Shown here: positions 1 to 64,000 of the stretch, piece after piece
Layout: every line of letters begins with the position of its first letter
Numbering within the stretch: the stretch's first letter is position 1
Assembly (NCBI RefSeq): GCF_035968265.1
Contig: NZ_JAVYIM010000004.1
Location: forward strand, 124,001 to 188,000
Length of the DNA stretch: 64,000 nt
Reading direction: 5' to 3'
Source of the DNA: Nitrosarchaeum sp.
Lineage (GTDB): Archaea; Thermoproteota; Nitrososphaeria; Nitrososphaerales; Nitrosopumilaceae
The notes under the pieces: model-generated
Database searches by the model: none
Seen by the model: the letters and a program-made list of their open reading frames with translations, nothing else
Told to the model about the DNA's origin: nothing
Program-made: the position numbers and the translations under genes

Positions 1-35
1 TCTGAAAATAACTTATTTTTAGAGGATTGAAACTA

Positions 36-809
36 ATGGCAAAACTTGAAGCAAAAAATATTGTCAAGTACTTCAAGCATGATAATCACAAACTTACTGC
101 TCTTGGAGGCGTTAATCTTAAAGTAGAAGATGGAGAATTTGTCTGTTTAGTAGGTCCATCTGGATGTGGCAAGTCTACATTTCTTAGAATAGTTGCAGGA
201 TTGGAATCTCCTGATGCAGGTGATTTGTTTTTTGATGGAAATCTTGTAACTTCAACTGGTCCTGAAAGAATAATGGTTTTTCAAGAAGGTGCATTATTTC
301 CATGGTTAAAAGTTCAAGACAATGTAGAATTTGGATTGAAAATTGCAGGTATTCCAACAGAACAACGTTCTCAGATATCGAAAAGATATCTTGACATGAT
401 GCAATTGACAAAGTTTGCTGATTCATACACCTATCAGCTTTCTACTGGAATGAAACAACGTGTAGCAATTGCACGTGCATTAGTAATGGATCCAGATGTT
501 CTGTTGATGGATGAACCGTTTGCAGCACTTGATGCACAAACACGTGATCTTTTACTTGTTGAAATGCAACTCATTTGGGAAAAAACAAAAAAAACTATAC
601 TCTTTGTAACTCATAATGTTGCGGAAGCATCTGTTCTTGGAACTAAAGTAGTAATATTCAGCAACAGACCATCTGTAATTAAAAAAGAAATCCAAATTGA
701 CTATAAAAGACCTCGTTTAGCCGAAGATCCAAATCTGCTAAAAATACAACAAGATATTCTAGCAGAACTTAGACCAGAAGTTAAAGCAAGTAGGAAAGAC
801 TCGATTTGA
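36..809 (+). CDS. ABC transporter ATP-binding protein (SsuB/TauB-type)
   Basis: ATPase of an importer of the nitrate/sulfonate/taurine class; it would hydrolyse ATP at the cytoplasmic face to drive uptake. About 257 aa. Seen: Walker A GPSGCGKST near residue 40, Walker B LLMDEPFAALD and the H-loop FVTHNV. The signature loop reads LSTGMKQR instead of the usual LSGGMKQR. I chose the ATG at 36 over the in-frame TTG at 27 because AGAGG at 21-25 is well spaced for 36 and far too close for 27. The stop overlaps the permease start by 4 bp, so the two are translationally coupled. The substrate cannot be read from the sequence. Confidence 0.9.
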   Translation: MAKLEAKNIVKYFKHDNHKLTALGGVNLKVEDGEFVCLVGPSGCGKSTFLRIVAGLESPDAGDLFFDGNLVTSTGPERIMVFQEGALFPWLKVQDNVEFGLKIAGIPTEQRSQISKRYLDMMQLTKFADSYTYQLSTGMKQRVAIARALVMDPDVLLMDEPFAALDAQTRDLLLVEMQLIWEKTKKTILFVTHNVAEASVLGTKVVIFSNRPSVIKKEIQIDYKRPRLAEDPNLLKIQQDILAELRPEVKASRKDSI

Positions 810-1579
810 AAACAGATCTAGATTATCTTGCAAATGCCGTATTATTTTTGGCTGTATTTGTCGGCATTTGGGAACTTGTGTTTATTCTTGGTGTGTGGCC
901 ATCGTATTCACTTCCATCCCCAATTATGGTCTTTGAATCATTTACTGAAATCATATTGAATTTTACCTTGTTACAAGGAGTAGGTATCACTTTAGGTAGG
1001 TTAGTTGTTGGATTTCTAATTTCCATTGGGTTAGGTGTTACCTTGGGACTTGTTATGATAAAATTCAAGGGGTTTGGAAAAATCATGAGTTCCTTTTCAG
1101 CTGGTCTTTTATCATTTCCTAGTATTGCTTGGGTACCATTTTCAATTCTATTAATCGGATTTAACGATGCAGGAATTCTATTTATTGTTATCATGAGTTC
1201 TGTTTTCTCAATAACGATTTCCACTTATAGTAGCATTAGAAACATACCGACAATATACACTGATGCAGCAAAAAACATGGGTGCGAAAGGCATTTCATTA
1301 TTTTTACATCTTACAATCCCTTCTGCAACACCATCTTTGATAATGGGTATAAGACAAAGTTGGTCATTTGCTTGGCATGCAATTGTGGGTGCTGAAATTC
1401 TGATGTCCGTAATTGGATTAGGACACATTTTGTCTGTTGGAAGAGAGTTTCAAGATATGGGTTTGGTTATTGCCACCATGATTACAATATTTACAATTGG
1501 ATTATTAGTTGATAGACTTTTGTTGTTTAAACTTGAAGAACGAATTAGATCTAGATGGGGATTAAGTAGTGATAGATAA
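806..1579 (+). CDS. ABC transporter permease (SsuC/TauC-type)
   Basis: Inner-membrane permease of the same importer, 257 aa with about six hydrophobic segments. The EAA coupling loop is visible at roughly residues 155-180 (AAKNMGAKG followed by LTIPSATPSLIMGI), which identifies a binding-protein-dependent permease. It starts with TTG inside the ATPase stop (TTGA overlap) and ends 3 nt before the binding-protein gene. The order ATPase, permease, binding protein on one strand makes a complete one-operon transporter. Confidence 0.9.
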   Translation: MKTDLDYLANAVLFLAVFVGIWELVFILGVWPSYSLPSPIMVFESFTEIILNFTLLQGVGITLGRLVVGFLISIGLGVTLGLVMIKFKGFGKIMSSFSAGLLSFPSIAWVPFSILLIGFNDAGILFIVIMSSVFSITISTYSSIRNIPTIYTDAAKNMGAKGISLFLHLTIPSATPSLIMGIRQSWSFAWHAIVGAEILMSVIGLGHILSVGREFQDMGLVIATMITIFTIGLLVDRLLLFKLEERIRSRWGLSSDR

Positions 1580-1582
1580 AAC

Positions 1583-2641
1583 ATGAATTCTACTATGAAA
1601 TTAATTTTAGCATTTGCAATTATTGTAAGTGTGGTATTAGCTTCTTACATTACCGATTCAAATCAACTTTTCTCACAAAATAATTCGGTAACAAAATCGG
1701 ATGTTATAAGAATTGGATATTTTCCAAACATAAATCATGCACAAGCTGTTATAGGACTTGGGAATGGTGATTTTCAACAAGCATTAGGTGATGTGAAAGT
1801 TGAAATTTTAATCTTTAATGCTGGACCTGCAGCAATTGAATCATTATTTGCTGATCGGATTGATGTTGCTTACATAGGACCAAATCCTGCAATAAATGGA
1901 TATTTGAAATCAAATGGTGAAGCATTACGGATAATATCTGGATCTGCTAGTGGAGGTGCAGTTTTTGTTGTAAGAAATGATTCTGGAATAAACTCTGTTG
2001 ATGATTTTGCTGGTAAGAGATTTGCTTCTCCTCAACTCGGAAATACTCAAGATGTTGCTTTGAGAGCATATTTGTTACATAATGGATATGAGACTGTAGA
2101 TAATGGTGGTAATGTCGAAATAATTCCTGCAAAGAATGCTGATATTCATACTTTAATGTTGAAAAAAGAAATTGATGGTGCATGGATACCTGAACCATGG
2201 GGAGCAAAACTGATCAAAGAAACTAATAGTAAAATCTTTGTTGATGAACGAGATTTGTGGCCACAAGGAAAATTCGTAACTTCTAATATTATCGTCAGCA
2301 CAAAATATCTCAATAATCATCCCGATGTAATTGAAAAATTACTTGCAGCACATGTAGATAAAACACAATGGATCAATCAAAATAAAGAAAATTTTTTCTT
2401 AGTGTTTAATGAAGAACTAGAAAAAATTACAGGTAAAACTATCCCTGAAGATGAACTTCATGACGCATTTTCAAGAATGGATATTACATACGATCCAATA
2501 AAAGAGTCCCTACTCAAATCAGCTAATGATGCATATGATGTAGGATTCTTAGGTAACACTAAACCGGATCTAAGTGAAATATATGATCTACAATTATTGA
2601 ATAAAGTACTTACAGAGAGAAATCTTCCTATTATTCCTTAA
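1583..2641 (+). CDS. ABC transporter substrate-binding protein (NMT1/SsuA-like)
   Basis: Extracytoplasmic solute receptor, 352 aa. A hydrophobic signal or anchor occupies residues 5-22, and the mature domain has the NMT1/SsuA fold signature (IRIGYFPNINHAQAVIG, then a GPNPAINGY segment and WIPEPWGAKL). No lipobox cysteine is evident, so membrane anchoring by the N-terminal helix is likely. Relatives bind sulfonates, taurine, nitrate, bicarbonate or thiamine precursors; I cannot choose among these. Translation probably continues from the permease across the 3-nt gap. Confidence 0.88.
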   Translation: MNSTMKLILAFAIIVSVVLASYITDSNQLFSQNNSVTKSDVIRIGYFPNINHAQAVIGLGNGDFQQALGDVKVEILIFNAGPAAIESLFADRIDVAYIGPNPAINGYLKSNGEALRIISGSASGGAVFVVRNDSGINSVDDFAGKRFASPQLGNTQDVALRAYLLHNGYETVDNGGNVEIIPAKNADIHTLMLKKEIDGAWIPEPWGAKLIKETNSKIFVDERDLWPQGKFVTSNIIVSTKYLNNHPDVIEKLLAAHVDKTQWINQNKENFFLVFNEELEKITGKTIPEDELHDAFSRMDITYDPIKESLLKSANDAYDVGFLGNTKPDLSEIYDLQLLNKVLTERNLPIIP

Positions 2642-2650
2642 TCTGAAAGA

Positions 2651-2672
2651 TATTGTAAATATACATACAATA
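2651..2672 (+). repeat. Inverted repeat after the ABC operon
   Basis: TATTGTA and TACAATA are perfect 7-bp arms separated by 8 nt, starting 10 bases after the binding-protein stop. It could form a 3'-end hairpin for the transporter mRNA or be a protein site upstream of the methionine synthase genes. The sequence alone does not decide. Confidence 0.4.
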
Positions 2673-2750
2673 ACTACAATTCCTACCGATCTATTCTTTG
2701 AGTATTTTTCTCAAAAGAGTTAAACTGTACTTGGACATTTTAAAAATAAA

Positions 2751-3713
2751 TTGGTACAAAAAGAACCGTTTCTTACTGCATTACAAAATAGAATATTGCT
2801 TTTTGATGGGGCGATGGGAACCGAGATTCAAAAATATAATCCTAAACCTGAAGATTTTCCAAATAATCAAGACGGATTTAACGATGGTCTAGTTATCACT
2901 CATCCTGATTGGATTAAAAAAATCCATAAAAATTATTTGGATGCAGGTTCTGATTGTATTGAAACTAATTCCTTTGGTTCAAACAAAATTAAATTAGATG
3001 AATATGGTTTTGGTGATCAAACAATAGAATTCAATAAAAAAATAGCACAACTAGCAGTTGAAGTTTGTTCAGAATATACTGACAAACCTCGATATGTAAT
3101 TGGGTCGATGGGACCCTCTGGATATCTTCCAAGCTCAAATGATCCTGATTTGGGACAAAAACCTCTAAATGAAATTAGAAATGCATTTGAATTACAAGCA
3201 GAAGGTTTGATTCTTGGAGGAGTTGACGCTCTCTTAATTGAGACAAGTCAAGATATTTTGGAAGTTAAACTTGTAATTGAGGCATGTCATAATGCAATGA
3301 AAAAAACTGGAAAAAAAGTTCCGATTATTGCAAATACCACTTTAGATCAATATGGAAAGATGTTGCTTGGAACAAATATTCAAGCTGCATATACCACCGT
3401 ATCTGATATGGGAATTGATGTTTTTGGTTTGAATTGTTCTACTGGTCCAGCTGAAATGACTCCAAGTGTTAGATGGCTTGATGAGCAAAATGAGCATAAT
3501 CTACTGGTGGTTCCAAATGCCGGTATGCCTGAAAATCAAGGCGGACAAGCAGTCTACAAAATGACTCCTCAAAAAATGGGTGAATTGTTAGGTGATTTTC
3601 TTAAACAATACAAAAAAGTTCGAATTATTGGGGGCTGTTGTGGAACAAATCCAGAACATATTGCGGTATTACGAAAAGTAATTGACGAAAAAGCTTATTC
3701 TGTCAAGGGTTAA
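2751..3713 (+). CDS. metH: Homocysteine S-methyltransferase subunit of split methionine synthase
   Basis: Zn-dependent homocysteine-binding/methyltransferase domain, 320 aa, equal to the N-terminal module of MetH. Seen: the N-terminal DGAMGTEIQ motif, the zinc-ligand segment GLNCSTGPAEM (about residue 226) and the C-terminal GGCCGTNPEHI pair of cysteines. The TTG start at 2751 is about 26-30 nt downstream of a TATA-like GTTAAACT (2717-2724), compatible with a leaderless mRNA. The second half of methionine synthase is the next gene, 32 nt downstream, so the enzyme is made as two polypeptides. Confidence 0.9.
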   Translation: MVQKEPFLTALQNRILLFDGAMGTEIQKYNPKPEDFPNNQDGFNDGLVITHPDWIKKIHKNYLDAGSDCIETNSFGSNKIKLDEYGFGDQTIEFNKKIAQLAVEVCSEYTDKPRYVIGSMGPSGYLPSSNDPDLGQKPLNEIRNAFELQAEGLILGGVDALLIETSQDILEVKLVIEACHNAMKKTGKKVPIIANTTLDQYGKMLLGTNIQAAYTTVSDMGIDVFGLNCSTGPAEMTPSVRWLDEQNEHNLLVVPNAGMPENQGGQAVYKMTPQKMGELLGDFLKQYKKVRIIGGCCGTNPEHIAVLRKVIDEKAYSVKG

Positions 3714-3745
3714 GTATTTAGAAAAACTGAGGAGAATTTATCATA

Positions 3746-6247
3746 TTGACTATTCCTAGAGTTAGCTCAGCACAAAAAGCAGTTGATTTGAAGCAACTAC
3801 CTCCACCTCTAATAATTGGTGAGAGAATCAATACTCAAGGTTCTAGAAAAGCAAAGCAGCTTGTGCTCAATGATGATTATGATGGATTAATTGATTTGGC
3901 AAGAACGCAAGTAGAAGACGGTGCACACTGTCTTGATATTTGTGTTGCAACTACTGAACGAGCTGATGAAAAACAATTCATGTTAAATCTTGTTAAAAAA
4001 TTAAGTTTGGAAATTGATGCTCCGCTAGTTATTGACTCTACAGATCCTGATGTGATAGAAACATCTGTGGAACAAATTCCTGGACGACCAATAATTAATT
4101 CAATTAATCTTGAAGGTAATGGGAGTAGATTTGAACGTCTTGCACCAATCATGGCCAAGTATGGTTTGCCTGCAATTGCGTTGTGTATTGGGCCAAAAGG
4201 TATGGCAAAAACACCTCAAGAGAAAGTTGAAACTGCAGAATTACTTTATGAAACAGGAAAAAAATATGGATTAAAAATTGAACAATTTATTTTTGATGTT
4301 CTTACATTTACGCTTGCTACTGGGGAAGATGAATTCTTGGATGCAGGAAAAAATACTCTAGAAGGAATAAAACTTGTCAAAGCAAAATTTCCAAATTCTT
4401 TTACTACTTTGGGATTAAGTAATATTAGTTTTGGACTAGCACCATACGCTCGAAAAGTTCTCAATTCTGTATTTTTGTATCATGCAGTAAAATATGGATT
4501 GGATACAGCTATAGTAAATGCAAAAGAGATAATTCCTTATGGGGAAATTAATGAAAAAGAAAAAAAACTTGCTGAAGATTTAATTTTTAATACTCATCCA
4601 AACGCACTTTCTGAATTAATTATTCACTTTGAGAAAGCAGGTTCACGAGTAAGTGATACCTCTAAAAAAGAGGATGTGGATCCAACGTGGCCAGCTGGAA
4701 AACGTGCCAACTTTAGAATTGTAAATAGACTCAAAGACGGGATACAAAATGATGTAGTCTCTGCTATTGCAGAAAAGATATGCAAAAATGACATTATTGA
4801 AGATCATAATGGAATTCTTTCTTTGAATGCACCTCCTGAAGTTACTCATGATGGTGCAATCAAAACACTAAACGAGGATTTACTCTCTGCAATGAAGGAG
4901 GTTGGTGATAAATTTGGTTCAGGGGAATTAATTCTTCCATTTGTTCTCAAATCTGCTGAATGTATGAAAGCAGCAGTAGGAGAGTTAGAAAAATATCTAA
5001 TTAGAGAAGAAGGTACATCAAAAGGTAAACTAGTACTTGGAACTGTTTATGGTGATGTTCATGATATTGGAAAGAATTTAGTTAAAACAATCTTTCAAAA
5101 TAATGGTTATACTGTTTATGATCTTGGAAAACAAGTTCCATTACAAAAATTCTTGGAAAAAATTGATGAGGTAAATCCTGATGCTATAGGACTGTCTGCA
5201 CTTTTGGTTTCTACATCAAAGCAGATGCAATATTTTGTAGAACATGCTAGAAAAAATAAAATGAATATTCCAATTTTATGCGGCGGTGCTGCAATCAACA
5301 GTAACTATATCAACAGAATTGCAAAAGAAGATGGCATTTACGAATCTGGAGTATTTTACTGTAATACAATGTTTGAGGGTTTGAAAACTATGGATACGCT
5401 AGTTTCAAATGAAAAACCTAAATTCATAGCACAGTGGAAGGAGAAACTTGAAAATTGGAAAGATAGGTCTACTGCAGTTGTTGATACTTCATCTCTTCCA
5501 AAAAGTGATACTAAACCTGTAGTGCCACATACTCCATCAATTATTGGAACTCCGATACGATTGAAATCTGATCAAATCAAAATGAACGAAGTTTGGGAAT
5601 TGATTGACAAAAAATCATTATTCAAATTATCTTGGGGATTACGTGGTAAGGCTGGGTCTGACTCTGAAGCTGATCATGAAATATTGCTAAATGAGTGGAA
5701 AATTCGAATAATCCGAGAAAAATTATTTGAACCTGAAATTGTTTATGGGTTTTTCAAATGTCATAATAAAGACGGCAAACTTGTAGTTGATAATCCAAAC
5801 GGTGACAGTGTTGTATTTGATTTTCCACGTTCTTCAAAATCCAGTCATCTGTGTCTTACTGATTATTTTGGAGAAGATGATATTGTTGCATTTCAAGCAG
5901 TGACAGTTGGAACCAAAGTTTCGGATGTTATAGAGAAATGGAACAAAGAAGACAAGTATACTGATGCATACTATTTGCATGGTTTGGCAGTTGAAGTTGC
6001 TGAGGCACTAGCAGAGTGGATTAATCGTAAAATAAAATCTGAATTCAAACTAGGAGAAAAAGGAGGTCTTAGATACAGTTGGGGATTTCCAAGTTGTCCT
6101 GATGTAATGCAGCATGAACTAGTTTGGAAACTACTTGAACCTGAAAAATCTGGAATGACACTAACTGAATCTGGTCAAATAATTCCTGAACAATCTACTG
6201 CAGCAATTGTAGTGCATCATCCTGAATCGCAATATTTTGTACTTTAG
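3746..6247 (+). CDS. metH: Cobalamin-dependent methionine synthase, pterin/B12/activation modules
   Basis: 833 aa. Module order: methyl-tetrahydropterin-binding domain (about residues 20-290, with GERINTQGSR at its start), helical cap, cobalamin domain with the axial-histidine motif GDVHDIGKN (about 437), then an AdoMet-type reactivation domain ending with YSWGFPSCPDVMQHELVW. The homocysteine domain is missing because it is encoded by the preceding gene. The TTG start is preceded by GAGGAG at 3729-3734. It methylates homocysteine in the cytoplasm using B12, which thaumarchaea make themselves. The 3' end overlaps metF convergently by 4 bp. Confidence 0.92.
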   Translation: MTIPRVSSAQKAVDLKQLPPPLIIGERINTQGSRKAKQLVLNDDYDGLIDLARTQVEDGAHCLDICVATTERADEKQFMLNLVKKLSLEIDAPLVIDSTDPDVIETSVEQIPGRPIINSINLEGNGSRFERLAPIMAKYGLPAIALCIGPKGMAKTPQEKVETAELLYETGKKYGLKIEQFIFDVLTFTLATGEDEFLDAGKNTLEGIKLVKAKFPNSFTTLGLSNISFGLAPYARKVLNSVFLYHAVKYGLDTAIVNAKEIIPYGEINEKEKKLAEDLIFNTHPNALSELIIHFEKAGSRVSDTSKKEDVDPTWPAGKRANFRIVNRLKDGIQNDVVSAIAEKICKNDIIEDHNGILSLNAPPEVTHDGAIKTLNEDLLSAMKEVGDKFGSGELILPFVLKSAECMKAAVGELEKYLIREEGTSKGKLVLGTVYGDVHDIGKNLVKTIFQNNGYTVYDLGKQVPLQKFLEKIDEVNPDAIGLSALLVSTSKQMQYFVEHARKNKMNIPILCGGAAINSNYINRIAKEDGIYESGVFYCNTMFEGLKTMDTLVSNEKPKFIAQWKEKLENWKDRSTAVVDTSSLPKSDTKPVVPHTPSIIGTPIRLKSDQIKMNEVWELIDKKSLFKLSWGLRGKAGSDSEADHEILLNEWKIRIIREKLFEPEIVYGFFKCHNKDGKLVVDNPNGDSVVFDFPRSSKSSHLCLTDYFGEDDIVAFQAVTVGTKVSDVIEKWNKEDKYTDAYYLHGLAVEVAEALAEWINRKIKSEFKLGEKGGLRYSWGFPSCPDVMQHELVWKLLEPEKSGMTLTESGQIIPEQSTAAIVVHHPESQYFVL

Positions 6248-6993
6248 ATTTTCATTAATGTCTCTTTTGCAAATGTAAAATCATTAGGTGATGTAACTAA
6301 TACGTCTCCTGAAATATTATGAATTTGTTTAATAAAATTAGATGGATTTTCTTTGTAATTTGACCAATCTAATTGCAAAAACTTTGCTGAATTATTGTTT
6401 TTATCTGAGGGTAATAATACACATGGAATAATTCTCAATCCTTTTGGTCTTAATTCGTTAGAAATTATTTGAACTTGTTCTGTAGAGTGAATTACTTGTG
6501 TCATGAAACCTTTTGGTTTGGCAGCAATTTTTTTCTGAATTTTCTCAAAGTTAGGGTTACTAGGTAATGACAAGAAAAAGTCAATTTTATTTCCATAACC
6601 TGACTCATTTAACTCCTTTACAACTTGGCTTGGAATTAGACCTGAATCTATTGGATTTTCTTTTGATGGATCTCCTTTTAAAATTAGAATCCCATCTAAT
6701 TTCAACTCTATTGATTCTTGTGTAAGATGCTTGATCAAATTCATGTCTTTGTCTCTCACTCTCATGCTGATGGTAATTTGCAAATTAGAATGAATATTTT
6801 TTAACAATCTTCCAATAGATAATGCTGAAACTCGTTTAGTGCCTAATACCGAATCTGTTACATGTATGCCGTCACAAAAATTACTGACGTCTGAAACTCT
6901 TTGTAGGAGTTTTTCAACTGATGCATTTATTTTGTCATCTGATGTTTCTCCATCAAGTATTTTTGGTGGATTTATTTCGTATATTATTGCCAC
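6244..6993 (-). CDS. metF: Methylenetetrahydrofolate reductase family protein
   Basis: Reduces methylene- to methyl-tetrahydrofolate (or an archaeal pterin), the methyl donor for the convergent MetH pair. About 249 aa, a TIM-barrel flavoprotein of the MTHFR family (YEINPPK near the start, GIHVTDSV, ILKGDPS). The open frame extends upstream to 7101, but those 36 residues are not MTHFR-like and overlap the Nudix gene. A GTG at 6993-6991 has GGAG about 7 nt upstream and starts exactly at the conserved region, so I use it. The context with metH supports the assignment. Confidence 0.85.
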   Translation of the reverse strand: MAIIYEINPPKILDGETSDDKINASVEKLLQRVSDVSNFCDGIHVTDSVLGTKRVSALSIGRLLKNIHSNLQITISMRVRDKDMNLIKHLTQESIELKLDGILILKGDPSKENPIDSGLIPSQVVKELNESGYGNKIDFFLSLPSNPNFEKIQKKIAAKPKGFMTQVIHSTEQVQIISNELRPKGLRIIPCVLLPSDKNNNSAKFLQLDWSNYKENPSNFIKQIHNISGDVLVTSPNDFTFAKETLMKI

Positions 6994-7067
6994 AAAGAAT
7001 CTCCAATTTAACTTGGTTAAAACCTTTAAACAAAAACTCAATAAAATAGATAATTCAAACATCCATA

Positions 7068-7616
7068 ATGGATCTGAAAACTTTGAAATCATTACTCTCA
7101 AGTAAAATCAATCCAGTTTTAGAGAATAATGGAACAAACAAACTAGCATCTGTTCTTGTTGTGATTTATGGAAAAGAACCGATTGTAGTTATGACTGAAA
7201 AACCAAAGCATCTGAATTTTCATGCTGGGGAAATTTCGTTTCCAGGAGGAAAATTCGATTCTGACGATTCTGATCTTTTAGATACCGCATTACGTGAGAC
7301 TGAAGAAGAAATAGGTTTGAGAATTTCAAAAGACCAAGTGACAGGGCAACTGGAACCGGTTGTAACTCTTAATTCTGGTTTTACTATTTTGCCGTTTGTT
7401 TCAATAGTTGATGAAATTGCATCACTTTCAGCAAACAACGAAGTAGAAAAAATTTTTCACATTCCGCTAGTTCCTTTTTTAAAAACAATGACCAATGATT
7501 CCAATCCAAGTCATAACCGAATTCAAGAAATGTATACCTTTGAGTATCAAAATAAAATTGTCTGGGGAGCTTCTGCAAGAATACTAAAACAAATTACACA
7601 TCGCCTAAATTCCTGA
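7068..7616 (+). CDS. Nudix hydrolase, CoA-pyrophosphatase-like
   Basis: Cytoplasmic nucleoside-diphosphate-linked hydrolase, 182 aa. The Nudix box is clear at about residues 63-88: FPGGKFD followed by RETEEEIGL, which provides the metal-binding glutamates. FPGGxxD directly upstream resembles the CoA diphosphatase branch (NUDT7/8, YeaB), but substrate specificity is inference. Divergent from metF; ATG start at 7068. Confidence 0.85.
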   Translation: MDLKTLKSLLSSKINPVLENNGTNKLASVLVVIYGKEPIVVMTEKPKHLNFHAGEISFPGGKFDSDDSDLLDTALRETEEEIGLRISKDQVTGQLEPVVTLNSGFTILPFVSIVDEIASLSANNEVEKIFHIPLVPFLKTMTNDSNPSHNRIQEMYTFEYQNKIVWGASARILKQITHRLNS

Positions 7617-7622
7617 GATTCA

Positions 7623-7630
7623 TTTAAAAA
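7623..7630 (+). promoter_or_regulatory. TATA box for the L39e-L31e operon
   Basis: TTTAAAAA centred about 26 nt upstream of 7652, one base before the L39e ATG at 7653. This is the spacing of an archaeal box A with a leaderless transcript. Confidence 0.5.
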
Positions 7631-7652
7631 GAGCTCTTCGTGCCTGAAAAAT

Positions 7653-7811
7653 ATGGCTGCACGCAAGTCATCTCCAAGAAAAATTCGTCTGTTAAAAAAG
7701 ACTAGACAGACTTCAGCTGTACCAGCTTGGATTATTCTTAGGACTAAAAGAGGCGTTAGATCAAATCCAAAGCGTAGAGCTTGGAGATCAACAGATGTGG
7801 AGGTTGGTTAG
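7653..7811 (+). CDS. rpl39e: 50S ribosomal protein L39e
   Basis: 52-residue, very basic protein of the large subunit exit-tunnel region. Seen: start MAARKSSPRKIRLLKK, then the diagnostic core VPAWIILRTKR and NPKRRAWRS of L39e. Length matches the family (about 50 aa). The stop TAG at 7809-7811 abuts the L31e ATG at 7812, the usual archaeal L39e-L31e pairing. No Shine-Dalgarno is needed if the message is leaderless. Confidence 0.95.
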   Translation: MAARKSSPRKIRLLKKTRQTSAVPAWIILRTKRGVRSNPKRRAWRSTDVEVG

Positions 7812-8312
7812 ATGTCTCAAGAGTTAGAAAGAGTGTATACTATCAATTTAGGTAAAGTTTTACTTTCAGTGGACACACATCGTGCACCACGAGCTATTAA
7901 CATGATTAAAGAATTTGCTCGACATCACATGAAGACGTCTGAAATCAAAATTGAAGAAGATCTTGCTCATATTATTTGGTCAAAAGGAGTACGTAGTCCT
8001 CCACGAAAAATTAGAGTTAGAATGAGTAAAACTGATGAAGGTTACATTTTGGTTTCCCCGTTTACTGATGAACCAGAAACTCCAGCTAAAGAAGTAAAGA
8101 AAGAAACACCAAAAGAAACTCCAGCTAAAGTAAAAGAAGCATCAGCTAAAGAAGTAAAAGAAACTCCATCTAAAGAAGTAAAGAAAGAAACACCAAAAGA
8201 AACTCCAGCTAAAGAAGTAAAAGACACACCATCTAAAGTAAAGAAAGAAGCACCAGCTAAAGAAGTAAAGAAAGAAACTCCATCTAAAAAAACACCTAAA
8301 AAATCTAAATAA
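7812..8312 (+). CDS. rpl31e: 50S ribosomal protein L31e with long Lys/Glu/Pro repeat tail
   Basis: Residues 1-85 are a normal L31e (VYTINLGKVLL, RAPRAINMIKEFARHH, IIWSKGVRSPPRKIRVRM). Archaeal L31e normally ends near residue 80-95. Here the frame continues for another 80 residues of degenerate repeats built from KETPAKEVK and KETPSK units, highly charged and predicted disordered. The tail is in frame with no stop or frameshift, so it is part of the protein. It may contact rRNA or other factors at the tunnel exit; that is inference. aIF6, the frequent next gene, is not here. Confidence 0.92.
   Translation: MSQELERVYTINLGKVLLSVDTHRAPRAINMIKEFARHHMKTSEIKIEEDLAHIIWSKGVRSPPRKIRVRMSKTDEGYILVSPFTDEPETPAKEVKKETPKETPAKVKEASAKEVKETPSKEVKKETPKETPAKEVKDTPSKVKKEAPAKEVKKETPSKKTPKKSK
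8076..8309 (+). repeat. Degenerate in-frame repeat encoding the L31e tail
   Basis: Repeated units on the pattern AAAGAAACTCCA-GCTAAAGAAGTA encode (K/V)ETP(A/S)KEVK. About ten imperfect units lie in the last 235 bases of rpl31e. Such a tract can expand or contract by slippage. Confidence 0.75.
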
Positions 8313-8346
8313 AAATTTAATTTCTAAAAATTATTAAAAGATAATT

Positions 8347-9297
8347 TTATTCTAATTGGTATAAATCTAATTTATAATCAATGCTGCAGTCAGGATGTGT
8401 CCAATCAAGTGTATTTTCTTGAGGAATCATTCCTAATGGATCATATTTTTCAAACTTTGTCATTCCTTGAATAGAAGATAACATTACCACTTTTGATTCA
8501 CTTGAAGATGATGACATATCAATATGTGAGCTAGATTCACCAAGTATTCCATTGGTTAGATTTGAAATTGAATTTAAAACTCCTGCTGGGATGTTGTTTC
8601 CGCCCACTACATAGAGCATTGAATGCTTTACAGAGTGTGGTGGTGCATTTTCGTATAACATTTTAAGTGAATCTCTTAAAGAATCTTCAATTTTTTGACC
8701 ATCTTTACTAGTTGTTAGTATGTTTGTTTCATTTGGAATTTCTGAAGAACTCAATGAACTAACTACATGCATTATTGCATCATTTGCAATTTTGTAACAT
8801 GTCTTTGGGCTTAAATCTGGATTACTTTCTAATAGTGAATCATTATCTAGAACAACTGTACACTGTGAATCTGTTTTTACTCTTTTTAACGAAATGCCTG
8901 AATTGAAAATTCTATCTTTTTCATATTTGAATGGCATTATCGCAAATGAAATTAGCCCTTTGTTTGACTCTTTACAAATTTCTGAGACTACAGGAGATAT
9001 TGCAGAACCTGTTTTTCCTGCTAAATTAGTCATAAGTATGATTGTAGAATAATTTGAAATTTTGGACTTTATCTGGTCTGCCACTTTGTATGTTGATCCT
9101 CTGATTAACTGAACAGATGGATTGATGACTGAATCTGTAGAGACCTTGATTGAATCATTTCCTGACTGTAGGTCTTTTTGATCATTGCTGATAATTAGGC
9201 AATCTGAATTTAGAGTGTCTTTGGCCTGTATTGCTAATTTTGAGCCTGCACCGCCTAAGCCAATAATTAAGATCGGTTCTTTTACTTGAAAAGTCAT
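8347..9297 (-). CDS. FtsZ/tubulin-family protein, divergent thaumarchaeal type
   Basis: 316 aa. The N-terminus IIGLGGAGSKLA matches the first FtsZ glycine loop, and NLAGKTGSAISPVVSEICKE aligns with the tubulin signature GGGTGTGAAPVIAEIAKE, but the glycine-rich loop is degenerate. I see no NxDFxD-type T7 catalytic loop. Thaumarchaea divide with Cdv/ESCRT proteins, and the lone FtsZ-like protein described from Nitrosopumilus (Nmar_1262, as I recall) is reported as degenerate, so a role in division is doubtful. Downstream of the methylthiotransferase by 73 nt on the same strand. Confidence 0.75.
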   Translation of the reverse strand: MTFQVKEPILIIGLGGAGSKLAIQAKDTLNSDCLIISNDQKDLQSGNDSIKVSTDSVINPSVQLIRGSTYKVADQIKSKISNYSTIILMTNLAGKTGSAISPVVSEICKESNKGLISFAIMPFKYEKDRIFNSGISLKRVKTDSQCTVVLDNDSLLESNPDLSPKTCYKIANDAIMHVVSSLSSSEIPNETNILTTSKDGQKIEDSLRDSLKMLYENAPPHSVKHSMLYVVGGNNIPAGVLNSISNLTNGILGESSSHIDMSSSSSESKVVMLSSIQGMTKFEKYDPLGMIPQENTLDWTHPDCSIDYKLDLYQLE

Positions 9298-9370
9298 TTC
9301 AAGTGTTATTCTCTGATTTGGATAAAAAACCTTCTTACGTTATTTTAATCAAATCTTCAATCTAAAAAAA

Positions 9371-10639
9371 TTAGCTTACGATCTTTCCAAGAATACTGTG
9401 CGTAGTTGCATCTGTTATTTCGACTGTATGAGTTTGACCGATCTTAATTTTGTCTTTTACAAATACTGATTTGTATGCATCGTTTCTTCCTTTGATGCCT
9501 TCATTAGTCTCTTCATCAAACAAAACTTTACCTCTCCAACCGATCCATTTTTGGTTATTCTCTAATGAGATTTCATTTATTTGATTGAAGATGATTCTGC
9601 TTCTTCTTTTTACCTCTGACGCTTCTATCTGTTCCCATTCTGCAGCTTCCGTACCTGGTCTTGCACTATACTTTGAAAGATTCACGATGTCTGGGCGTAT
9701 TTCATTAATGAGTTCGAATGTTTTCTCAAAATCTTCATTAGTCTCTGATGGAAATCCTACTATGACATCAGTTGAAATTGTAAAGTTTTCAAATCGTTCT
9801 TTGGCTTTTTTTACTACTTCTTTGACCGTGTTTACAGTATGACCTCGTTTCATATCGTTTAGGACTTTGTTGCTGCCGCTCTGCACAGGAATGTGTAGAA
9901 ATTTGTAAACTTTATCACTATCAAATGACTTTATCAATTCCTCCTTTATTCTTGGCATGTACATTGGGTTCATCATTCCTACTCTTATCATAAAATCCTC
10001 TGGAATCTCTGATACTGCATTTATCAAAGTAGGCAAATCTGTATTGATATCCAAACCATAACATCCATTATCTGTAGAAGTTAACCAAATTTCTTTACAT
10101 CCTTCACTTATTTCAGTTTCAACCTGTCTGACGATATCTCCTAATCTATAACTTTTGAGATCCCCTTTAGATAATTTGGTCTGACAAAAAGTACATTCAC
10201 TCATACAACCACTTGCAATTTCAATAATTCCGATTACTGGATTCAGTCTTACTTTTGGTAATCCTACTTTTGATAGATCAGAATCTTCTAGTGCTATCTG
10301 TTTTATTCCTCTTAATGTTGAATCTATAACTTGTAATGTCTTTCCTAATGAGTTTGGTCCTAGTAAGCTTGCTCTTTGAGTGATCTTCTCTACTGTGCTT
10401 TGTTCAGCCTTTGGAAGACAACCTGCTACAACTAACGGTTTTGATTTCAGAGAATTAATTCGATGCATCATTTTATTTGCAGTTGAATCTTTTACCGAAC
10501 ATGTTACTACTATGTTCAAATCTGATTCTGAAGAATCTTTGACTAGTGTATGACCTCCATTTACAATTAATCCTGAAATCATTTCCGAGTCTGCAAAACT
10601 AGCAGAACATCCGTATGCTTCTACGAAAATCTTTGCCAT
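9371..10639 (-). CDS. tRNA t6A37 methylthiotransferase (MtaB/CDKAL1 type)
   Basis: 422-aa radical SAM enzyme that would convert t6A37 of ANN-decoding tRNAs to ms2t6A. Domain order: UPF0004 with three cysteines for the auxiliary 4Fe-4S cluster (YGCSASFADSE, VTCSVKDS, VAGCLPKA), the radical SAM motif CMSECTFC (CxxxCxxC) near residue 145, and a C-terminal TRAM domain. The archaeal/eukaryotic e-MtaB subgroup has this size. Starts 3 nt after the fumarase stop, so the two are one operon. Confidence 0.9.
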   Translation of the reverse strand: MAKIFVEAYGCSASFADSEMISGLIVNGGHTLVKDSSESDLNIVVTCSVKDSTANKMMHRINSLKSKPLVVAGCLPKAEQSTVEKITQRASLLGPNSLGKTLQVIDSTLRGIKQIALEDSDLSKVGLPKVRLNPVIGIIEIASGCMSECTFCQTKLSKGDLKSYRLGDIVRQVETEISEGCKEIWLTSTDNGCYGLDINTDLPTLINAVSEIPEDFMIRVGMMNPMYMPRIKEELIKSFDSDKVYKFLHIPVQSGSNKVLNDMKRGHTVNTVKEVVKKAKERFENFTISTDVIVGFPSETNEDFEKTFELINEIRPDIVNLSKYSARPGTEAAEWEQIEASEVKRRSRIIFNQINEISLENNQKWIGWRGKVLFDEETNEGIKGRNDAYKSVFVKDKIKIGQTHTVEITDATTHSILGKIVS

Positions 10640-10642
10640 GAT

Positions 10643-12004
10643 TTATCTAAACAGTGCATCAATTTCTTTATTGTCCATCAGTTTCTTTGATGTAACTAAT
10701 TCTCTAATTGATTTTCCAGTTTTTAGAGACTCTTTGAATAGTTCTGCAGATTTTAGATAACCAATCTTTGGTGTGAGAAGTGTTACAATAACTGGACTGT
10801 TTTCTATGTTACTTTGAAGTTTTTCTTTGTTTGCAGATAATCCGTCAATTAAATTTGCAGAAAATATTGGTAAGAAATTTTTCAACATGTCAGTAGATTC
10901 AAGCATGCACTTTAGCATGCCTGGCATCATTACATTTAGTTCAAACTGTCCACTTTGTGCTGCATATGATACGGCTGTATCATTTCCGATTATGTTAAAA
11001 CAAATCATGTTCATGCATTCTGCTAGTGAGGGGTTTACCTTGCCTGGCATAATGGATGAACCTGCGTGCACCGCAGGAATTCCTAATTCCGATAGACCTG
11101 CAATTGGACCTGATGCCATTAATCTAATATCGTTTGCAAGTTTGTTAATTTCAAGTGCTAAATTACGTAATGCCCCTGAAAGATTTGCTACTGCAAATTT
11201 ACTTTGTAATCCAAACTGCATATCTTTTTCTGGAACTAGGGATAATTTTGAAATCTTTGCCAATTCTGTTATTGCAATTTTTCTATAACCTTTTGGAGTA
11301 TTAGCTCCAGTGCCAACTGCAGTTCCTCCTAATGCTACGTTTTGTAATTCTTTTTGTGATGAAACTATTACATTTCGTGCTTTAGTGATGGATGTGGCAT
11401 AAGCTGTAAATTCACTTCCAAGTGTTACTGGTAATGCATCCATCAAATGGGTTCTTCCAATTTTTTTAAATGATGAAAATTCTTTTGCTTTTTTTGTTAA
11501 TGATTTTATTAATGTGTCAATTGTTGGAATTGCATCTTTTAGATTAATTAGAATTGCAACATGCATTGCAGTTGGATAAGTATCGTTACTTGACTGTGAC
11601 ATGTTTACATGATCATTTGGATGTAGATGTTGATATTGGCCTTTCTTTTTGTGTAGTATTTCTAAGGCAACATTTGCAATGACTTCATTTGAATTCATGT
11701 TGAAAGCAGTTCCAGCACCTGAATTGATCATATCAATTACAAATTGGTCTGTGAATTTTCCTGCCAATATTTTATCACATGCAGAAACTATTGCATTTCC
11801 ACGTTTTGCATCAATTGCCTTTGTCTTCATGTTTGCAATTGCAGCAGATCTTTTTATCATGACAAATGATTTTATTAAATTTGGATGTGCTTTGTTTCCT
11901 GTTACATGATATTGTTTAACTGCTCTTCCTGTAAATGCTCCATAATATGCGTCAGAAGGAATTTTGACTTTGCCTAGTGAATCTTCATCTAATCTAAATT
12001 TCAT
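10643..12004 (-). CDS. fumC: Class II fumarate hydratase
   Basis: 453-aa fumarase/aspartase superfamily enzyme interconverting fumarate and malate, expected in the TCA reactions and the 3-hydroxypropionate/4-hydroxybutyrate cycle. The signature loop GSSIMPGKVNPS (about residues 315-326) and the substrate-site segment MSQSSNDTYPT are present. Fumarase is favoured over aspartase, but the superfamily members are close and an aspartate ammonia-lyase cannot be fully excluded. ATG start at 12004, divergent from nirK. Confidence 0.85.
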   Translation of the reverse strand: MKFRLDEDSLGKVKIPSDAYYGAFTGRAVKQYHVTGNKAHPNLIKSFVMIKRSAAIANMKTKAIDAKRGNAIVSACDKILAGKFTDQFVIDMINSGAGTAFNMNSNEVIANVALEILHKKKGQYQHLHPNDHVNMSQSSNDTYPTAMHVAILINLKDAIPTIDTLIKSLTKKAKEFSSFKKIGRTHLMDALPVTLGSEFTAYATSITKARNVIVSSQKELQNVALGGTAVGTGANTPKGYRKIAITELAKISKLSLVPEKDMQFGLQSKFAVANLSGALRNLALEINKLANDIRLMASGPIAGLSELGIPAVHAGSSIMPGKVNPSLAECMNMICFNIIGNDTAVSYAAQSGQFELNVMMPGMLKCMLESTDMLKNFLPIFSANLIDGLSANKEKLQSNIENSPVIVTLLTPKIGYLKSAELFKESLKTGKSIRELVTSKKLMDNKEIDALFR

Positions 12005-12082
12005 ATTGATTTTTCTTTATTTTACCATTATTCATTCTTTTTCTAGTGATTTTTTTTTATTTTTAGGTAGTAAAATGGGAAT

Positions 12083-12090
12083 TATTATAT
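12083..12090 (+). promoter_or_regulatory. TATA box of nirK
   Basis: TATTATAT in an A/T-rich block. About 26 nt from its centre leads to roughly 12112, just before the ATG at 12115 and well after the ATG at 12091. It therefore supports the shorter NirK start with a nearly leaderless mRNA. Confidence 0.5.
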
Positions 12091-12114
12091 ATGAAACATG
12101 AATCACGTTGCATA

Positions 12115-13527
12115 ATGAATAAGCGTATCAGTATGCTCTTTACTATTGCAGCAGTCGCTGTAATGGGGGCAACCTTATTCGGAAGCACATACACACAAAC
12201 CCAAATTGGTGGACAATCACTTGACGTTTCAAAAATGAACGCCGATGTAATTGAACAAATCCACCAAATGGGCGGTTTACAGCTTGTAATGCCAGAGGCA
12301 TTCGCAGAAACTGATTGTGGCGCATTAGCAGACTCTGGACGAAATGTCGTAGAGTTCAACTTGACTGGTGAAAGTGTTACCCTTCCAATCATGGGAGGAA
12401 AGACATTCAATGCAATGACCTTTAGTGGACAAGTCCCAGGACCAACACTAAGAGTTACTCAGGGTGATGTCGTAAAAATGACACTAACAATCCCAGCAGA
12501 TGAAGTTACTGGGCACGGTAACGACATGCATGCATCACAAATGTCTGCAGGAAACTTTGAATCCGTTAATCCGGGTGAAACAAGTCAATACTGCTACATT
12601 GCAGAAGCAGCTGGTACTTTCAAGTACCATTGTTCTGGTGTAAAACTCATTGGAATGGATCAACACGTTCTTTCCGGCATGTACGGACTTGCAATAGTTG
12701 ACCCAATCGATGGTTACAACAAATTAATGGTCGAGAAAACAGCAGTTAGTAATGGCCAAGTAACATTGGACAGACAGTTCTACGATGCAGATGCATTAGA
12801 GTTCACACTCCAATACAACCAATTGTACCTTACACCTGAAGGTAATTATGATGCCGGAAAAATGTTCGGACATCAAAACACCGCTACAGTTGTAAACGGA
12901 ATGCAATTTGGTTATGTACCAAACATGTTACATAACATCCTTGTAAAAGGCGATGCAAACAAGAACATCTTTGTTGCACAACCATGGAATGGACTTGAAC
13001 ACAAGCAGTACCAATCACAACTCTTATTTGTTGAAAATGATCAGCATGTAAGACTCTTTGTTGAAAACCAAGGTAACGAACCAGTATTTTTCCACATTGT
13101 TGGTGAAATCTTGGACAGAGTTACACAAGGTAACAGAGTACAATCCGCAGCAACTGAAACATGGTTACTCGGTGGCTCACAAGGAATGATTGTTGACTTG
13201 GTATTTGACGAACCAGGTGCATATGCAGCAGTTAATCACGACTATGCAGCAATTTACACTGGCGCAGCTACAGTATTTGTAGCAGGTGATCCATTTGGAT
13301 TGAATCCAAGATTGGTTGATGCAGGAGTAATTCCAGCACCAGTTCCATCATATGCTTACGCATTGGGTAACCCAAGTGATGCTGTCCCTCCAATGGGAAT
13401 GAACAGCATTGCACATCCAGCAGTAAACATTCATGGTCTATACACTGATGAAGTAGCTTCTGAAATGAAAGATGCAGGTATGATTCCTTTATGGGAAGTA
13501 ATACCAACATTACCACCAGTACCTTAG
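12115..13527 (+). CDS. nirK: Copper-containing nitrite reductase, AOA NirK
   Basis: Secreted multicopper oxidase-like protein reducing nitrite to NO, about 470 aa. Residues 1-25 form a signal peptide. Ligands in NirK spacing are visible: HGNDMH (type 1 H134, catalytic D137, type 2 H139), YHC (type 2 H172, type 1 C173), then H184 and M189. A later VFFHIVGE supplies the third type 2 histidine. The frame has an earlier ATG at 12091, but the TATA box fits 12115. AOA express NirK at very high level and use NO in ammonia oxidation. Codons are better conserved and slightly more GC-rich than the neighbours, as for highly expressed genes. A T-rich tract at 13545-13560 probably terminates it. Confidence 0.95.
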   Translation: MNKRISMLFTIAAVAVMGATLFGSTYTQTQIGGQSLDVSKMNADVIEQIHQMGGLQLVMPEAFAETDCGALADSGRNVVEFNLTGESVTLPIMGGKTFNAMTFSGQVPGPTLRVTQGDVVKMTLTIPADEVTGHGNDMHASQMSAGNFESVNPGETSQYCYIAEAAGTFKYHCSGVKLIGMDQHVLSGMYGLAIVDPIDGYNKLMVEKTAVSNGQVTLDRQFYDADALEFTLQYNQLYLTPEGNYDAGKMFGHQNTATVVNGMQFGYVPNMLHNILVKGDANKNIFVAQPWNGLEHKQYQSQLLFVENDQHVRLFVENQGNEPVFFHIVGEILDRVTQGNRVQSAATETWLLGGSQGMIVDLVFDEPGAYAAVNHDYAAIYTGAATVFVAGDPFGLNPRLVDAGVIPAPVPSYAYALGNPSDAVPPMGMNSIAHPAVNIHGLYTDEVASEMKDAGMIPLWEVIPTLPPVP

Positions 13528-13601
13528 ATAGGTACTAAATTCAACTTTTTCTATTTTTCTATTCTTAATGAGTTATATTCTGTAGTTTTTTTCTTAATTA
13601 C

Positions 13602-14534
13602 ATGGGATTTGATGATTCTGTTTTAATTTGTGATGAAGTAGATCCAGTTTTGAATAAGATATTGCAAGATGATGGATTGAAAGTTTCTTACGAGCCAAAA
13701 ATTACTCCTGAACAGATTAAAGAAAAAATTTCTACTTTCAATATCGTAATTGTTCGAAGTCGAACTACTATAACACGAGAGATGATTGAGAAAGCTGATA
13801 AATGTAAAATCATAGCTCGGGTTGGAGTTGGATTGGATAACGTTGATCAAGTTGCAGCTAAAGAGAAGAACATTAGAGTAATTAATGCTGCAGAAGGTGC
13901 AATGAATGCTGTTGCAGAATTAGTTTTGGGATTTATGCTGACTTTGTCTAGGCAAACAGCAAGAGGTGATAGAGCAATTAGAAATGGTCAGTGGTTGAAA
14001 AATGAATTAAAAGGAACAGAGCTTAGAGGCAAGTATCTTGGAATTATTGGATTAGGGAACATTGGAAAAAGATTAGGACGACTTGCAAGAGGATTAAACA
14101 TGAATATTATTGGCTATGATGTAGTTCCAATTGATGAAGAGTTTGCCAAAGAAGTTGGATTGATGAAAGCTGATCTAGATACATTGCTACAAAGTTCTGA
14201 TTACATTTCAATTCATGTGCCTTTGTTAGACTCTACATATCATTTGATTAACGCTCAAAAAATGACTACCATGAAAAAGACTGCAAAAATTATCAATACT
14301 TCACGAGGTGGAGTAGTTGATGAAGATGCTTTGTATGAAGCAATCAAAAATGGTAATTTGGGCGGTGCCGCTTTAGATGTCTTTGAGAAAGAGCCTGCAA
14401 TAGGAAACAAATTAGCCGAATTGGATAATGTGATTCTAACTCCTCATATTGGGGCTCAGACAAAGGAGGCTCAATCTTTGGCAGCCAACATAATTGGGGA
14501 GAAAATTATTCAGATTTTGCGTGGCGTAATCTGA
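13602..14534 (+). CDS. serA: D-3-phosphoglycerate dehydrogenase-type 2-hydroxyacid dehydrogenase
   Basis: 310-aa NAD-dependent D-2-hydroxyacid dehydrogenase. Seen: Rossmann motif GLGNIGKRLGRLARG (about residue 147), TSRGGVVDEDAL with the substrate arginine, and the catalytic histidine in TPHIGAQT. It lacks the C-terminal ACT or ASB regulatory domains, as in short SerA proteins. First step of serine synthesis is the likely role; other 2-hydroxyacid substrates are possible. Convergent with nothing, single gene downstream of nirK. Confidence 0.85.
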   Translation: MGFDDSVLICDEVDPVLNKILQDDGLKVSYEPKITPEQIKEKISTFNIVIVRSRTTITREMIEKADKCKIIARVGVGLDNVDQVAAKEKNIRVINAAEGAMNAVAELVLGFMLTLSRQTARGDRAIRNGQWLKNELKGTELRGKYLGIIGLGNIGKRLGRLARGLNMNIIGYDVVPIDEEFAKEVGLMKADLDTLLQSSDYISIHVPLLDSTYHLINAQKMTTMKKTAKIINTSRGGVVDEDALYEAIKNGNLGGAALDVFEKEPAIGNKLAELDNVILTPHIGAQTKEAQSLAANIIGEKIIQILRGVI

Positions 14535-14632
14535 TTTCTGCGTAAACTAGAAGAATAACCCAAAAAAGCTTGACTGATACGTGATTAAATATCGCCTCAT
14601 TCTTTTTAAGATGGATTTTGTAGAAACTCCTT

Positions 14633-15472
14633 ATGCGAAGTCAAGGTATGAGTGCACAATCTGACCGACTAGGAAGAATGCCAAGTTTGGGTTCACTTGC
14701 AAAAATCTCCGTTGGATTAATTTTAATTGCAATCGTTTCTTCGGCTTTTGTTTATGCAGAGACCTCAACTGTTGAGGTAAATGGAGTCTCTTATGATGTT
14801 GATTATACTGGCACAGAAGTAACTGTTTCTTCAATGACTGCTGATGCTGATTTTGTTTCTTTAATTATTGAAGTGGATGTTACAGGTTCTCCGGGAACTT
14901 TGGAAATTACACTAGATAGAAACTTTTTTGATTCTGTTTATCAAGGTGAAGATGATGACTTTATCGTTTTAGTTGATGGTGATGAGCCAGAATATTCTGA
15001 AACAAATACCACAGATCAAAGTAGAACTCTAAGCATTTCCTTGCCTTTTGGAACTGAAGAGATTGAAATTATTGGCTCTCAATTTGGTTCATCTGAAGAT
15101 ACACCAGTAGAGGAAGAAGTTATTCAACCTGAAGAAGAAGTAACTCCACCAGTAGAGGAAGAAGTTATTCAACCTGAAGAAGAGGAAGAAACAATTCCTA
15201 CACCTATTGAGAAACCAGTCGATGAGAAACCAAAGACAGAATGTGGACCTGGAACAATTCTACAAGATGGCGTTTGTGTTTTAGATGAAAGATGCGGACC
15301 TGGAACTGTTCTTGAAGATGGTGCGTGTGTAGTAGAACCAGTTACAGAGTCTGAAGTTGCACCTCAAGGATTAGGAAAACAACTAGTCATTGGAGTTATT
15401 GCAGGATTTATTATCGCAGGTATTGTTGGACTTGTTTTGGCTATAATGTCAAAAGCAAGTAAGAGTAAATAA
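14633..15472 (+). CDS. Secreted/membrane-anchored protein with Glu-Pro linker and Cys-Gly repeats
   Basis: 279 aa, unrecognised family. A basic N-terminus is followed by a hydrophobic segment (about residues 25-42) ending VYAE, typical of a signal sequence. Then comes a beta-rich domain of about 120 aa, an acidic linker with repeated PVEEEVIQPEEE units, two CGPGTxLxDGxCV repeats, and a C-terminal transmembrane helix with a short Lys-rich tail. This architecture suggests a cell-surface protein anchored at the C-terminus with the domain held off the membrane. Confidence 0.75.
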   Translation: MRSQGMSAQSDRLGRMPSLGSLAKISVGLILIAIVSSAFVYAETSTVEVNGVSYDVDYTGTEVTVSSMTADADFVSLIIEVDVTGSPGTLEITLDRNFFDSVYQGEDDDFIVLVDGDEPEYSETNTTDQSRTLSISLPFGTEEIEIIGSQFGSSEDTPVEEEVIQPEEEVTPPVEEEVIQPEEEEETIPTPIEKPVDEKPKTECGPGTILQDGVCVLDERCGPGTVLEDGACVVEPVTESEVAPQGLGKQLVIGVIAGFIIAGIVGLVLAIMSKASKSK

Positions 15473-15473
15473 T

Positions 15474-15983
15474 CTAACAACTTAATTTCTCATTATTCAT
15501 TAAATTACTAAATTCAAATCCTGAATATTGTAAAGTGGTAGTATATGGAATTATTCCAATAATTGGAGTACTGATGTTTACCGTTACATACAACTTGTTT
15601 GGGTCTATTCTGATATCCCCTCCATCAAATTCAAAATCTAAGTTCATGAACACATATTGCGCTGAGGTAAATTCTTCAGAGGAAAATACTCCTTTTTGAA
15701 TAGCAGCTGATGTTGGGTTTATTGTGAGTGGGTATACGGTAAATATTCCGTTTTGTTTCATATCATAAAAAGTAATTATTTCAAATTTTTTAAAACTCGA
15801 CCAATATGGCATTGTATTACAAAATTCTACATCTCCGCCATTTGATAATTCAAAAAAACTAAACTTGTCTTCACTCCATTTGAATTGTAACTGCTCTGCT
15901 GCAAAGATATTCAAAATAGAGTATGCAAATGGAATTATTATTACAATTATTGCTACTAGTGTTATCTTTGAGTATCGATTCAT
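15474..15983 (-). CDS. Thaumarchaeal secreted hypothetical protein
   Basis: 169 aa. Residues 7-29 are one hydrophobic segment ending in IFAAEQ, consistent with signal peptide or anchor; the remainder is beta-rich with few charges. It starts 3 nt after the stop of the WV-module protein upstream, so both are co-transcribed. I do not recognise the fold. Confidence 0.65.
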   Translation of the reverse strand: MNRYSKITLVAIIVIIIPFAYSILNIFAAEQLQFKWSEDKFSFFELSNGGDVEFCNTMPYWSSFKKFEIITFYDMKQNGIFTVYPLTINPTSAAIQKGVFSSEEFTSAQYVFMNLDFEFDGGDIRIDPNKLYVTVNISTPIIGIIPYTTTLQYSGFEFSNLMNNEKLSC

Positions 15984-15986
15984 TTT

Positions 15987-16616
15987 TTAAATTACAATAA
16001 TTTCTTTGTTAATTAAATATTGGATTGCTTTTGCTGCCTCGCCATCTGAAATTTTCTCTTCAAGCCACCATGCAACTACATTTTTTACCCAACTTGGTAT
16101 GTGAATGTCTTGAAGATTCTTTTCACTTATGTTATCTGAAATATTGATTACTTTTTTATCTACAAATTTATTTATTGCATCTATGAAAAATCCATCTGAT
16201 ATCTGGTTGTTAATCCAACTAAATGCAAACTGTTTCATTACAGTTGAAATGCAAACATTTTCTGAATCCAACAAATCAAATGATATCGTATCTTCTCCGC
16301 CTGAATATTCTACATCTAAAGTATATTTTCCTGGAGGAAAAATTTCTGCCTCAAATGGCATCACAGATGGAATTGGAGTTTCTAAATTAGATATTGGAAT
16401 TGGAATTGCACTACTTCCTTTTCCTGCTTGGTCTGTGATGTGTAAAATTGCCGGGTCTCCTGTAATTTCAGAGACTCTGATGGTGTAAAATAATTTTTCA
16501 CAATAATTGTAAGTGGTCTTCTCCATTACAATTTCAACAGAGGGTATGGCGTAAACACTTGGTACAGTGCCAAAGACTACCAATGCCATGATGAGTATCC
16601 CTTGCTTTGCCTTCAT
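15987..16616 (-). CDS. Secreted protein with C-terminal W-x-WW helical modules
   Basis: About 209 aa starting at the ATG at 16616 (MKAKQGILIMALVVFG signal peptide). The frame is open to 16652, but that adds 12 non-signal residues. A beta-sandwich-like domain is followed by two related helical modules: FSWINNQISDGFFIDAINKF and IPSWVKNVVAWWLEEKISDG with AIQYLINKEIIVI. The same module closes the protein at 59755-60762. It recurs in many thaumarchaeal exported proteins; its function is not known to me. Confidence 0.7.
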   Translation of the reverse strand: MKAKQGILIMALVVFGTVPSVYAIPSVEIVMEKTTYNYCEKLFYTIRVSEITGDPAILHITDQAGKGSSAIPIPISNLETPIPSVMPFEAEIFPPGKYTLDVEYSGGEDTISFDLLDSENVCISTVMKQFAFSWINNQISDGFFIDAINKFVDKKVINISDNISEKNLQDIHIPSWVKNVVAWWLEEKISDGEAAKAIQYLINKEIIVI

Positions 16617-16701
16617 CTGATTTTCTTTATGATTACTCAATAAAAATCTCAAATCTATGCTCAGAAATCCTTTTTAATGAAATATTATGACTTGAATTAT
16701 C

Positions 16702-16782
16702 GAGTTTTCTGCGGATGCAAACTCTTTGGGTGCGGTTGAAATGCCCACTCAAGGAGCATTTTTGATATCTTAGCGGATGCTA
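16702..16782 (+). ncRNA. Candidate structured RNA upstream of L15e
   Basis: Intergenic segment of about 47% GC by my count in an AT-rich genome. Hairpin 1: GAGTTT 16702-16707 with AAACTC 16719-16724. Hairpin 2: TTGGGTG 16726-16732 with CACTCAA 16746-16752 (one G-T pair), extended by GG/CC past a bulged C. A short TAGC-GGAT-GCTA hairpin follows at 16771-16782. GCGGATGC occurs twice (16711 and 16773). TTTTTAATG at 16671-16679 is a possible TATA box placing a start near 16701. It could be a small RNA or an untranslated leader; no RNA family matches. Confidence 0.3.
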
Positions 16783-16823
16783 GACGATTTAAGTTATTAA
16801 AGGGTGATTTTACTAAAATCGAT

Positions 16824-17282
16824 ATGCCTAGTATACAAGACAAGACTTGGATCAAACTATGGAAAGATAATACTCCAGAAATTAGAGACAGAGTAGTAGA
16901 ATGGCGTAAAGATAATGCCATTACTCGTATAGATAGACCAAGTCGTTTGCAAAGAGCTCGCAGATTAGGTTACAAAGCAAAACAAGGCATTGTTGTTGTT
17001 AGGATGAGAGTCGGTACTGGTGGTATGCGAAAACAAAGACCAGTTGCTGGAAGAAGACCAAAACATCTTGGTGTTACTAGAATCAAAGCAGATGATGACA
17101 TGAAGACAGTTGCAGTACGAAGAGTACTTGAAAGATATCCAAACATGAAACTTTTAGGTTCATACTTTGTTTACAAAGACGGTATGCATTACTGGTTTGA
17201 AGTTATCTTGGCAGATCCAATGCATCCACGAATTGCACAAGACAAAGAATTACGACAAAGAATTCCTCAAATCACCGCATAA
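16824..17282 (+). CDS. rpl15e: 50S ribosomal protein L15e
   Basis: 152-aa basic large-subunit protein. The core motifs RPSRLQRARRLGYKAKQG, VVRMRVGTGGMRKQRPVAGRRPK and GSYFVYKDGMHYWFEVILADP are diagnostic of L15e. Full length for archaea. TTTAAGTTA at 16788-16796 is a likely TATA box with a start site a few bases before the ATG at 16824. The CFI-box gene begins 1 nt after its stop. Confidence 0.95.
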   Translation: MPSIQDKTWIKLWKDNTPEIRDRVVEWRKDNAITRIDRPSRLQRARRLGYKAKQGIVVVRMRVGTGGMRKQRPVAGRRPKHLGVTRIKADDDMKTVAVRRVLERYPNMKLLGSYFVYKDGMHYWFEVILADPMHPRIAQDKELRQRIPQITA

Positions 17283-17283
17283 A

Positions 17284-18093
17284 TTGAAATCAATTTTATT
17301 CGTTTTACTTTTACTACTAGTAATTACACCTGCATTTGCTCAATTATCTGATAGGACTGGATTGGTAAATAGACTGGAAGTTAAAACTGGTGGACATTTT
17401 TTTGAAGTTCAAACAGTTTCAAACTTTGATATTTCAAATTATGAATTTGATGATGAACAAAAACGTCTTACTCTGTATGTCACAAGTGGTCTTGAAAATA
17501 ATCTAAGTGAACTGTACATTCCACAATCTCTTTTGAGTGGAAATTTTACTTTTTACATAAATGGAGAAGAATATCATCCGAATGTAAAGATCAATGATCA
17601 AATTTCATTTATTACATTAAATTTTACAGGTTCTGGTGATAGTAAAATTGAGATTATAGGCACTGATTATCTTCGTGGATTAAATCAAACTATGCCTGAT
17701 GAACCATCTAAAGAGATTGATAATGGTGGTGGCTGTCTTATTGCAACTGCGGCATATGGTAGTGAACTAGCTCCCCAGATACAACAACTACGTGAAATTA
17801 GAGACAATCAATTACTCAAAACAGAATCAGGAAAATTATTTATGAATTCCTTTAATGATGTGTATTATTCATTTAGTCCTGTAATAGCTGATTACGAACG
17901 TGAAAATCCAATTTTCAAGGAACTAGTAAAGATTGTAATTACTCCGATGATCTCATCTCTATCCATATTGTCATTATCTGATGATTCTGAAATTACGATG
18001 GTTGGATTGGGAATTTCTGTGATTATGTTAAACATTGGAATGTATTTTGTGGCTCCGACAATAGCAATTGTGAAATTAAAAAAGAAATTCTAA
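17284..18093 (+). CDS. Secreted protein with CFI-box-like (CLIATAAYGS) domain and C-terminal membrane helix
   Basis: About 269 aa from the TTG at 17284; the frame is open back to 17167 within L15e, but the residues before the TTG are not signal-like while those after it (SILFVLLLLLVITPAFAQ) are a classic signal peptide. Residues 20-150 are a beta-rich domain. Then follows GGGCLIATAAYGSELAPQI and a helical stretch ending in hydrophobic segments. This matches the CFI-box-CTERM family in which the motif is CFIATAAYGS. The role in processing or anchoring is unknown. Possibly co-transcribed with rpl15e. Confidence 0.75.
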   Translation: MKSILFVLLLLLVITPAFAQLSDRTGLVNRLEVKTGGHFFEVQTVSNFDISNYEFDDEQKRLTLYVTSGLENNLSELYIPQSLLSGNFTFYINGEEYHPNVKINDQISFITLNFTGSGDSKIEIIGTDYLRGLNQTMPDEPSKEIDNGGGCLIATAAYGSELAPQIQQLREIRDNQLLKTESGKLFMNSFNDVYYSFSPVIADYERENPIFKELVKIVITPMISSLSILSLSDDSEITMVGLGISVIMLNIGMYFVAPTIAIVKLKKKF

Positions 18094-18191
18094 ATTTACT
18101 CTGAAAACAAGATTTGCATTAATTTTACAAAATTTGAATTTGATTCAAAAATTTTACAAATCCTTAAGTTTGAACTAATTTGTATCACCGT

Positions 18192-18293
18192 ATGAAAAAA
18201 ACCACTAAAGGAGCTATTGCTGTTGCAATCAGTGTTGCTGCATTTTATGGAATAATGATAATGCTACTTAGTACTCCGTTTTGGGGATATTGA
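18192..18293 (+). CDS. Small single-helix membrane protein
   Basis: 33-codon frame, ATG at 18192, stop 18291-18293. Basic N-terminus MKKTTKG followed by one hydrophobic helix and a short aromatic end (TPFWGY). No recognisable family. The TTTGTATCACCG stretch just upstream and the in-frame hydrophobic pattern favour a real microprotein, but evidence is limited to composition. Confidence 0.45.
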   Translation: MKKTTKGAIAVAISVAAFYGIMIMLLSTPFWGY

Positions 18294-18333
18294 TTTGAGA
18301 TTTATTTTTATTTTGTCTGTATAGTGAATATTT

Positions 18334-18411
18334 GTGGATAATGAAAAGGTTGCATTAATTGGTGGATTTTGTATTGTTGTGATGTTGTCTGTGTTGCTTG
18401 TATTCCTTTAG
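18334..18411 (+). CDS. Possible 25-residue membrane microprotein
   Basis: GTG start at 18334, stop TAG at 18409-18411. Encodes MDNEKVALIGG followed by a single hydrophobic helix. It ends 3 nt before the TTG of the next gene, which suggests an operon. Too short to assign by homology here. Confidence 0.4.
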   Translation: MDNEKVALIGGFCIVVMLSVLLVFL

Positions 18412-18414
18412 ATA

Positions 18415-18666
18415 TTGGCTAAAATAGCGGTGATTTTACCACCTTCATTATTGGGAGAAAAAGAGGCGCTAGCATTTTTAAAAAAGAGTAATCAGTCTAT
18501 CATTGCTGCTTGGGAATCTTACAAGGTACAGATAGGAACTACAGAGAATAAGCAGCTAAATGAAGTTTTTAGGCAGATGTTCAAAGCCTGGACTCTATCA
18601 AATCAACGAGCAATAGACCTTTTGGAAAATAAAAGTAAATCAAAGAAAGATAAAAAATCTAAATAA
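18415..18666 (+). CDS. Hypothetical small helical protein with Lys-rich tail
   Basis: 83 aa from a TTG at 18415. Predicted mostly helical (EKEALAFLKKSNQSIIAAWESYK; FRQMFKAWTLSNQRAIDLL) with a C-terminal run of Lys and Ser. No membrane segment or known motif. Convergent with the redoxin, stops separated by 2 nt. A basic tail may mean nucleic-acid or acidic-partner binding, which is a guess. Confidence 0.6.
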   Translation: MAKIAVILPPSLLGEKEALAFLKKSNQSIIAAWESYKVQIGTTENKQLNEVFRQMFKAWTLSNQRAIDLLENKSKSKKDKKSK

Positions 18667-18668
18667 TT

Positions 18669-19328
18669 TTATTCGCTTAACAATTTTCGAATGATTGAAT
18701 CTACATTACCTGATTGTCCAAAGGAGACATCTCTCAAGATTCCCTTTCTATCCACTATGATCATCGAAGGTGTTCCTTGTAACGCAAATTTCTCAAAAGT
18801 TTCTGCTGAATATTCTTTTGATTTCATGTAATCTCTAACTCTTTGGATTATCTGTTTTCTATATTCTTCTGGCTGTGAATCAAACTCTGGAATTTGTCCG
18901 TAGATAAACTGCATTACTTTGTCATCACTTACTTTGCCATCTATCTTGGTTAGTTTGTCCATTGCTAATGGAAATGGAATCTTGTATGGTAGTTTACCTG
19001 CTTGTAGTTGGCCGTACATTGACAGTGCATCTTTTGTCTCTCCAATTACTTCGCCTGTCTCGACTAATTTTTTTAAATTATCCAAAGTATTTTTATCATA
19101 ATCTTCAAAGGCAGTAGCTATTCCTATCACACGTACCCCATCATCTTTGTATTTGTTGTAGATGTTAATTGCCTCAGGTAGTGCATGCATAAAGCAGCCA
19201 GGGCAATTCACCTGAAATACCTCAACTAGTACGATGTGATCTTTTTCCTGATCAAAGTTTGTAGGAGCACCTTGAACCCAATCAGAGACTGCAAAATTTG
19301 GCGCTTTTTGTCCTATTACTACACTCAT
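18669..19328 (-). CDS. Redoxin/TlpA-like thioredoxin-fold protein
   Basis: 219 aa, thioredoxin-fold AhpC/TSA-Redoxin family. The active-site-like CPGC is near residue 39 in FQVNCPGCFMHALPE, preceded by the family start IGQKAPNF and followed by the cis-proline segment LQGTPSMIIVDRKG. There is no signal peptide, so it works in the cytoplasm as a thiol oxidoreductase or peroxidase. An 80-aa insertion relative to minimal TlpA lies between the helices. Specific substrate unknown. Confidence 0.8.
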   Translation of the reverse strand: MSVVIGQKAPNFAVSDWVQGAPTNFDQEKDHIVLVEVFQVNCPGCFMHALPEAINIYNKYKDDGVRVIGIATAFEDYDKNTLDNLKKLVETGEVIGETKDALSMYGQLQAGKLPYKIPFPLAMDKLTKIDGKVSDDKVMQFIYGQIPEFDSQPEEYRKQIIQRVRDYMKSKEYSAETFEKFALQGTPSMIIVDRKGILRDVSFGQSGNVDSIIRKLLSE

Positions 19329-19431
19329 TGTTCGACGTTGATTTTTTTTCTTTTAAAAAGATAACGCATATTCAAGATGATGTACACATTTCGGGTAACC
19401 TAATATAGGATATAAAAAACCTGAAAGCAAA

Positions 19432-19920
19432 ATGCAGGCAGTAACTCAAAACAGATTGGATCTATTTGCAGAGATGGAGGCAAAATATGAAAAAAAAGAT
19501 ACTGCCTACTTTGTGAATCTTTTAACTCATCCAGATTTTGTCATAAGAACTCGGGCTACTTGCATACTAGTTGATTTTGGTGGCGAAGATAAAGTTCCAC
19601 ATGTGGCGCGAGTTTTGAAAAATGATACAAATGAACTTGTAAGACATGAAGCAGCATTTTCACTTGGACAGATGTGTTTGTCCAGTTGCATTCCTCCTTT
19701 AGCAGATGCCACACTTAATGACCCTAGTTTGTTTGTAAGACATGAAGCTGCAATAGCACTTGGTGTAATTGGCTCAAAAGACGCAAAAGCAATTTTAGAA
19801 AAAGCGTTAAATGATCCAGAAACTCCCGTAGTAGAGTCTGCCGTGGTCGCATTATCCAATATTGAATTTATGGAAAAGTTAAGTAAGAATGAAAAGTTTG
19901 CAAAACTAACAGGTGGATAA
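19432..19920 (+). CDS. HEAT-repeat protein resembling one half of deoxyhypusine hydroxylase
   Basis: 162 aa, four to five HEAT repeats. Two adjacent repeats carry HE pairs: [12 protein letters not shown] (H72-E73) and [13 protein letters not shown] (H104-E105), 32 residues apart. Deoxyhypusine hydroxylase uses four HE pairs in two such halves to bind a di-iron site. From memory the human enzyme has KHELAYCLGQM and VRHEAGEALGAIG with 33 spacing, very close to this. Either a homodimer rebuilds the iron site or the protein is a PBS-lyase-type HEAT scaffold. The Kazal-cupredoxin gene starts 1 nt after its stop. Confidence 0.75.
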
Positions 19921-19921
19921 G

Positions 19922-21613
19922 ATGAATTTTACAGTTGGAATAATTGCAGCAGTGGGAGTTTTAGTAGCGATTAGTTTGGTTTTCATTTCAATGGATCCTG
20001 GATATATTGTAGAACCTGAAGCAAAACCTGTTGCATGTACTATGCAATATGATCCGGTTTGCGGTGTTGATGATATCACTTATGGTAATTCATGTATGTT
20101 AGGTGCAGCAAATGTACAACTTGCATATCCTGGTGAATGTGTGGTTCAAAAACCATTACAAGATGGATTTACCAGAATGACATCTACACAACATCCAGGA
20201 GTTGGCCATGAATCACATCAATCAGTTTCAGTCATTCCATTATCTGATACAGTTTATTCTGGCACATTACACTATGACGCATCTGAACCAATTCAACTAA
20301 TTGCTTTACATGGTCCACTAAAAGATGGCGAAGCTAAAGGACAACCAACTTGGACTCCAGATGGTACAACAAAATATGCACTTACATTTGTAACTCCTGA
20401 TAGTTCTATTGGAGAATGGAAGTTTGCAGGTAATGCAGTTGCAATTCACACAAAAAATACAACACCATTTACTGTTGATTACAAAGTTGATAGTTTGATG
20501 TCTGATACTGTAATGTCTGGAACTATGGATTCAGTACAAGACCCTGGAATGGGACATGAATCTCACCAAATTGCAGTAATTATTGCTCCATCAAGTGATG
20601 TCTATACTGGAATTCTTTCATACTCTGCATCTGAGCCAATTCAACTGATATCATTAAGAGGTCCAATTGGTCCTGATGAAAATCCAGAAAAAATTTGGAC
20701 TGTAGATGGTACAAATATTTTTGAGATGACATTTGTTGATCCTCAAAATACAATGGGCTCTTGGGAGTTTTCAGGAAATGCACTTGCAGTTCACACTAAA
20801 AACACTACTCAGTTTACAGTAAGTTACTCTGTCAGTGCTACAAAATCACCTGGGATTATATCTCCAGTTATGACAATGCCTGCTCTTCCAACAACTCATA
20901 CAGTTTCAATTCCGCAAGGTGTGTCATCTCCTGGATGTGAGACTAGTGATACTTGTTATCTGCCATATTCTTTAGAGATTAATGTTGGCGATACTGTCTC
21001 ATGGAGTAATGATGATACTGCAGCACATACTGTGACTTCAGGAACTCCAGATGGAATGGATGGTCTATTTGATTCTGGATTGTTTATGTCTGGAACTACT
21101 TTCCCATTTACTTTTGATAATGCAGGAACATATCCTTACTTTTGTTTGGTTCATCCTTGGATGACTGGACAAATTGGCGTAAATGAATTTGAAGAGATGT
21201 ATGTAAATCCAACTGAAGAACCTGTTGAAGAACCAATAGCAGAACCAGTTGAAGAACCTGCACCAGTTGAAGAACCAATTGCAGAACCAACTCCTGAACC
21301 AACAGAGAAACGTTCAGCACCAGTTGAAGTTACAATGGCATTGGGTTCTAGTTCTCCCGGATGTGAAACTACAAACGAATGTTACCTTCCTTATACAGTT
21401 GAAATTTACTCTGGAGAACCAGTAGTTTGGATTAATGCTGACTCTGCAGCTCATACAGTAACTAGTGGAGTAAATGCAGTACATGATGGATTATTTGATT
21501 CAGGTATGATAATACCAAAAGAAACATGGGAAAATTTCTTTACTGATGCTGGCGAGTATGATTATTACTGCATGTTACATCCTTGGATGACAGGCAAAGT
21601 AATCGTACAGTAA
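19922..21613 (+). CDS. Exported Kazal-domain and double-cupredoxin protein
   Basis: About 563 aa from ATG 19922 (AGGTGG at 19911-19916 fits; a GTG at 19913 overlaps it). Order: N-terminal membrane anchor (3-23); Kazal inhibitor-like domain with [18 protein letters not shown]; two tandem copies of a domain of about 95 aa, each opening with GHESHQ and closing with HTKNTTxFTV; cupredoxin 1 (FCLVHPWM); a Pro-Glu linker with PVEEPIAEP repeats; cupredoxin 2 (YCMLHPWM). His, Cys, His and Met type 1 copper ligands are all visible in both. It is probably an electron carrier or copper-binding surface protein. Confidence 0.85.
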
Positions 21614-21725
21614 ATTTTTACTGTAAATATTGTAAACATACAATTGTTCTATTCAATTATGAATTTCTTACTTCATTCGATCTTTAGACTGTCTATCATT
21701 TACTAATCTGTATTATAAAATCATC

Positions 21726-23804
21726 TTATAGTGCAATTACCTTGCTTCCATGTTCTGCGGATTCAAATTTGTATATTTTTTCCACATTTGAATCCTCAAA
21801 TATCTCTGAATCATGCGTAATTATGATAAATTGCATCGGTTTTCCAATGTTTGTGATGTCTGATAATTGAGACAATACTCCGACAAGTGCTTTTTTACGT
21901 TCTGCATCAAGGTGAGTTGTAGGCTCATCTAATATCATTAAATTGAGATTGGATGCTCCAAGTAAACTTGCCATGCCTAATCTGAGGGCAAGTGCAACGC
22001 TGACTTGTTCTCCACCACTTAGGGATTCTAAATCTAACATTTCACTTTTAGAATAACATGTAATTAATATGTCTCTTGCTTTTTCTGATAGCGCAATTCT
22101 TTGAATTTTTGTATTAAGCAGTGTGAGATACTCTGAAGATTTTGCTGAGATTGTATTTAGTGCCCATGATCTTAAACTCATTGCAACAGGACCATCTCTG
22201 CTAAAAATATTCATTTGAATAATATCTAATTTTTCAATATATTTCTTAACGACTTTAAGATCTGATACTATTTTTTGCGTTGTTTTTATTTGCTCTTCAT
22301 ACTTTGATATTTTTTCTATTATTGCACCTAGGTGTTGATCTGTTTGTGAAAGAACGGTTTGTTTTTCATTAATTAATTTTTTTAGATTTAAAAATTCATC
22401 TTCATTAAATCCTTTAGTCTCTTGCTCTAATTTTGTAATGATCTCAAAAATTCTTTTTGCAGTAGAGTCTATCTGAGATATTTCTAATAAATTATCATTA
22501 ATAGATAATGGAATTTTTTGTACGTTTTCTTTTTTTAATTTTATTTCTCCTTGAATTTTTCTTATGTCTTCTTGATCCTTAATGGCATGTGCTCTTAATG
22601 TTGCTTCAGCATTTCTTACATCTTGAAGTCTTTTAGAAAACTCTGCCCTTTTTTGATTGTATAATACATGTTCTTTTTCTGCTGAAATAATTTGTTCTTT
22701 AATGGATGCGATCTCTTGTTTTAGATGCTCTTCTTGAAATAATGGATTTAGTTTTTCAACTTTAGAGTCACATACTGGACATTTGTTGTCCTTTAATTGG
22801 ATTTTTTCAGCTAATGCTTGTTTTTCCTTAAGCGATGCAACTTTGCCTGTTAATTCCTGAATTCTTTTCTGGTTTTCTTCTACTGCCAATTCAATTCTTT
22901 CCATTTTTGATTCCAAATCATTTTTCAGACTAATATGCTCAAAACATCCCTCACAATCACGTATTTTGTGCTCTTTTTCGGCAATTTCTCGCTGAATTTC
23001 TTGAATTGCCTCTTTTGCATATGATTGCAGTTCTTTTTTCCTTAATTCTAGTTGATTTATCTTATCTATTTTTGGAGATTCTATCTCTAGTTTTGCTCTA
23101 AGTGATGATACTTCTTTTTGCAATTCAATTTGTTTTAAAACAAGTTGTTCTTTTTGTGGTTTAGATTCTTCTAATTCTGCCATGAATTTTTGTAATTCTC
23201 GTAATAAAATATCAATATGTGTATCATCATATCCTTTTTCATCTCTTATCTTTTCTCGGAAATTTTTTGTAATTGTTTTCATTGCCTCTGATGCTACATC
23301 AAGTTTATCGATTCCAATTATTGCATTTAGTAGTTCTTTGAACTCTTTTGGTTTTGCTTTGATTATTGCATTTAATTCCCCTTGTTGCACTATTGATGCA
23401 ATCTTTAACTTCTCAAAACCCAATCCTATTGTTTTTTCAACTTCTTGTGTCATAGATTCACCAAATTGCTTTCTTTCACCAGCTGCAATTTCTAAAAATT
23501 CATCATTAACATTCTCACTGAATTTTGCAGTAAGTCCACCTTTGTTATCTATTTTTCTTACTGCCTGGTATTGTTTGCCATTGATGTTAAATTCTACTTT
23601 GACAAATCCCTGATTAGATCCTCTTTTTATCAATCCCTTATTTGATTTTCTAGTATGTTGTCCAAACAATGCAAATGTAATTGCGTCTATTATGCTTGAT
23701 TTTCCTGCTCCGTTTTGTCCTACAAATACCGTTACTCCATTTCCAAATTCTAATCTTGTTTGAGAATGTGATAAAAAATCTCCTAATTCAATTGCTGTTA
23801 TCAT
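21726..23804 (-). CDS. rad50: DNA double-strand break repair ATPase Rad50
   Basis: 692-aa SMC-family ATPase partner of Mre11 in DNA end processing. Walker A GQNGAGKSSI (about 29-38), long coiled coils, zinc-hook CPVC at 342-345, ABC signature ESLSGGEQVSVALALRLG and Walker B MILDEPTTHLD. It is shorter than Pyrococcus or Sulfolobus Rad50 (about 880), implying shorter arms. A second pair, CEGC at 284-287, lies 57 residues before the hook. Overlaps mre11 by 17 bp. Confidence 0.95.
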   Translation of the reverse strand: MITAIELGDFLSHSQTRLEFGNGVTVFVGQNGAGKSSIIDAITFALFGQHTRKSNKGLIKRGSNQGFVKVEFNINGKQYQAVRKIDNKGGLTAKFSENVNDEFLEIAAGERKQFGESMTQEVEKTIGLGFEKLKIASIVQQGELNAIIKAKPKEFKELLNAIIGIDKLDVASEAMKTITKNFREKIRDEKGYDDTHIDILLRELQKFMAELEESKPQKEQLVLKQIELQKEVSSLRAKLEIESPKIDKINQLELRKKELQSYAKEAIQEIQREIAEKEHKIRDCEGCFEHISLKNDLESKMERIELAVEENQKRIQELTGKVASLKEKQALAEKIQLKDNKCPVCDSKVEKLNPLFQEEHLKQEIASIKEQIISAEKEHVLYNQKRAEFSKRLQDVRNAEATLRAHAIKDQEDIRKIQGEIKLKKENVQKIPLSINDNLLEISQIDSTAKRIFEIITKLEQETKGFNEDEFLNLKKLINEKQTVLSQTDQHLGAIIEKISKYEEQIKTTQKIVSDLKVVKKYIEKLDIIQMNIFSRDGPVAMSLRSWALNTISAKSSEYLTLLNTKIQRIALSEKARDILITCYSKSEMLDLESLSGGEQVSVALALRLGMASLLGASNLNLMILDEPTTHLDAERKKALVGVLSQLSDITNIGKPMQFIIITHDSEIFEDSNVEKIYKFESAEHGSKVIAL

Positions 23805-24942
23805 TTACTTCCTCCTTTTTGTATTTCTCAAAGTTTTCAATAATGATCTGAGTAGCTTCTTTGATCTGAGCAGATGACAATAATGGAAGTAATTCCTTTA
23901 TGGCAAATTTTGCAATTTGTTCTGAACCACTTGCATCAACTGATAATCTGAGCATCTCATCGTCAATTGTATTTGGTCTTTCTAGGAATACTGACGACTC
24001 TGATATTTCTTTGGATGTAATTCGCCAAAAACATCTCAATGTTTGTTGATATAACCTTGAAATTTGTGCCTGAATTTGGTCAGTTTCTATGTTTTCACCT
24101 TGAATTTTTATTTCTACTATTGGTTTTCGCTCTATGTTGTCTATTTTTGAAGAGATTTCATCTACTACTTTTGTTAATTCATCATAGTTTGTTTTAAATG
24201 AAAATTGCTGTCTCGTATCTAACTCAATCCAATTGTTTTTTACTTCTTTTTCAGAAATATCTACTTCAAAGAATCCCTTCTTCGTCTCTTTGATTCCTTC
24301 ACTTGTTGTTAATTCTATTGATCCTGGATAAGCTACTGGTCCATTTAGATGATTAAATTGTTTGATATCATGATCATGCAAATGACCCATTGCATAATAT
24401 GTGAAATTTTTTGGTAAATCTGTTGACTGTAATTCTCCTGCAAACTTGTTAACCTCTGTAATTCCTTGATGTAATACTAGAATTTTATGTCCTGCATGTT
24501 TGCTTGCAATTTCATCCACTGCTCTGAACTTTTCTTCAAATTGCGGAATTTCTGCTTTCCTTATTTTATCAAATCCAACTATCAACACTCCTTTATGATT
24601 AATTGGATTTCCTTGTCCGATGTATCTTGAAAACTCTAAGTTATGATACACATATGGGATTGGAGTTGAACGAATTCTACTTATGTCGTGCTCTCCTAAA
24701 ATAAAAAATGAATCAATGCTGTTATTTTTTAACCTCTTTAACGCATTTGCCATTTGAACAATTGCAGTACCATTTGGATTTGGTATATGGAAAATATCCC
24801 CTGCAAATATTACAAAATCTACATGATCTTTAATTGAAATATCTATGGCTTGATTAAAAACATGATATACATCATGTTCTCTTTCCTCTGAACCATACTG
24901 TACTAGTCCTAGATGAGTATCTGAAATATGTGAAAACAGCAT
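23788..24942 (-). CDS. mre11: DNA repair nuclease Mre11
   Basis: 384-aa Mn-dependent phosphodiesterase with 3'-5' exo- and endonuclease activity. All phosphoesterase motifs are seen in order: SDTHLG, FAGDIFH, LGEHDISR (in place of GNHD), HQGI and MGHLHDHD. The C-terminal region would bind the Rad50 coiled-coil base. Its start shares one base with the HerA stop (TAATG-type junction), placing it third in the four-gene operon. Confidence 0.95.
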   Translation of the reverse strand: MLFSHISDTHLGLVQYGSEEREHDVYHVFNQAIDISIKDHVDFVIFAGDIFHIPNPNGTAIVQMANALKRLKNNSIDSFFILGEHDISRIRSTPIPYVYHNLEFSRYIGQGNPINHKGVLIVGFDKIRKAEIPQFEEKFRAVDEIASKHAGHKILVLHQGITEVNKFAGELQSTDLPKNFTYYAMGHLHDHDIKQFNHLNGPVAYPGSIELTTSEGIKETKKGFFEVDISEKEVKNNWIELDTRQQFSFKTNYDELTKVVDEISSKIDNIERKPIVEIKIQGENIETDQIQAQISRLYQQTLRCFWRITSKEISESSVFLERPNTIDDEMLRLSVDASGSEQIAKFAIKELLPLLSSAQIKEATQIIIENFEKYKKEEVNDNSN

Positions 24943-26474
24943 TAGTCTAACAACAAATCTTTCTTGACAAGTCCTTGAGTTGATTCTACGGCAATCTCAT
25001 TCATCTTTTCTGCATTTGCCCATGCATTAACTGCACTTTGATCTGCTCCCATAATTTTTTCCTTTACTTCTTCAACGTGTACTAGCGAGGGTAAATTGGT
25101 CCATTGTCCTACCAGTACTGCATCTCCTACATTCAAAGAAGTCAATTGAGCAATTAATTCGCGACTAGTAGATTCTGTGGCAGCTGCTATTTGACGTTGA
25201 TCATCTTCTTGTATTATTTTCATTATGGCGAAAGATCCTAATTGACTGAGAACGTTCAGATCTACACTTCTTGGTCTCTGTGACACTATTCCTAAACCCA
25301 ATCCGAACTTTCTTCCTTCTCTGGCAATTTTGGCTGCCCAATATTTTGCACTTGTGTCATGATCTTTTGGAATAAACACATGTGCTTCTTCTATTATTAC
25401 AAAAATAGGTGAATCAAACTTGTAATTTCTCTCTCTTTTTGATCTTCCATGTTTTACAATACTGGCATCTTTTCTATCTTTGAGTAGTTGTTGTAAATAG
25501 AATGCTAGTGCAACGTTTGCTTGCTTTTCAGATAATTCTGAAATATTTAAAATATTTGTCCGTCCCTCTTTGATAAAACTAATTGGGTCTCCCATATCTG
25601 GATCCAATATATCTTCAAATCTTCTTTGAGCTTCCTCTATGATGTCTTGAACTCTATATGCTGATGTTCTGATCTCTTTGATTTTTTTGTCTTCTGAATT
25701 TACAATGAATTCTACTTCTGTTTCTAATTTCTTCCAAAATTCTTTTGATTCTTTTACTTGTTTTGTAAATGCCATTCTTAATACTCTTTGTTGTACATTT
25801 GCACCGTCTCTAATTTCTAAAACTTCTGATAATTGATCTGCATCCAATAATCTAGGATTAATTTTTGCATCAATTACATTTATTCGTGGAATGTTTAATG
25901 TTGTATAGTCATTATGATAATCAAAAATTATCACCGTTCCTTTTAGTTTACCAATCTGTTTTGTAATTAATGAAACAAGATTGCTTTTTCCCATTCCAGT
26001 CATCGCTAAAATTCCTAAATGTCTTGCAACAATTTTATCGAGATTGATTTTAGCTTCAATTGATTTTTCTCTTAATAAATTTCCAATTTTGACCCAACCC
26101 TCTTTTTGTGGGCTGAAAATAGCCTCCAAATCCTCTTTTGTTGGTTGTGATATTGGTGTTCCTGGAATTGGTGGAACTGATGGTATAATTGATTGTCCCT
26201 TTCGTAAATTTTCTAAAAATCCTAAAATTCCGATATGTGCAGTGTATGTTTTATCTCTCTTGTTTATCTCTGCAATTTCTGTGCTTTCAAATGCTTCATC
26301 GAAATTTTTAACATCTGCAAATGCAGCACTTGACACAGATGATTTTTCAACTAATCCTAGAATCTCTCCTTCATCTGAATCAATTTTAATATATTCCCCA
26401 ACCGAAAGTGGTCTTGATGTAATAGCCGTTACAAATGTGGGCTTTGATTCTCCTATTACAAAACCTGTGTTCAA
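24942..26474 (-). CDS. herA: Bipolar DNA helicase/translocase HerA
   Basis: 510-aa hexameric FtsK-HerA ATPase that with NurA resects DNA ends. N-terminal HAS-barrel (residues 1-100), Walker A GMTGMGKSNLV (about 164), Walker B PIFVIIEEAHVF (about 352), and the arginine-finger region SQRPRSVDLNVLSQ. Length agrees with archaeal HerA. Overlaps nurA by 4 bp. Confidence 0.95.
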   Translation of the reverse strand: MNTGFVIGESKPTFVTAITSRPLSVGEYIKIDSDEGEILGLVEKSSVSSAAFADVKNFDEAFESTEIAEINKRDKTYTAHIGILGFLENLRKGQSIIPSVPPIPGTPISQPTKEDLEAIFSPQKEGWVKIGNLLREKSIEAKINLDKIVARHLGILAMTGMGKSNLVSLITKQIGKLKGTVIIFDYHNDYTTLNIPRINVIDAKINPRLLDADQLSEVLEIRDGANVQQRVLRMAFTKQVKESKEFWKKLETEVEFIVNSEDKKIKEIRTSAYRVQDIIEEAQRRFEDILDPDMGDPISFIKEGRTNILNISELSEKQANVALAFYLQQLLKDRKDASIVKHGRSKRERNYKFDSPIFVIIEEAHVFIPKDHDTSAKYWAAKIAREGRKFGLGLGIVSQRPRSVDLNVLSQLGSFAIMKIIQEDDQRQIAAATESTSRELIAQLTSLNVGDAVLVGQWTNLPSLVHVEEVKEKIMGADQSAVNAWANAEKMNEIAVESTQGLVKKDLLLD

Positions 26475-27307
26475 CTTAAAACCTCGCGTGAACCAATTTC
26501 GTTACTCAATCCTAACAAGCTAACCATTTTTGCAAGTTCTTTGTCAGATATTTTACAGTTGTTATGTGCCAGCTTCAATGCATATGGATATCCTCCAACA
26601 CTACTTTTGTATAGTTTATTCATTATTGATTTTATTTCATCGTTATCTCTATTTCCACCTAAAAATTCTAGCTTTATGATTGGTGTTGAATCACTTAATC
26701 TCACAAATGTCGAAGAAATTACTTTATCTACTCCATATTTCTTTTCAACAAATATCTTGCTAAATCCTGCACCTTTTGTTATGTGATTATAATAAAAAAT
26801 ATCTCCTGCTAACGAACCTAGGTTCTCAAATTGTTTTTTTGTATTTGATGTCTTTGCAATAAAAATTACATTGTCTCTTTTTTTTATTGTTTTCACAACC
26901 ATTGCATCTAATGATGATTGTCTTGTCATAAATTGCGAATGAAGTGACCCATCCATTAATACCAAATCTACTGAATCAACAGTTTTTTCACATGCTTCAA
27001 TTTCCATTTTACTTGCAATTTTTGATAAATCTATATCCGAACCTAATCCAGAATCATGTAAATCTATCAATACTTCTCCATTTGATTTAATTGATACTGC
27101 AGTTGTTGCCCAAAGTTCAATTCCTTGAAATCTTGTATTGTTAAAACTACTGTCTATTCCAGCAGTACTCACGTCTTGTTTTGTAGGCGTAAATTCTACC
27201 CAATTCTGCTTTGCTTTCTGTAAAATCTGTTCAAATTTAGGTCCTTTTAGAATGGACAGCATTTTTTCTCTGTTGATGATGGCATCTTTGTATACAGTAT
27301 TTAGCAC
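26471..27307 (-). CDS. nurA: 5'-3' nuclease NurA
   Basis: 278-aa RNase H-fold nuclease partner of HerA. The first catalytic aspartate is in AGIDSSFN (about residue 51), and a second acidic motif lies in VLMDGSLHSQ. First gene of the minus-strand operon nurA-herA-mre11-rad50, whose members all overlap or abut, a strongly conserved archaeal arrangement. Confidence 0.92.
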   Translation of the reverse strand: MLNTVYKDAIINREKMLSILKGPKFEQILQKAKQNWVEFTPTKQDVSTAGIDSSFNNTRFQGIELWATTAVSIKSNGEVLIDLHDSGLGSDIDLSKIASKMEIEACEKTVDSVDLVLMDGSLHSQFMTRQSSLDAMVVKTIKKRDNVIFIAKTSNTKKQFENLGSLAGDIFYYNHITKGAGFSKIFVEKKYGVDKVISSTFVRLSDSTPIIKLEFLGGNRDNDEIKSIMNKLYKSSVGGYPYALKLAHNNCKISDKELAKMVSLLGLSNEIGSREVLS

Positions 27308-27381
27308 AACAATACTTTGTTGGTTTGAATAAAATCTTTAGGTTATACTGACTATTCACCTATATGACACTTAAGTTAAAC

Positions 27382-28407
27382 TCAACCAATTCTACCTTTC
27401 AAAACAATCTTTTCACTAGTACCTGATGGAGTTGAACTATCTACATATCTAATTTCGTATTCATCACCAATGTGAATTGTCTTTCCATTTATGGTTCTTG
27501 GAATTTTTATTGTCACTTCAAATATTCCTGTATTTTTTCCAGTCTCTACCAAATAATTGGAATTTGCATCAAAATCAGAATTTGACAAACTAGTTCTAAT
27601 TCCCCCTTCTCCTCTGAACTCAAATTGACTCAAAGATATCTTGTCTTCATTTTTGGAATCTTTGTTTGCATCTTGCTCGTAAATTCGTAGTGTGAATTCA
27701 TGGCCTATCCTGGAACCGCCACCAACACTTTCTACATTTGCATATGATTTTGACAATGAAACTGACTGTGTTATAGTTTGTTTATCTCCTGAATAATCTG
27801 ATGCATCCAAATATTTTATCAAGACAACATCATCTTGACTCAAAGATCTTCCATTAATGGTATCAGGCAATTGTAATTTCACATAAAACTCTCCAGTGTC
27901 AGGCCCAGTTTCAATCATCGTTGATGGACCAGTAATTGAAATCCCATTAATTGTAAATTCAAACAATCCTGCAGTTGATACAGTCTCTATTCCATTATGG
28001 GCCAAATTCAAGTCATCATCTTGAATGTAAAAATTAATCACACTGCCAGTTGATGCTGGAACAACTTTGACACTTTCCTGTTTTTTTATTGTAGTATTTT
28101 CTAGATCTTTGATGGAAACATCTGAATTTGTACTAGTTGCTCTAACTTCAATTTTTCCCAAACCTCTTTTTTCTAACCTATCTGCAGTCTCTTCACTGAC
28201 ACATGCTGGAGACCCATTATTTCTAATCACTAAGGAAAGACCTGCTTTGCAAGAAACATCCTCTACCGCAACCCCTCTTTTCATCTGCTTTCTTGGTGAT
28301 TCTGCGTCTGCACTAGTAAAACTCCCCACAATTCCAATAGATAATATCAAAAATAAGGCAATTCCAAATGATACATTTGTACCAAAACTCATAATTTTAT
28401 TATTCAT
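27382..28407 (-). CDS. Secreted surface protein with two DxDLN beta domains
   Basis: 341 aa. Signal peptide at residues 10-33 (IALFLILSIGIVGSF, then TSADAES). Residues 50-85 hold the small Cys module C-x-A-G-L-S-L-V ... SPACV ... LEKRGLG, found again in the hydrolase at 62749-63801. Two similar beta domains follow: one with DDDLNLAHNG, GLFEFTI and IETGPDTGEFYV, the other with EQDANKDSKNED, FEFRGEGG and VETGKNTGIFEV. Similar domains build thaumarchaeal S-layer and adhesin-like proteins. No C-terminal anchor is seen. Confidence 0.7.
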   Translation of the reverse strand: MNNKIMSFGTNVSFGIALFLILSIGIVGSFTSADAESPRKQMKRGVAVEDVSCKAGLSLVIRNNGSPACVSEETADRLEKRGLGKIEVRATSTNSDVSIKDLENTTIKKQESVKVVPASTGSVINFYIQDDDLNLAHNGIETVSTAGLFEFTINGISITGPSTMIETGPDTGEFYVKLQLPDTINGRSLSQDDVVLIKYLDASDYSGDKQTITQSVSLSKSYANVESVGGGSRIGHEFTLRIYEQDANKDSKNEDKISLSQFEFRGEGGIRTSLSNSDFDANSNYLVETGKNTGIFEVTIKIPRTINGKTIHIGDEYEIRYVDSSTPSGTSEKIVLKGRIG

Positions 28408-28507
28408 TTTTTACCATAAATAGATTGATGATAAATCATACTTGTTTCAAATTATCGACTATGATAATCTGACAATTAATTATATTTAATAAAATTAATT
28501 TTTTATT

Positions 28508-29083
28508 ATGAAATTTGTTTTTGTCTCTGTTATTCTTTTGATGTTGATTCCAACTAGTTTTGCTTTTGGCAGTCATATCATTGATGATATGGATGCATTT
28601 GCCCAGTACCTGGATATTACTCAAATTTCCTCTGAAAAATATGTCCTAACAATTAATGATAAGACATATGATATTCATTATGGGTATCATGGCAGTTTTG
28701 AAGTAAATCTAGAAAAATCAGAAGAATATCCAAAACTATCTTCTATGGAAATAGTTCCTGAAAGAAAGTCAATCCAAATTACTATGGAGAGTGTCCCTTC
28801 AACTAGTATTTTTTGGCTACGACTACCACTTGATGTAATTTCTGCTGAAGGTGCACAATACAAGCTAACAATTGATGGTGTAGATACACCATACGACCTA
28901 ATCAAATATCCTGACAACTATGCATTGGGAATGATGCTCCCAAAGGATGCAAAAAATGTTGAAATTATTGGAACATATGTTGTTCCTGAATTTGGAATGT
29001 TGCCAATTATGATTTTAGGAATTGTTCTTGTTGGTACAGTTTATCTTGCTAGAAAATCTTCTTTTGGTTCTAGATTCCAGTAA
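28508..29083 (+). CDS. PEFG-CTERM surface protein
   Basis: 191 aa. N-terminal signal peptide MKFVFVSVILLMLIPTSFAFG. The C-terminus reads VVPEFGMLPIMILGIVLVG followed by a basic tail, which is the PEFG-CTERM sorting signal recognised by thaumarchaeal archaeosortase. The protein is therefore expected to be exported, cleaved and attached to the surface. The 130-aa middle is beta-rich with no known domain. TATA-like TATATTTAATAA just upstream at 28480-28491. Confidence 0.85.
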   Translation: MKFVFVSVILLMLIPTSFAFGSHIIDDMDAFAQYLDITQISSEKYVLTINDKTYDIHYGYHGSFEVNLEKSEEYPKLSSMEIVPERKSIQITMESVPSTSIFWLRLPLDVISAEGAQYKLTIDGVDTPYDLIKYPDNYALGMMLPKDAKNVEIIGTYVVPEFGMLPIMILGIVLVGTVYLARKSSFGSRFQ

Positions 29084-29118
29084 TGCGACAAATAATGCCT
29101 AATTATTTTAGATTAATT

Positions 29119-29145
29119 AAGTGATAATTCCAAGTAATATCACTT
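29119..29145 (+). promoter_or_regulatory. Inverted repeat at the nadX start
   Basis: AAGTGATA (29119-29126) and TATCACTT (29138-29145) are perfect 8-bp arms with an 11-nt spacer. The second arm includes the first two bases of the TTG start codon. This position suits an operator or a translation-controlling hairpin. Confidence 0.4.
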
Positions 29146-29962
29146 GAAAAGAATCGGACTCTTGGGGTGTGGAGCAATTGGGACTCAAATTGCATTGGCA
29201 ATTGATTCAGGTAAAATTCCTGGCATTCTAACTCATGTGTATGATGCCTCAAAAGACGCATCATCTGCTCTAGTTAGTAAATTAAAAAATAAACCAGTAA
29301 TTGTTGAAAATCCACACCTTCTATCTTCCCATCCAGTTGATATTGTTGTAGAGGCAGCATCCCAAGAAGCAGTTAGAAATGTAGCTCACAGTGTATTGCA
29401 AAATAAACGAGACTTGATGATCATGAGTGTTGGCGCATTACTTGATGAATCAATCTATGATATCTTGTCTGAAGCATGTGAACATTTTCATAAAACCATC
29501 TACTTGCCCTCTGGTGCAATTGGTGGATTGGATGCAATAAAATCAGTCTCTGATTTACTAGAATCAGTTACTCTAACTACTACCAAACATCCAAAGTCAC
29601 TCAAGGGTGCAAAATTCTTTGAGACATCAAAGATTGATCTAGAAAAAATCACAACACCAACAATCATCTTTGAAGGAACAGCCAAAGAAGCAGTAACATT
29701 ATTTCCTGCAAACATTAACGTTGCAGCATTACTTAGTCTAGTTGGAATGGGAAGTGAAAAGACAATGGTAAAAATTGTTGCAGATCCAAACACTGACAAA
29801 AATACTCATACCATTGTTGCACAAGGAAAATTTGGAAAGATGTCATTTAACATTGAAAATATTCCAGATGAGACAAACCCAAAAACAAGCAAACTGGCAA
29901 TTTTATCTGCAATTGAAACTCTAAGAAAATATTGTTCCAGTGGAATATCTATTGGAACATAA
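29144..29962 (+). CDS. nadX: L-aspartate dehydrogenase
   Basis: 272-aa NAD(P)-dependent enzyme making iminoaspartate from aspartate, the first step of NAD synthesis. Rossmann motif GLLGCGAIGTQIA at the N-terminus, the family motif PSGAIGGLDAIKS (about 125) and NINVAALLSLVG (about 190). TTG start at 29144. It replaces the oxygen-dependent NadB. The next gene is nadA, and nadC is close, so the whole pathway is here. Confidence 0.9.
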   Translation: MKRIGLLGCGAIGTQIALAIDSGKIPGILTHVYDASKDASSALVSKLKNKPVIVENPHLLSSHPVDIVVEAASQEAVRNVAHSVLQNKRDLMIMSVGALLDESIYDILSEACEHFHKTIYLPSGAIGGLDAIKSVSDLLESVTLTTTKHPKSLKGAKFFETSKIDLEKITTPTIIFEGTAKEAVTLFPANINVAALLSLVGMGSEKTMVKIVADPNTDKNTHTIVAQGKFGKMSFNIENIPDETNPKTSKLAILSAIETLRKYCSSGISIGT

Positions 29963-29981
29963 TATGGCAAGAATTGCCATA
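29963..29981 (+). terminator. Hairpin directly after nadX
   Basis: TATGGCAA-gaa-TTGCCATA, perfect 8-bp arms beginning at the base after the nadX stop. It is followed by CTATTTTTTAG, a T-rich run like archaeal termination signals. Alternatively an operator for nadA, 61 nt downstream. Confidence 0.5.
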
Positions 29982-30042
29982 ATTGCCTATTTTTTAGAGT
30001 AAACCAGACCTGATCTTATTCTTTAAATGACTACCTCATGCA

Positions 30043-31011
30043 TTGACTTTGGAAATGTTAGTTCAACAATCATCTAGTCTCAAAGAGGAAATCGTGCGTC
30101 TAAAAAAAGAAAAAGACGTTGTTATCTTGGCTCATAATTATCAAATTCCCGATGTCCAAGATATCGCAGATTTTACTGGGGACTCGCTAGGTCTATCAAG
30201 ACAAGCAGCCAAAGTTCCACAAAAAACAATTCTCTTTTGTGGTGTCCACTTTATGGCAGAGACTGCTGCAATCATCTCACCTGAAAAAAGAGTACTGATT
30301 CCTGATTTAGAAGCTGGATGTTCCCTATCTGATTCAATTACTATAGATGAACTAAGAAACTGGAAGAAACAACATCCAAATGCAATCACAGTTGGTTATG
30401 TAAATACAACTGCAGAGATAAAATCTGAATTAGATTACTGTTGTACTTCAGCAAATGCTGTAAATGTAGTAAATGCAATTCCAGCTGATAAAGAAATTTT
30501 ATTCTTACCTGACATGTTTTTGGGTTCTTATGTTGCCAAAGTTACTGGAAGAAAGAACATGTTCATTTGGGCAGGTGAATGCCATGTCCATGCCGGCATC
30601 AAACCAGAAGATATCACAAACAAACTAAATTCACTCAAAGACGCTGAATTTGTAATTCATCCTGAATGCAGTTGTACTACACCAATGATGTATGATGCAG
30701 CATCTGGAAGTTTTGATGGAAACAAAGTCTCTATCTTATCCACTGAAGGAATGTTAAATCACGTAAATAATTCCAAGGCCAAGAACTTTGTTGTTGCAAC
30801 TGAAACTGGAATCTTATACAAAATGAAACAACAAAATCCAGACAAAAATTTCATCCCAGCTTCTGAAAAAGCAGAATGCCAATACATGAAGATGATAACC
30901 CTTGAAAAAGTCTATGATGCTCTAGTTCAAGAGAAAAACCAAGTAGTGGTACCAAAAGAGATTGCAGACAAGGCAAGAACTGCAATAGAGCGAATGCTTG
31001 CAATTAGCTAA
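30043..31011 (+). CDS. nadA: Quinolinate synthase
   Basis: 322-aa 4Fe-4S enzyme condensing iminoaspartate with dihydroxyacetone phosphate to quinolinate. The three cluster cysteines are visible in FCGVHFMAE (about 82), DYCCTSANAV and HPECSCTT. NYQIPDVQDIADFTGDSL marks the first domain. TTG at 30043 is used; ATG at 30055 is an alternative because a TATA-like TTTAAATG at 30022-30029 points to a start near 30050. Confidence 0.93.
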   Translation: MTLEMLVQQSSSLKEEIVRLKKEKDVVILAHNYQIPDVQDIADFTGDSLGLSRQAAKVPQKTILFCGVHFMAETAAIISPEKRVLIPDLEAGCSLSDSITIDELRNWKKQHPNAITVGYVNTTAEIKSELDYCCTSANAVNVVNAIPADKEILFLPDMFLGSYVAKVTGRKNMFIWAGECHVHAGIKPEDITNKLNSLKDAEFVIHPECSCTTPMMYDAASGSFDGNKVSILSTEGMLNHVNNSKAKNFVVATETGILYKMKQQNPDKNFIPASEKAECQYMKMITLEKVYDALVQEKNQVVVPKEIADKARTAIERMLAIS

Positions 31012-31064
31012 TCTGAGCCTAATTTCCCAACTATCTTATTTGGCCTATTTCAAATAATTTTGAT

Positions 31065-31445
31065 TTGGTAGGTCTATTTGGCAAAAATCCTAAAGAAAAA
31101 AATACTTTACAAAAAAGAAAAGACTTACGAAAATTAGTCAAACAAAAACAATACGATGACGCCTTGAAATTAGGATTAGAGATACTACAAAAAGCACAAT
31201 ATGAACAAAATGTCTTGTTTATTGTTGGTGGCATACACTATATGAGAAATCAATATCAAACTGCCATGCCCTATTTTGAAAAGGCATTAGATATTGGAGC
31301 TTATGATGTTGAAGTTTTAACTCTCAAAGCAAACTCTCATTATTTTCTTGGAGAGCCCAAAAAAGCACTTGCATGTTGTGAAAAAATTAAAGAAATTGAT
31401 CCAAAAAATAAAGCAGTTGCTGAATTGATATCTAAAATAAAATAA
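31065..31445 (+). CDS. Small TPR-repeat protein
   Basis: 126 aa, TTG start. Predicted all-helical with about three tetratricopeptide-like repeats (YDDALKLGLEILQKAQ, YQTAMPYFEKALDIG, PKKALACCEKIKEIDPKN). It lies between nadA and the convergent nadC, and its stop codon abuts the nadC stop. It is probably a protein-protein adaptor; partner unknown. Confidence 0.75.
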   Translation: MVGLFGKNPKEKNTLQKRKDLRKLVKQKQYDDALKLGLEILQKAQYEQNVLFIVGGIHYMRNQYQTAMPYFEKALDIGAYDVEVLTLKANSHYFLGEPKKALACCEKIKEIDPKNKAVAELISKIK

Positions 31446-32261
31446 TCATACTTCTAAACTCATGTCTATTCCCTTGACAGAGTTTGTAATACTTCCAATA
31501 GATATGATATCTACTCCTGTTTTTCCATACTTTGCAATATTTTTTGCATTAATTCCACCTGATGCTTCAAGTAGTACTTTACCTCGCAACTTTTTTCCTT
31601 TGAGAATTTGAATTGTTTTTTTAATTTGTTCTGGCGTAAAATTATCTAACATAATTATAGTAGCACCTTCTCTTGCTGCCAATACTGCATCTGCAGTATT
31701 TTCAACTTCAACTTCAAATTTTTTATGTTTTTTCTTTGCACTTTTAATCAAAGACAACAAATCACTTACTGCAATGTGATTGTCTTTAATCATGACCATC
31801 TCATCTAATCTTAATCGGTGTCTCACTCCACCTCCAATCTCTACTGCCTCTTTATCGAAATATCTCAGGCCAGGAGCTGTCTTTCTTGTGGCGTACAATT
31901 TGGTTTTATTTGCAATCTTTTTTACCAATTCATTTGTCTGAGTAGCAATCCCGCTCATTCTTGTAAGCAAATTAAGCGCAGTTCGCTCACATGTGAGAAT
32001 CTTTCCCGCATCCCCAGTTATCTTCAAAATCACATCATTAGGATTTACCCTACTGCCATCTTTTTTTACAATTGTTACACTGCATCCTTTTAATTTGAAA
32101 ATCTCTCTAGCATGATTCACACCAGCCACTATAGCTTTCTCCCTTGAGATAATTTTAGCAGTAATTTTTTTTCTAGGTAAGAGAACACTGGTAACATCTC
32201 CTTTGCCAATATCTTCAGCTAAAAATGCAATTAGCTGTTTTTTAGAATTAAATGAAATCAT
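31446..32261 (-). CDS. nadC: Nicotinate-nucleotide pyrophosphorylase (carboxylating)
   Basis: 271-aa enzyme converting quinolinate and PRPP to nicotinate mononucleotide. Seen: GKGDVTS near the N-terminus, the RTALNLLTRMSGIAT helix, RKTAPGLR, GGGVRHRLRLDEMVMIKDNH and the LLEASGGIN phosphate-binding end. Downstream of the rpo7-spt4 pair on the minus strand with a 37-nt gap, so it may be read from the same or its own promoter. Confidence 0.93.
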   Translation of the reverse strand: MISFNSKKQLIAFLAEDIGKGDVTSVLLPRKKITAKIISREKAIVAGVNHAREIFKLKGCSVTIVKKDGSRVNPNDVILKITGDAGKILTCERTALNLLTRMSGIATQTNELVKKIANKTKLYATRKTAPGLRYFDKEAVEIGGGVRHRLRLDEMVMIKDNHIAVSDLLSLIKSAKKKHKKFEVEVENTADAVLAAREGATIIMLDNFTPEQIKKTIQILKGKKLRGKVLLEASGGINAKNIAKYGKTGVDIISIGSITNSVKGIDMSLEV

Positions 32262-32298
32262 GATGATATTGAACTTTGTATGATTTTAAAGATTAAGT

Positions 32299-32487
32299 TT
32301 ACGTAACTTTGATTGCGTATTTGCCTTTTTGTTTAATTCCTAATGTTTTTGAAATTTGAGAATTTGTTGGGTCTACAACTAGTACGACTCCATTCCAGTC
32401 TGGTGTCAAATCTGATGATTTACATGCTGGACAAACTTTGCCTGTAGTTACAAACTTGCATTTTCTACAAGCCATCTCTCGAGCCAT
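32299..32487 (-). CDS. spt4: Transcription elongation factor Spt4 (RpoE'')
   Basis: 62-aa zinc protein that pairs with Spt5 on RNA polymerase. Four cysteines in CRKC and CPACKS, then DWNGVVLVVDPTNSQI and a C-terminal KQKGKYAIKV, all typical. Its ATG follows the rpo7 stop directly, the standard archaeal order. Confidence 0.95.
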   Translation of the reverse strand: MAREMACRKCKFVTTGKVCPACKSSDLTPDWNGVVLVVDPTNSQISKTLGIKQKGKYAIKVT

Positions 32488-33081
32488 TTAACTTGCCTCT
32501 ACTTTAGCTTCTTTTGAATCGCTAGAACCGCCAGATGATTTTTTAATCTCTTCTGCAATCCATGCATCTGCACCAAGGAATGGTTGTCTACATGTGATTC
32601 CAATCTTTCCCATTGCAGCAGCTTTACCTAATGATACTGCAGTAATTCTTGCTCTAAGTGTGGACCCAACTTTTAATGTTCTGCCACTTTGATTAGCTAA
32701 AATCATTCCAGATTTTACATCACTCTTTAGATAGTCATCCATAACTTGTGATAAGTGTAGTAATGCATCAGTTGGACCAATTCTTACAAATGCTCCAAAG
32801 TCTGTAATGTCTACAATTTCTCCTTGAACAATTTCTTGGAGTTTTGGATAAAATGTCAATGCTTCAAACTCTACTCTGTGGAAAGTTCCACCGTCTCCGG
32901 CAATCATCTTTCCCATTTCGTCAACTTTGGCATCTAAAATCATAATGATGTAACCTAATTCTGCATTAATCATGCTCTCATACTTGTCTTTGAGAATGTT
33001 TGTTGCAGCCTTTTTGAGTGCGGTTCCAAACAAGCTTGGAGGAATCCTAACAACATCAACTAGGGTGGATATAGAAAACAA
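32488..33081 (-). CDS. rpo7: RNA polymerase subunit Rpo7 (RpoE')
   Basis: 197-aa stalk subunit. N-terminal RNP-like domain starting FSISTLVDVVRIPPSLFG, central ALTFYPKLQEIVQGEIVDITDFGAFVRIGP S1 RNA-binding fold, and a Ser/Glu-rich tail. It forms the Rpo4/7 stalk that binds nascent RNA. Operon with spt4. Confidence 0.95.
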   Translation of the reverse strand: MFSISTLVDVVRIPPSLFGTALKKAATNILKDKYESMINAELGYIIMILDAKVDEMGKMIAGDGGTFHRVEFEALTFYPKLQEIVQGEIVDITDFGAFVRIGPTDALLHLSQVMDDYLKSDVKSGMILANQSGRTLKVGSTLRARITAVSLGKAAAMGKIGITCRQPFLGADAWIAEEIKKSSGGSSDSKEAKVEAS

Positions 33082-33196
33082 CTGTGTGTTTTTGTTGAAT
33101 TTGAATTTATGAATCTTTGGGTAATTTACGCTTTGTTTGAGTAAATTTTTATCAATTTTTCAAATAATCTGCGTTTTTTTACTCATCTAACCTATG

Positions 33197-33204
33197 TTTA
33201 AATA
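33197..33204 (+). promoter_or_regulatory. TATA box of the mrp-type gene
   Basis: TTTAAATA centred 27 nt before the ATG at 33228. A start site at 33226-33228 gives an essentially leaderless transcript. Confidence 0.55.
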
Positions 33205-33227
33205 ATGTAAAGCGACTTTTTGACCCA

Positions 33228-34331
33228 ATGGTCGGAGTAGATCAAGTTCTCGAAAAACTTAGCACCGTAATTGATCCAGATTTGAAAAAAGACATCGTAT
33301 CTATGGGAATGATCAAAGACCTTGAACTTAATGATAATAATCTAAAATTTACTTTGGAGCTTACCACTCCTGCATGTCCGTTTAATGTAGAGATTGAAGA
33401 TGATGTAAGAAAAGCAATTGGCGAACTCAAAGAACTCAAAAATTTTGATATGAAAGTAACTGCAAAAGTAATGGAAGGTCGTTCCCTTGATGCAGACACC
33501 AGTATGGCAACTGTCAAAAATATTATCGGTGTTGCAAGTGGTAAAGGCGGTGTAGGAAAATCTACTGTCTCTTTGAATCTGGCTTTAGCTTTACAACAAA
33601 CTGGCGCTAAAGTTGGTTTGCTTGATGCAGATATCTATGGTCCAAGTATTCCTCTGATGCTTGGCATGAAGAGTGGTCACATGGAAGTAGAAGATAACAA
33701 ACTACAACCTGCAAAGTATAATGGCCTTCAAGTAGTCTCTTTTGGATTTTTTGCAGAGCAATCACACCAGGCAGCAATTTACAGAGGCCCAATCATTTCC
33801 GGAATCTTGAAACAATTTTTAGTTGATACTAATTGGTCTGATTTAGATTATCTAATTGTAGACCTTCCACCTGGTACTGGTGATATTCCATTAACCCTTG
33901 CACAAACAATTCCAATTACCGGAATTTTGGTTGTAACAACTCCACAAGATGTAGCAAGCAATGTCGCAGTAAAAGCAATCAGCATGTTTGAAAAATTAAA
34001 TGTTCCAATTATTGGTGTTGTAGAAAACATGAGTCACTTTATCTGTCCAAGCTGCAACGATAAACACTATATCTTTGGTGATGGCGGTGCACAAAAAATC
34101 AGCGAGCAATTTAAAATTCCATTCTTAGGTGAAATTCCATTAAACTCTGGAATAATGTCTGGTTCTGATTTAGGTAAACCAATAATGATTACTAGTCCTG
34201 ATTCTCCAAGCGCAGTTGCATTTAGAACCAGTGCAAAAAATATTGCAGCCCAATGTAGTATTCTTGCTGCAAAGATGCAAGACGAGATGAAATCTACAGA
34301 GACCCCTGAAGATACTCCAAAAGCAAACTAA
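33228..34331 (+). CDS. Mrp/NBP35-family Fe-S carrier ATPase with MIP18 domain
   Basis: 367 aa. Residues 1-90 are a MIP18/DUF59 domain (VIDPDLKKDIVSMGMI, TTPACPFN). The P-loop ATPase follows with GKGGVGKSTVSLNLA (about 104), LLDADIYGPSIP and LIVDLPPGTGD. The C-terminal CPSC pair (FICPSCNDKHY) is where Mrp/ApbC proteins hold a bridging 4Fe-4S cluster. It delivers clusters to apo-proteins in the cytoplasm. The dephospho-CoA kinase gene is 9 nt downstream. Confidence 0.9.
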   Translation: MVGVDQVLEKLSTVIDPDLKKDIVSMGMIKDLELNDNNLKFTLELTTPACPFNVEIEDDVRKAIGELKELKNFDMKVTAKVMEGRSLDADTSMATVKNIIGVASGKGGVGKSTVSLNLALALQQTGAKVGLLDADIYGPSIPLMLGMKSGHMEVEDNKLQPAKYNGLQVVSFGFFAEQSHQAAIYRGPIISGILKQFLVDTNWSDLDYLIVDLPPGTGDIPLTLAQTIPITGILVVTTPQDVASNVAVKAISMFEKLNVPIIGVVENMSHFICPSCNDKHYIFGDGGAQKISEQFKIPFLGEIPLNSGIMSGSDLGKPIMITSPDSPSAVAFRTSAKNIAAQCSILAAKMQDEMKSTETPEDTPKAN

Positions 34332-34340
34332 GCGATTTTT

Positions 34341-34838
34341 GTGAAATTACCTGCTTCTCTTAGAGCCCAACTGAAAATTCCAATGGGAATTTTAATTCCT
34401 GAAAGTCAAGTATCCAAATCAAATATTGAAAAACATCTAGAAAAAAATTCTTACATCATTACAGTAGGTGATAGAACAACTGAAAAGATGATCTCATTTG
34501 GTTTAACTCCTTCTTTGCAAATTATTGACAACTATGAAAAACGTGTAAAGCGAGAACCTACAAAAATCACCAACACATCCACTGAACTCACATGTAACAA
34601 TCCTGCAGCAGAGATTACTCCGGTAAGTATTGATATAATCAAAAAAGCATTTACCTCAAAGACACCTGTAAGACTAACTGTTGTAGGTGAAGAGGACTTG
34701 CTAGTAATCCCGGTATGTATTCATGCACCTGAAAACTCTGTAGTGCTGTATGGTCAGCCAAACGAAGGATTGGTCATAGTTAAGGTAACTCCAGAAATTA
34801 GAAATAAAACACAAAGACTACTTGATTCAATGGAATAA
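34341..34838 (+). CDS. GTP-dependent dephospho-CoA kinase (DUF359)
   Basis: 165 aa. Last step of coenzyme A synthesis in archaea, using GTP instead of ATP. Family motifs: ITVGDRTTEKMISFGLTPSLQIID (residues 38-60, partial TPP-kinase-like fold), TCNNPAAEIT, and VVGEEDLLVIPVCIHAPENSVVLYGQP near the C-terminus. GTG start. Follows mrp closely and is probably in the same transcript. Confidence 0.88.
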   Translation: MKLPASLRAQLKIPMGILIPESQVSKSNIEKHLEKNSYIITVGDRTTEKMISFGLTPSLQIIDNYEKRVKREPTKITNTSTELTCNNPAAEITPVSIDIIKKAFTSKTPVRLTVVGEEDLLVIPVCIHAPENSVVLYGQPNEGLVIVKVTPEIRNKTQRLLDSME

Positions 34839-34839
34839 A

Positions 34840-34899
34840 GGGGTATGATGAGCCGGTGGCTGTATGATTTGTGATTACACTACAAAATATTCTGACCCT
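34840..34899 (+). ncRNA. Candidate C/D box sRNA (2'-O-methylation guide)
   Basis: Starts 2 nt after the kinase stop. Box C ATGATGA (34845-34851), a 12-nt D' guide (34852-34863), D' ATGA (34864-34867), 3-nt spacer, C' GTGATTA (34871-34877), a 14-nt D guide (34878-34891) and box D CTGA (34892-34895). GGG (34841-34843) and CCC (34896-34898) pair as a terminal stem. This matches archaeal C/D geometry. D guide: CACTACAAAATATT; D' guide: GCCGGTGGCTGT. The predicted methylated target nucleotides are the partners of A34887 and G34859. Targets not identified. Confidence 0.6.
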
Positions 34900-34930
34900 A
34901 TTAATTCTCAATATCCAAAACATAATACAC

Positions 34931-34950
34931 CAACTCTTGTACAAGAGTTG
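34931..34950 (+). promoter_or_regulatory. Perfect 20-bp palindrome upstream of metallopeptidase gene
   Basis: Arms CAACTCTTG and CAAGAGTTG flank TA with no mismatch. It lies just before a TATA-like CATTTTAGAATA (34952-34963) and ends 38 nt before the GTG start. A dimeric regulator site is the simplest reading. It could also be a 3' hairpin for the upstream transcript. Confidence 0.5.
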
Positions 34951-34988
34951 ACATTTTAGAATAAACATCCATTTTATCAAAAATAATT

Positions 34989-35351
34989 GTGAAGCTAGAT
35001 CCTGAACTAAAATTACAAATATTAGAAAAAGTTGGAATTTACTCTAGTCGTTTTTCCATACCAGAACCAAAAATTCTACTCACCACAAAAGAAGTACTTG
35101 AAATGCCAAAAGAGATGACTGAAGGCAGGAGAACTTCAGCTTACAAATACTATGGAGTTTCATATTTGCAACATAATCTTGTTTTTATCAATATTAGAAA
35201 AATCCCAGATGAAAAGACCCTAGAAAATACACTGGTTCATGAATTAATTCACATGAGATTTCCATATCTTGCACATGGTAAGAGATTCAACAAATTAGTT
35301 AGGCAAGGATTGCGAGGAAAAACATTTTTGCCCTACCAGAAAAGAAAATAA
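34989..35351 (+). CDS. Small zinc metallopeptidase (HELIH, SprT/M48-like)
   Basis: 120 aa with a GTG start. The zinc motif HELIH is at about residue 89 in LVHELIHMRFPYLAHGKRF, with a third histidine 11 residues later. No membrane segment. It resembles SprT/WLM-like minimal gluzincins. Basic C-terminus KTFLPYQKRK. A 20-bp palindrome lies in its promoter. Substrate unknown; SprT-like enzymes act on DNA-protein crosslinks, which is only an analogy. Confidence 0.75.
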   Translation: MKLDPELKLQILEKVGIYSSRFSIPEPKILLTTKEVLEMPKEMTEGRRTSAYKYYGVSYLQHNLVFINIRKIPDEKTLENTLVHELIHMRFPYLAHGKRFNKLVRQGLRGKTFLPYQKRK

Positions 35352-35402
35352 CCAATTCCTAATTGATTTATATTTCCTAATCTCAGGCAAGCAAATCATA
35401 GT

Positions 35403-37442
35403 ATGGATCTTCAACAAATTTTGCCTATAGTGGCAGGCATTGCTTCATTTGTCGTTGCCCTAGGCATCGTTGCTTGGATCACAAAACAACCATCAGGTAC
35501 CAAAGAAATGATGGAAATATCTAATGCAGTCAAAGTTGGAGCAGCAGCATTTTTGAGACGAGAGATGAAAATTATTATTCCAATTGCAATCGCACTTTCA
35601 CTTATTATAGGATATTTTATCGGATTTTCAAATGGATTAGCATTTGCAGTAGGTGCAACACTTTCTGCAGTTGCAGGATTAATCTCATTAAAAATTACAG
35701 TCAAAGCAGCAGTTAGAGCCGCTCATCTAAGTAGTAGCGGCCTAGGCAAGACATTTGCAATGGCCTTTAGAGGCGGAGCAACAGTAGGTCTGGCAGTTCC
35801 AGCAATGGCACTATTGGCAATTACCGGTCTTTACATGGTTTATCCTAATCCAATCACAATTGCAGGTGTAGGTATCGGTGCAAGTCTAATTGCATTGTTT
35901 ATCAGAATCGGTGGCGGAATATTCACAAAGGCTGCAGATATGGGAGCAGACTTGGTAGGAAAAGTTGAAGCAAATATTCCTGAAGATGATCCTAGAAATC
36001 CTGCAACAATTGCTGACAACGTTGGTGATAATGTAGGTGATGCAGCAGGAATGGGTTCAGACGTTTACGAATCTTACATTGTTACAATATTGGCTTCATT
36101 ACTTATCGCTGCACTAATTGGCGCTCCTGAAATTTTCATGTACCCAATTCTCATTGGAACATCTGGAATGATTGCATCAATCATTGGAATTGTAATTGTT
36201 CGCTCTTCAAATATCACTGATGTGATGAAACCGCTTAATCTGTCATTTTACGTCTCTGCTACAATTGCAATCATTTTGAATTTCATCTTCACATATTATT
36301 TCCTTGGACAAACTGCAATCGCATATGCATTATTTGCCACAACCGTCATTGGTGTAATTCTAGTTCCAGTCATTCAAAAGATTACTGACAGATATACAAA
36401 TTACAAATACAAACCAGTTCAAGAGATTGTTGAATCTGCAAAATGGGGATACGCATCACTAACATTGATGGGAATCATCAAAGGAATGCAATCAACTGGA
36501 CCATTTATGATTGCATTAATTGTTGCAATTATCATTTCATTTAGTGTAGCTTCAAACGCAGCACCTGAAGGTACTGACCCAATCTTATATGGAATCTTTG
36601 GAACTTCATTAACTGCAATGGCTATGCTTAGTCTTGCAGGAATTGTTCTTAGCATTGATGCATTTGGACCAATTGCAGATAATGCAGGTGGAATTGTTGA
36701 GATGACTGGAATGGGTGAAGAAAATAGAAAAGTCACTGATGAAATCGATGCTGTAGGAAACACGACAAAGGCAGTAACCAAAGGATTCGCTATTGCTAGT
36801 GCTGGGCTTGCCGCGCTTGCAATGATCCAGGCATTCCAATTTGAAGCAGCCCACATCTTTGAAGGAGTTTTAGCATTGAATTATGGTTTAACAAATGTAA
36901 CCGTTATTGTAGGATTATTAGTTGGCGGATTAATTCCATTTATCATCACCGGACAACTAATCAACGGTGTATCTCGCGCTGCTGGAAAAATGGTAGATGA
37001 AGTTAGACGACAATTCAAATCAGACGCTGGAATTTTAGCAGGAACATCAAAGCCTGATTATGCAAAATGTGTAGACATTGCAACTGCCGCATCAATTAAA
37101 GAACTTTGGAAACCTGCAATCATTGCAATTATCTCACCAATTATTTTAGGCATTTTGTTGGGCCCAACAGCTGTTGCCGGATTACTAATGGGTGCAGTAG
37201 TTACTGGAATCCCACTTGCATATCACTTGGCAAACACTGGCGGTGCATGGGATAATGCAAAGAAACTAGTTGAGATGCAAGGTGATAAAGGAACTGAAAT
37301 ACACAAAGTAGCCGTAGTTGGTGATATCATTGGTGACCCTTACAAAGATACAGCAGGTCCAGCATTAAACACTGTAATTAAATTACTAAATACAATTGCA
37401 ATCGTCTTTGTATCTGCATTTATTGCAATACTTGCACTCTAG
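35403..37442 (+). CDS. hppA: K+-independent membrane H+-pyrophosphatase
   Basis: 679-aa proton pump driven by PPi, about 16 transmembrane helices. The catalytic loop DNVGDNVGDAAGMGSDVYES (about residues 203-222) and the second loop DNAGGIVEM are present. GNTTKAVTKG carries lysine where K+-dependent enzymes have alanine, so it should be K+-independent. TATA box ATTTATAT near 35365 and ATG at 35403. It would recover energy from biosynthetic PPi. Confidence 0.95.
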   Translation: MDLQQILPIVAGIASFVVALGIVAWITKQPSGTKEMMEISNAVKVGAAAFLRREMKIIIPIAIALSLIIGYFIGFSNGLAFAVGATLSAVAGLISLKITVKAAVRAAHLSSSGLGKTFAMAFRGGATVGLAVPAMALLAITGLYMVYPNPITIAGVGIGASLIALFIRIGGGIFTKAADMGADLVGKVEANIPEDDPRNPATIADNVGDNVGDAAGMGSDVYESYIVTILASLLIAALIGAPEIFMYPILIGTSGMIASIIGIVIVRSSNITDVMKPLNLSFYVSATIAIILNFIFTYYFLGQTAIAYALFATTVIGVILVPVIQKITDRYTNYKYKPVQEIVESAKWGYASLTLMGIIKGMQSTGPFMIALIVAIIISFSVASNAAPEGTDPILYGIFGTSLTAMAMLSLAGIVLSIDAFGPIADNAGGIVEMTGMGEENRKVTDEIDAVGNTTKAVTKGFAIASAGLAALAMIQAFQFEAAHIFEGVLALNYGLTNVTVIVGLLVGGLIPFIITGQLINGVSRAAGKMVDEVRRQFKSDAGILAGTSKPDYAKCVDIATAASIKELWKPAIIAIISPIILGILLGPTAVAGLLMGAVVTGIPLAYHLANTGGAWDNAKKLVEMQGDKGTEIHKVAVVGDIIGDPYKDTAGPALNTVIKLLNTIAIVFVSAFIAILAL

Positions 37443-37618
37443 TCTTCTATAACTAAAGTCATATCCAATTCATCAATCTGTGTCTGAATTGCTTTTTTCA
37501 AAATGTCGTTATGATTTTTACAGAATTTAAAATAATCGTCTGCAGTTAGAAAACATCCGCAAATCCATTTTGTTTTTTTATCTCCTTCCACTGTCCATTT
37601 TGCATATTGTTCTGCCAT
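37439..37618 (-). CDS. Small cysteine-containing hypothetical protein
   Basis: 59 aa, ATG at 37618, stop overlapping the hppA stop convergently. Sequence has CxC (WICGCFLTADD) and a later C-x-x-x-H (KFCKNHNDI), possibly one metal site, followed by an acidic helix. A coherent soluble protein, but family unknown to me. Confidence 0.6.
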   Translation of the reverse strand: MAEQYAKWTVEGDKKTKWICGCFLTADDYFKFCKNHNDILKKAIQTQIDELDMTLVIED

Positions 37619-37683
37619 ACTTTACAGAAAATATCTTGCCTAAAAAATATAGATCAAAATAATTAAAAAAGGAAAAAAGATGT

Positions 37684-37941
37684 TTAAGGACAGCCTTCCA
37701 TCTTTTGGATGAAATAACCTTTTTCCTTAATTGCCCTTTCTACAGGTTCCGGTGCACCTTGTGAATGGCAAAATTGACATTCATTTGTAGTCATTTGGGC
37801 GTTTGGCTCACCTACTGATTTTAACCACTCTTTACCATATTCAATGGCTTTGCCGTGATCTTTTTCACCAGTAATTACATCAAAGTGCATGGTATGACCA
37901 TCTTTGGCTTTGACATATGTGTCGTATACGTGAATTTCCAT
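37684..37941 (-). CDS. DUF2024 family protein
   Basis: 85 aa. The family pattern is clear: HVYDTYVKAKDGHTMHFDV at the N-terminus and CQFCHSQGAPEPVERAIKEKGYFIQKMEGCP at the end, shown here in parts. CQFC plus the terminal Cys may bind metal. Function not established. Same strand as the small gene ahead of it by 66 nt. Confidence 0.8.
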   Translation of the reverse strand: MEIHVYDTYVKAKDGHTMHFDVITGEKDHGKAIEYGKEWLKSVGEPNAQMTTNECQFCHSQGAPEPVERAIKEKGYFIQKMEGCP

Positions 37942-38083
37942 GATTTCATTTGAAAGAAGGGATATTTAATTCAAAAACTCTAGGCATACTAAATACTCAT
38001 TCTATGTTTGTATAATGAAATAAAATTTGTAATTCTCTGAAAATCAAAATAACCCTTTTATTTTATGATTGTAAAAAATTATC

Positions 38084-38554
38084 ATGGAAACTAACATCGG
38101 AATATCATCTGAAAATTCTAAAAACATCTCTGACATTCTAAATCGCCTTGTATCTGATGAATACATCTTATACACAAAGACCAGAAATTATCATTGGAAT
38201 GTAATCGGAATGCAATTCAACGATCTACACAAGTTCTTTGAATCTCAATATGAGGAAATAGACCAAGTCATTGATGATGTTGCAGAGAGAAACAGAGCAT
38301 TAGGCGGTAAAGCAAAGGCAACACTTGCAGAGTTTATTGGAAACAGTAGACTAAAAGAACAACCAGATACATATCCTGAACCAAAAACCATGCTTAGAAA
38401 TCTATTAGATGATCATGAATCTGTGATTCGTGCATTAAGACAAGACCTTGAAACATGTACAAAACTTGGTGATGCAGGAACCTCTGATTTCTTAACCGGC
38501 CTCATGGAAAAACACGAAAAGATGGCTTGGATGCTACGAGCATTTCTGGCATAA
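38084..38554 (+). CDS. dps: Dps/ferritin-like iron-storage DNA-protection protein
   Basis: 156-aa ferritin-fold protein forming a dodecamer that oxidises Fe(II) and protects DNA. YHWNVIGMQFNDLHKFFESQYEEID carries the His and Asp/Glu ligands at the dimer interface (shown in parts), and the C-terminus ends EKHEKMAWMLRAFLA. TATA-like TTTTATTTTATG at 38055-38066 fits a leaderless start at 38084. Confidence 0.93.
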   Translation: METNIGISSENSKNISDILNRLVSDEYILYTKTRNYHWNVIGMQFNDLHKFFESQYEEIDQVIDDVAERNRALGGKAKATLAEFIGNSRLKEQPDTYPEPKTMLRNLLDDHESVIRALRQDLETCTKLGDAGTSDFLTGLMEKHEKMAWMLRAFLA

Positions 38555-38613
38555 TTATTTTTTCAACTTTCATCATTTTTTATCTAATTGATTATGTCGA
38601 TTAAAATTAGATT

Positions 38614-39015
38614 CTAGTTTACTTCAATAGAAACTTGAATTATTTCAGATCCTAGAAAATATGCTTTAAAGTCCTTTGTTACTCCTGAATAAATTACCCA
38701 TATCACGGGATTGCTTTGCATGAATTTCTTATCTGTCTCTGATGGATATGCCTCGGAATTTGGATGAGAGTGAAATATTCCTACAACTTGCATTTTTTTA
38801 TCTTCGGCAGTTTTGTATACTTTGAGTAATTCATCATTTGATATTGTAAAGTTGACTGGTGATTCTTCAATATTTTGTGTAAGAAATATCTCTTTTACTG
38901 TAGTTTGCTCATCATTTGCGGCGCCAAATAAAACAGCGCATGACTCATTTGGTTTTTCATTATCTGCATAATTTGCTAGTATCTTTTTTTGGGATTCTGT
39001 AATTATTAATTTCAA
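38614..39015 (-). CDS. JAMM/MPN+ metalloprotease
   Basis: About 133 aa from a TTG at 39015, 2 nt after the stop of the cupredoxin gene (39018-39020). The open frame runs to 39063, but that part overlaps the upstream gene. Zinc motif HSHPNSEAYPSETD matches H-x-H-x7-S-x2-D, with the upstream glutamate in SCAVLFG context. Such enzymes remove ubiquitin-like modifiers or process sulfur carriers. No modifier gene is adjacent. Confidence 0.8.
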   Translation of the reverse strand: MKLIITESQKKILANYADNEKPNESCAVLFGAANDEQTTVKEIFLTQNIEESPVNFTISNDELLKVYKTAEDKKMQVVGIFHSHPNSEAYPSETDKKFMQSNPVIWVIYSGVTKDFKAYFLGSEIIQVSIEVN

Positions 39016-39017
39016 AT

Positions 39018-40109
39018 CTATTGTACGTCTACAGTGCCAACCATCCAAGGATGTAACATGCAAAAGTAATCTGTCTTTCCTGGGGAATTAAACGAGTGCT
39101 TAAATGAATCTCCAGCAGCCATCATCTCTGAATCAAACTTTCCATCCGCTCCTGTCTCTGCACTACCTGAAGTTACTGTATGCATTGCACTATCTGTATT
39201 CTCCCAAACAATAGTTGTTCCAGATTCAATCTGAATTATTTGTGGATCATAATAGACCTGACCTTCACTTATTATTCCGGCACCTTGTGGAATTACAATT
39301 TTAACATCTTCTTTTGGTTCTTCAATTATCAAAGTCGCAATCATCCAAGGATGTACTATGCACATGTATTCATATTCACCAGCATCAAGATTATTTGTAT
39401 CAAGTAAAAATTTCTCACCTGCATTTATCATATTTGAGTTAAATGTATCTCCAAAGTCAACCGAACTTGTAACTGTGTGTACTACTGCGTCTGCATTAGT
39501 CCATTCCACAACATTTCCTTTTGGAACATGTGCCACATCTGGATCATAGTCTGGATTTCCTTGAGTGTCTGATTTTTCCAATATTGTTATTGGATATATT
39601 GGCGCTGAAGATACCACTACCTCCTCTTTGGGCTCTTCAATTACAGGCTCACTAATCATGTAAGTATCAGGACTAACTAGACCAAACGCAAACCACATGA
39701 TGATTCCAGTAGCAGCTGCCAATCCCACTATGGTTCCTACTGGTTTGGCATACTGGGGCATCTTCATTATTAGATATGATATAATTATTGACGGAAATGC
39801 AATTGCCATTAAAAGTCCTGCAAGTGTAATGGTGTAATTTGAAGAGTTCATTGTAAGTCCAAATGTTGCAAAAGACAACACAATTGATACGATTACTAGA
39901 GTAGTTGCTTTGGCTCTATTACTAGTAGAGACACCACCATCTAAGATACCTGCTGCCAAAAAGATCAATCCGACAAACATAGTTAGACCAGTTAGAGCGT
40001 GCATTCCATCAACAAATGTGTGAGCTATTCCTGAATACGATATTGTTACACCTGCAACTCCAATAGCTGTCAATCCCATGCCTGGCATCATGAGGTCCCA
40101 ATTACTCAT
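39018..40109 (-). CDS. Membrane protein with two C-terminal cupredoxin domains
   Basis: 363 aa. Residues 1-150 hold about five transmembrane helices. Two plastocyanin-like domains follow, each with VVHTVTSS or AMHTVTSG and YMCIVHPWM or YFCMLHPWM, supplying His, Cys, His and Met for type 1 copper. The copper domains face outside. Divergent from heme O synthase, so it likely belongs to the quinol/terminal-oxidase electron chain. Confidence 0.85.
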   Translation of the reverse strand: MSNWDLMMPGMGLTAIGVAGVTISYSGIAHTFVDGMHALTGLTMFVGLIFLAAGILDGGVSTSNRAKATTLVIVSIVLSFATFGLTMNSSNYTITLAGLLMAIAFPSIIISYLIMKMPQYAKPVGTIVGLAAATGIIMWFAFGLVSPDTYMISEPVIEEPKEEVVVSSAPIYPITILEKSDTQGNPDYDPDVAHVPKGNVVEWTNADAVVHTVTSSVDFGDTFNSNMINAGEKFLLDTNNLDAGEYEYMCIVHPWMIATLIIEEPKEDVKIVIPQGAGIISEGQVYYDPQIIQIESGTTIVWENTDSAMHTVTSGSAETGADGKFDSEMMAAGDSFKHSFNSPGKTDYFCMLHPWMVGTVDVQ

Positions 40110-40182
40110 TCAAGCTAGCTGTTAGGATTGTGATACTTATTCCTTTTGAAATATACCAGATCATTAAAGTCGAATAAATTAA

Positions 40183-41091
40183 ATGGCTTCTGATTTGGAT
40201 ATAGTGAGATTGGGATTTAAGGAAATATTGGAAATATCCAAACCACGAATTGTTGTACTATTGGTAATTACTGCTGTAACATCGATGTATGCTGCAAATA
40301 AACTAATTCCAACTGAAAATCCAATTGAATTGATTCATTATTTGCATATCATTATTGCAGGAGCTTTGGCATCTGCTGGTTCAAGTGCTTTGAACCATTA
40401 TTATGATAAAGACATTGATCCAAAAATGACTCGAACCAGTACTCGACCAATTCCTTCTGGTAGAATGGCCGCATCTCATGTACTGCTTTATGGAGTTGTT
40501 GTAAGTTGTATCTCTGTAATTTACGGATTTTTTGCATTAAACCCAGTATCTGCATTTTTTATTGCATTAGGAATTTTCTCTTACGTGATTATTTACACAG
40601 TGTGGCTTAAACGATTAAACACATCAAATATAGTAATTGGTGGAATTGCTGGTAGTGCTGCAGCATGGGCTGGTTGGTCTGCTGCAACAGGCAGTATGGA
40701 TCTCTTGGGATTCTTAGTTGGCTTTTTGGTCTTTGTATGGACTCCATCACACTTTTGGTGCCTTGCAATGAAGATTAAAGATGAATATGCACAAGCAAAC
40801 ATTCCGATGTTACCTGTAGTCATTGGAATGCAAAGAACATCAAAGTACATTCTAGGAAATACTTTGATACTACTTCCATACTCGATGATTCTTCCTGCAT
40901 TTGGTATGGGAATTGTTTACACTGCAATCGCTGCAGTCTCTGGTGGTTTGATGTTAGCGTATCATTACAAACTAACAAAGACTCCTACATCTGAATTTGC
41001 ATGGAAAGCATACAAAGTAACTGCTCCTTATCTTACAATAATTTTTGTTGCAGTTGCATTAGATGCAGCGTTCCATTTCCCGTTATTTTAA
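40183..41091 (+). CDS. ctaB: Heme O synthase (protoheme IX farnesyltransferase)
   Basis: 302-aa UbiA-family membrane prenyltransferase adding a farnesyl or longer chain to heme for terminal oxidase. The Asp-rich motif NHYYDKDIDPKMTRTSTRPI (about 66-85) binds the prenyl diphosphate and a second motif follows in LKRLNTSNIVIGG. About eight to nine transmembrane helices. ATG at 40183. Confidence 0.92.
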   Translation: MASDLDIVRLGFKEILEISKPRIVVLLVITAVTSMYAANKLIPTENPIELIHYLHIIIAGALASAGSSALNHYYDKDIDPKMTRTSTRPIPSGRMAASHVLLYGVVVSCISVIYGFFALNPVSAFFIALGIFSYVIIYTVWLKRLNTSNIVIGGIAGSAAAWAGWSAATGSMDLLGFLVGFLVFVWTPSHFWCLAMKIKDEYAQANIPMLPVVIGMQRTSKYILGNTLILLPYSMILPAFGMGIVYTAIAAVSGGLMLAYHYKLTKTPTSEFAWKAYKVTAPYLTIIFVAVALDAAFHFPLF

Positions 41092-41163
41092 AAAACAGTT
41101 ATTGTCTTATTTGGATATAGTAATTGCAAATCTAAATTCATAGTTTAATAAAAAAGATAGAGT

Positions 41164-41487
41164 CTATGGTTGGACAGTTGCTAGTTTGTCCTGGACTCTA
41201 TCATAGTAGCCATTTAGCTCCTTTGCTGGAACATAAAATGACGCTGAAACAGTGTCTCCAACTTTGGCATCACATTGCGGTACAACCACACTTATGCCAT
41301 ATTGAGATTCTCCTACACAACCATGTTCTATAACTGCAATTATAGTTACGTTTTCAGTTACCAATACTGGAACGTAATTCCATGGTGCTATTGCGAAAGT
41401 CAGTATTACAGCAAGTCCAGCTGCAACCATCACTGCAAACTTTAGTCTCGGACTTTTCTTTTCTTGTATTTGGTTCATATCATTCAC
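41164..41487 (-). CDS. Single-pass membrane hypothetical protein
   Basis: 107 aa. Cytoplasmic basic N-terminus, one transmembrane helix (about 17-40), and an external domain with two cysteines (HGCVGESQ, VVPQCDAKVGD) that may form a disulfide. Stop lies convergent with ctaB. No family recognised; proximity to ctaB hints at oxidase assembly without proving it. Confidence 0.65.
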   Translation of the reverse strand: MNDMNQIQEKKSPRLKFAVMVAAGLAVILTFAIAPWNYVPVLVTENVTIIAVIEHGCVGESQYGISVVVPQCDAKVGDTVSASFYVPAKELNGYYDRVQDKLATVQP

Positions 41488-41585
41488 CTATTCCCTAATG
41501 AGTGAATTTAAAATAAAAACAACAGGAATACAACGCACTTGTTTGCAGGTAAATTGATAAGATACAACGCCTGATTTGAAATCAC

Positions 41586-42113
41586 TTGTGTGCAAAAAAA
41601 TCTGAAAGCGTTACTTTTCGATTAGATGAAAAACATGATAAAATATTACGAAAGATAGCAGATGAGCAAAGAATCAGTCTAAACACTCTGGTCAATCACA
41701 TCTTTGCAAATTATGTTGAAACTGAAATGTATTTGCAAAAATTCGGTGTACTAAAACTCAGTACCGATTCTTTTAGACGTATTCTGGCAGAGCTTGATGA
41801 TAAAACGCTAGTCAATCTCGCCACAAGGGCAGGAAGTCTTGAAGCCAAGGAGTTTATTTTATTCAAGTGGAAGGAATTAAACTTGCATAGTGTGACTAGT
41901 TTTATTAAAATATTTTTTGATGTTTGCGGTTTTGGTAGATGTGACCTAGTATCTGATTCATCAAAAGTAGTTCTCAGTGCTCATCACGACCTAAAAGAAA
42001 AGGGCTCGTTTTACATCAAACATTTCTTAGAATCATTGATCCGAACCTCTTTAGATAAATCATGCAAAACCACCATCACTGAAGATTCCGTCACTATTGA
42101 ATTTCAATCGTGA
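41586..42113 (+). CDS. Ribbon-helix-helix-like DNA-binding protein
   Basis: 175 aa with a TTG start. The N-terminal 50 residues SVTFRLDEKHDKILRKIADEQRISLNTLVN read as an RHH fold: a beta strand and two helices (quoted in parts). The remaining 120 residues are an unrecognised ligand or oligomerisation domain with two close cysteines (VCGFGRCDLV). Probable transcription regulator. Confidence 0.7.
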   Translation: MCAKKSESVTFRLDEKHDKILRKIADEQRISLNTLVNHIFANYVETEMYLQKFGVLKLSTDSFRRILAELDDKTLVNLATRAGSLEAKEFILFKWKELNLHSVTSFIKIFFDVCGFGRCDLVSDSSKVVLSAHHDLKEKGSFYIKHFLESLIRTSLDKSCKTTITEDSVTIEFQS

Positions 42114-42135
42114 TTGTAAAATTCGATTTTAGAAA

Positions 42136-42432
42136 TTATTTTTCAAATCCAGGAAAACTTGCTTCATAATCTTTTTCCATCATTTCCTGATTCTGTTCAT
42201 CTACTATGTCTATCTCTTCTTTTATAACTACCACTTCTATTCTTCGTGCATCTTTTGTAATCCATGCAACTTTGATTAATCCTAAAATTTCTAAATCCAG
42301 CAATAATTTATTGAATTTGTCTTCAGAAATAATCATCTCGTCTTTAGTCAAAGCTTTGTACAACTCTACATCTGTAAGAGAATTTACTTCTTTGATCTTT
42401 TCAAATACTTTGTTTCTTAGTGGTATTGCCAT
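42136..42432 (-). CDS. Predicted winged-helix small protein
   Basis: 98 aa. Helical start FEKIKEVNSLTDVELYKALTK, a recognition-like helix SEDKFNKLLLDLEILGLIKV and a beta wing WITKDARRIEVVVI, then an acidic tail. The pattern resembles archaeal winged-helix domains. Its ATG is 2 nt after the cdc48 stop on the same strand, suggesting a functional link or just co-transcription. Confidence 0.65.
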   Translation of the reverse strand: MAIPLRNKVFEKIKEVNSLTDVELYKALTKDEMIISEDKFNKLLLDLEILGLIKVAWITKDARRIEVVVIKEEIDIVDEQNQEMMEKDYEASFPGFEK

Positions 42433-42434
42433 TT

Positions 42435-44603
42435 TTATCCGTAAAATGATTTATCTCCTACTTTAGGTACGACATTAGATATACTTTCTCTTACTGTCTT
42501 GTACCATTGATCCACTTCTTTGGTGATTGATGGCTTAATCTGCTTCATACCTTTAGCAAAGTCAGAATTTGTAATTTTTGCATTATTGCTTCTCATTGCT
42601 TGAACTGCTGATTCTCTGCAAAGTGCTGCTAAATCAGCTCCTGTGTAGTTTTGAGTGGCAACTGCAATCTCTTCTAATTTTACATCACTTGCAAGTGGCA
42701 TCTTCTTTGTCAGTATTTTGATAATTTCTAATCTGCCTTTATCGTCTGGTGGTGGAACATAGAGTACAATATCTAATCTTCCCGTTCTAAGTAACGAGTT
42801 ATCTAAAACGTCTGGTCTGTTTGTAATTCCAATTACAGCTACACGCGATGATGTGCCTTCTTCAATCTCAGTTAATAGTTGACTAAGAACAGTCTCACCT
42901 ACTCCTCCTTCTCCAGATTTGATTCGTGCAAGTGAATCTAGTTCATCAAAAATTACAACACATGGTGATGATGTTTTTGCTTTTCTGAAAATCTCTCTTA
43001 CAGCTTTTTCTGATTCGCCTATCCACTTTGAAAGAATCTCTGGACCTTTGACTAGTATCATGTTGGCTCCAGTCTCCGTAGCTAACGCTCTTGCAATCAA
43101 CGTCTTACCGCAACCAGGAGGTCCATAAATTAACGCACCTTTTGGCGGCTTTATTCCCATCTTGGTAAATTTAGTTGGCTCCTTCATAGCTACAATCAGA
43201 TTATCTGTCAATGATTTTTTGATCTCTTCTAGTCCTCCAACATCATGCCACCATACTTTTGGTCTCTCTACGTAAAACTCTCTCATTGCTGTAGGAATTA
43301 CATCGTGCATTGCATCGTAAAAGTCAATTAATTTTATCTGCATTGATTCCAAAACCTCTGATGAAATTTTTTCAGTCTCTAAATCAATTTCAGGAAGATA
43401 ACGTCGAATTGATTTTAGTGCAGCTTCTCTGCAAAGTGATTTAATATCTGCCCCAGTATATCCGTGCAATTCTGCAGCTAAATCTTTAAGGTCCACATCA
43501 TCTGCAACTGGCATTCCTCTTGTGTGAATTATGAGAATCTCTAATCTTCCATCATCGTTTGGAACTGATATCTCAAACTCTCTATCAAATCTGCCAGGTC
43601 TTCTAAGTGCAGGATCAATGCTTTCTGGTCTGTTGGTTGCTCCAAGAACAATTACATTTCCTCTATCATTGAGACCATCCATTAAAGCCAATAACTGAGC
43701 TACAACTCTTTTTTCTACATCGCCATAAGCTTCTTCTCTTTTTGGAGCAATCGCGTCAATTTCATCAATAAAAATAATACTTGGAGAATTATCTTTAGCT
43801 TCTTTGAAGATGTCTCTGAGCTTTGCTTCTGTTTCTCCATAATACTTGTTCATAATTTCTGGACCATTAATTGAAAACATGTTTGCCTCTGATTCACTTG
43901 CAAGAACTTTTGCAATCAATGTCTTACCACAACCAGGAGGACCATACAACAAAACTCCACTGTGTGGCTCTACTCCTAATCTTACAAATAATTCTGGATG
44001 TTTTAATGGAAGCTCTACAATTTCCCTCATTGCTTTAATTTCGTGCCCCAACCCTCCCACTTCTTCATAAGTTACTCTTGATTTTCTATCTCCTGAAGCT
44101 TCAGCAGATATTGTAAGAATAGTTGATCTGTCAATCTTTACAATGTGTTTTGGAGATGTCTTGCTAATCTTAAAGTCCATCGAGTTTCCTAAAATCATAA
44201 CTGAAATTTCATCCCCATGTGTAATTGGTAATCCTTTCAATCTATTTTTTACAAAGTCTGTAAACTCTTTATCGACCGTAACTGAATCATTAACTGGAAT
44301 TAGCACTACTGATTTTGCAATCTTTGATGTTGCCTTTCTAATCTTTACAATGTCATTTAATGATGCGCCAACATTCTTCCTTGTCTGTCCGTCAATTCTG
44401 ATAATGTCTGGAGATTTCTCATCTTCATCTACTGGCCAAACAACTGCACAACTAGTTCTTGAACCCATAACTTCGATGATATCTCCTGGTGTAACTTTGA
44501 GCTGGTCCATTGCTTCTGGTCCAACTCTGGCGCGCTTTTTACCAACATCTCTCTGTTTAGCTTCGCCAACTCTCATCTGCAAAGGTTCATCTTTGCGTAC
44601 CAA
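42435..44603 (-). CDS. cdc48: Cdc48/VAT AAA+ unfoldase
   Basis: 722-aa hexameric ATPase. N-domain (residues 1-180) with double-psi barrel, then two AAA modules: D1 Walker A GPPGCGKTLIAKV and Walker B IIFIDEIDAIAP; D2 Walker A GPPGCGKTLIARA and Walker B VVIFDELDSLA. It unfolds substrates, likely for the proteasome. The C-terminal end DKSFYG is short. Upstream gene aEF-1beta is 8 nt away on the same strand. Confidence 0.96.
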   Translation of the reverse strand: MVRKDEPLQMRVGEAKQRDVGKKRARVGPEAMDQLKVTPGDIIEVMGSRTSCAVVWPVDEDEKSPDIIRIDGQTRKNVGASLNDIVKIRKATSKIAKSVVLIPVNDSVTVDKEFTDFVKNRLKGLPITHGDEISVMILGNSMDFKISKTSPKHIVKIDRSTILTISAEASGDRKSRVTYEEVGGLGHEIKAMREIVELPLKHPELFVRLGVEPHSGVLLYGPPGCGKTLIAKVLASESEANMFSINGPEIMNKYYGETEAKLRDIFKEAKDNSPSIIFIDEIDAIAPKREEAYGDVEKRVVAQLLALMDGLNDRGNVIVLGATNRPESIDPALRRPGRFDREFEISVPNDDGRLEILIIHTRGMPVADDVDLKDLAAELHGYTGADIKSLCREAALKSIRRYLPEIDLETEKISSEVLESMQIKLIDFYDAMHDVIPTAMREFYVERPKVWWHDVGGLEEIKKSLTDNLIVAMKEPTKFTKMGIKPPKGALIYGPPGCGKTLIARALATETGANMILVKGPEILSKWIGESEKAVREIFRKAKTSSPCVVIFDELDSLARIKSGEGGVGETVLSQLLTEIEEGTSSRVAVIGITNRPDVLDNSLLRTGRLDIVLYVPPPDDKGRLEIIKILTKKMPLASDVKLEEIAVATQNYTGADLAALCRESAVQAMRSNNAKITNSDFAKGMKQIKPSITKEVDQWYKTVRESISNVVPKVGDKSFYG

Positions 44604-44611
44604 AAAATCAC

Positions 44612-44893
44612 CTATTTCATGTCCACAGACATTCTACTCATGTTAAGTACTTCAAATTCACTTACTCCCTCAACTGATTTAACAGCATCTTCTAGTGAAT
44701 CCATTTGGCCTTCTTTGTCTTCTAAAACAAATTCTGCTTTGAGAAATTCTAATCCGAATGCTAATGGCTCTTTTGCATGTCTTTTCATTTGTATTCCTTC
44801 TTTTAGAACTCCTTTAATTGAATCTGATAATTTATCTAAATCAACATCCATTCCAGTTGGAAGAATTTTCGTAACTAATAGTAACTGAGTCAA
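44612..44893 (-). CDS. ef1b: Translation elongation factor aEF-1beta
   Basis: 93-aa nucleotide exchange factor for EF-1alpha. Typical archaeal length and ends: [19 protein letters not shown] and [20 protein letters not shown], closing with [14 protein letters not shown]. Three nt after the zinc-finger gene, a conserved archaeal pair. Confidence 0.92.
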
Positions 44894-44896
44894 TTT

Positions 44897-45076
44897 TCAA
44901 GGTCCCTGAGAATGACACAAATCACAAGTATATGATTTTGCGGATTCTCTGCAACTTTCGCATCTCCAAATTAATTTCTCGCCACAATTTGGACAATTGA
45001 ATTTTACACATTTATCATTAGGCATAATATGTCTGTGACAACAACTACATGCTGGTAACGAAATTGTAGATGACAT
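44897..45076 (-). CDS. HVO_2753-family zinc finger protein
   Basis: About 59 aa from the ATG at 45076 (the frame extends to 45100). Four zinc-binding CxxC pairs: CSCC, CPNC, CESC and CDLC, with a conserved PNDKCVKFNCPNCGEKLIWRC core (seen in parts). Found immediately upstream of aEF-1beta in many archaea. Binds two zinc ions; the exact role is not settled. Confidence 0.85.
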   Translation of the reverse strand: MSSTISLPACSCCHRHIMPNDKCVKFNCPNCGEKLIWRCESCRESAKSYTCDLCHSQGP

Positions 45077-45127
45077 GCCACAATTTTCTGTAAACATCAT
45101 TTATACCTTGCTTAGAAATTACGCTTT

Positions 45128-46264
45128 CTAACTTAGAAGTTTTTTAAATTCTCCACCAATTATCGCCTGAGCAGTTTTGAGTGATCCTTTGATCCCAAGT
45201 AATTTTACAATTGATCCAGTATGAAAATCAAAATCATCTTTTTCAGAAATCTCCTTTATTATTTCAGGTGTTACCGATTCAAATAATTTATTGATTGTAT
45301 TGTTATCTAATCTTTCTAAAATCTTTCTTGCAAACAACTGTTTTTCAAATTCTTTTCCAAATTTATCGGTCCATCTTTTTTGATACTCTTCTAAATCTGA
45401 TCTTTTCTTTGATTCTAAATATTTTGAAATTGCCTGTCCTGCATACATTCCGCCCATGCCGCTCGAGTAAATCCCACCAGCTGTAGTTGGCTTTGCTTGT
45501 CCTGCTGCATCTCCAACTGTTACTGTTTTTCCGTTTACAAATTCTTCAATTGGACCTTTAATCCAAATTGGAGCATAAATTTTTCTAATAGTTGAGTAGT
45601 CTCCCTTTGTTTGCAGAAATTTCTCTATTGTTTCTGCAACATTGATTCCTTTTCCTGCAACTCCTATCTTTCCTTTACCTTCATCAGAAGGTATGACCCA
45701 TGCAAAAAATCCTGGATATTTTTCTTGATCTAAAAATACTTCTACTTTTCCTTTCTTTATCCAATCTGCATAAATTTCGTATTGCGCCGAAGATAAAATT
45801 CCAGTTCTATCCTTATGAATTAAAGATGATACTCCTCTTGCATCAACAAAGATTGTACATTCAATTTCTCCTTCACTAGTTCTTACTCCTTTATCCGTTA
45901 TTTCTTGAAAACTATTTCTTACTTTGATTACGGCTCCATTTTTCTGTGCTTGATGTGCTAATTGTTTGTCTAACTCTCTTCTGCTAATCTCTGCAACCTT
46001 TTGCTTCTTTGAATTTATCGAAAAACTATTGCCATTTGGAGCATGTATCTCTGCTGAATCTATCAAATGATCAAAAGTCTTTCTAAATGGAATTATTCCA
46101 AGTTCTTCAAGACCTGCAGTGCTTACCAGTCCTCCACAGTGTTCTGGTGTGCCAATCTCGTAATCTTCTTCAATTACAAGAACACTGTGATTATTTCTGG
46201 CCACTTCTCTTGCACAAATCAATCCTGCAACACTTCCACCTGCAATTATTACGTCATAGTACAC
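45128..46264 (-). CDS. Geranylgeranyl reductase family flavoprotein
   Basis: 378 aa. FAD-binding GGSVAGLICAREVARN at the N-terminus, the GTPEHCGG loop, and GDAAGQAKPTTAGGIYSSGMGG for the flavin. It reduces prenyl double bonds of membrane lipids or of quinones in archaea. Divergent from pth2. Confidence 0.88.
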   Translation of the reverse strand: MYYDVIIAGGSVAGLICAREVARNNHSVLVIEEDYEIGTPEHCGGLVSTAGLEELGIIPFRKTFDHLIDSAEIHAPNGNSFSINSKKQKVAEISRRELDKQLAHQAQKNGAVIKVRNSFQEITDKGVRTSEGEIECTIFVDARGVSSLIHKDRTGILSSAQYEIYADWIKKGKVEVFLDQEKYPGFFAWVIPSDEGKGKIGVAGKGINVAETIEKFLQTKGDYSTIRKIYAPIWIKGPIEEFVNGKTVTVGDAAGQAKPTTAGGIYSSGMGGMYAGQAISKYLESKKRSDLEEYQKRWTDKFGKEFEKQLFARKILERLDNNTINKLFESVTPEIIKEISEKDDFDFHTGSIVKLLGIKGSLKTAQAIIGGEFKKLLS

Positions 46265-46330
46265 AATTCTCGTTTCACTGTCAATTATTTAACTCAAAAG
46301 TTTTTCATTAAGTATGATTTTGATATCTTT

Positions 46331-46684
46331 ATGGGCGATATCAAGCAAGTAATTGTAATTAGAACTGATCTTGAAATGGGAAAAGGAAAGATTGCTGCGC
46401 AAGTAGGCCATGCATGTGTTTTAGGTGCTGAACATGTAAGAAAATCCCATCCTGAATGGTTCAGTAAATGGTGGGGAGGCCAAGAAAAAGTTGTACTCAA
46501 AGTTTCAGGAATTAAGGAATTGCAAGAAGTAAAAAAACATGCTATTGATCTGGACCTCCCCTGGTCTGAAGTCACAGATGCAGGTCATACTCAAATCGCT
46601 CCAGGAACTATCACATGTATTTCAATTGGACCTGCTCCTGAGAATTTAATTGATAAAATCACCGGTGATCTGAAATTACTTTAG
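46331..46684 (+). CDS. pth2: Peptidyl-tRNA hydrolase 2
   Basis: 117 aa. IKQVIVIRTDLEMGKGKIAAQVGHA and PWSEVTDAGHTQIAPGT are the Pth2 catalytic regions (quoted in parts). It recycles stalled peptidyl-tRNAs. The open frame begins at 46067 inside the geranylgeranyl reductase antisense; only the ATG at 46331 gives a family-length protein. Confidence 0.95.
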   Translation: MGDIKQVIVIRTDLEMGKGKIAAQVGHACVLGAEHVRKSHPEWFSKWWGGQEKVVLKVSGIKELQEVKKHAIDLDLPWSEVTDAGHTQIAPGTITCISIGPAPENLIDKITGDLKLL

Positions 46685-46731
46685 ATCTTTTCTTGCAATA
46701 AGATATAACTTGGATGATTATTTTTTAATTT

Positions 46732-48303
46732 GTGAAGAAAAAAGGTCTCATTGTAGCTATATTTTTTGGAACAATCATGCTTACATCATTATCTGCGGGT
46801 GTGCTTCTAAATAACCAGCCAATGATCCAAGATGAAGAAATTACTACAACTGGAACTCCGGCTGATAATTTTCCTGACTCTCAACGTGCACAATTCTGTG
46901 GGTCTTCAACTGCAAAATCTACTGAATTTATCAAAGAATATTCTATTCCAACTGTTTGTACTAATCCTTTAGCAGTAGTTACCGATTATAGTGGAAACGT
47001 GTGGTTTGCAGAAACAAATACTGGCAAACTAGGGAAATTTGATCCTATCACTGAATCTTTTATTGAATTTGAAAATCCACTTTGGCCAAAAAATGGCCGC
47101 TCAATGATCTGGGGAATGGATTATTCTCCTGATGGTTCTATATGGTATACAGATGAATCTTATGATTCAATATGGAAATTCACTCCAGATAATCAAAAAT
47201 ATCAACGAATTGCTTTTCCATCCGAAGGTGACTCTCTACCACAAAAATTGAAGATACTTGGCTCACAAGTTGTGGTAAATGATTTTAATGGAAACAAACT
47301 CACTTTTCTAGACCCTACTCTCTCTAATGAGGAATTAAGTTATCTAAACATTCCATCTCCAGTAGATGGTTCTGTAACTGGTGATTTTGCAATCGATGAA
47401 GACAACAATATCTGGTATACAAATTGGATCTTCCAACAAGGTGGTGTGCTTGTAAAATTTGATCAAGATGCATATCGCACTTCAATAGCAACTGCTAATG
47501 AGAACTCACTTCAAGCTCTTGATTTCATTCAAGTATTCCAATTACCTGTTGATCTATTTACTCCAAACGGATTGACAGTCTCTGATGGTCTGATTTGGAT
47601 TGCTGATACTTCAAACTCTGCAATCTTTACTTTTAATCCAGACACAAACCAATTCATCTCTTATCCTACATCTGATCCTAAAGTATCCACTTATGGTAAC
47701 TTTACCGGTGTCATTAAAGCTCCAATATCTCGACCATATTGGATTGAAAGTAATTCTGTTGGACATCTAGTATTCAACGAACAAACTGCAAACAGTATTG
47801 CAATGTTAGATCCAAAAACTGACTCTCTTGTAGAGTACTTTATTCCATCAAAAAATCCGGCCTGGGGAGACTGTGACCCTAATCTTGACTGTGGTTTAGC
47901 TCAAGTCTTTGACTTTGCTATATACAAAGATAAAATCTGGTTTACTGAATGGGTAGAAAATAAAATCGGCGTAGTTGACACTTCTGTACCTTTGCCATTT
48001 GATGTATCACTTGACACTCAAGACATCTCACTACTTCCTGGAGAATCAAAAAATATCTCTCTGACAATCACACCGCAGAGTACAGTTGATGAAAATGCAT
48101 CCTTGATTCTCTCTGATTATGTAACATTTTTAGATGTCACTTCTGACAAATCTCTTCCTTTCCAGTTAGATTCTCCAAGAACTAACGATGTAAAAATTAC
48201 TGCATCTGATGAAGCAGCTCCTGGAACATACAAAGTATTAGTAGGCGCTCAAATTGAAGATGTATCCATTAGTAAATTTGTTACAGTGACAATATTACCG
48301 TGA
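46732..48303 (+). CDS. Secreted Vgb-like beta-propeller protein
   Basis: 523 aa, GTG start, signal peptide at residues 5-23. Seven-bladed propeller repeats of the streptogramin-lyase type recur: NVWFAETNTGKLGKFDP, SIWYTDESYDSIWKFTP, LIWIADTSNSAIFTFNP and KIWFTEWVENKIGVVD. A C-terminal Ig-like beta domain of about 95 aa follows. It probably binds ligands or other surface proteins; catalytic residues for antibiotic cleavage are not evident. TATA-like AGATATAA at 46701. Its stop overlaps truD by 4 bp. Confidence 0.85.
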   Translation: MKKKGLIVAIFFGTIMLTSLSAGVLLNNQPMIQDEEITTTGTPADNFPDSQRAQFCGSSTAKSTEFIKEYSIPTVCTNPLAVVTDYSGNVWFAETNTGKLGKFDPITESFIEFENPLWPKNGRSMIWGMDYSPDGSIWYTDESYDSIWKFTPDNQKYQRIAFPSEGDSLPQKLKILGSQVVVNDFNGNKLTFLDPTLSNEELSYLNIPSPVDGSVTGDFAIDEDNNIWYTNWIFQQGGVLVKFDQDAYRTSIATANENSLQALDFIQVFQLPVDLFTPNGLTVSDGLIWIADTSNSAIFTFNPDTNQFISYPTSDPKVSTYGNFTGVIKAPISRPYWIESNSVGHLVFNEQTANSIAMLDPKTDSLVEYFIPSKNPAWGDCDPNLDCGLAQVFDFAIYKDKIWFTEWVENKIGVVDTSVPLPFDVSLDTQDISLLPGESKNISLTITPQSTVDENASLILSDYVTFLDVTSDKSLPFQLDSPRTNDVKITASDEAAPGTYKVLVGAQIEDVSISKFVTVTILP

Positions 48304-49496
48304 TACCAAAAATAGATTCTCAAATAGGAATCTCAGTTTATAGTACAAAATTTAATGGAATAGGTGGACGAATCAAAGATGAAGCTGAGCACTTTAATGT
48401 AAACGAAGTACTCTCTCCAAAATCACTTAAATCGATTATTCCACAAGATGGCTATGCTGTCTACAAACTAAAAAAGAGAAAGATAGACACCAATCACGCA
48501 TTATCTGATATTTTTAAAAAAACAGGAATTCGATTAAAATCACTTGGACTAAAGGACGCATCAGCAGTTACCGAGCAGTTTGTTTGCTCTGATAGCAAAA
48601 GTAAATCCATTGAAAATTATTCTTCTGAAAAATATTCTCTTGAAAAAATCGGCCATGTAAAAAAACCTCTATCAAAAAAAGATATGATTGGCAATCATTT
48701 TAGCATTAAAATTTCAGACTATGTTGGAAATTTATCTGACTTTAATGAATATGATAAAATTCTAAATTTTTACGGCTACCAGCGATTTGGCTCTAAAAGA
48801 GCTGTAACTCATCTTATTGGTAAGGCACTTTTGCAGCGAAATTTCAAAAAAGCAGTAAATTTACTCCTATCTTTTACCTCTACTTATGACTCTAAAGAAA
48901 ATACCGAGATAAGAGAAAAACTTGCAGACCCTTCAAACTACAAAACATACTTGGACCAAGTTCCTCCACAAATGGATGTTGAAAGAATTGTACTTCAAGA
49001 AATGATTGAACATGATGATCCACAAAAAGCAATACATGCAGTACCATTACCTTTACGAAGATTTTACGTTCAAGCTTACCAGTCTTTTCTTTTTAATCAT
49101 GCTTTAAGTGCCGCATTTGATGATGGCGAAAATCTCTTTGCTGCTCAAGAAGGTGATGTTTGTTATGACTCTCATGGAATAATTGGAAAATATGTTAAAG
49201 GACTAGATCAGTTTCTTGCTTTGCCTTTTGTAGGTTATTCGTATTACAAAAAAACCCGCTTTGATTTTCAGATATCAAAAATTTTACAGACTGAAGAGAT
49301 TACTCCAAAAGATTTTTTCATCAAAGAGATGCAGGAAATTAGTAGTGAAGGGGGATTTAGACAAGCTGCAATTCAATGTACAGATTACTCCTCAAAAGAT
49401 ACTACTGTAGAGTTTACTTTATCTCGAGGTTCATTTGCCACTATAATCCTTCGTGAAATTATGAAACCTGAAGATCCATTAACTGCTGGCTTTTGA
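48300..49496 (+). CDS. truD: tRNA pseudouridine synthase TruD
   Basis: 398 aa, GTG start in a GTGA overlap with the propeller gene. Catalytic motif GLKDASAVTEQ (about residue 81), then FYGYQRFGSKRAVTHLIGK and PLPLRRFYVQAYQSFLFN. Makes pseudouridine 13 in tRNAs. Translational coupling with a secreted propeller protein is probably incidental. Confidence 0.93.
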   Translation: MIPKIDSQIGISVYSTKFNGIGGRIKDEAEHFNVNEVLSPKSLKSIIPQDGYAVYKLKKRKIDTNHALSDIFKKTGIRLKSLGLKDASAVTEQFVCSDSKSKSIENYSSEKYSLEKIGHVKKPLSKKDMIGNHFSIKISDYVGNLSDFNEYDKILNFYGYQRFGSKRAVTHLIGKALLQRNFKKAVNLLLSFTSTYDSKENTEIREKLADPSNYKTYLDQVPPQMDVERIVLQEMIEHDDPQKAIHAVPLPLRRFYVQAYQSFLFNHALSAAFDDGENLFAAQEGDVCYDSHGIIGKYVKGLDQFLALPFVGYSYYKKTRFDFQISKILQTEEITPKDFFIKEMQEISSEGGFRQAAIQCTDYSSKDTTVEFTLSRGSFATIILREIMKPEDPLTAGF

Positions 49497-49554
49497 GATC
49501 GTAGAATCTTTTCTAAGATGTCTTTAAGTTGTAGTGTTTTTCATTGCAATTGAA

Positions 49555-49785
49555 ATGGAAAAAGCATACATGCTGATCAGCTGTGAAATTGGAGAAGAAC
49601 ATTCAATCTATTTAAAATTAAAAGAGATTCCTGAAATTAAAGACTGTACTATCACATTTGGCAATTATGATATTGTAGTTTCATTAGAGACTGAAACCAT
49701 AACCCAACTAAATAATATTATTTCAACAAAGATTCGTAAGGTGGGAAAAATTCGTAGTACTATAACTCTTCGAGTTACCGCTTAG
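49555..49785 (+). CDS. Stand-alone Lrp/AsnC ligand-binding (RAM) domain
   Basis: 76 aa from ATG 49555. Alternating strands and helices of the RAM domain: KAYMLISCEIGEE, IPEIKDCTITFGNYDIVVSLE and GKIRSTITLRVTA. There is no helix-turn-helix, so it would act by binding amino acids and assembling with other Lrp-type proteins. The 3' end overlaps the convergent membrane gene by 11 bp. Confidence 0.8.
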   Translation: MEKAYMLISCEIGEEHSIYLKLKEIPEIKDCTITFGNYDIVVSLETETITQLNNIISTKIRKVGKIRSTITLRVTA

Positions 49786-49981
49786 ATTTTCTAATAAATC
49801 TCAAACTAATTCCTATTGCCATTATTATGGTCCCTATTACTGCAATCTGAATTCCATAGTTGACCCACTGTGGATTTGAATACATAAACGATGATTCTGG
49901 GCCCACTATTGATTGACCTTGAAGATGAAAAATTACCCCCATAATTGTTATTCCCGCACCTGCCAAAGTAATCAATCTCAT
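49775..49981 (-). CDS. Two-helix small membrane protein
   Basis: 68 aa from the ATG at 49981; the frame is open further to 50116, but those residues are not conserved-looking and overlap the promoter of the divergent gene. Two hydrophobic helices (about 2-18, 41-60) separated by a loop, with a basic end RFIRKSKR. No family recognised. Confidence 0.6.
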   Translation of the reverse strand: MRLITLAGAGITIMGVIFHLQGQSIVGPESSFMYSNPQWVNYGIQIAVIGTIIMAIGISLRFIRKSKR

Positions 49982-50085
49982 TGAATTTGTTCGGCTACAG
50001 TCAGTAAAAAGGGTAAAGAGAATTGATACTTTGACCAAATGATTTTCCGACTTGATCTTTAATGATTTTGTTCTGATTCTTAAAA

Positions 50086-50775
50086 ATGTACAATTGGGAA
50101 TACGACCAGGCAGCATCTGGCGACCGCAAATATCTTAATTTGATCTTGTTTGTAGTATCTGCCTCTGTTGCCGTACTTTTGTTTCTAGTATTCTATCCTC
50201 AAATCGAAGCAATTAACCAAGAATCACCAATTTTGATTAATCTGATGTTTTTACCAGCAGCTGCAATAGGATTTCTCTATGGTGTAAGAATTACTGAGCG
50301 AGCCGTAAAACCAAGTGAGATACGTAGTCCCCTCAAAAGGTCCATTGCTAAAACATTCTTGTTCTTCTTTGTTATAGGAAGTATGTTCAGTGCAGTAAAC
50401 TTTGCATTAAATGGAGGAAGTACAATGCCCGAATCTGATATATTGGAAGATGGCTTGCTTCCATGGTTAAACGAATATGTAACTGCAAACGGCGGTGCAA
50501 CTTTTCTAATTCTTACTAGCATCGCATTGATGGCAGGTGCCACAAAGAGAATTGTTGGAATGAGTGACGGTATACTCAATAAACTTGTAACATGCGTTGG
50601 AACATTTGTCTTCTTTACAATGTTAATTCTTAGTTTTACAAAATCTGATCACACATCTTCGGCTGTATTTTTGTATACATTTTACCACGCAGGAATTGTC
50701 GGTGGTGCATTTTATGCAATGAATAGATTAACTAAAAATCTAAACACCATGGAAGATTTTGCAAACGGTTACTAG
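50086..50775 (+). CDS. Multi-pass membrane hypothetical protein
   Basis: 229 aa with about six transmembrane helices (near 20-40, 55-75, 88-108, 137-155, 163-183, 195-213) and a C-terminal acidic end NTMEDFANGY. It begins with an aromatic cytoplasmic start MYNWEYDQAASGDRK. The family is unknown to me; conserved charged loop RIVGMSDGILNK. Confidence 0.7.
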   Translation: MYNWEYDQAASGDRKYLNLILFVVSASVAVLLFLVFYPQIEAINQESPILINLMFLPAAAIGFLYGVRITERAVKPSEIRSPLKRSIAKTFLFFFVIGSMFSAVNFALNGGSTMPESDILEDGLLPWLNEYVTANGGATFLILTSIALMAGATKRIVGMSDGILNKLVTCVGTFVFFTMLILSFTKSDHTSSAVFLYTFYHAGIVGGAFYAMNRLTKNLNTMEDFANGY

Positions 50776-50788
50776 GTTATTTTTTATA

Positions 50789-51001
50789 TCATTGTAGTTT
50801 TTTAATTTCTTTTTTTGTCTCTTCTATTGATTTCCATAACATTTTACTATCCTCATACAAACGATTTGCCATCTCTGCGTTTTTGCTTTTTCTGGCATTC
50901 TCATATAACTTACATTTTTGTTTATGATGTTCAATTAACATATCTAATTTCTCTTGCAATTGGGTGATTTCTGAATTTTTAGAAAACTCATAGTCATTCA
51001 T
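50789..51001 (-). CDS. Short coiled-coil protein
   Basis: 70 aa, almost wholly helical with heptad-like spacing (ITQLQEKLDMLIEHHKQK, LWKSIEETKKEIKKLQ). Small, charged, cytoplasmic. No known domain. Confidence 0.55.
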   Translation of the reverse strand: MNDYEFSKNSEITQLQEKLDMLIEHHKQKCKLYENARKSKNAEMANRLYEDSKMLWKSIEETKKEIKKLQ

Positions 51002-51089
51002 GGATTAATTTAGTGAAATCAATCTAATATGCTTTAGTGATAAATTGTCTTGACATAAATTAAATTTTATTCCAATTCTGGTCTTGTAC

Positions 51090-51338
51090 TCATTTACCTA
51101 AATCCACATAAATTCCAGATACTTCGTTGTTAATTCGATCCCAATATTTCTCACAGTCTTTTGATTTGAAGTCAATTGCTTTGCATTCTTCAAAATGAGC
51201 CGTATTTTCTCTTTGAATATGGTCTCCAAAAAGCACATCTGCGCCTATTGCCAATGCAACAAGAGCAATTGCTGTAAGACTTGCCGCTACCAAAATCATG
51301 CTATATCCCACTTGAGCATGATTGTGAGGTTCTTTCAT
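51090..51338 (-). CDS. Single-pass membrane protein with histidine-rich N-terminus
   Basis: 82 aa. MKEPHNHAQVGYS precedes one helix (about 14-37), and an external part carries two cysteines (EECKAIDFKSKDCEKYW). The His-rich start and cysteine pair could bind metal. No family recognised. Confidence 0.6.
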   Translation of the reverse strand: MKEPHNHAQVGYSMILVAASLTAIALVALAIGADVLFGDHIQRENTAHFEECKAIDFKSKDCEKYWDRINNEVSGIYVDLGK

Positions 51339-51356
51339 TCACCAAAAATCTTATTC

Positions 51357-51379
51357 TCTTGAATTTATTCTTTTCAAGA
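51357..51379 (-). repeat. Inverted repeat upstream of small membrane gene
   Basis: TCTTGAA and TTCAAGA, 7-bp perfect arms with a 9-nt spacer, 19 nt upstream of the ATG at 51338 on the minus strand. May be an operator; weak evidence. Confidence 0.3.
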
Positions 51380-51457
51380 AGTTAATTACGATCAAATCTT
51401 GGTACCATTTTCATTATACTAGCAAAAAACAAAAGTCAGTAATTTGATCTATATTCA

Positions 51458-51940
51458 TTGAGCATTCAAATTCTCCAATACGAGTTTCTAGGTCCAATAA
51501 AACTTTCAGAATGGGGACCTCCAATGGAAAAAGTTGTCTATTTGATAATGTCTAGACAAAAGGACTCTTTTAAGATAATTTATGCTGATGATTGCGAACA
51601 GACCTCCGATGAAAAGTTTTTCACCAGTCATCCTAGTTTCAAATGCTGGAATAATTCAGCCTTGGAAAAATCATTACATCTGGCAATATTGCCCATGTTT
51701 GAATCAGGAAATGAAGAACGAAAAAGAATATCTGATCTTATCATTGCAAGATATCATCCTGTTTGCAATGAGGAAGTAAAAGAGGTAAAGCCTGAATATA
51801 AGATACGTCAAAAATCAGATTCACAAAAAATATCATGTCCTTGCTGTGGTTCTGAAATGAAAGTTGATCAGATTCTAGAAAAAACAACTATTATCCGTTG
51901 TACTGAATGCGGAATTAGTGATACTAGACTCAACTCTTGA
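51458..51940 (+). CDS. Hypothetical protein with C-terminal zinc ribbon
   Basis: 160 aa, TTG start. The N-terminal 120 residues begin IQILQYEFLGPIKLSEWGPPMEKVVYL, an alpha/beta domain I do not recognise. The C-terminus has CPCCGSEM and CTECGIS, a two-pair zinc ribbon as in nucleic-acid-binding proteins. Convergent with the next gene, overlapping 11 bp. Confidence 0.65.
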   Translation: MSIQILQYEFLGPIKLSEWGPPMEKVVYLIMSRQKDSFKIIYADDCEQTSDEKFFTSHPSFKCWNNSALEKSLHLAILPMFESGNEERKRISDLIIARYHPVCNEEVKEVKPEYKIRQKSDSQKISCPCCGSEMKVDQILEKTTIIRCTECGISDTRLNS

Positions 51941-52163
51941 TCTTATTTTGTAATTTGAAAATTTCTAATGTAAGCAAGTCCATTGCTTTTTTCAAATGTT
52001 CAAATTCGTTAATTGAATGAATCTGTCCTTCTACTAATGCTCTTAACACCTTGACTGAACCTTTTTGAAATTCATCTGATGCAACAATCTCCATTGCGTT
52101 TAGTTTGGATAATAGATTGTCTAAATCTTGTTTCATCTCCTCAGCTGGTGCATGCTTTTTCAT
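51930..52163 (-). CDS. Small helical hypothetical protein
   Basis: 77 aa, acidic and helical (EEMKQDLDNLLSKLNAMEIV, SINEFEHLKKAMDLLTLEIFKL). No motif recognised. Overlaps the 3' end of the zinc-ribbon gene by 11 bp. Confidence 0.55.
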   Translation of the reverse strand: MKKHAPAEEMKQDLDNLLSKLNAMEIVASDEFQKGSVKVLRALVEGQIHSINEFEHLKKAMDLLTLEIFKLQNKIKS

Positions 52164-52199
52164 AAAATATTCTACTGGAATTTACTATATGAATTATTG

Positions 52200-52352
52200 T
52201 CACATCAAATCTTCGTCTATTTCTTGAATGGGGTCTAGATACTGTTTACAGGTACAACTGGGAATGTTGCATTTACCTGCCCTCATCAATGATTTACTCT
52301 CATCTGATGATACATGCGCTTCATTAGTATGATGGCATCTTTTACAATTCAT
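52200..52352 (-). CDS. Small zinc-binding hypothetical protein
   Basis: 50 aa, ATG at 52352, TGA at 52200-52202. CKRCHH at the start and CNIPSCTCKQY in the middle give five cysteines plus two histidines, enough for one zinc site. Acidic C-terminus. Common in thaumarchaeal genomes as an unnamed short protein, I believe. Confidence 0.6.
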   Translation of the reverse strand: MNCKRCHHTNEAHVSSDESKSLMRAGKCNIPSCTCKQYLDPIQEIDEDLM

Positions 52353-52376
52353 ACGAAAAATTCTATTATCTGTTAT

Positions 52377-52580
52377 TTAAGCCACTAAACTTTGAACACG
52401 ACCTATTTTTCCATTATCTAATTCGACTTTAATCCCATGAGGATGAAACTTACTTGATGTAAGAATTCTTTTCACCATCCCCTCAGTCAAGTTTCCAGTT
52501 CTTTGATCTTGTTTTTGAACAATCTTTACTTTGATTCCAATTTTTATTTTATCTCTTGATGGTATTTCGTTCAATGACAT
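52377..52580 (-). CDS. YwbE family protein (DUF2196)
   Basis: 67 aa. Family motif IKIGIKVKIVQKQDQRTGNLTEGMVKRILT (seen in parts) followed by HPHGIKVELDNGKIGRVQ. Small beta-barrel, KOW-like, of unknown function; RNA binding is guessed from the fold. Confidence 0.85.
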   Translation of the reverse strand: MSLNEIPSRDKIKIGIKVKIVQKQDQRTGNLTEGMVKRILTSSKFHPHGIKVELDNGKIGRVQSLVA

Positions 52581-52656
52581 TTGGCAGAAACGAAAGATTC
52601 TAAATCTTTGGTTAGATAAAATATTCGGAGTTTTGAGTTTTACTCAAAACAATTTA

Positions 52657-53028
52657 CTAGTTTTGTCTGTGATTTTGGAAACATTCTCTGCAATATACAG
52701 GTCTGTCGTCTTTTGGTTTGAATGGTATTTGACATTCGTTGCCACAGTCACCACAGGTTGCAGTAAACATTTCTCTTGGTCTATCATCTCTACTGAATCT
52801 GGAGCCTCTATCACTTGATCCTCTGCCATAACTTGATCTACCGCCATAACTTGATCTTCCGCCAAATCTAGAACCGCCGGAGCGTTCTTGAGGTTTATGC
52901 TTTTGGAAACATTCTCTGCAATATACAGGTCTGTCGTCTTTTGGTTTGAATGGTATTTGACATTCGTTGCCACAGTCACCACAGGTTGCAGTAAACATTT
53001 CTCTTGGGCCATCTCTATCGAAGGGCAT
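52657..53028 (-). CDS. Tandem CxxC-x17-CxxC zinc protein with Arg-Gly-Ser linker
   Basis: 123 aa. Two identical zinc units, each CGDC - 17 residues - CREC, with IPFKPKDDRPVY between the pairs. The linker is rich in Gly, Arg, Ser and Tyr (SRFGGRSSYGGRSSYGRG), like RGG RNA-binding regions. The spacing matches the CxxC-x17-CxxC domain family. Probably an RNA- or ribosome-associated zinc protein. The two units are encoded by an exact 107-bp repeat. Confidence 0.85.
   Translation of the reverse strand: MPFDRDGPREMFTATCGDCGNECQIPFKPKDDRPVYCRECFQKHKPQERSGGSRFGGRSSYGGRSSYGRGSSDRGSRFSRDDRPREMFTATCGDCGNECQIPFKPKDDRPVYCRECFQNHRQN
52673..52779. repeat. 107-bp perfect direct repeat, copy A
   Basis: Identical base for base to 52901-53007, with a 228-bp period, inside the CxxC-x17-CxxC gene. 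Even third codon positions are unchanged. Confidence 0.9.
52901..53007. repeat. 107-bp perfect direct repeat, copy B
   Basis: Second copy of the internal repeat; see 52673-52779. It encodes the N-terminal zinc unit. Confidence 0.9.
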
Positions 53029-53173
53029 ATCTTTCTGAAGCTTTGTGAAATCGAGTCGTAATTAAACTATTGTAAACCCCCTTGAATCAAAATATGCCTA
53101 AATTTTGCTCTAGTTTTGCCTTTTTTGGCATGTTTGGTTATACCCAAATAATTGTCAAAATCCATCTATCTCC

Positions 53174-53671
53174 ATGAAGGGAATATTCATGATTGGCGTA
53201 TCTGGCTCTGGCAAAACCACCTGGGTTAATTCTCATAGGGAATACGTTGCATGTTCTACTGATTTTGTTATTGAAGAGTTAGCTGATATCATGGGAATTT
53301 CATATACACAAGCATTTGATTATATCCAAAATAAAAAAAAATTTGATTATATTACAGCAAAATTTTTTGAAAAGATACATGATTGCATTTTAAATGATAA
53401 AGACTTTGTAATTGATCGAACTCATCTAAAACGTCACATTAGAATCTCTCTGATTAATGAATTAAAATCATTTGCATTAGAACATGGAAAAAACCTGGAA
53501 TTAAGTGCCGTTAGTTTTGAATTGCCAAAAAATGTAATATTTGAGCGATTAAAAAATAGAGAAAAAAAGAGTGGAAAATCTATACCCAAAGATGTAATTT
53601 TAGAGCAAATTAATTCATTTGATGTCCCAACTTTAGATGAAGGATTTGTTGCAATAGAGCGAATCACATAA
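53174..53671 (+). CDS. P-loop kinase of the AAA_33/polynucleotide kinase type
   Basis: 165 aa. Walker A GVSGSGKTTW at residue 8, then a lid region and basic segment DRTHLKRHIRISL. The shape follows T4 polynucleotide kinase or zeta-toxin-like kinases. ATG at 53174. Substrate unknown: RNA ends, tRNA or small molecules are all possible. Confidence 0.75.
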   Translation: MKGIFMIGVSGSGKTTWVNSHREYVACSTDFVIEELADIMGISYTQAFDYIQNKKKFDYITAKFFEKIHDCILNDKDFVIDRTHLKRHIRISLINELKSFALEHGKNLELSAVSFELPKNVIFERLKNREKKSGKSIPKDVILEQINSFDVPTLDEGFVAIERIT

Positions 53672-53725
53672 CTCTTGTAAATTTATAAAAAATTTTGTTT
53701 ATTAAAAAATAAAAAATATTTTTGA

Positions 53726-53914
53726 TTAATCGAGTTTTGCTTTGGCTTTTTTTATCTGTCTCATTTCTTCAGCCAGATGACTTTTGAGCAATCTCTCATG
53801 ATCTTTTCTATGGGCACTGTATGCTTTGTTTATTGCCTGTTTTGTTTTTGCCTTTTTTAATGCATCAGTAAATTTTTTGTGGATTGTATTTACTTGTGTT
53901 GTGTAATTTGCCAT
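53726..53914 (-). CDS. Small basic helical protein
   Basis: 62 aa, very rich in Lys, Ala and His (DALKKAKTKQAINKAYSAHRKDHERLL). Helical, soluble. Resembles small chromatin-associated or nucleic-acid-binding proteins only by composition. Confidence 0.6.
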   Translation of the reverse strand: MANYTTQVNTIHKKFTDALKKAKTKQAINKAYSAHRKDHERLLKSHLAEEMRQIKKAKAKLD

Positions 53915-54015
53915 GAATCTTTTTGTATCTAATAGTACATTAATGTTGATTTTGTTTAAAAATTTGTTTATTTTTAATTTTTCAAATTTCTATTTTTTTA
54001 CAATGATGCGGAATA

Positions 54016-54105
54016 CTATTCTCCATAATATGTTCCGTCATCATCGTAATCTAACTCGCCTTCGATAAAATCGTCTACGAGTTGAAGTTTTGGTGTTTTT
54101 GTCAT
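54016..54105 (-). CDS. Possible 29-residue acidic microprotein
   Basis: ATG at 54105, TAG at 54016-54018. MTKTPKLQLVDDFIEGELD followed by YDDDGTYYGE. Strongly acidic end. Between the basic 62-aa gene and the alcohol dehydrogenase gene. Length alone makes it uncertain. The rest of the 296-bp gap 53915-54209 shows nothing else. Confidence 0.4.
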   Translation of the reverse strand: MTKTPKLQLVDDFIEGELDYDDDGTYYGE

Positions 54106-54209
54106 GATTATTGGTTGCTATACGAAGGTATAATCAAATCACAATGTTTTCTTGTAATCCTATAGTATGTCAATAATCTATATAGGTAGTTTTGAGCCTA
54201 TTTTGTAGA

Positions 54210-55241
54210 CTAGGGTATCAATACTGCTCTTGCCTGAATTTGGGAGTCTTTTAGTTTCTTGAGCACTTCGTTTGCTTTTTCAAGAGGATAAGTCTCTGTA
54301 ATTACAGTTAGATTATTTTCATTGCATATCTTGATTACTTGTTCCATGTCTTTAGTTGAACCAATCACAGTTCCACGAATTGTCTTTTCCTCAAATGCAA
54401 AAAATGTAGGATTCTTTCCAACTGTTGCAATTACAATTAATCCTCCCTTCTTTACTGATTTTATTGCAACATCAGTTACTACATCTGCTGGTGCAAAAAC
54501 AATTGCAGCATCTAACATGCCATGCTTATTTTTTAACTCATCAAGAAATTCTTGTTTGTCTGAAAATACCATAGTATCCATTGCTCCTAATTTCTTTGCA
54601 ACATCTAGATGATTTTTACTACGTGAAAATGCAATAACTTTGGATCCTTCTACTTTGGCAAACTGTATTGCCATATGACCTACACCACCAATTCCAAATA
54701 TCCCAATCTTTTTGTGAGATTTTGGCTCTGCTGCTTTTACTGCTTTGTAAGCTGTAATCCCTGCACAAAATAATGGTGCTGCATACTCTGATTTCATTTT
54801 ATCTGGAATCTTTGTTGCAAAGTCTTGTGAAACTGTAATGTATTCTGAATATCCTCCTCTAAGTGATTCCCCTGTAATCTCTGAAGATTCACAAAGTTGT
54901 TCCTTACCTTCTTTACAATACTGACATGTTTTACAAGCTTCAAGTAGTGGAGTTATTCCAGCTCTGTCCCCTACTTTGAATTTAGTTACATTATTGCCAA
55001 TCTCAATAATTTTTCCTACCAATTCATGACCTGGAACTGTAGGTAAAGTCGGTGGAATTCCAATATCTTTCCAATCTCCTTCTATTCCATGGAGCTGAGA
55101 GTGGCAAACCCCGCAAGCCTCAATTTTTATTAAAATCTCATCTGGTCTTTTGATTTCATGTCTGTCCATTTCAGTTAATTTTAAAGGATTTGTCTCAATT
55201 GGTGCGCATTTAGATAGCACCATAGCTCGCATTTTACTCAT
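54210..55241 (-). CDS. Zinc-dependent alcohol dehydrogenase
   Basis: 343 aa MDR-family. Catalytic zinc motif CGVCHSQLHG (C42), GHELVGKI, structural zinc set CKTCQYCKEGKEQLC, and the nucleotide-binding GIFGIGGVGHMA. Medium-chain reductase for alcohol or aldehyde, NAD(P)-linked. Divergent from the nitroreductase, 104 bp apart. First gene of the redox neighbourhood. Confidence 0.9.
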   Translation of the reverse strand: MSKMRAMVLSKCAPIETNPLKLTEMDRHEIKRPDEILIKIEACGVCHSQLHGIEGDWKDIGIPPTLPTVPGHELVGKIIEIGNNVTKFKVGDRAGITPLLEACKTCQYCKEGKEQLCESSEITGESLRGGYSEYITVSQDFATKIPDKMKSEYAAPLFCAGITAYKAVKAAEPKSHKKIGIFGIGGVGHMAIQFAKVEGSKVIAFSRSKNHLDVAKKLGAMDTMVFSDKQEFLDELKNKHGMLDAAIVFAPADVVTDVAIKSVKKGGLIVIATVGKNPTFFAFEEKTIRGTVIGSTKDMEQVIKICNENNLTVITETYPLEKANEVLKKLKDSQIQARAVLIP

Positions 55242-55345
55242 ATTTAGCTGTTTTTTGCGTGAAATTTTAAGATTTATTCTTCATTATTCATCAAAATGAG
55301 AAATCCCCGATTACTTTTTTATGTATGATTTTGATATTTGAATTC

Positions 55346-56311
55346 ATGGTTTTTTCTAAAGTGGAACCATCTTATTTTTCAAAGGATGGATGTAGAATTG
55401 TTTGGAGTGGGATTGATGAAGATGATGTTGATACTGTTGTATTAAACAAAGATGAGCTAGACCAATTAGTTGAAATTCTAAAAAATAATAACGTAGGTAA
55501 AGTAGAACTGGAAGATAATTTTAGTGAAATTTTAATAAATTCTGATGTTGTTCAGTTTAGACTAAAAGACAGAGATCAGCTTGAAGCAAATGCAAGAGAC
55601 TTTAGAGAAAAAATTTTAGAATATGCAAAAATTCCACATGATCCATTGTACGTTCAAGTCTTTCCAAAAGAATTCTATCCATCAGTATGGATTCAAAAAG
55701 ACGATGATCCAAAACCATCTGAAAAAAAATCTCAAAAACCGACATCCCTTCTTAATGCAATACTATCAAACAAAACAAAAGGAGTTGAAATATCTGAATC
55801 TGATATATTTAGAATTATTTCTACAAGACGCTCTACACGAAAATTTTCTAAAACAAAGGTTGAAGACTGGAAGATTGAAAAGATTTTGGCAGCAGCTGAT
55901 ACTGCTCCTTCTGCTGGAAACTTTCAGGGATTAGAAGTATTTTATGTAAAAAGTAAAAAAGCAAAAGAGGCACTTGTGGAGGCTGCAAATCGTCAACCGT
56001 TTGTTAATGCTCCTTTGGTTTTGGTTTTTTGTATGAATCCTAGTAGGGTAAAGATGAATTTCTCACCTGAAATGCTTGCAAAGTTTTCTCTACAAGATGC
56101 TACTTTGGCTGCATCTTACTCTCAACTGGTAGCCACAGCTTTGGGATTAAGCTCTATCTGGATTGGAATGATTGATGAAGATAAAGTAAAACAAGTTCTT
56201 GGAACCGATTTGAGACCGTCATCTATTCTCTGTATTGGTTATCCTGATATTCGTAAATCTCCAAAATCAAGACGTAAACTAAAAGATCTAATTCATGTTT
56301 TAGAGGATTAA
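55346..56311 (+). CDS. Nitroreductase-family protein with N-terminal extension
   Basis: About 321 aa from ATG 55346 (frame open to 55325). Residues 1-140 form an unrecognised domain (KVEPSYFSKDGCRIVWSGI, FYPSVWIQKDD). Residues 155-320 are a nitroreductase/FMN fold: STRRSTRKFSKTKVED, AADTAPSAGNFQGLEV, ATALGLSSIWIGM. It would use FMN and NAD(P)H on nitro, quinone or other electron-poor substrates. Length is far above usual nitroreductases (about 200). Confidence 0.82.
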   Translation: MVFSKVEPSYFSKDGCRIVWSGIDEDDVDTVVLNKDELDQLVEILKNNNVGKVELEDNFSEILINSDVVQFRLKDRDQLEANARDFREKILEYAKIPHDPLYVQVFPKEFYPSVWIQKDDDPKPSEKKSQKPTSLLNAILSNKTKGVEISESDIFRIISTRRSTRKFSKTKVEDWKIEKILAAADTAPSAGNFQGLEVFYVKSKKAKEALVEAANRQPFVNAPLVLVFCMNPSRVKMNFSPEMLAKFSLQDATLAASYSQLVATALGLSSIWIGMIDEDKVKQVLGTDLRPSSILCIGYPDIRKSPKSRRKLKDLIHVLED

Positions 56312-56364
56312 CATTCTGAAAATAATCGTCATTATATTGTTGAATTACTAATACTAATGCGGAT

Positions 56365-57216
56365 ATGATTCCTATTGATCAAAATGCCAAGATAGGTCAA
56401 GTTCATCTTAGGGTATCTGACATTAATCTATCTCTGGAATTTTACAAATCCTTTCTTGGTTTTAAAATAGTTGAACAAACAGATCACGCTGTATTTCTTT
56501 CATCTGATGGTAAAATGCCTTATCTTGTTGCTCTTTCTACAGCCAAACCTGTTGATTTAACTCAAAGAGCAGGACTGTATCATTTTGCAATACTACTCCC
56601 ACAAAGAAAAGACTTGGCCGATTTTCTTTCACATTTACTAAAACACAAAGATGAGATACACATAGATGGTTTTTCAGACCATCTTGTATCTGAAGCAATT
56701 TACATTCGTGATCCAGATAATATTGGAATAGAAATTTATTGTGATAGAATACCTTCTGACTGGAAATGGAATGATAATCAAGTAATTATGTCGATAGAGC
56801 CACTTGATATGGAAGGATTGCTTGCCGAATCAACCAAATCCTGGAATGAATTTCCATCTGATACATCAATAGGACATGTTCATCTACATGTATCAAATCT
56901 TGCAAATGCAAAAAAATTCTATTCAGAAGTTTTAGGTTTTTCAATCACTGCAAGCATGAAAAATGCGTTATTTTTTGCAGCAGGAAAGTATCATCATCAT
57001 ATTGCCACTAATACTTGGCTTGGAGAAGATATATCACAAGCATCAACAGAATTTGCAGGACTGGATTATTTTACAATTCAATTTTCAAGCAGAGACAAAC
57101 TAGAAAATGCGATCAAAAAATTGAAATCTTCTAAAATATATGTCAATCAATTAGAAGATGGCTCATTTAGTATATTTGATGAAGATAAAATATCAATTCA
57201 TTTGACTGTAAAATGA
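56365..57216 (+). CDS. VOC-superfamily extradiol-dioxygenase-like protein
   Basis: 283 aa, two tandem VOC halves. Each starts with GQVHLRVSDINLSLEFYKS or GHVHLHVSNLANAKKFYSE; the active half shows metal ligands around H13, H73 (LYHFAIL) and E122 (GIEIYCD). It resembles CatE catechol-2,3-dioxygenase. Ring-cleaving or glyoxalase-like activity; substrate unknown. Lies 53 nt after the nitroreductase. Confidence 0.8.
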   Translation: MIPIDQNAKIGQVHLRVSDINLSLEFYKSFLGFKIVEQTDHAVFLSSDGKMPYLVALSTAKPVDLTQRAGLYHFAILLPQRKDLADFLSHLLKHKDEIHIDGFSDHLVSEAIYIRDPDNIGIEIYCDRIPSDWKWNDNQVIMSIEPLDMEGLLAESTKSWNEFPSDTSIGHVHLHVSNLANAKKFYSEVLGFSITASMKNALFFAAGKYHHHIATNTWLGEDISQASTEFAGLDYFTIQFSSRDKLENAIKKLKSSKIYVNQLEDGSFSIFDEDKISIHLTVK

Positions 57217-57232
57217 TCAGATTATCGTGGTA

Positions 57233-57265
57233 AGGTTATTCTAACCTACTAAGTAAGTAATTACT
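57233..57265 (+). promoter_or_regulatory. Inverted repeats in the pirin promoter
   Basis: AGGTTA-ttc-TAACCT (57233-57247) and the 10-bp palindrome AGTAATTACT (57256-57265) sit just upstream of the TATA box TTTAAATA (57272-57279). Best explained as operators, possibly for the HxlR product encoded downstream. Confidence 0.45.
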
Positions 57266-57271
57266 ACCATC

Positions 57272-57279
57272 TTTAAATA
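57272..57279 (+). promoter_or_regulatory. TATA box of the pirin gene
   Basis: TTTAAATA with centre 26 nt upstream of the ATG at 57301, implying a leaderless transcript. Confidence 0.6.
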
Positions 57280-57300
57280 ATTGACAGTGTATACTATATC

Positions 57301-58215
57301 ATGAAACAAAACACAATAAATCAAAATCTAGTAAAAAATACAACAAAGACTCGCTCAGTATTACAAGTTACTAATGCAAAAACAACATTAGAAGGCGAAG
57401 GATTTGTGGTACACAGAGCATTTCCAAATGGCAGTCTTCGAGAAGTTGATCCGTTTCTTTTGTTAGACGAGATGGGCCCCATTGAAATATCTGCTGGAGA
57501 AGCTAAAGGTGCACCAGATCATCCGCATAGAGGATTTGAAACTGTCACATACATGATTGATGGCGTATTTGAACACAAAGACTCGCAAGGCCATTCTGGA
57601 AAAATAAAGGCAGGTGACATTCAATGGATGACCGCAGGTTCTGGTGTCATTCATTCAGAGATGCCAGAAAAAGAATTTTCACAGAAGGGTGGAACATTAC
57701 ATGGATTTCAGTTATGGGTAAACTTGCCAAAAAAAGACAAGATGATGAACCCACGCTATCAGGATTTACCAGCAAACAAAATTCCAATTGCACAAAAGGA
57801 TGGTGTTAAGGTTAAAGTAATTGCAGGAGAATCAATGGGAGAAAAAGCAATCATCGATACACGAACTCCTATCATATATCTTCATTTTACTTTACAACCA
57901 AATGCCAAAGTAACACAAACTATTCCACAAAACTATAATGCATTTGCATATGTCATAAATGGAGAAGGATTGTTTGGAGACAAACAAATTTCTGCTCACA
58001 AAGAACAGATTGTTTTATTTGAACAAGATGGAAATGAGATAACCATTAAAGCCTCAGATGAGATGTCGTCACCTTTGGATGTACTCTTAATTGCAGGTAT
58101 TCCCTTAGGCGAACCTGTTGCTCGTTATGGACCATTTGTGATGAACACTGAAGATGAAATTAAACAAGCAATACTAGATTACAACACTGGGAAGATGGGT
58201 AAAATTGACTTTTAA
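57301..58215 (+). CDS. Pirin-family protein
   Basis: 304-aa double cupin. Metal site DHPHRGFETVTYMIDG (H, H), then GSGVIHSEMPE with the third His and Glu; the second cupin lacks ligands, as usual. Bacterial pirins can open quercetin-type flavonols or act as redox sensors. Full length. Carries its own TATA box and operators. Confidence 0.88.
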   Translation: MKQNTINQNLVKNTTKTRSVLQVTNAKTTLEGEGFVVHRAFPNGSLREVDPFLLLDEMGPIEISAGEAKGAPDHPHRGFETVTYMIDGVFEHKDSQGHSGKIKAGDIQWMTAGSGVIHSEMPEKEFSQKGGTLHGFQLWVNLPKKDKMMNPRYQDLPANKIPIAQKDGVKVKVIAGESMGEKAIIDTRTPIIYLHFTLQPNAKVTQTIPQNYNAFAYVINGEGLFGDKQISAHKEQIVLFEQDGNEITIKASDEMSSPLDVLLIAGIPLGEPVARYGPFVMNTEDEIKQAILDYNTGKMGKIDF

Positions 58216-58282
58216 AATAAATTCAATTCTAAACTTATTCCCACAATCACTTTTTTAATTAGATAGTATTTTGCTACTTGGT

Positions 58283-58636
58283 ATGGAAACTGAATTTGAA
58301 AAAGAGGCAAGAACTCGTAATCACGTAGAATGTCAAGCTGATGAAATATGGAGCGTTCTTGGAAAGACTTGGGCTCTGTTGATATTGAAAAAACTTTCAG
58401 AAAGTAAATCCACGCGATTCAATGAAATAAAAAAAGCCATACCTATGATAAGTAATACCGTATTATCTGAGAGATTACGTGATCTTGAAATACACAATTT
58501 AATTGTAAAAAAAATTTATGCCCAAGTACCAATACGTGTTGAATACAGTATAACAAAACAGGCACAAGATCTTGGGAAAATTCTAAAACAGCTTGATAAA
58601 TGGGTTGAACAAAGAAGAAAAACTCAGAAACAATGA
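58283..58636 (+). CDS. HxlR/DUF24 winged-helix regulator
   Basis: 117 aa from ATG 58283; a TTG at 58271 adds four residues, but the T-rich box TTTTTTAATTA at 58252-58262 favours the later start. The conserved N-terminal cysteine is C17 (HVECQADEIW), followed by VLGKTWALLILKKL and the DNA-reading helix with ISNTVLSERLRDLE. In bacterial relatives (HxlR, YodB, CatR) this cysteine senses quinones or formaldehyde. Confidence 0.85.
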   Translation: METEFEKEARTRNHVECQADEIWSVLGKTWALLILKKLSESKSTRFNEIKKAIPMISNTVLSERLRDLEIHNLIVKKIYAQVPIRVEYSITKQAQDLGKILKQLDKWVEQRRKTQKQ

Positions 58637-58676
58637 GTAAATTATCTTACCATTAAATAATATACAAATTTGGAAA

Positions 58677-59135
58677 ATGTTTTTATCTCTTCAAGTGTAT
58701 AATACAGCCTTGTCAAAAAACACCAAACCCGATGAATCTCCAATTTCAATTTGTGATATTATGAAAAACAGGACATCTGAAATAGTTAAAAAAATGGAAT
58801 GTCAACTACCATTAACTGTGCAACAATATTCTGATTTGTATACTGCATATCTTCACTCTTTTGATGACATGTTTGGCACATGTTATATATCGCAAAAAGA
58901 ATTCTTTGACAAGCTAAACATTCCCCAAGAAACTTTGAAGGAATTTGACAAATATCTAGAGTCATTAAGTAAATCATATCAAAATTGGATTGATTTGGGC
59001 TCAAAATATGGTCAGTCATATGTGGAAACAAAATTATCTATGGTAAAATCATATGATCAATTTGTTCACATTGCAATGAATTCATTTGCTCAAACTTGGG
59101 CAAAATTCAACGAAATTAATAATTGCAAGTCCTAG
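58677..59135 (+). CDS. Hypothetical helical protein (phasin-like composition)
   Basis: 152 aa, aromatic-rich and helical (LTVQQYSDLYTAYLHSFDDMFG, SYQNWIDLGSKYGQSYV). No signal or membrane span. Helical phasins that coat polyester granules look like this, but no motif confirms it. Same strand as HxlR, 40 nt downstream. Confidence 0.55.
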   Translation: MFLSLQVYNTALSKNTKPDESPISICDIMKNRTSEIVKKMECQLPLTVQQYSDLYTAYLHSFDDMFGTCYISQKEFFDKLNIPQETLKEFDKYLESLSKSYQNWIDLGSKYGQSYVETKLSMVKSYDQFVHIAMNSFAQTWAKFNEINNCKS

Positions 59136-59169
59136 AAAACTTGTTAAATAACAATTACTGAATTTATTT

Positions 59170-59745
59170 ATGATTCCAAAAATACTTGCATTTGCAGGTA
59201 GCACTAGAACGGATTCATTTAACAAAAAGCTAGTCAAAATAGCAGCTGCTGGAGCAAAAGAAGCAGGTGCAGATGTAACAATAATTGATCTTCGTGATTA
59301 CCCGATGCCACTTTATGACGAAGATTTAGAAAAAAAAGAAGGATTACCATCTAACACACGTAAACTAAAAGAATTGATGTTGTCTCATCATGGATTTCTA
59401 ATATCCTCTCCAGAGTATAACAGTTCAATTTCTGGTGTTCTCAAAAACACAATTGATTGGACATCAAGACAAGGCGATGATGAATCACCAATGTCTTGTT
59501 TTAAAGATAAAGTGGCTGGAATAATGAGTGCATCACCTGGTGGATTGGGAGGATTGCGAGGATTAGTTCATGTTCGTGCAATTCTTGAAAATATGGGCGT
59601 ACTTGTAATTCCAACTCAAGTAGCAATATCAAAAGCTCACGAAGCTTTCAATTTGGATGGAACTATGAAAGATCAAAAACAAGAACAGCAAGTAAAAAAG
59701 ATCGGTGCTAATCTATCTCAAATGTTAATGAAATTAAATAATTAA
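59170..59745 (+). CDS. NADPH-dependent FMN reductase
   Basis: 191-aa flavodoxin-fold oxidoreductase of the ArsH/ChrR/YieF type. GSTRTDSFNKKL binds FMN phosphate, PEYNSSISGVLKNTIDW and SPGGLGGLRG complete the flavin site. Reduces quinones, chromate or azo compounds in relatives. Fits the detoxification theme of the neighbours. Confidence 0.88.
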   Translation: MIPKILAFAGSTRTDSFNKKLVKIAAAGAKEAGADVTIIDLRDYPMPLYDEDLEKKEGLPSNTRKLKELMLSHHGFLISSPEYNSSISGVLKNTIDWTSRQGDDESPMSCFKDKVAGIMSASPGGLGGLRGLVHVRAILENMGVLVIPTQVAISKAHEAFNLDGTMKDQKQEQQVKKIGANLSQMLMKLNN

Positions 59746-59754
59746 AATCGTATG

Positions 59755-60762
59755 TCATCTATTTCCATCAATCTTGCAATTAGCTTCGCCAGGCATACAA
59801 TATACTTGAAATTTAAATAATTTTGTCACAGATGAATCCTCATATGTCACACTGATATATGCAAGTAAAGTTTCAAGATCGTCGTATTTTTTAGGAATTT
59901 CCCATGAGAAAACAAACTCTCCATAATTATTAGAAAATCCATTGAATTCTCGAATTATGTCTTCATCATAATCTTCTATTGTTAACGTTACTCTTGCACC
60001 TTCAACAGGCTTCTCTCCGTAAGTGATATGCGATGTTATGGTGTGAGTTGTCCCTCTTCGAACCAAATGTTGACCCTCAACAGAAACCTCAAGTTCTGGA
60101 GTGGCTTGACTAATAAAAATAATTAGGATTTTGTTATCTATAAGATATTGAACATTTTGAATGAACTCTGCATCAGTTATTTTACCATCCATCCACCAGT
60201 GAAAAATAATATTAAACCAAGAAGGAATTCTTTCAGAGTCATTAACATCATCTGCAATAGAGAAATAGTTTACAGAAAGTTGCTTACCATTAAATTCAGA
60301 TACAACTCGATATGTTCCTTTTTGTGATTGATCATTAATTGGAAAAACTGTAGAGTACAAACCAGTTTCTAATATGGGTGTATGTAGAATTTCTTTTGTA
60401 TTATCTGGTTTTTGTATTTCTAATGTCACAAATCCTGATCTTCCATACTCATTTACATTTCCAGAGATACTCACAAAATCTATCTTACCTTTAGGCGGTA
60501 TATCATAGATCTGCATTTGAATATGTACAATATTTTTTATCATTCCAATGCTTGATAAATTCTCAAGTACTGAAATGATATCTTGTTTAGAATTATTTTC
60601 AATTAATTGATTTTGTGCATTATCTTTAATCCATTTAGGAATTTCAACCAACTGTGATAATGTATTATCTAAAAGTTGCTCATTAGATTCTGCTACTGCA
60701 AGAGAACTTATTCCAATAACCAGCATGACAATCAATCCAAACATCAACAATATCTTTTGCAA
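59755..60762 (-). CDS. Secreted protein with W-module repeats and Ig-like domain
   Basis: 335 aa. Signal peptide ILLMFGLIVMLVIGISSLAVA. Two helical W modules: IPKWIKDNAQNQLIENN (degenerate) and IPSWFNIIFHWWMDGKITDAEF with VQYLIDNKILII; an Ig-like beta domain lies between and another after (GARVTLTIEDYDEDI). Shares the W module with 15987-16616. No anchor at the C-terminus. Confidence 0.7.
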   Translation of the reverse strand: MQKILLMFGLIVMLVIGISSLAVAESNEQLLDNTLSQLVEIPKWIKDNAQNQLIENNSKQDIISVLENLSSIGMIKNIVHIQMQIYDIPPKGKIDFVSISGNVNEYGRSGFVTLEIQKPDNTKEILHTPILETGLYSTVFPINDQSQKGTYRVVSEFNGKQLSVNYFSIADDVNDSERIPSWFNIIFHWWMDGKITDAEFIQNVQYLIDNKILIIFISQATPELEVSVEGQHLVRRGTTHTITSHITYGEKPVEGARVTLTIEDYDEDIIREFNGFSNNYGEFVFSWEIPKKYDDLETLLAYISVTYEDSSVTKLFKFQVYCMPGEANCKIDGNR

Positions 60763-60906
60763 TAATTTTAAATGGATTTTTTGGCATTTAAAGTAAAATA
60801 CATCATGAACAGTAATGGTTTTTAATAAAAATTCAAGTTAGCACAGAAATATCAAACCAATTGTAAATAAAGTAAACTTTTAACTGCAAACTAACATTAC
60901 AAATTA

Positions 60907-62676
60907 TTGGTATCTGCAGGAACAACAGAGTTTCTAAGCTTACTTGCAATTCTTTTTGGTGGAGGAATGATTGGTGCTTGGCTAATGCACAAGATAAAAT
61001 TCCCAACAATCATAGGATTCATACTAGTTGGAATAATCGTAGGACCTTACGGATTAAGTGTAATAGAAGATACCGAATTAATCAACCTGTTAGCAGAATT
61101 TGGAATCATCATACTGCTTTTTGTCGTAGGATTAGAATTTAGCATTAACAAGTTAAAACGTGTTGGACTAAACGGAATCATCATAGGAACAGTCCAGCTT
61201 GGAATTGTATTCTTTTTGGGGTATATTGTTGCAATAGCACTTGGATGGTCTCATCTGGAAGCACTTTTCTTGGGTAGTATTTTGTCCATTACAAGTACTG
61301 CAATATCGCTTAGATTCTTGCGGGATCTCAACTTGGTAAATACCAAAGAATGGGATACCGTAATCACCATACTGATAATAGAGGACCTTGCAGCTGTTCT
61401 TCTTTTAACATTACTTGGCAATGCTTCAAGCGGAGAACATTTTGCAATAACTGATGCAGGATCATTGATAATTCAAAGCATATTGTTTTTTGTTTTGACT
61501 TTGGCAATAGGCATCAAAGTAATTCCAAAGTTATTGGAACGTGTATCTAAAATAAACATGGAGGAAGCTCCTTTTGTCACTGCACTTGGTTTGGCATTTG
61601 GCTTGGCCGTTCTTGCACATTTTTTGGGTTTGAGCAGTGCGATTGGAGCATTTTTGATGGGAATGATAATTGCTTCCTCAAAGTTTTCTGAAAAGATAAC
61701 TCCACGTGTTTTACCGTTAAAGGATTTTTTCATTGTAATATTTTTTGTGTCAATTGGAATGCTTGTAAACATCACACTAATTCCAGATGCAATTTGGATT
61801 GCGATTCCAATTGTCATCATAGCTATAGTTGGGAAATTCATTGGAAACATGTTTGCAGCATCAATGTCAGGAAATACTTTCATCAGTGCATCCACTATCG
61901 GTGCCATGATGATTCCTATTGGAGAATTTTCATTTATCATAGCTAAACTAGGAGTAGACAGTGGAAGCATAGACGAATCCATCTATCCTGTCACAATATT
62001 AGTGTCCCTTACCACCATGCTTGCAATGCCTCTTCTTTTACGAGCTTTACCTACAGTTGTAGACCAAAGATCAATCATTCCAAAAAAACTCTTGAATTAT
62101 GTTTTCTTTGCAGGCAGATTTGTAGGAGCAGGTGCATTTAAAGAAAAAACAGAACAGAGTAGTAAAAAAAATAATTTGAAAAAGTATGGACCAAAAATCA
62201 CGGTTCATTTTGTAATAATTGTATCATTACTTGCGTTGTTAAGTTATTTTACACCAACAATAATAGATCTTTTAGAAAATCCAGACATACCATTCTTTAT
62301 GAGCCCATCTTTGTTTCTTGGAATTTTAACTGCACTCATTGTAGCATATCCAATATTTTTGATGATAGGAAAAACTGAGGGGATAATAGATAGAATATCA
62401 AACACAATTACGGTCAATTATGGACAAAATGAAAAACAGATTGTCAATAAACCAATACACCGTGTATTACGTAACATCATCTTTATCGGAATAATCTTAC
62501 TTTTAGTTGCAATATTCATCAGTTTTGTGGATTGGGAGATGGAAAATGCAAAGGTGATCATTTCAACCGTAGGTTTTGCGGTAATGATACCTCTGATTCT
62601 AAGCACAATATTTTCAATACGAAAACTCACACAGACTCATTTGTTTGATAGTTGGATGTCTTCAGACAAAGAATAA
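60907..62676 (+). CDS. CPA2-type cation:proton antiporter (Kef/NapA-like)
   Basis: 589 aa, TTG start, 13-15 transmembrane helices. Antiporter core motifs FPTIIGFILVGIIVGPYG, LLFVVGLEFSIN, SITSTAISLRFL, IIEDLAAVLLLTLLGN with the conserved IED(L/x)A(A) residues. There is no C-terminal TrkA-N domain, but a hydrophobic extension follows. Exchanges Na+ or K+ for H+. The upstream 145 bp hold no other feature. Confidence 0.88.
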   Translation: MVSAGTTEFLSLLAILFGGGMIGAWLMHKIKFPTIIGFILVGIIVGPYGLSVIEDTELINLLAEFGIIILLFVVGLEFSINKLKRVGLNGIIIGTVQLGIVFFLGYIVAIALGWSHLEALFLGSILSITSTAISLRFLRDLNLVNTKEWDTVITILIIEDLAAVLLLTLLGNASSGEHFAITDAGSLIIQSILFFVLTLAIGIKVIPKLLERVSKINMEEAPFVTALGLAFGLAVLAHFLGLSSAIGAFLMGMIIASSKFSEKITPRVLPLKDFFIVIFFVSIGMLVNITLIPDAIWIAIPIVIIAIVGKFIGNMFAASMSGNTFISASTIGAMMIPIGEFSFIIAKLGVDSGSIDESIYPVTILVSLTTMLAMPLLLRALPTVVDQRSIIPKKLLNYVFFAGRFVGAGAFKEKTEQSSKKNNLKKYGPKITVHFVIIVSLLALLSYFTPTIIDLLENPDIPFFMSPSLFLGILTALIVAYPIFLMIGKTEGIIDRISNTITVNYGQNEKQIVNKPIHRVLRNIIFIGIILLLVAIFISFVDWEMENAKVIISTVGFAVMIPLILSTIFSIRKLTQTHLFDSWMSSDKE

Positions 62677-62748
62677 CTACATGATTCATGAATTGTTTCT
62701 ATTGTTTTCATCCATCACAAATAAAATATTCTGTCTTGTCTGATGGAA

Positions 62749-63801
62749 TCACAGTTTTTCATTAAAAAATCTAAGTGTCTTTTCCCATGCGTCTTTTGCT
62801 TCTTCTGGTGCATATCTATCCCCTGATGGATTTGCAAACGCATGATTCACTCCAGGATAAATTATTATTTCATTTTCTATGTTTAGCTCATCAAGAGTTG
62901 ATTGAAATTTCTTGATAGTCTCTTCAGGAATTCCTGAATCATTTCCAGCAAATATTCCCAACACAGGCCAAGAAATTTTTGAAAGAGAATCATAATCAGT
63001 TACAAGTTGTCCGTAGTAAATTACTGTAGCATCTAGTTTGGAATTATTTAGTGCCAGATTCAATGATTGACCTCCACCAAAACACCATCCAATAGAACCA
63101 ATAGATTGCGCATCATAGTTTTCTTCAAGGTATTCTACTGCTGAATTCATGTTGTTATCCCATTGTGACTGTTCAAATGAACCTCTGATTTGTCTTGCCT
63201 CATCTGATGTTTTTCCAACCTGTCTCTCGTACAGATCTACTGCAAGCACAATATATCCATGTGATGCCAGTTTCTCTGCCATCTCTTTGATGTTGTCATT
63301 TAATCCCCAAAACTCGTGAATCATTATAACTGCAGGAAAATTACCTTGCTCAGTTGGTTTTGCTAGATAACCGTTTGACTTGGCATGATACTCTACAGTA
63401 TCTGTTTCAATATTGTATTTGCCAACAGAAAATATGATCGAGTTGTTGTTTTCATTTTTTTCATAATCTGGAAGAACATGGATTGCCCACCCTCTTTCAA
63501 TTAATTTTGAAACACTTGATGATTTGACACAAGCAGGTTTACCATCTGTGTATTTTAAAACAAGTTCCATTCCATCAATACATATCACATTTGTTGGTTC
63601 TACTCCATTTTTTATCTGTTGTAATGGTGATACATGTGCTTGATCAGAATGATCATGAGACGTATCTGTAATATCATGTGGTGATGAATCTGGTGATGTG
63701 TCCAATTCTTTAATTGTGACTTGCTCTGATTTTGCATCATGAATTGTTATAATCAGAAATAGACTTGAAAGAAGAGTTAATGTGATAATTTTTTTATTCA
63801 T
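62749..63801 (-). CDS. Secreted dienelactone-hydrolase family enzyme
   Basis: 350 aa. Signal peptide LLSSLFLIITIHDAKS. Residues 60-115 hold the Cys module C-x-D-G-M-E-L-V ... KPACV ... LIERGW, also seen in 27382-28407. The alpha/beta-hydrolase domain has the triad Cys in GWCFGGGQS, Asp in FAGNDSG and His in GVNHAF. Exported hydrolase of unknown ester or lactone substrate. Confidence 0.85.
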   Translation of the reverse strand: MNKKIITLTLLSSLFLIITIHDAKSEQVTIKELDTSPDSSPHDITDTSHDHSDQAHVSPLQQIKNGVEPTNVICIDGMELVLKYTDGKPACVKSSSVSKLIERGWAIHVLPDYEKNENNNSIIFSVGKYNIETDTVEYHAKSNGYLAKPTEQGNFPAVIMIHEFWGLNDNIKEMAEKLASHGYIVLAVDLYERQVGKTSDEARQIRGSFEQSQWDNNMNSAVEYLEENYDAQSIGSIGWCFGGGQSLNLALNNSKLDATVIYYGQLVTDYDSLSKISWPVLGIFAGNDSGIPEETIKKFQSTLDELNIENEIIIYPGVNHAFANPSGDRYAPEEAKDAWEKTLRFFNEKL

Positions 63802-63916
63802 ATTTATGATAATTCATAAAACTGTTTAAAATTTACGCTTATCCACATCTATTTTTATTTGCAAAATGGTAGCAGAGTCCTATGTGTGATACCTTCTTGT
63901 AATGCAGAAATTAAAT

Positions 63917-64000
63917 TTAGTTATGAACCAATCTTTTTCGCAGTTTTGTACTGGCGTAATCCATGCCCAATGTTACTACAAGTATTGCAAGTATAAACGG
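63917..64000 (-). CDS. ABC transporter permease, C-terminal fragment (PhnE-like)
   Basis: The last 27 codons of a gene that runs beyond the window: FILAILVVTLGMDYAS then TKLRKRLVHN. A helix followed by (D)xxSxxLRxRL is typical of phosphonate-type permeases (PhnE). Only the tail is visible, so the assignment is tentative. Confidence 0.5.
   Translation of the reverse strand, partial: PFILAILVVTLGMDYASTKLRKRLVHN

Follow-up and report, generated by a model that had tools for sequence, protein, structure and literature searches.

Why does an archaeal gene for the ribosomal protein eL31 run on, in frame, into a repetitive tail longer than the conserved protein itself? The question is raised by one open reading frame in the window analysed here, a 64,000-nucleotide stretch of a Nitrosarchaeum sp. 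genome (Table 1). The original prediction placed L31e beside the exit tunnel, where factors acting on nascent chains dock, and for yeast this is borne out by the available portions of two published accounts, which describe eL31 as a docking protein of the tunnel exit (PMC10118133, PMC9197937). The accessible text of the first of these also counts eL31 and uL22 together as the second universal adapter site (PMC10118133), and uL24 is counted among the tunnel and vestibule proteins in the available part of a further source (PMC13338714). By homology, the window protein would belong to the large subunit and lie at the tunnel exit.

The first half of the protein is a complete eL31 domain. Pfam Ribosomal_L31e (PF01198) matches residues 6-73 at 68.6 bits, above the curated cut-off of 25, which places the protein in this family by profile score, and the NCBIfam L31e equivalog matches at 87.3 bits against a cut-off of 68. 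The core predicted by AlphaFold from 36 aligned sequences (pLDDT mostly 92-96) has the eL31 fold and superposes on archaeal eL31 chains with Z 14.5 and rmsd 2.7 over 85 residues, and, for a second such chain, with Z 14.2 and rmsd 1.4 over 82 residues. These chains align end to end with the core and end where the window tail starts. The genome (1.53 Mb, 8 contigs) encodes a single copy of eL31.

The in-frame charged repeat tail that had been described behind a full L31e is confirmed as a segment of 85 residues, rich in Lys/Glu/Pro/Thr/Ala repeats, of which 49% are charged, 14% are proline and 9% are hydrophobic. Ten residue types (A, K, E, P, T, S, D, G, N and Q) account for 91% of it and TRF arrays lie within it, which makes it a low-complexity region. 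The expected disorder is likewise predicted by AlphaFold, with pLDDT of 43-54 and no secondary structure along the tail. The description of the array as a KETPAKEVK repeat holds in part: tandem repeats are present, but they form a mosaic of KETPAKEVK-like units rather than copies of a single clean unit. When the tail was used as a query against its own genome, it matched only itself at E values up to 10. Trypsin would leave one peptide of at least 7 residues from the entire tail.

Table 1. Coordinates of the eL31 locus in the window and of the uL24 gene from the same genome
Feature	Position	Strand	Basis or remark
eL39, directly upstream of eL31	7653..7811	+	Pfam Ribosomal_L39, 60.1 bits; adjacency
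eL31 open reading frame	7812-8312	+	166 aa, ATG to TAA
eL31 core domain, residues 1-81	7812..8054	+	Pfam/NCBIfam L31e; AlphaFold; alignment to archaeal eL31 chains
C-terminal low-complexity tail, residues 82-166	8055..8309	+	Composition; pLDDT; TRF arrays inside
Tandem repeat array, KETPAKEVK-like units	8075..8282	+	TRF rows, periods 12 to 84, best score 287
Stop codon TAA, 3' of the tail	8310..8312	+	
Tubulin/FtsZ-like gene, convergent with eL31	8347..9297	-	Pfam Tubulin GTPase domain
uL24 of the same genome, with 51-residue Lys/Glu/Pro/Thr low-complexity C-tail	L240:14032-14529 (G000:C3)		

The genes for eL39 and eL31 likely belong to the same operon, and a Nudix gene precedes eL39. In a scan for promoters and terminators, promoter-like sites were no commoner than in shuffled sequences. 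On the 3' side, the product of the tubulin/FtsZ-like gene scores far under the FtsZ equivalog cut-off, and this gene adjoins L31e in many relatives.

Among these relatives, L31e was found in 211 of 250 genomes of the window's family (f1, which we take to be the Nitrosopumilaceae), in 143 of 150 genomes of a class sample and in 147 of 151 genomes of a phylum sample. Genes were read from 158 loci, three of them without an L31e match, and from 80 GTDB loci, the two sets overlapping. The 131 distinct rows obtained for the family comprise 101 complete genes, 25 cut by a contig end and 5 containing N. All 101 complete genes carry a tail, of 19-190 residues with a median of 83, and 89 of the tails have at least 50 residues. 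The ordinary length with a stop at the core, which the original prediction had named as counter-evidence, occurs in none of them (0/101), the shortest tails being of 19-23 residues. As an open tail of this kind recurs in every one of these genes, it is not an assembly artefact of the window genome. In 22 genomes of the family assembled as a single contig the tail measures 23-143 residues, and in a 23rd (G022) it has at least 366 residues, reaching the end of the stretch examined; the small genome G051 (1.23 Mb) retains a tail of 114 residues. Shorter tails are found in family f3 (17 of 17 complete genes, 16-76 residues) and in the complete genes of f2 (13-40 residues), and the one gene of f5 has a tail of 102 residues; the tailed families are presumably all ammonia oxidisers. 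A tail-less level of 7-10 residues is seen in f4 (5/5), f6 (1/1) and two of the three f7 genes; in the third (L142) the contig ends before the repeat tail does. Three further genes from the class, L145, L146 and L147, have tails of 91, 28 and 31 residues.

Across the family, the interior of the L31e repeat tail is a frequent place for contigs to end, for example at L003, L015, L165 and L229. Among the matches listed for multi-contig genomes, a contig start lies within 250 nt past the tail side in 20 of 68 minus-strand L31e matches, and within 250 nt of the 5' side in none of 62 plus-strand matches; the 80 GTDB loci, which overlap the first set, give 21 cases on the tail side versus 0 on the 5' side within 300 nt. 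Because the array breaks assemblies, the tail is easily missed, and truncation probably affects many of the family's public L31e proteins.

The new observation made here is that long low-complexity C-terminal tails occur on eL31 and uL24 together and that their charges covary. Twenty-seven ribosomal proteins, Pfam-confirmed, were collected from the window and four further stretches of its genome, and for each the longest C-terminal run with at least 85% low-complexity residues was determined. This run reaches 97 residues in eL31, 68 in uL24, 37 in P1/L12 and 29 in L10, and at most 8 in the other 23 proteins, so that only eL31 and uL24 attain 40 or more; the same two rank highest, eL31 before uL24, among the 133 ORFs taken from the window and the first two of these stretches. 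A search of the class sample found uL24 in 149 of 150 genomes, and its tail has at least 20 residues in 41 of the 43 family genomes in which both genes were read. G247 and G249, of another genus (g22) with genomes of 0.8 Mb, are without such a uL24 tail and have eL31 tails of only 19-23 residues. The net charges of the two tails are correlated across 41 genomes of the family (rho 0.81) and over 15 genus means (rho 0.88), in a test that keeps the effect of proteome charge in; the subsets give rho 0.82 for 33 low-GC genomes and 0.44 (p 0.10) for 15 genomes of genus g14. The lengths of the two tails are not coupled within the family (rho 0.05, n=41). Because tail charge follows proteome charge, with rho 0.69 against the charge of the proteins encoded in the flanks (n=45 loci), the pairing of charges may be passive. 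GC content was considered as a driver of tail charge and rejected (rho 0.22, p 0.14, not significant). The window's eL31 tail has a net charge of about +8, and many tails of its genus (g1) are among the most positive. Over the 101 complete tails of the family, net charge ranges from about -26 to +19, or from -0.24 to +0.17 per residue; it is positive in 44 tails, negative in 35 and close to zero in the others. Across the family, low complexity and a proneness to disorder are retained in the tail as its sequence, length and net charge change.

The reading that we favour over slippage, recruitment by motifs and RNA binding, and that we hold tentatively, is that the tails of eL31 and uL24 form a polyampholyte fringe at the tunnel exit that is tuned by lineage and independent of sequence. 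Both proteins sit at the exit, and for this reason their flexible tails may be placed around it. The work of the fringe would hang on bulk properties (reach, charge density and a charge matched to the cytosol) and call for no fixed sequence. It would keep nascent chains and adjacent ribosomes separate and in solution, and may offer weak multivalent contacts to exit-site factors, with the repeat array acting as an evolutionary adjuster of length and charge. Judging from the sequence, the tail would be translated, would persist on the ribosome and would have a role there.

A functionless origin by neutral or nearly neutral slippage, in which a freed C-terminus at the surface tolerates an array whose make-up mirrors the proteome and the pattern of mutation, is in our estimate rather unlikely. 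It agrees with the high turnover of the array by in-frame units. The three nearest genomes encode identical core proteins, the pairs being separated by 6, 4 and 2 synonymous changes over 243 nt, and their tails differ by insertions and deletions of in-frame units; variability of length, which had been anticipated among strains, is seen here between the closest genomes. Periodicity exceeds that of all 200 shuffles in 76 of 113 tails of at least 40 residues. In G091 (L070, a single-contig genome) the array is missing and a tail of 32 residues is left, by natural deletion or misassembly, and genus g22 has come near to losing both tails. The dependence of tail charge on proteome charge is also what slippage would produce. 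The repeat units have a pN/pS of 0.75 overall and above 1 in some groups, and the tails of the window's genus, at 0.75-0.98, are close to neutral.

The gene order downstream points in the same direction. The gene for aIF6 lies 3' of L31e in the tail-less f4 (5/5), in the class outgroups (5/5) and in 12 of 13 phylum loci (three of the aIF6 genes Pfam-confirmed), and it was never found there in the loci of the tailed families f1, f2, f3 and f5; in the window its place is held by the tubulin/FtsZ-like gene. A freed 3' end probably allowed the C-terminal tail to arise. The correspondence is not strict, as f6 and two f7 genes have no aIF6 neighbour and yet no tail, and L145 carries its tail with aIF6 in place.

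Slippage alone nevertheless fits the tails poorly. None of the 101 complete genes of the family is tail-less, those of small genomes such as G051 included; the tails are limited to two exit proteins among 27 ribosomal proteins, and extensions of the same pair appear in a second lineage. The core is strongly constrained (pN/pS 0.12 in the window's genus, 0.15 in g14), and the values for the tail span 0.44-0.98, the lowest being that of the g14 linker. In about 53% of tail codons a single base change is enough to give a stop, and in a simple neutral simulation 40% of tails remain without a new stop at 0.1 substitutions per site and 23% at 0.2; silent divergence among the g14 genomes is about 0.5 per pair. 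Against this expectation, arrays stranded behind a stop are few, being found in 2 of 98 genes with readable downstream DNA, both of them frameshifts, and six other lines flagged automatically have the look of normal adjacent sequence. The array of G082 is intact but lies behind a frameshift, L181 is also frameshifted, and in L014, from the fragmented assembly G013, a decaying array contains stops. Repeat homogenisation, by which stops can likewise be purged, is left out of the simulation, whose result therefore speaks against pure drift but does not prove function.

Specific recruitment, in which short conserved motifs of the tail bind a defined exit-site factor and the repeats provide a spacer or a multivalent copy number, appears improbable. 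The motif KK[VI]x[DEG]K is present in 45 of 115 tails of at least 35 residues, compared with 1.6% of shuffles, and 36 of these 45 have it at the same offset from the core. A second, K[ED][TS]KK?[VI], is present in 44 of 131 eL31 tails and 17 of 43 uL24 tails (shuffle means 2.0 and 0.4). The tighter constraint on the g14 linker would suit a binding role, as would the confident helical mini-domain predicted within the tail in two genomes of genus g4. However, both motifs were selected by visual inspection of the very data in which they were counted, they are nearly confined to g14 and its near relatives, shared ancestry inflates the counts, and KK[VI]x[DEG]K is found in none of the 15 tails of the window's own genus.

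A basic nucleic-acid-binding tail, like that of histone H1 or of lysine-rich ribosomal proteins, clamping rRNA or mRNA, would suit the charge of the window tail and of many others in its genus but is highly improbable, because net charge is not conserved as positive and changes sign across the family, and recruitment of rRNA, which the original prediction had suggested, is likewise not supported as a general role.

A fringe of this kind at the exit can be set beside several known systems. The yeast RAC, an exit-site chaperone system, docks on eL31 and uL24, according to the available text (PMC9197937), and these are the same two exit proteins that are tailed here. The yeast eL31 residues reported there as nearest to Zuo1, R79 and E81, would correspond to about residues 75-77 of the window protein if the alignment is extended (PMC9197937). 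Low-complexity regions are described as frequent in archaeal ribosomal proteins, with S3, S24, L10 and L12 named (PMC6821194), and the likeness lies in charged tails kept on abundant ribosomal proteins despite their cost; the accessible part of that paper, in contrast, neither names archaeal L31e or L24 nor describes a pairing at the tunnel exit. The eL31 of trypanosomatids and other N-terminally extended forms (PDB 8a3w, 4v8m and relatives) also join an eL31 core to a long additional segment, the window core matching residues 88-160 of a 188-residue extended chain, but there the extension is at the N-terminus, whereas the window tail is C-terminal. Full-text literature searches, judged by title and the start of the abstract, returned no paper describing tails of this sort. 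Disordered extensions of ribosomal proteins are thus already known, and the joint variant on two exit proteins was not found in the literature searched.

Extensions of the same two proteins recur elsewhere in the phylum. Among 119 phylum genomes outside the family with both frames known, a long uL24 frame (at least 150, as an open-frame figure) accompanies a long eL31 frame in 16 of 19 genomes, versus 19 of the remaining 100. By family means, long uL24 is found in 5 of 5 families with long eL31, which may be close relatives, versus 4 of 29 others. Fifteen uL24 and fifteen eL31 genes, chosen for their long frames, were read as sequence. In those eL31 genes (L149-L158, L334-L338) whose core was fully covered by the match, the extension is at the N-terminus, of low complexity and acidic to mixed in charge; a C-tail of 94 residues listed for L151 is false and results from an incomplete profile match to its core. 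In all 15 uL24 genes, which were selected for length, the extension is a charged C-terminal tail of 35-130 residues. Three genomes of f15 combine long eL31 frames with ordinary uL24, and the reverse, long uL24 beside eL31 that is not long, is found in f30, f20, f31 and f25.

A broader proposal, possible but doubtful, is that at least two distant archaeal lineages have independently built a charged disordered exit fringe on eL31 and uL24, its charge set to the cytosol, its length set by repeat turnover and, in one genus, with a mini-domain tethered to it; such a fringe would be a prokaryotic, sequence-independent counterpart of the eukaryotic exit-site chaperone platforms. Should the fringe exist, the tunnel exit would have evolvable, lineage-tuned surroundings even where an archaeal genome is small, and very abundant microbes would carry out co-translational folding or targeting in an environment absent from the solved ribosomes found.

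The segment embedded in the L31e tail of L084 (G025) and L086 (G027), both of genus g4, has 45 residues and is 98% identical between the two genomes. AlphaFold predicts it as a helical mini-domain (pLDDT 75-92) carried at the end of about 95 disordered residues. It matched no Pfam family, one NCBIfam line at E 0.03 lies far under its cut-off, and no solved sequence relative was better than E 0.67. The best 50 Foldseek rows for the whole model look, by description, like eL31 chains and are therefore uninformative on the segment. Repeats of other kinds are found elsewhere in the window. A 279-residue protein encoded at 14633-15472 (+) contains acidic repeats of the EEVIQPE type and a hydrophobic stretch near its C-terminus, and matches no Pfam family. 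At 19913-21613 (+), a 566-residue protein consists of repeated stretches, which we take to be copper-protein-like, joined by a linker of EPVEEPIAE repeats.

Follow-up and report, generated by a model that had tools for sequence, protein, structure and literature searches.

The region between positions 54210 and 59745 of the window (the whole 64,000-nucleotide stretch of DNA analysed here, part of contig 4 in a genome of 1.53 Mb that has MAGs of Nitrosarchaeum/Nitrosopumilus as its nearest named relatives) raises the question of whether its clustered detoxification-type genes form one regulon under an HxlR/DUF24 protein, or whether the regulator serves a smaller unit. Seven genes are present, as determined from the list of open reading frames and from profile matches (Table 1). 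The original prediction had described six of them as an electrophile-responsive module similar to the quinone regulons of Bacillus; the open reading frames and families it assigned are confirmed, but the gene at 58677–59135 was overlooked, and the description of the VOC protein as ‘CatE-like’ is weak. The analysis points to a different functional unit, which probably consists of hxlR and the pirin gene joined by a 20-bp dyad operator, with residue C17 of the regulator as the switch.

Table 1. Genes and candidate promoter elements of the region, in coordinates of the window.
Feature	Position	Strand	Evidence and remarks
Zn alcohol dehydrogenase (ADH)	54210..55241	-	PF08240/PF00107; core gene of ammonia-oxidising archaea; neighbour
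Nitroreductase-domain protein (NTR), extended, 320 aa	55349..56311	+	PF00881, C-terminal domain; neighbour
Two-domain VOC protein	56365..57216	+	PF00903; neighbour, position varies
AGGTTAttcTAACCT inverted repeat	57233..57247	+	Upstream of operator 1; semi-conserved (GGTTANNNTANCC); alignment and information profile
Candidate operator 1, TAGTAATTACTTACTTAGTA	57247..57266	-	Before pirin, 5 bp ahead of the TATA box; upstream alignment
Pirin TATA box, TTTAAATAA	57272..57280	+	Invariant across aligned pirin promoters
Pirin, 304 aa, human-pirin/YhaK type	57301..58215	+	PF02678/PF05726
hxlR TATA-like stretch, TTTTTTAATTA (TTTTTATAATTA in relatives)	58251..58261	+	hxlR upstream alignment
Candidate operator 2, TAGTATTTTGCTACTTGGTA	58264..58283	+	Between TATA-like stretch and hxlR start codon
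HxlR/DUF24 regulator, 117 aa, with C17 as its only cysteine	58283..58636	+	PF01638, E=8e-25
Phasin-like protein, 152 aa	58677..59135	+	Partner of FMN reductase; outside the regulator–operator unit
NADPH-dependent FMN reductase (FMN)	59170..59745	+	PF03358, E=1e-46; neighbour

The genes were mapped one by one in 61 genomes and the neighbourhoods were then read. All six named genes are co-located in this genome only. The order ADH–NTR–pirin–hxlR–phasin–FMN is kept in two very close genomes, G006 and G014, neither of which has the VOC gene there; in G008, pirin–hxlR–phasin–FMN occurs in a different context, with a 67% identical VOC gene about 1 kb upstream, while Nitrosotalea sp. FS (L055) and another thaumarchaeal MAG (L056) have pirin–hxlR alone of the set. 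An ADH homologue is found in every one of the 61 genomes, with a close orthologue in about half of them, mostly at other loci. About nine genomes hold a close, full-length orthologue of the extended nitroreductase, and only in G006 and G014 is it linked to pirin; the VOC gene lies 93 kb away in G014, is missing from G006 and is doubled in G001. Close orthologues of the FMN reductase occur in five genomes (G007, G015, G020, G022 and G025), all of which lack a close hxlR orthologue; the phasin–FMN pair is retained in G015. Upstream alignment indicates that the FMN reductase has its own promoter, which lacks the operator described below and is conserved in G007, and a whole-genome pattern scan found no exact operator copy before ADH, NTR, VOC or FMN.

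From these linkage patterns, the presumed module resolves into three independent pieces (ADH/NTR, pirin–hxlR and phasin–FMN) and a VOC gene of varying position. Synteny in relatives is thus kept for pirin and HxlR and missing for the other four named genes, and on this ground a six-gene detoxification module was rejected. Since ADH, NTR, VOC and FMN have no exact operator, are unlinked in relatives and often occur without the regulator, they fall outside the supported regulon, and the control of these genes by HxlR that had been proposed is not borne out. The clustering of detoxification genes noted originally is therefore real in part.

Two of the neighbours deserve further description. As read from the sequence, the N-terminal module of the VOC protein has a full H/H/E metal triad (H14/H73/E123), and the C-terminal module has H173/Y235/H279, an incomplete H/H/E site. 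Classical two-domain extradiol dioxygenases, the enzymes used for the comparison, have their H/H/E iron site in the C-terminal half, where catalysis takes place; judged against them, a resemblance to CatE is poorly supported. The sole PDB relative is marginal, and the HpaD and catechol_2_3 models fall far under their cut-offs. The phasin-like protein has a 35% identical homologue near PhaC/PhaE genes in an archaeal genome (L126); significant matches are absent from Pfam and NCBIfam, including the phasin/PhaE models.

The regulator scores 86.9 bits against PF01638 (cut-off 20.8), which identifies an HxlR-type winged-helix domain. A PDB sequence search relates it to the solved structures of HxlR, YodB and QsrR, the best match being B. 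subtilis HxlR (7bze/7bzd). The open reading frame as listed begins at a TTG at 58271, while the conserved start is the ATG at 58283. Judged by its domain and its cysteine, the protein belongs to the HxlR/DUF24 family, in which the N-terminal cysteine senses electrophiles or oxidants (PMC7835342, PMC6798810, PMC8063818). Residue C17, which the original prediction had named as the sensor, is the sole cysteine of the protein and is invariant in all 33 aligned homologues. The family, the fold class and this conserved N-terminal cysteine, the probable sensor, are shared with the quinone sensors YodB, CatR and QsrR of the MarR/DUF24 type in Firmicutes. In contrast to YodB, in which Cys6 and Cys101 form a disulfide, a second cysteine is absent here, so that such a bond is impossible; S-alkylation, a C17–C17′ disulfide and a mixed disulfide remain as the chemistry available to C17. 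In a paper on thaumarchaeal mobile elements, HxlR merely labels a provirus gene.

The pirin contains both expected domains (PF02678, E=6e-36; PF05726, E=8e-32) and by sequence matches human pirin (E about 1e-69) and E. coli YhaK (E=2e-57), proteins with which it shares the two cupin domains. Residues H74, H76, H118 and E120 align with the metal ligands H56, H58, H101 and E103 of human pirin, so that all four are kept. It would differ from these relatives in being under the predicted control of a DUF24 protein; in E. coli, yhaK adjoins the LysR-type gene yhaJ. A search of the open-access literature, outside which most subscription journals lie, yielded no paper naming HxlR together with pirin, and none on ammonia-oxidising archaea that deals with pirin. 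An annotated HxlR neighbour is likewise absent from the pirin neighbourhoods on five plasmids, and a general pairing of pirin with HxlR in bacteria is therefore not claimed. On one plasmid, from Sulfitobacter (L158), the arrangement DoxX–VOC–GST–pirin–WrbA resembles the present locus in placing pirin near a two-domain-sized VOC gene and a flavodoxin-like quinone reductase, but the annotated neighbourhood has no HxlR gene.

Alignment of the sequences upstream of pirin reveals one constant block amid diverging flanks, and a similar block is found ahead of hxlR. The two copies, TAGTAATTACTTACTTAGTA and TAGTATTTTGCTACTTGGTA, lie on opposite strands and are identical at 15 of 20 positions. Their shared 20-bp pattern, TAGTANTTNNNTACTNNGTA, is matched exactly at just two places in the genome, namely the pirin site and the hxlR site; the intergenic regions 57216–57301 and 58215–58283, singled out in the original prediction, each contain one of these copies. 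The pirin and hxlR sites are also the only exact matches in G008, G014 and G017, and in G006 they come first among the exact matches listed. The site of hxlR itself is exact in these four genomes; it is clear only in the genus of the window and in a close MAG, and is degenerate outside the genus. When up to three mismatches were allowed, the window contained 8 matches (8.04 expected), and with up to two mismatches the genome contained 25, compared to 88 for the reversed pattern. Because the mismatched pattern is no commoner than chance, the operator claim rests on exact matches and conservation. The inverted repeat upstream of operator 1 is a possible second site, judging from its partial conservation.

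The pair and the operator were then assessed in a sample of 400 genomes of the order, with cut-offs of E<=1e-22 for hxlR and E<=1e-50 for pirin. The regulator gene is found in 74 genomes, pirin in 61 and both in 42; in 24 of these 42 the two genes lie within 2 kb of each other, in tandem or divergently. In the remaining genomes with both genes the pair is not adjacent, and some adjacent pairs have no exact operator. A consensus, TAGTARTTWMNTACYTAGTW, composed from the sites then known, gives 30 matches in 29 of the 400 genomes, compared to 4 for the reversed control. All but one of the element-bearing genomes (28/29) encode hxlR, against 74/400 overall (Fisher p about 6e-22, with kinship between genomes ignored); this association is partly circular, because the consensus drew partly on sites already seen. 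The sites new to TAGTARTTWMNTACYTAGTW number 8 in 7 genomes: six at pirin, one at a luciferase-like gene and one at a contig end.

Altogether, 28 of the 30 sites lie just upstream of a pirin, which belongs to either of two subfamilies, the second being approximately 30–35% identical to the pirin of the window and having a Pirin_C_2 domain. Of the other two, one is at the contig end and one, in G222 (L155), stands before a gene adjoining hxlR whose translation was classed by eye as a luciferase-like flavin oxidoreductase. The distance from the element to the TATA box is identical in 29/30 sites, and the start codon follows the element after about 32–36 bp. Several genomes have a form of the element in which two TTACTAC half-sites make up a good inverted repeat, as would suit binding by a dimer. 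Among pirin-bearing genomes, the exact operator is present in 18/24 of those with an adjacent hxlR, compared to 1/18 of those in which hxlR is not adjacent. In G007 and G034, two genomes that lack a close hxlR orthologue, the pirin promoter does not contain the element; a degenerate copy occupies the same place before the pirin of G057, where hxlR is located elsewhere, and G001 has kept the operator with a broken hxlR-like copy. In the regulator tree, of which the topology alone is considered, the operator persists as the linked gene alternates among pirin A, pirin B and the luciferase-like gene.

Taken together, these features suggest how the unit may work. The HxlR protein would form a winged-helix dimer, each subunit of which has one reactive cysteine, and occupy the 20-bp dyad before pirin; in this genus it would also bind across the start site of its own gene. 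A protein bound at operator 2, which separates the TATA-like stretch from the start codon, would block transcription, and autorepression of hxlR is predicted for this reason. Archaeal activators usually sit directly upstream of the BRE/TATA element. Operator 1 is placed immediately upstream of BRE/TATA at an invariant spacing, which favours an activator role at pirin, and the constancy of this spacing across different target genes suggests that the bound protein contacts TFB/TBP; we modestly prefer activation over repression at pirin. Activation has a precedent within the family in B. subtilis HxlR (PMC7835342). C17 probably acts as the switch when an electrophile or oxidant modifies it, and pirin, as a metal cupin with the ligand set of human pirin and YhaK, would be the effector enzyme or redox protein. 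The HxlR protein is most likely a thiol-sensing regulator of the DUF24 type that serves only pirin and its own gene. The gene content, the pairing, the operator and its spacing, the invariant cysteine and the metal ligands are seen directly in the sequence; binding to DNA, the direction of control, the signal and the activity of pirin follow from these by inference. Like YodB, CatR and QsrR, it would be a small autoregulated protein encoded beside its target; unlike these, its predicted regulon is pirin and hxlR in place of dioxygenase, nitroreductase and azoreductase genes, and its site precedes BRE/TATA at a constant distance, in the context of the archaeal transcription machinery.

The same pair and operator would also fit an HxlR protein that is a plain repressor of pirin and is released by modification of C17, as in YodB, CatR and QsrR. 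The quinone-sensing DUF24 proteins studied so far are repressors (PMC6798810), a protein beside the BRE could block TFB, and a repressive position does exist at hxlR; but the fixed operator–TATA spacing before three kinds of genes exceeds what a blocker would need, and this reading, while it deserves serious consideration, is one we lean against. It is unlikely that the conserved block is instead the site of another factor, or a special core-promoter element, with hxlR a mere neighbour. Such an interpretation would account for the element in G001, which stands without an intact hxlR, and for its position adjoining BRE/TATA; it is at odds with the concentration of hxlR in element-bearing genomes, with the site at the luciferase-like gene beside hxlR, with the absence of the element before the pirins of G007 and G034, where the regulator is lacking, and with the second copy in the promoter of hxlR itself in this genus.

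Rather improbable, too, is a single quinone or electrophile regulon of all six genes of the YodB/CatR kind, which would find support in their adjacency here, in the conservation of C17 and in the comparable gene grouping on the bacterial plasmid; against it stand the four neighbours, unlinked in most relatives and without the operator, and the FMN promoter kept in G007, which has no close orthologue of hxlR. Since the content of the regulon is unlike that of a B. subtilis-style quinone regulon, the latter is not supported. Sensing of formaldehyde through hydroxymethylation, as in B. subtilis HxlR, with ADH as the detoxifying partner, is hardly to be expected, even though the family is the same and HxlR itself is the best PDB match. 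The methylene bridge formed by formaldehyde in B. subtilis HxlR requires a lysine two residues past the cysteine (PMC7835342). The present protein reads C17-Q18-A19, and almost all homologues carry Ala, Val or Ile at the corresponding position and none of the 33 aligned carries Lys, which makes sensing by the known HxlR route unlikely; the Cys-x-Lys mechanism was accordingly rejected. Furthermore, hxlAB-type genes of the formaldehyde pathway are not adjacent here, and ADH, which lies apart in most relatives, is outside the operator set.

The preferred reading, a C17-switched regulator joined to pirin by the dyad operator, most resembles a thiol sensor of the DUF24 type that controls very few genes. 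From the sequence, this regulator of ammonia-oxidising archaea appears to be reserved for pirin and to have a precisely delimited candidate operator. More tentatively, and with slightly less than even confidence, we suggest that the one-cysteine HxlR protein and its operator constitute a conserved thiol-stress switch of ammonia-oxidising archaea, in which the protein activates transcription from a constant distance to the TATA box, with a regulon of one or two genes whose target enzyme (pirin of subfamily A, pirin of subfamily B or a luciferase-like oxidoreductase) has been exchanged in evolution. The regulation of stress genes is little understood in these organisms, and the locus supplies one main target and its regulator, together with an exactly placed candidate binding site and a candidate sensing residue; a single purified protein and two short DNA fragments would therefore suffice to test the proposal. 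Pirin, which is poorly understood in microbes, would thereby be connected to a thiol-type sensor in archaea. If the suggestion of an exchanged target is true, the regulator and operator would have stayed in ammonia-oxidising archaea while the enzyme under their control was swapped.

The predicted operator, a 20-bp element found by sequence comparison upstream of the pirin and hxlR genes, is not confined to pirin. At locus L155 it lies ahead of a luciferase-like gene, a family assigned by eye from the translation, with hxlR downstream on the same strand; this is a case of the predicted operator without pirin.

Features discussed in the text
Feature	Location	Strand	Remarks
Phasin-like gene	window 58677-59135		152 aa; between hxlR and FMN reductase
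Luciferase-like flavin oxidoreductase	L155 421-1464		predicted operator 36 bp upstream of start
Small CxxC zinc-ribbon-like protein	window 52657-53028	minus	

The phasin-like gene and the FMN reductase form a conserved pair, present in genome G015 without hxlR. A 35% homologue of the phasin-like protein is found in the vicinity of PhaC/PhaE at locus L126. The zinc-ribbon-like protein consists of two nearly identical halves, each with PREMFTATCGDCGNECQIPFKPKDDRPVYCRECFQ, and is 100% identical in G006 and G014. The window's genome has a second, distant HxlR-family gene (C2:325396-325665, L002; ~30% identity to the window's hxlR product). In G008, the orthologue of the core Zn alcohol dehydrogenase (C1:754140-755160) is broken by stops and a change of frame, reflecting either recent pseudogenisation or an error in sequencing.

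A pirin fragment 91-92% identical to that of the window, with the predicted operator, occurs on contig 158 (L156) of G178, a MAG from a distant family which also carries its own pirin-hxlR pair. The contig is probably a contaminant, although the fragment may possibly be the product of transfer. G034 lacks the operator; there, pirin comes immediately after what appears to be the 3' end of another winged-helix regulator gene, with the pirin start overlapping it (L046, ~6600-6765). The gene company of the original prediction (alcohol dehydrogenase, nitroreductase, VOC, pirin, HxlR and FMN reductase) is resembled by a bacterial DoxX-VOC-GST-pirin-WrbA cluster on a Sulfitobacter plasmid (L158, 1026-4541).

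The only hxlR-like copy in G001, on contig 12 (L038/L057), is broken by internal stops and ~63% identical, while an exact predicted operator is retained at pirin on contig 26 (L039); the regulator has been lost recently in this genome.
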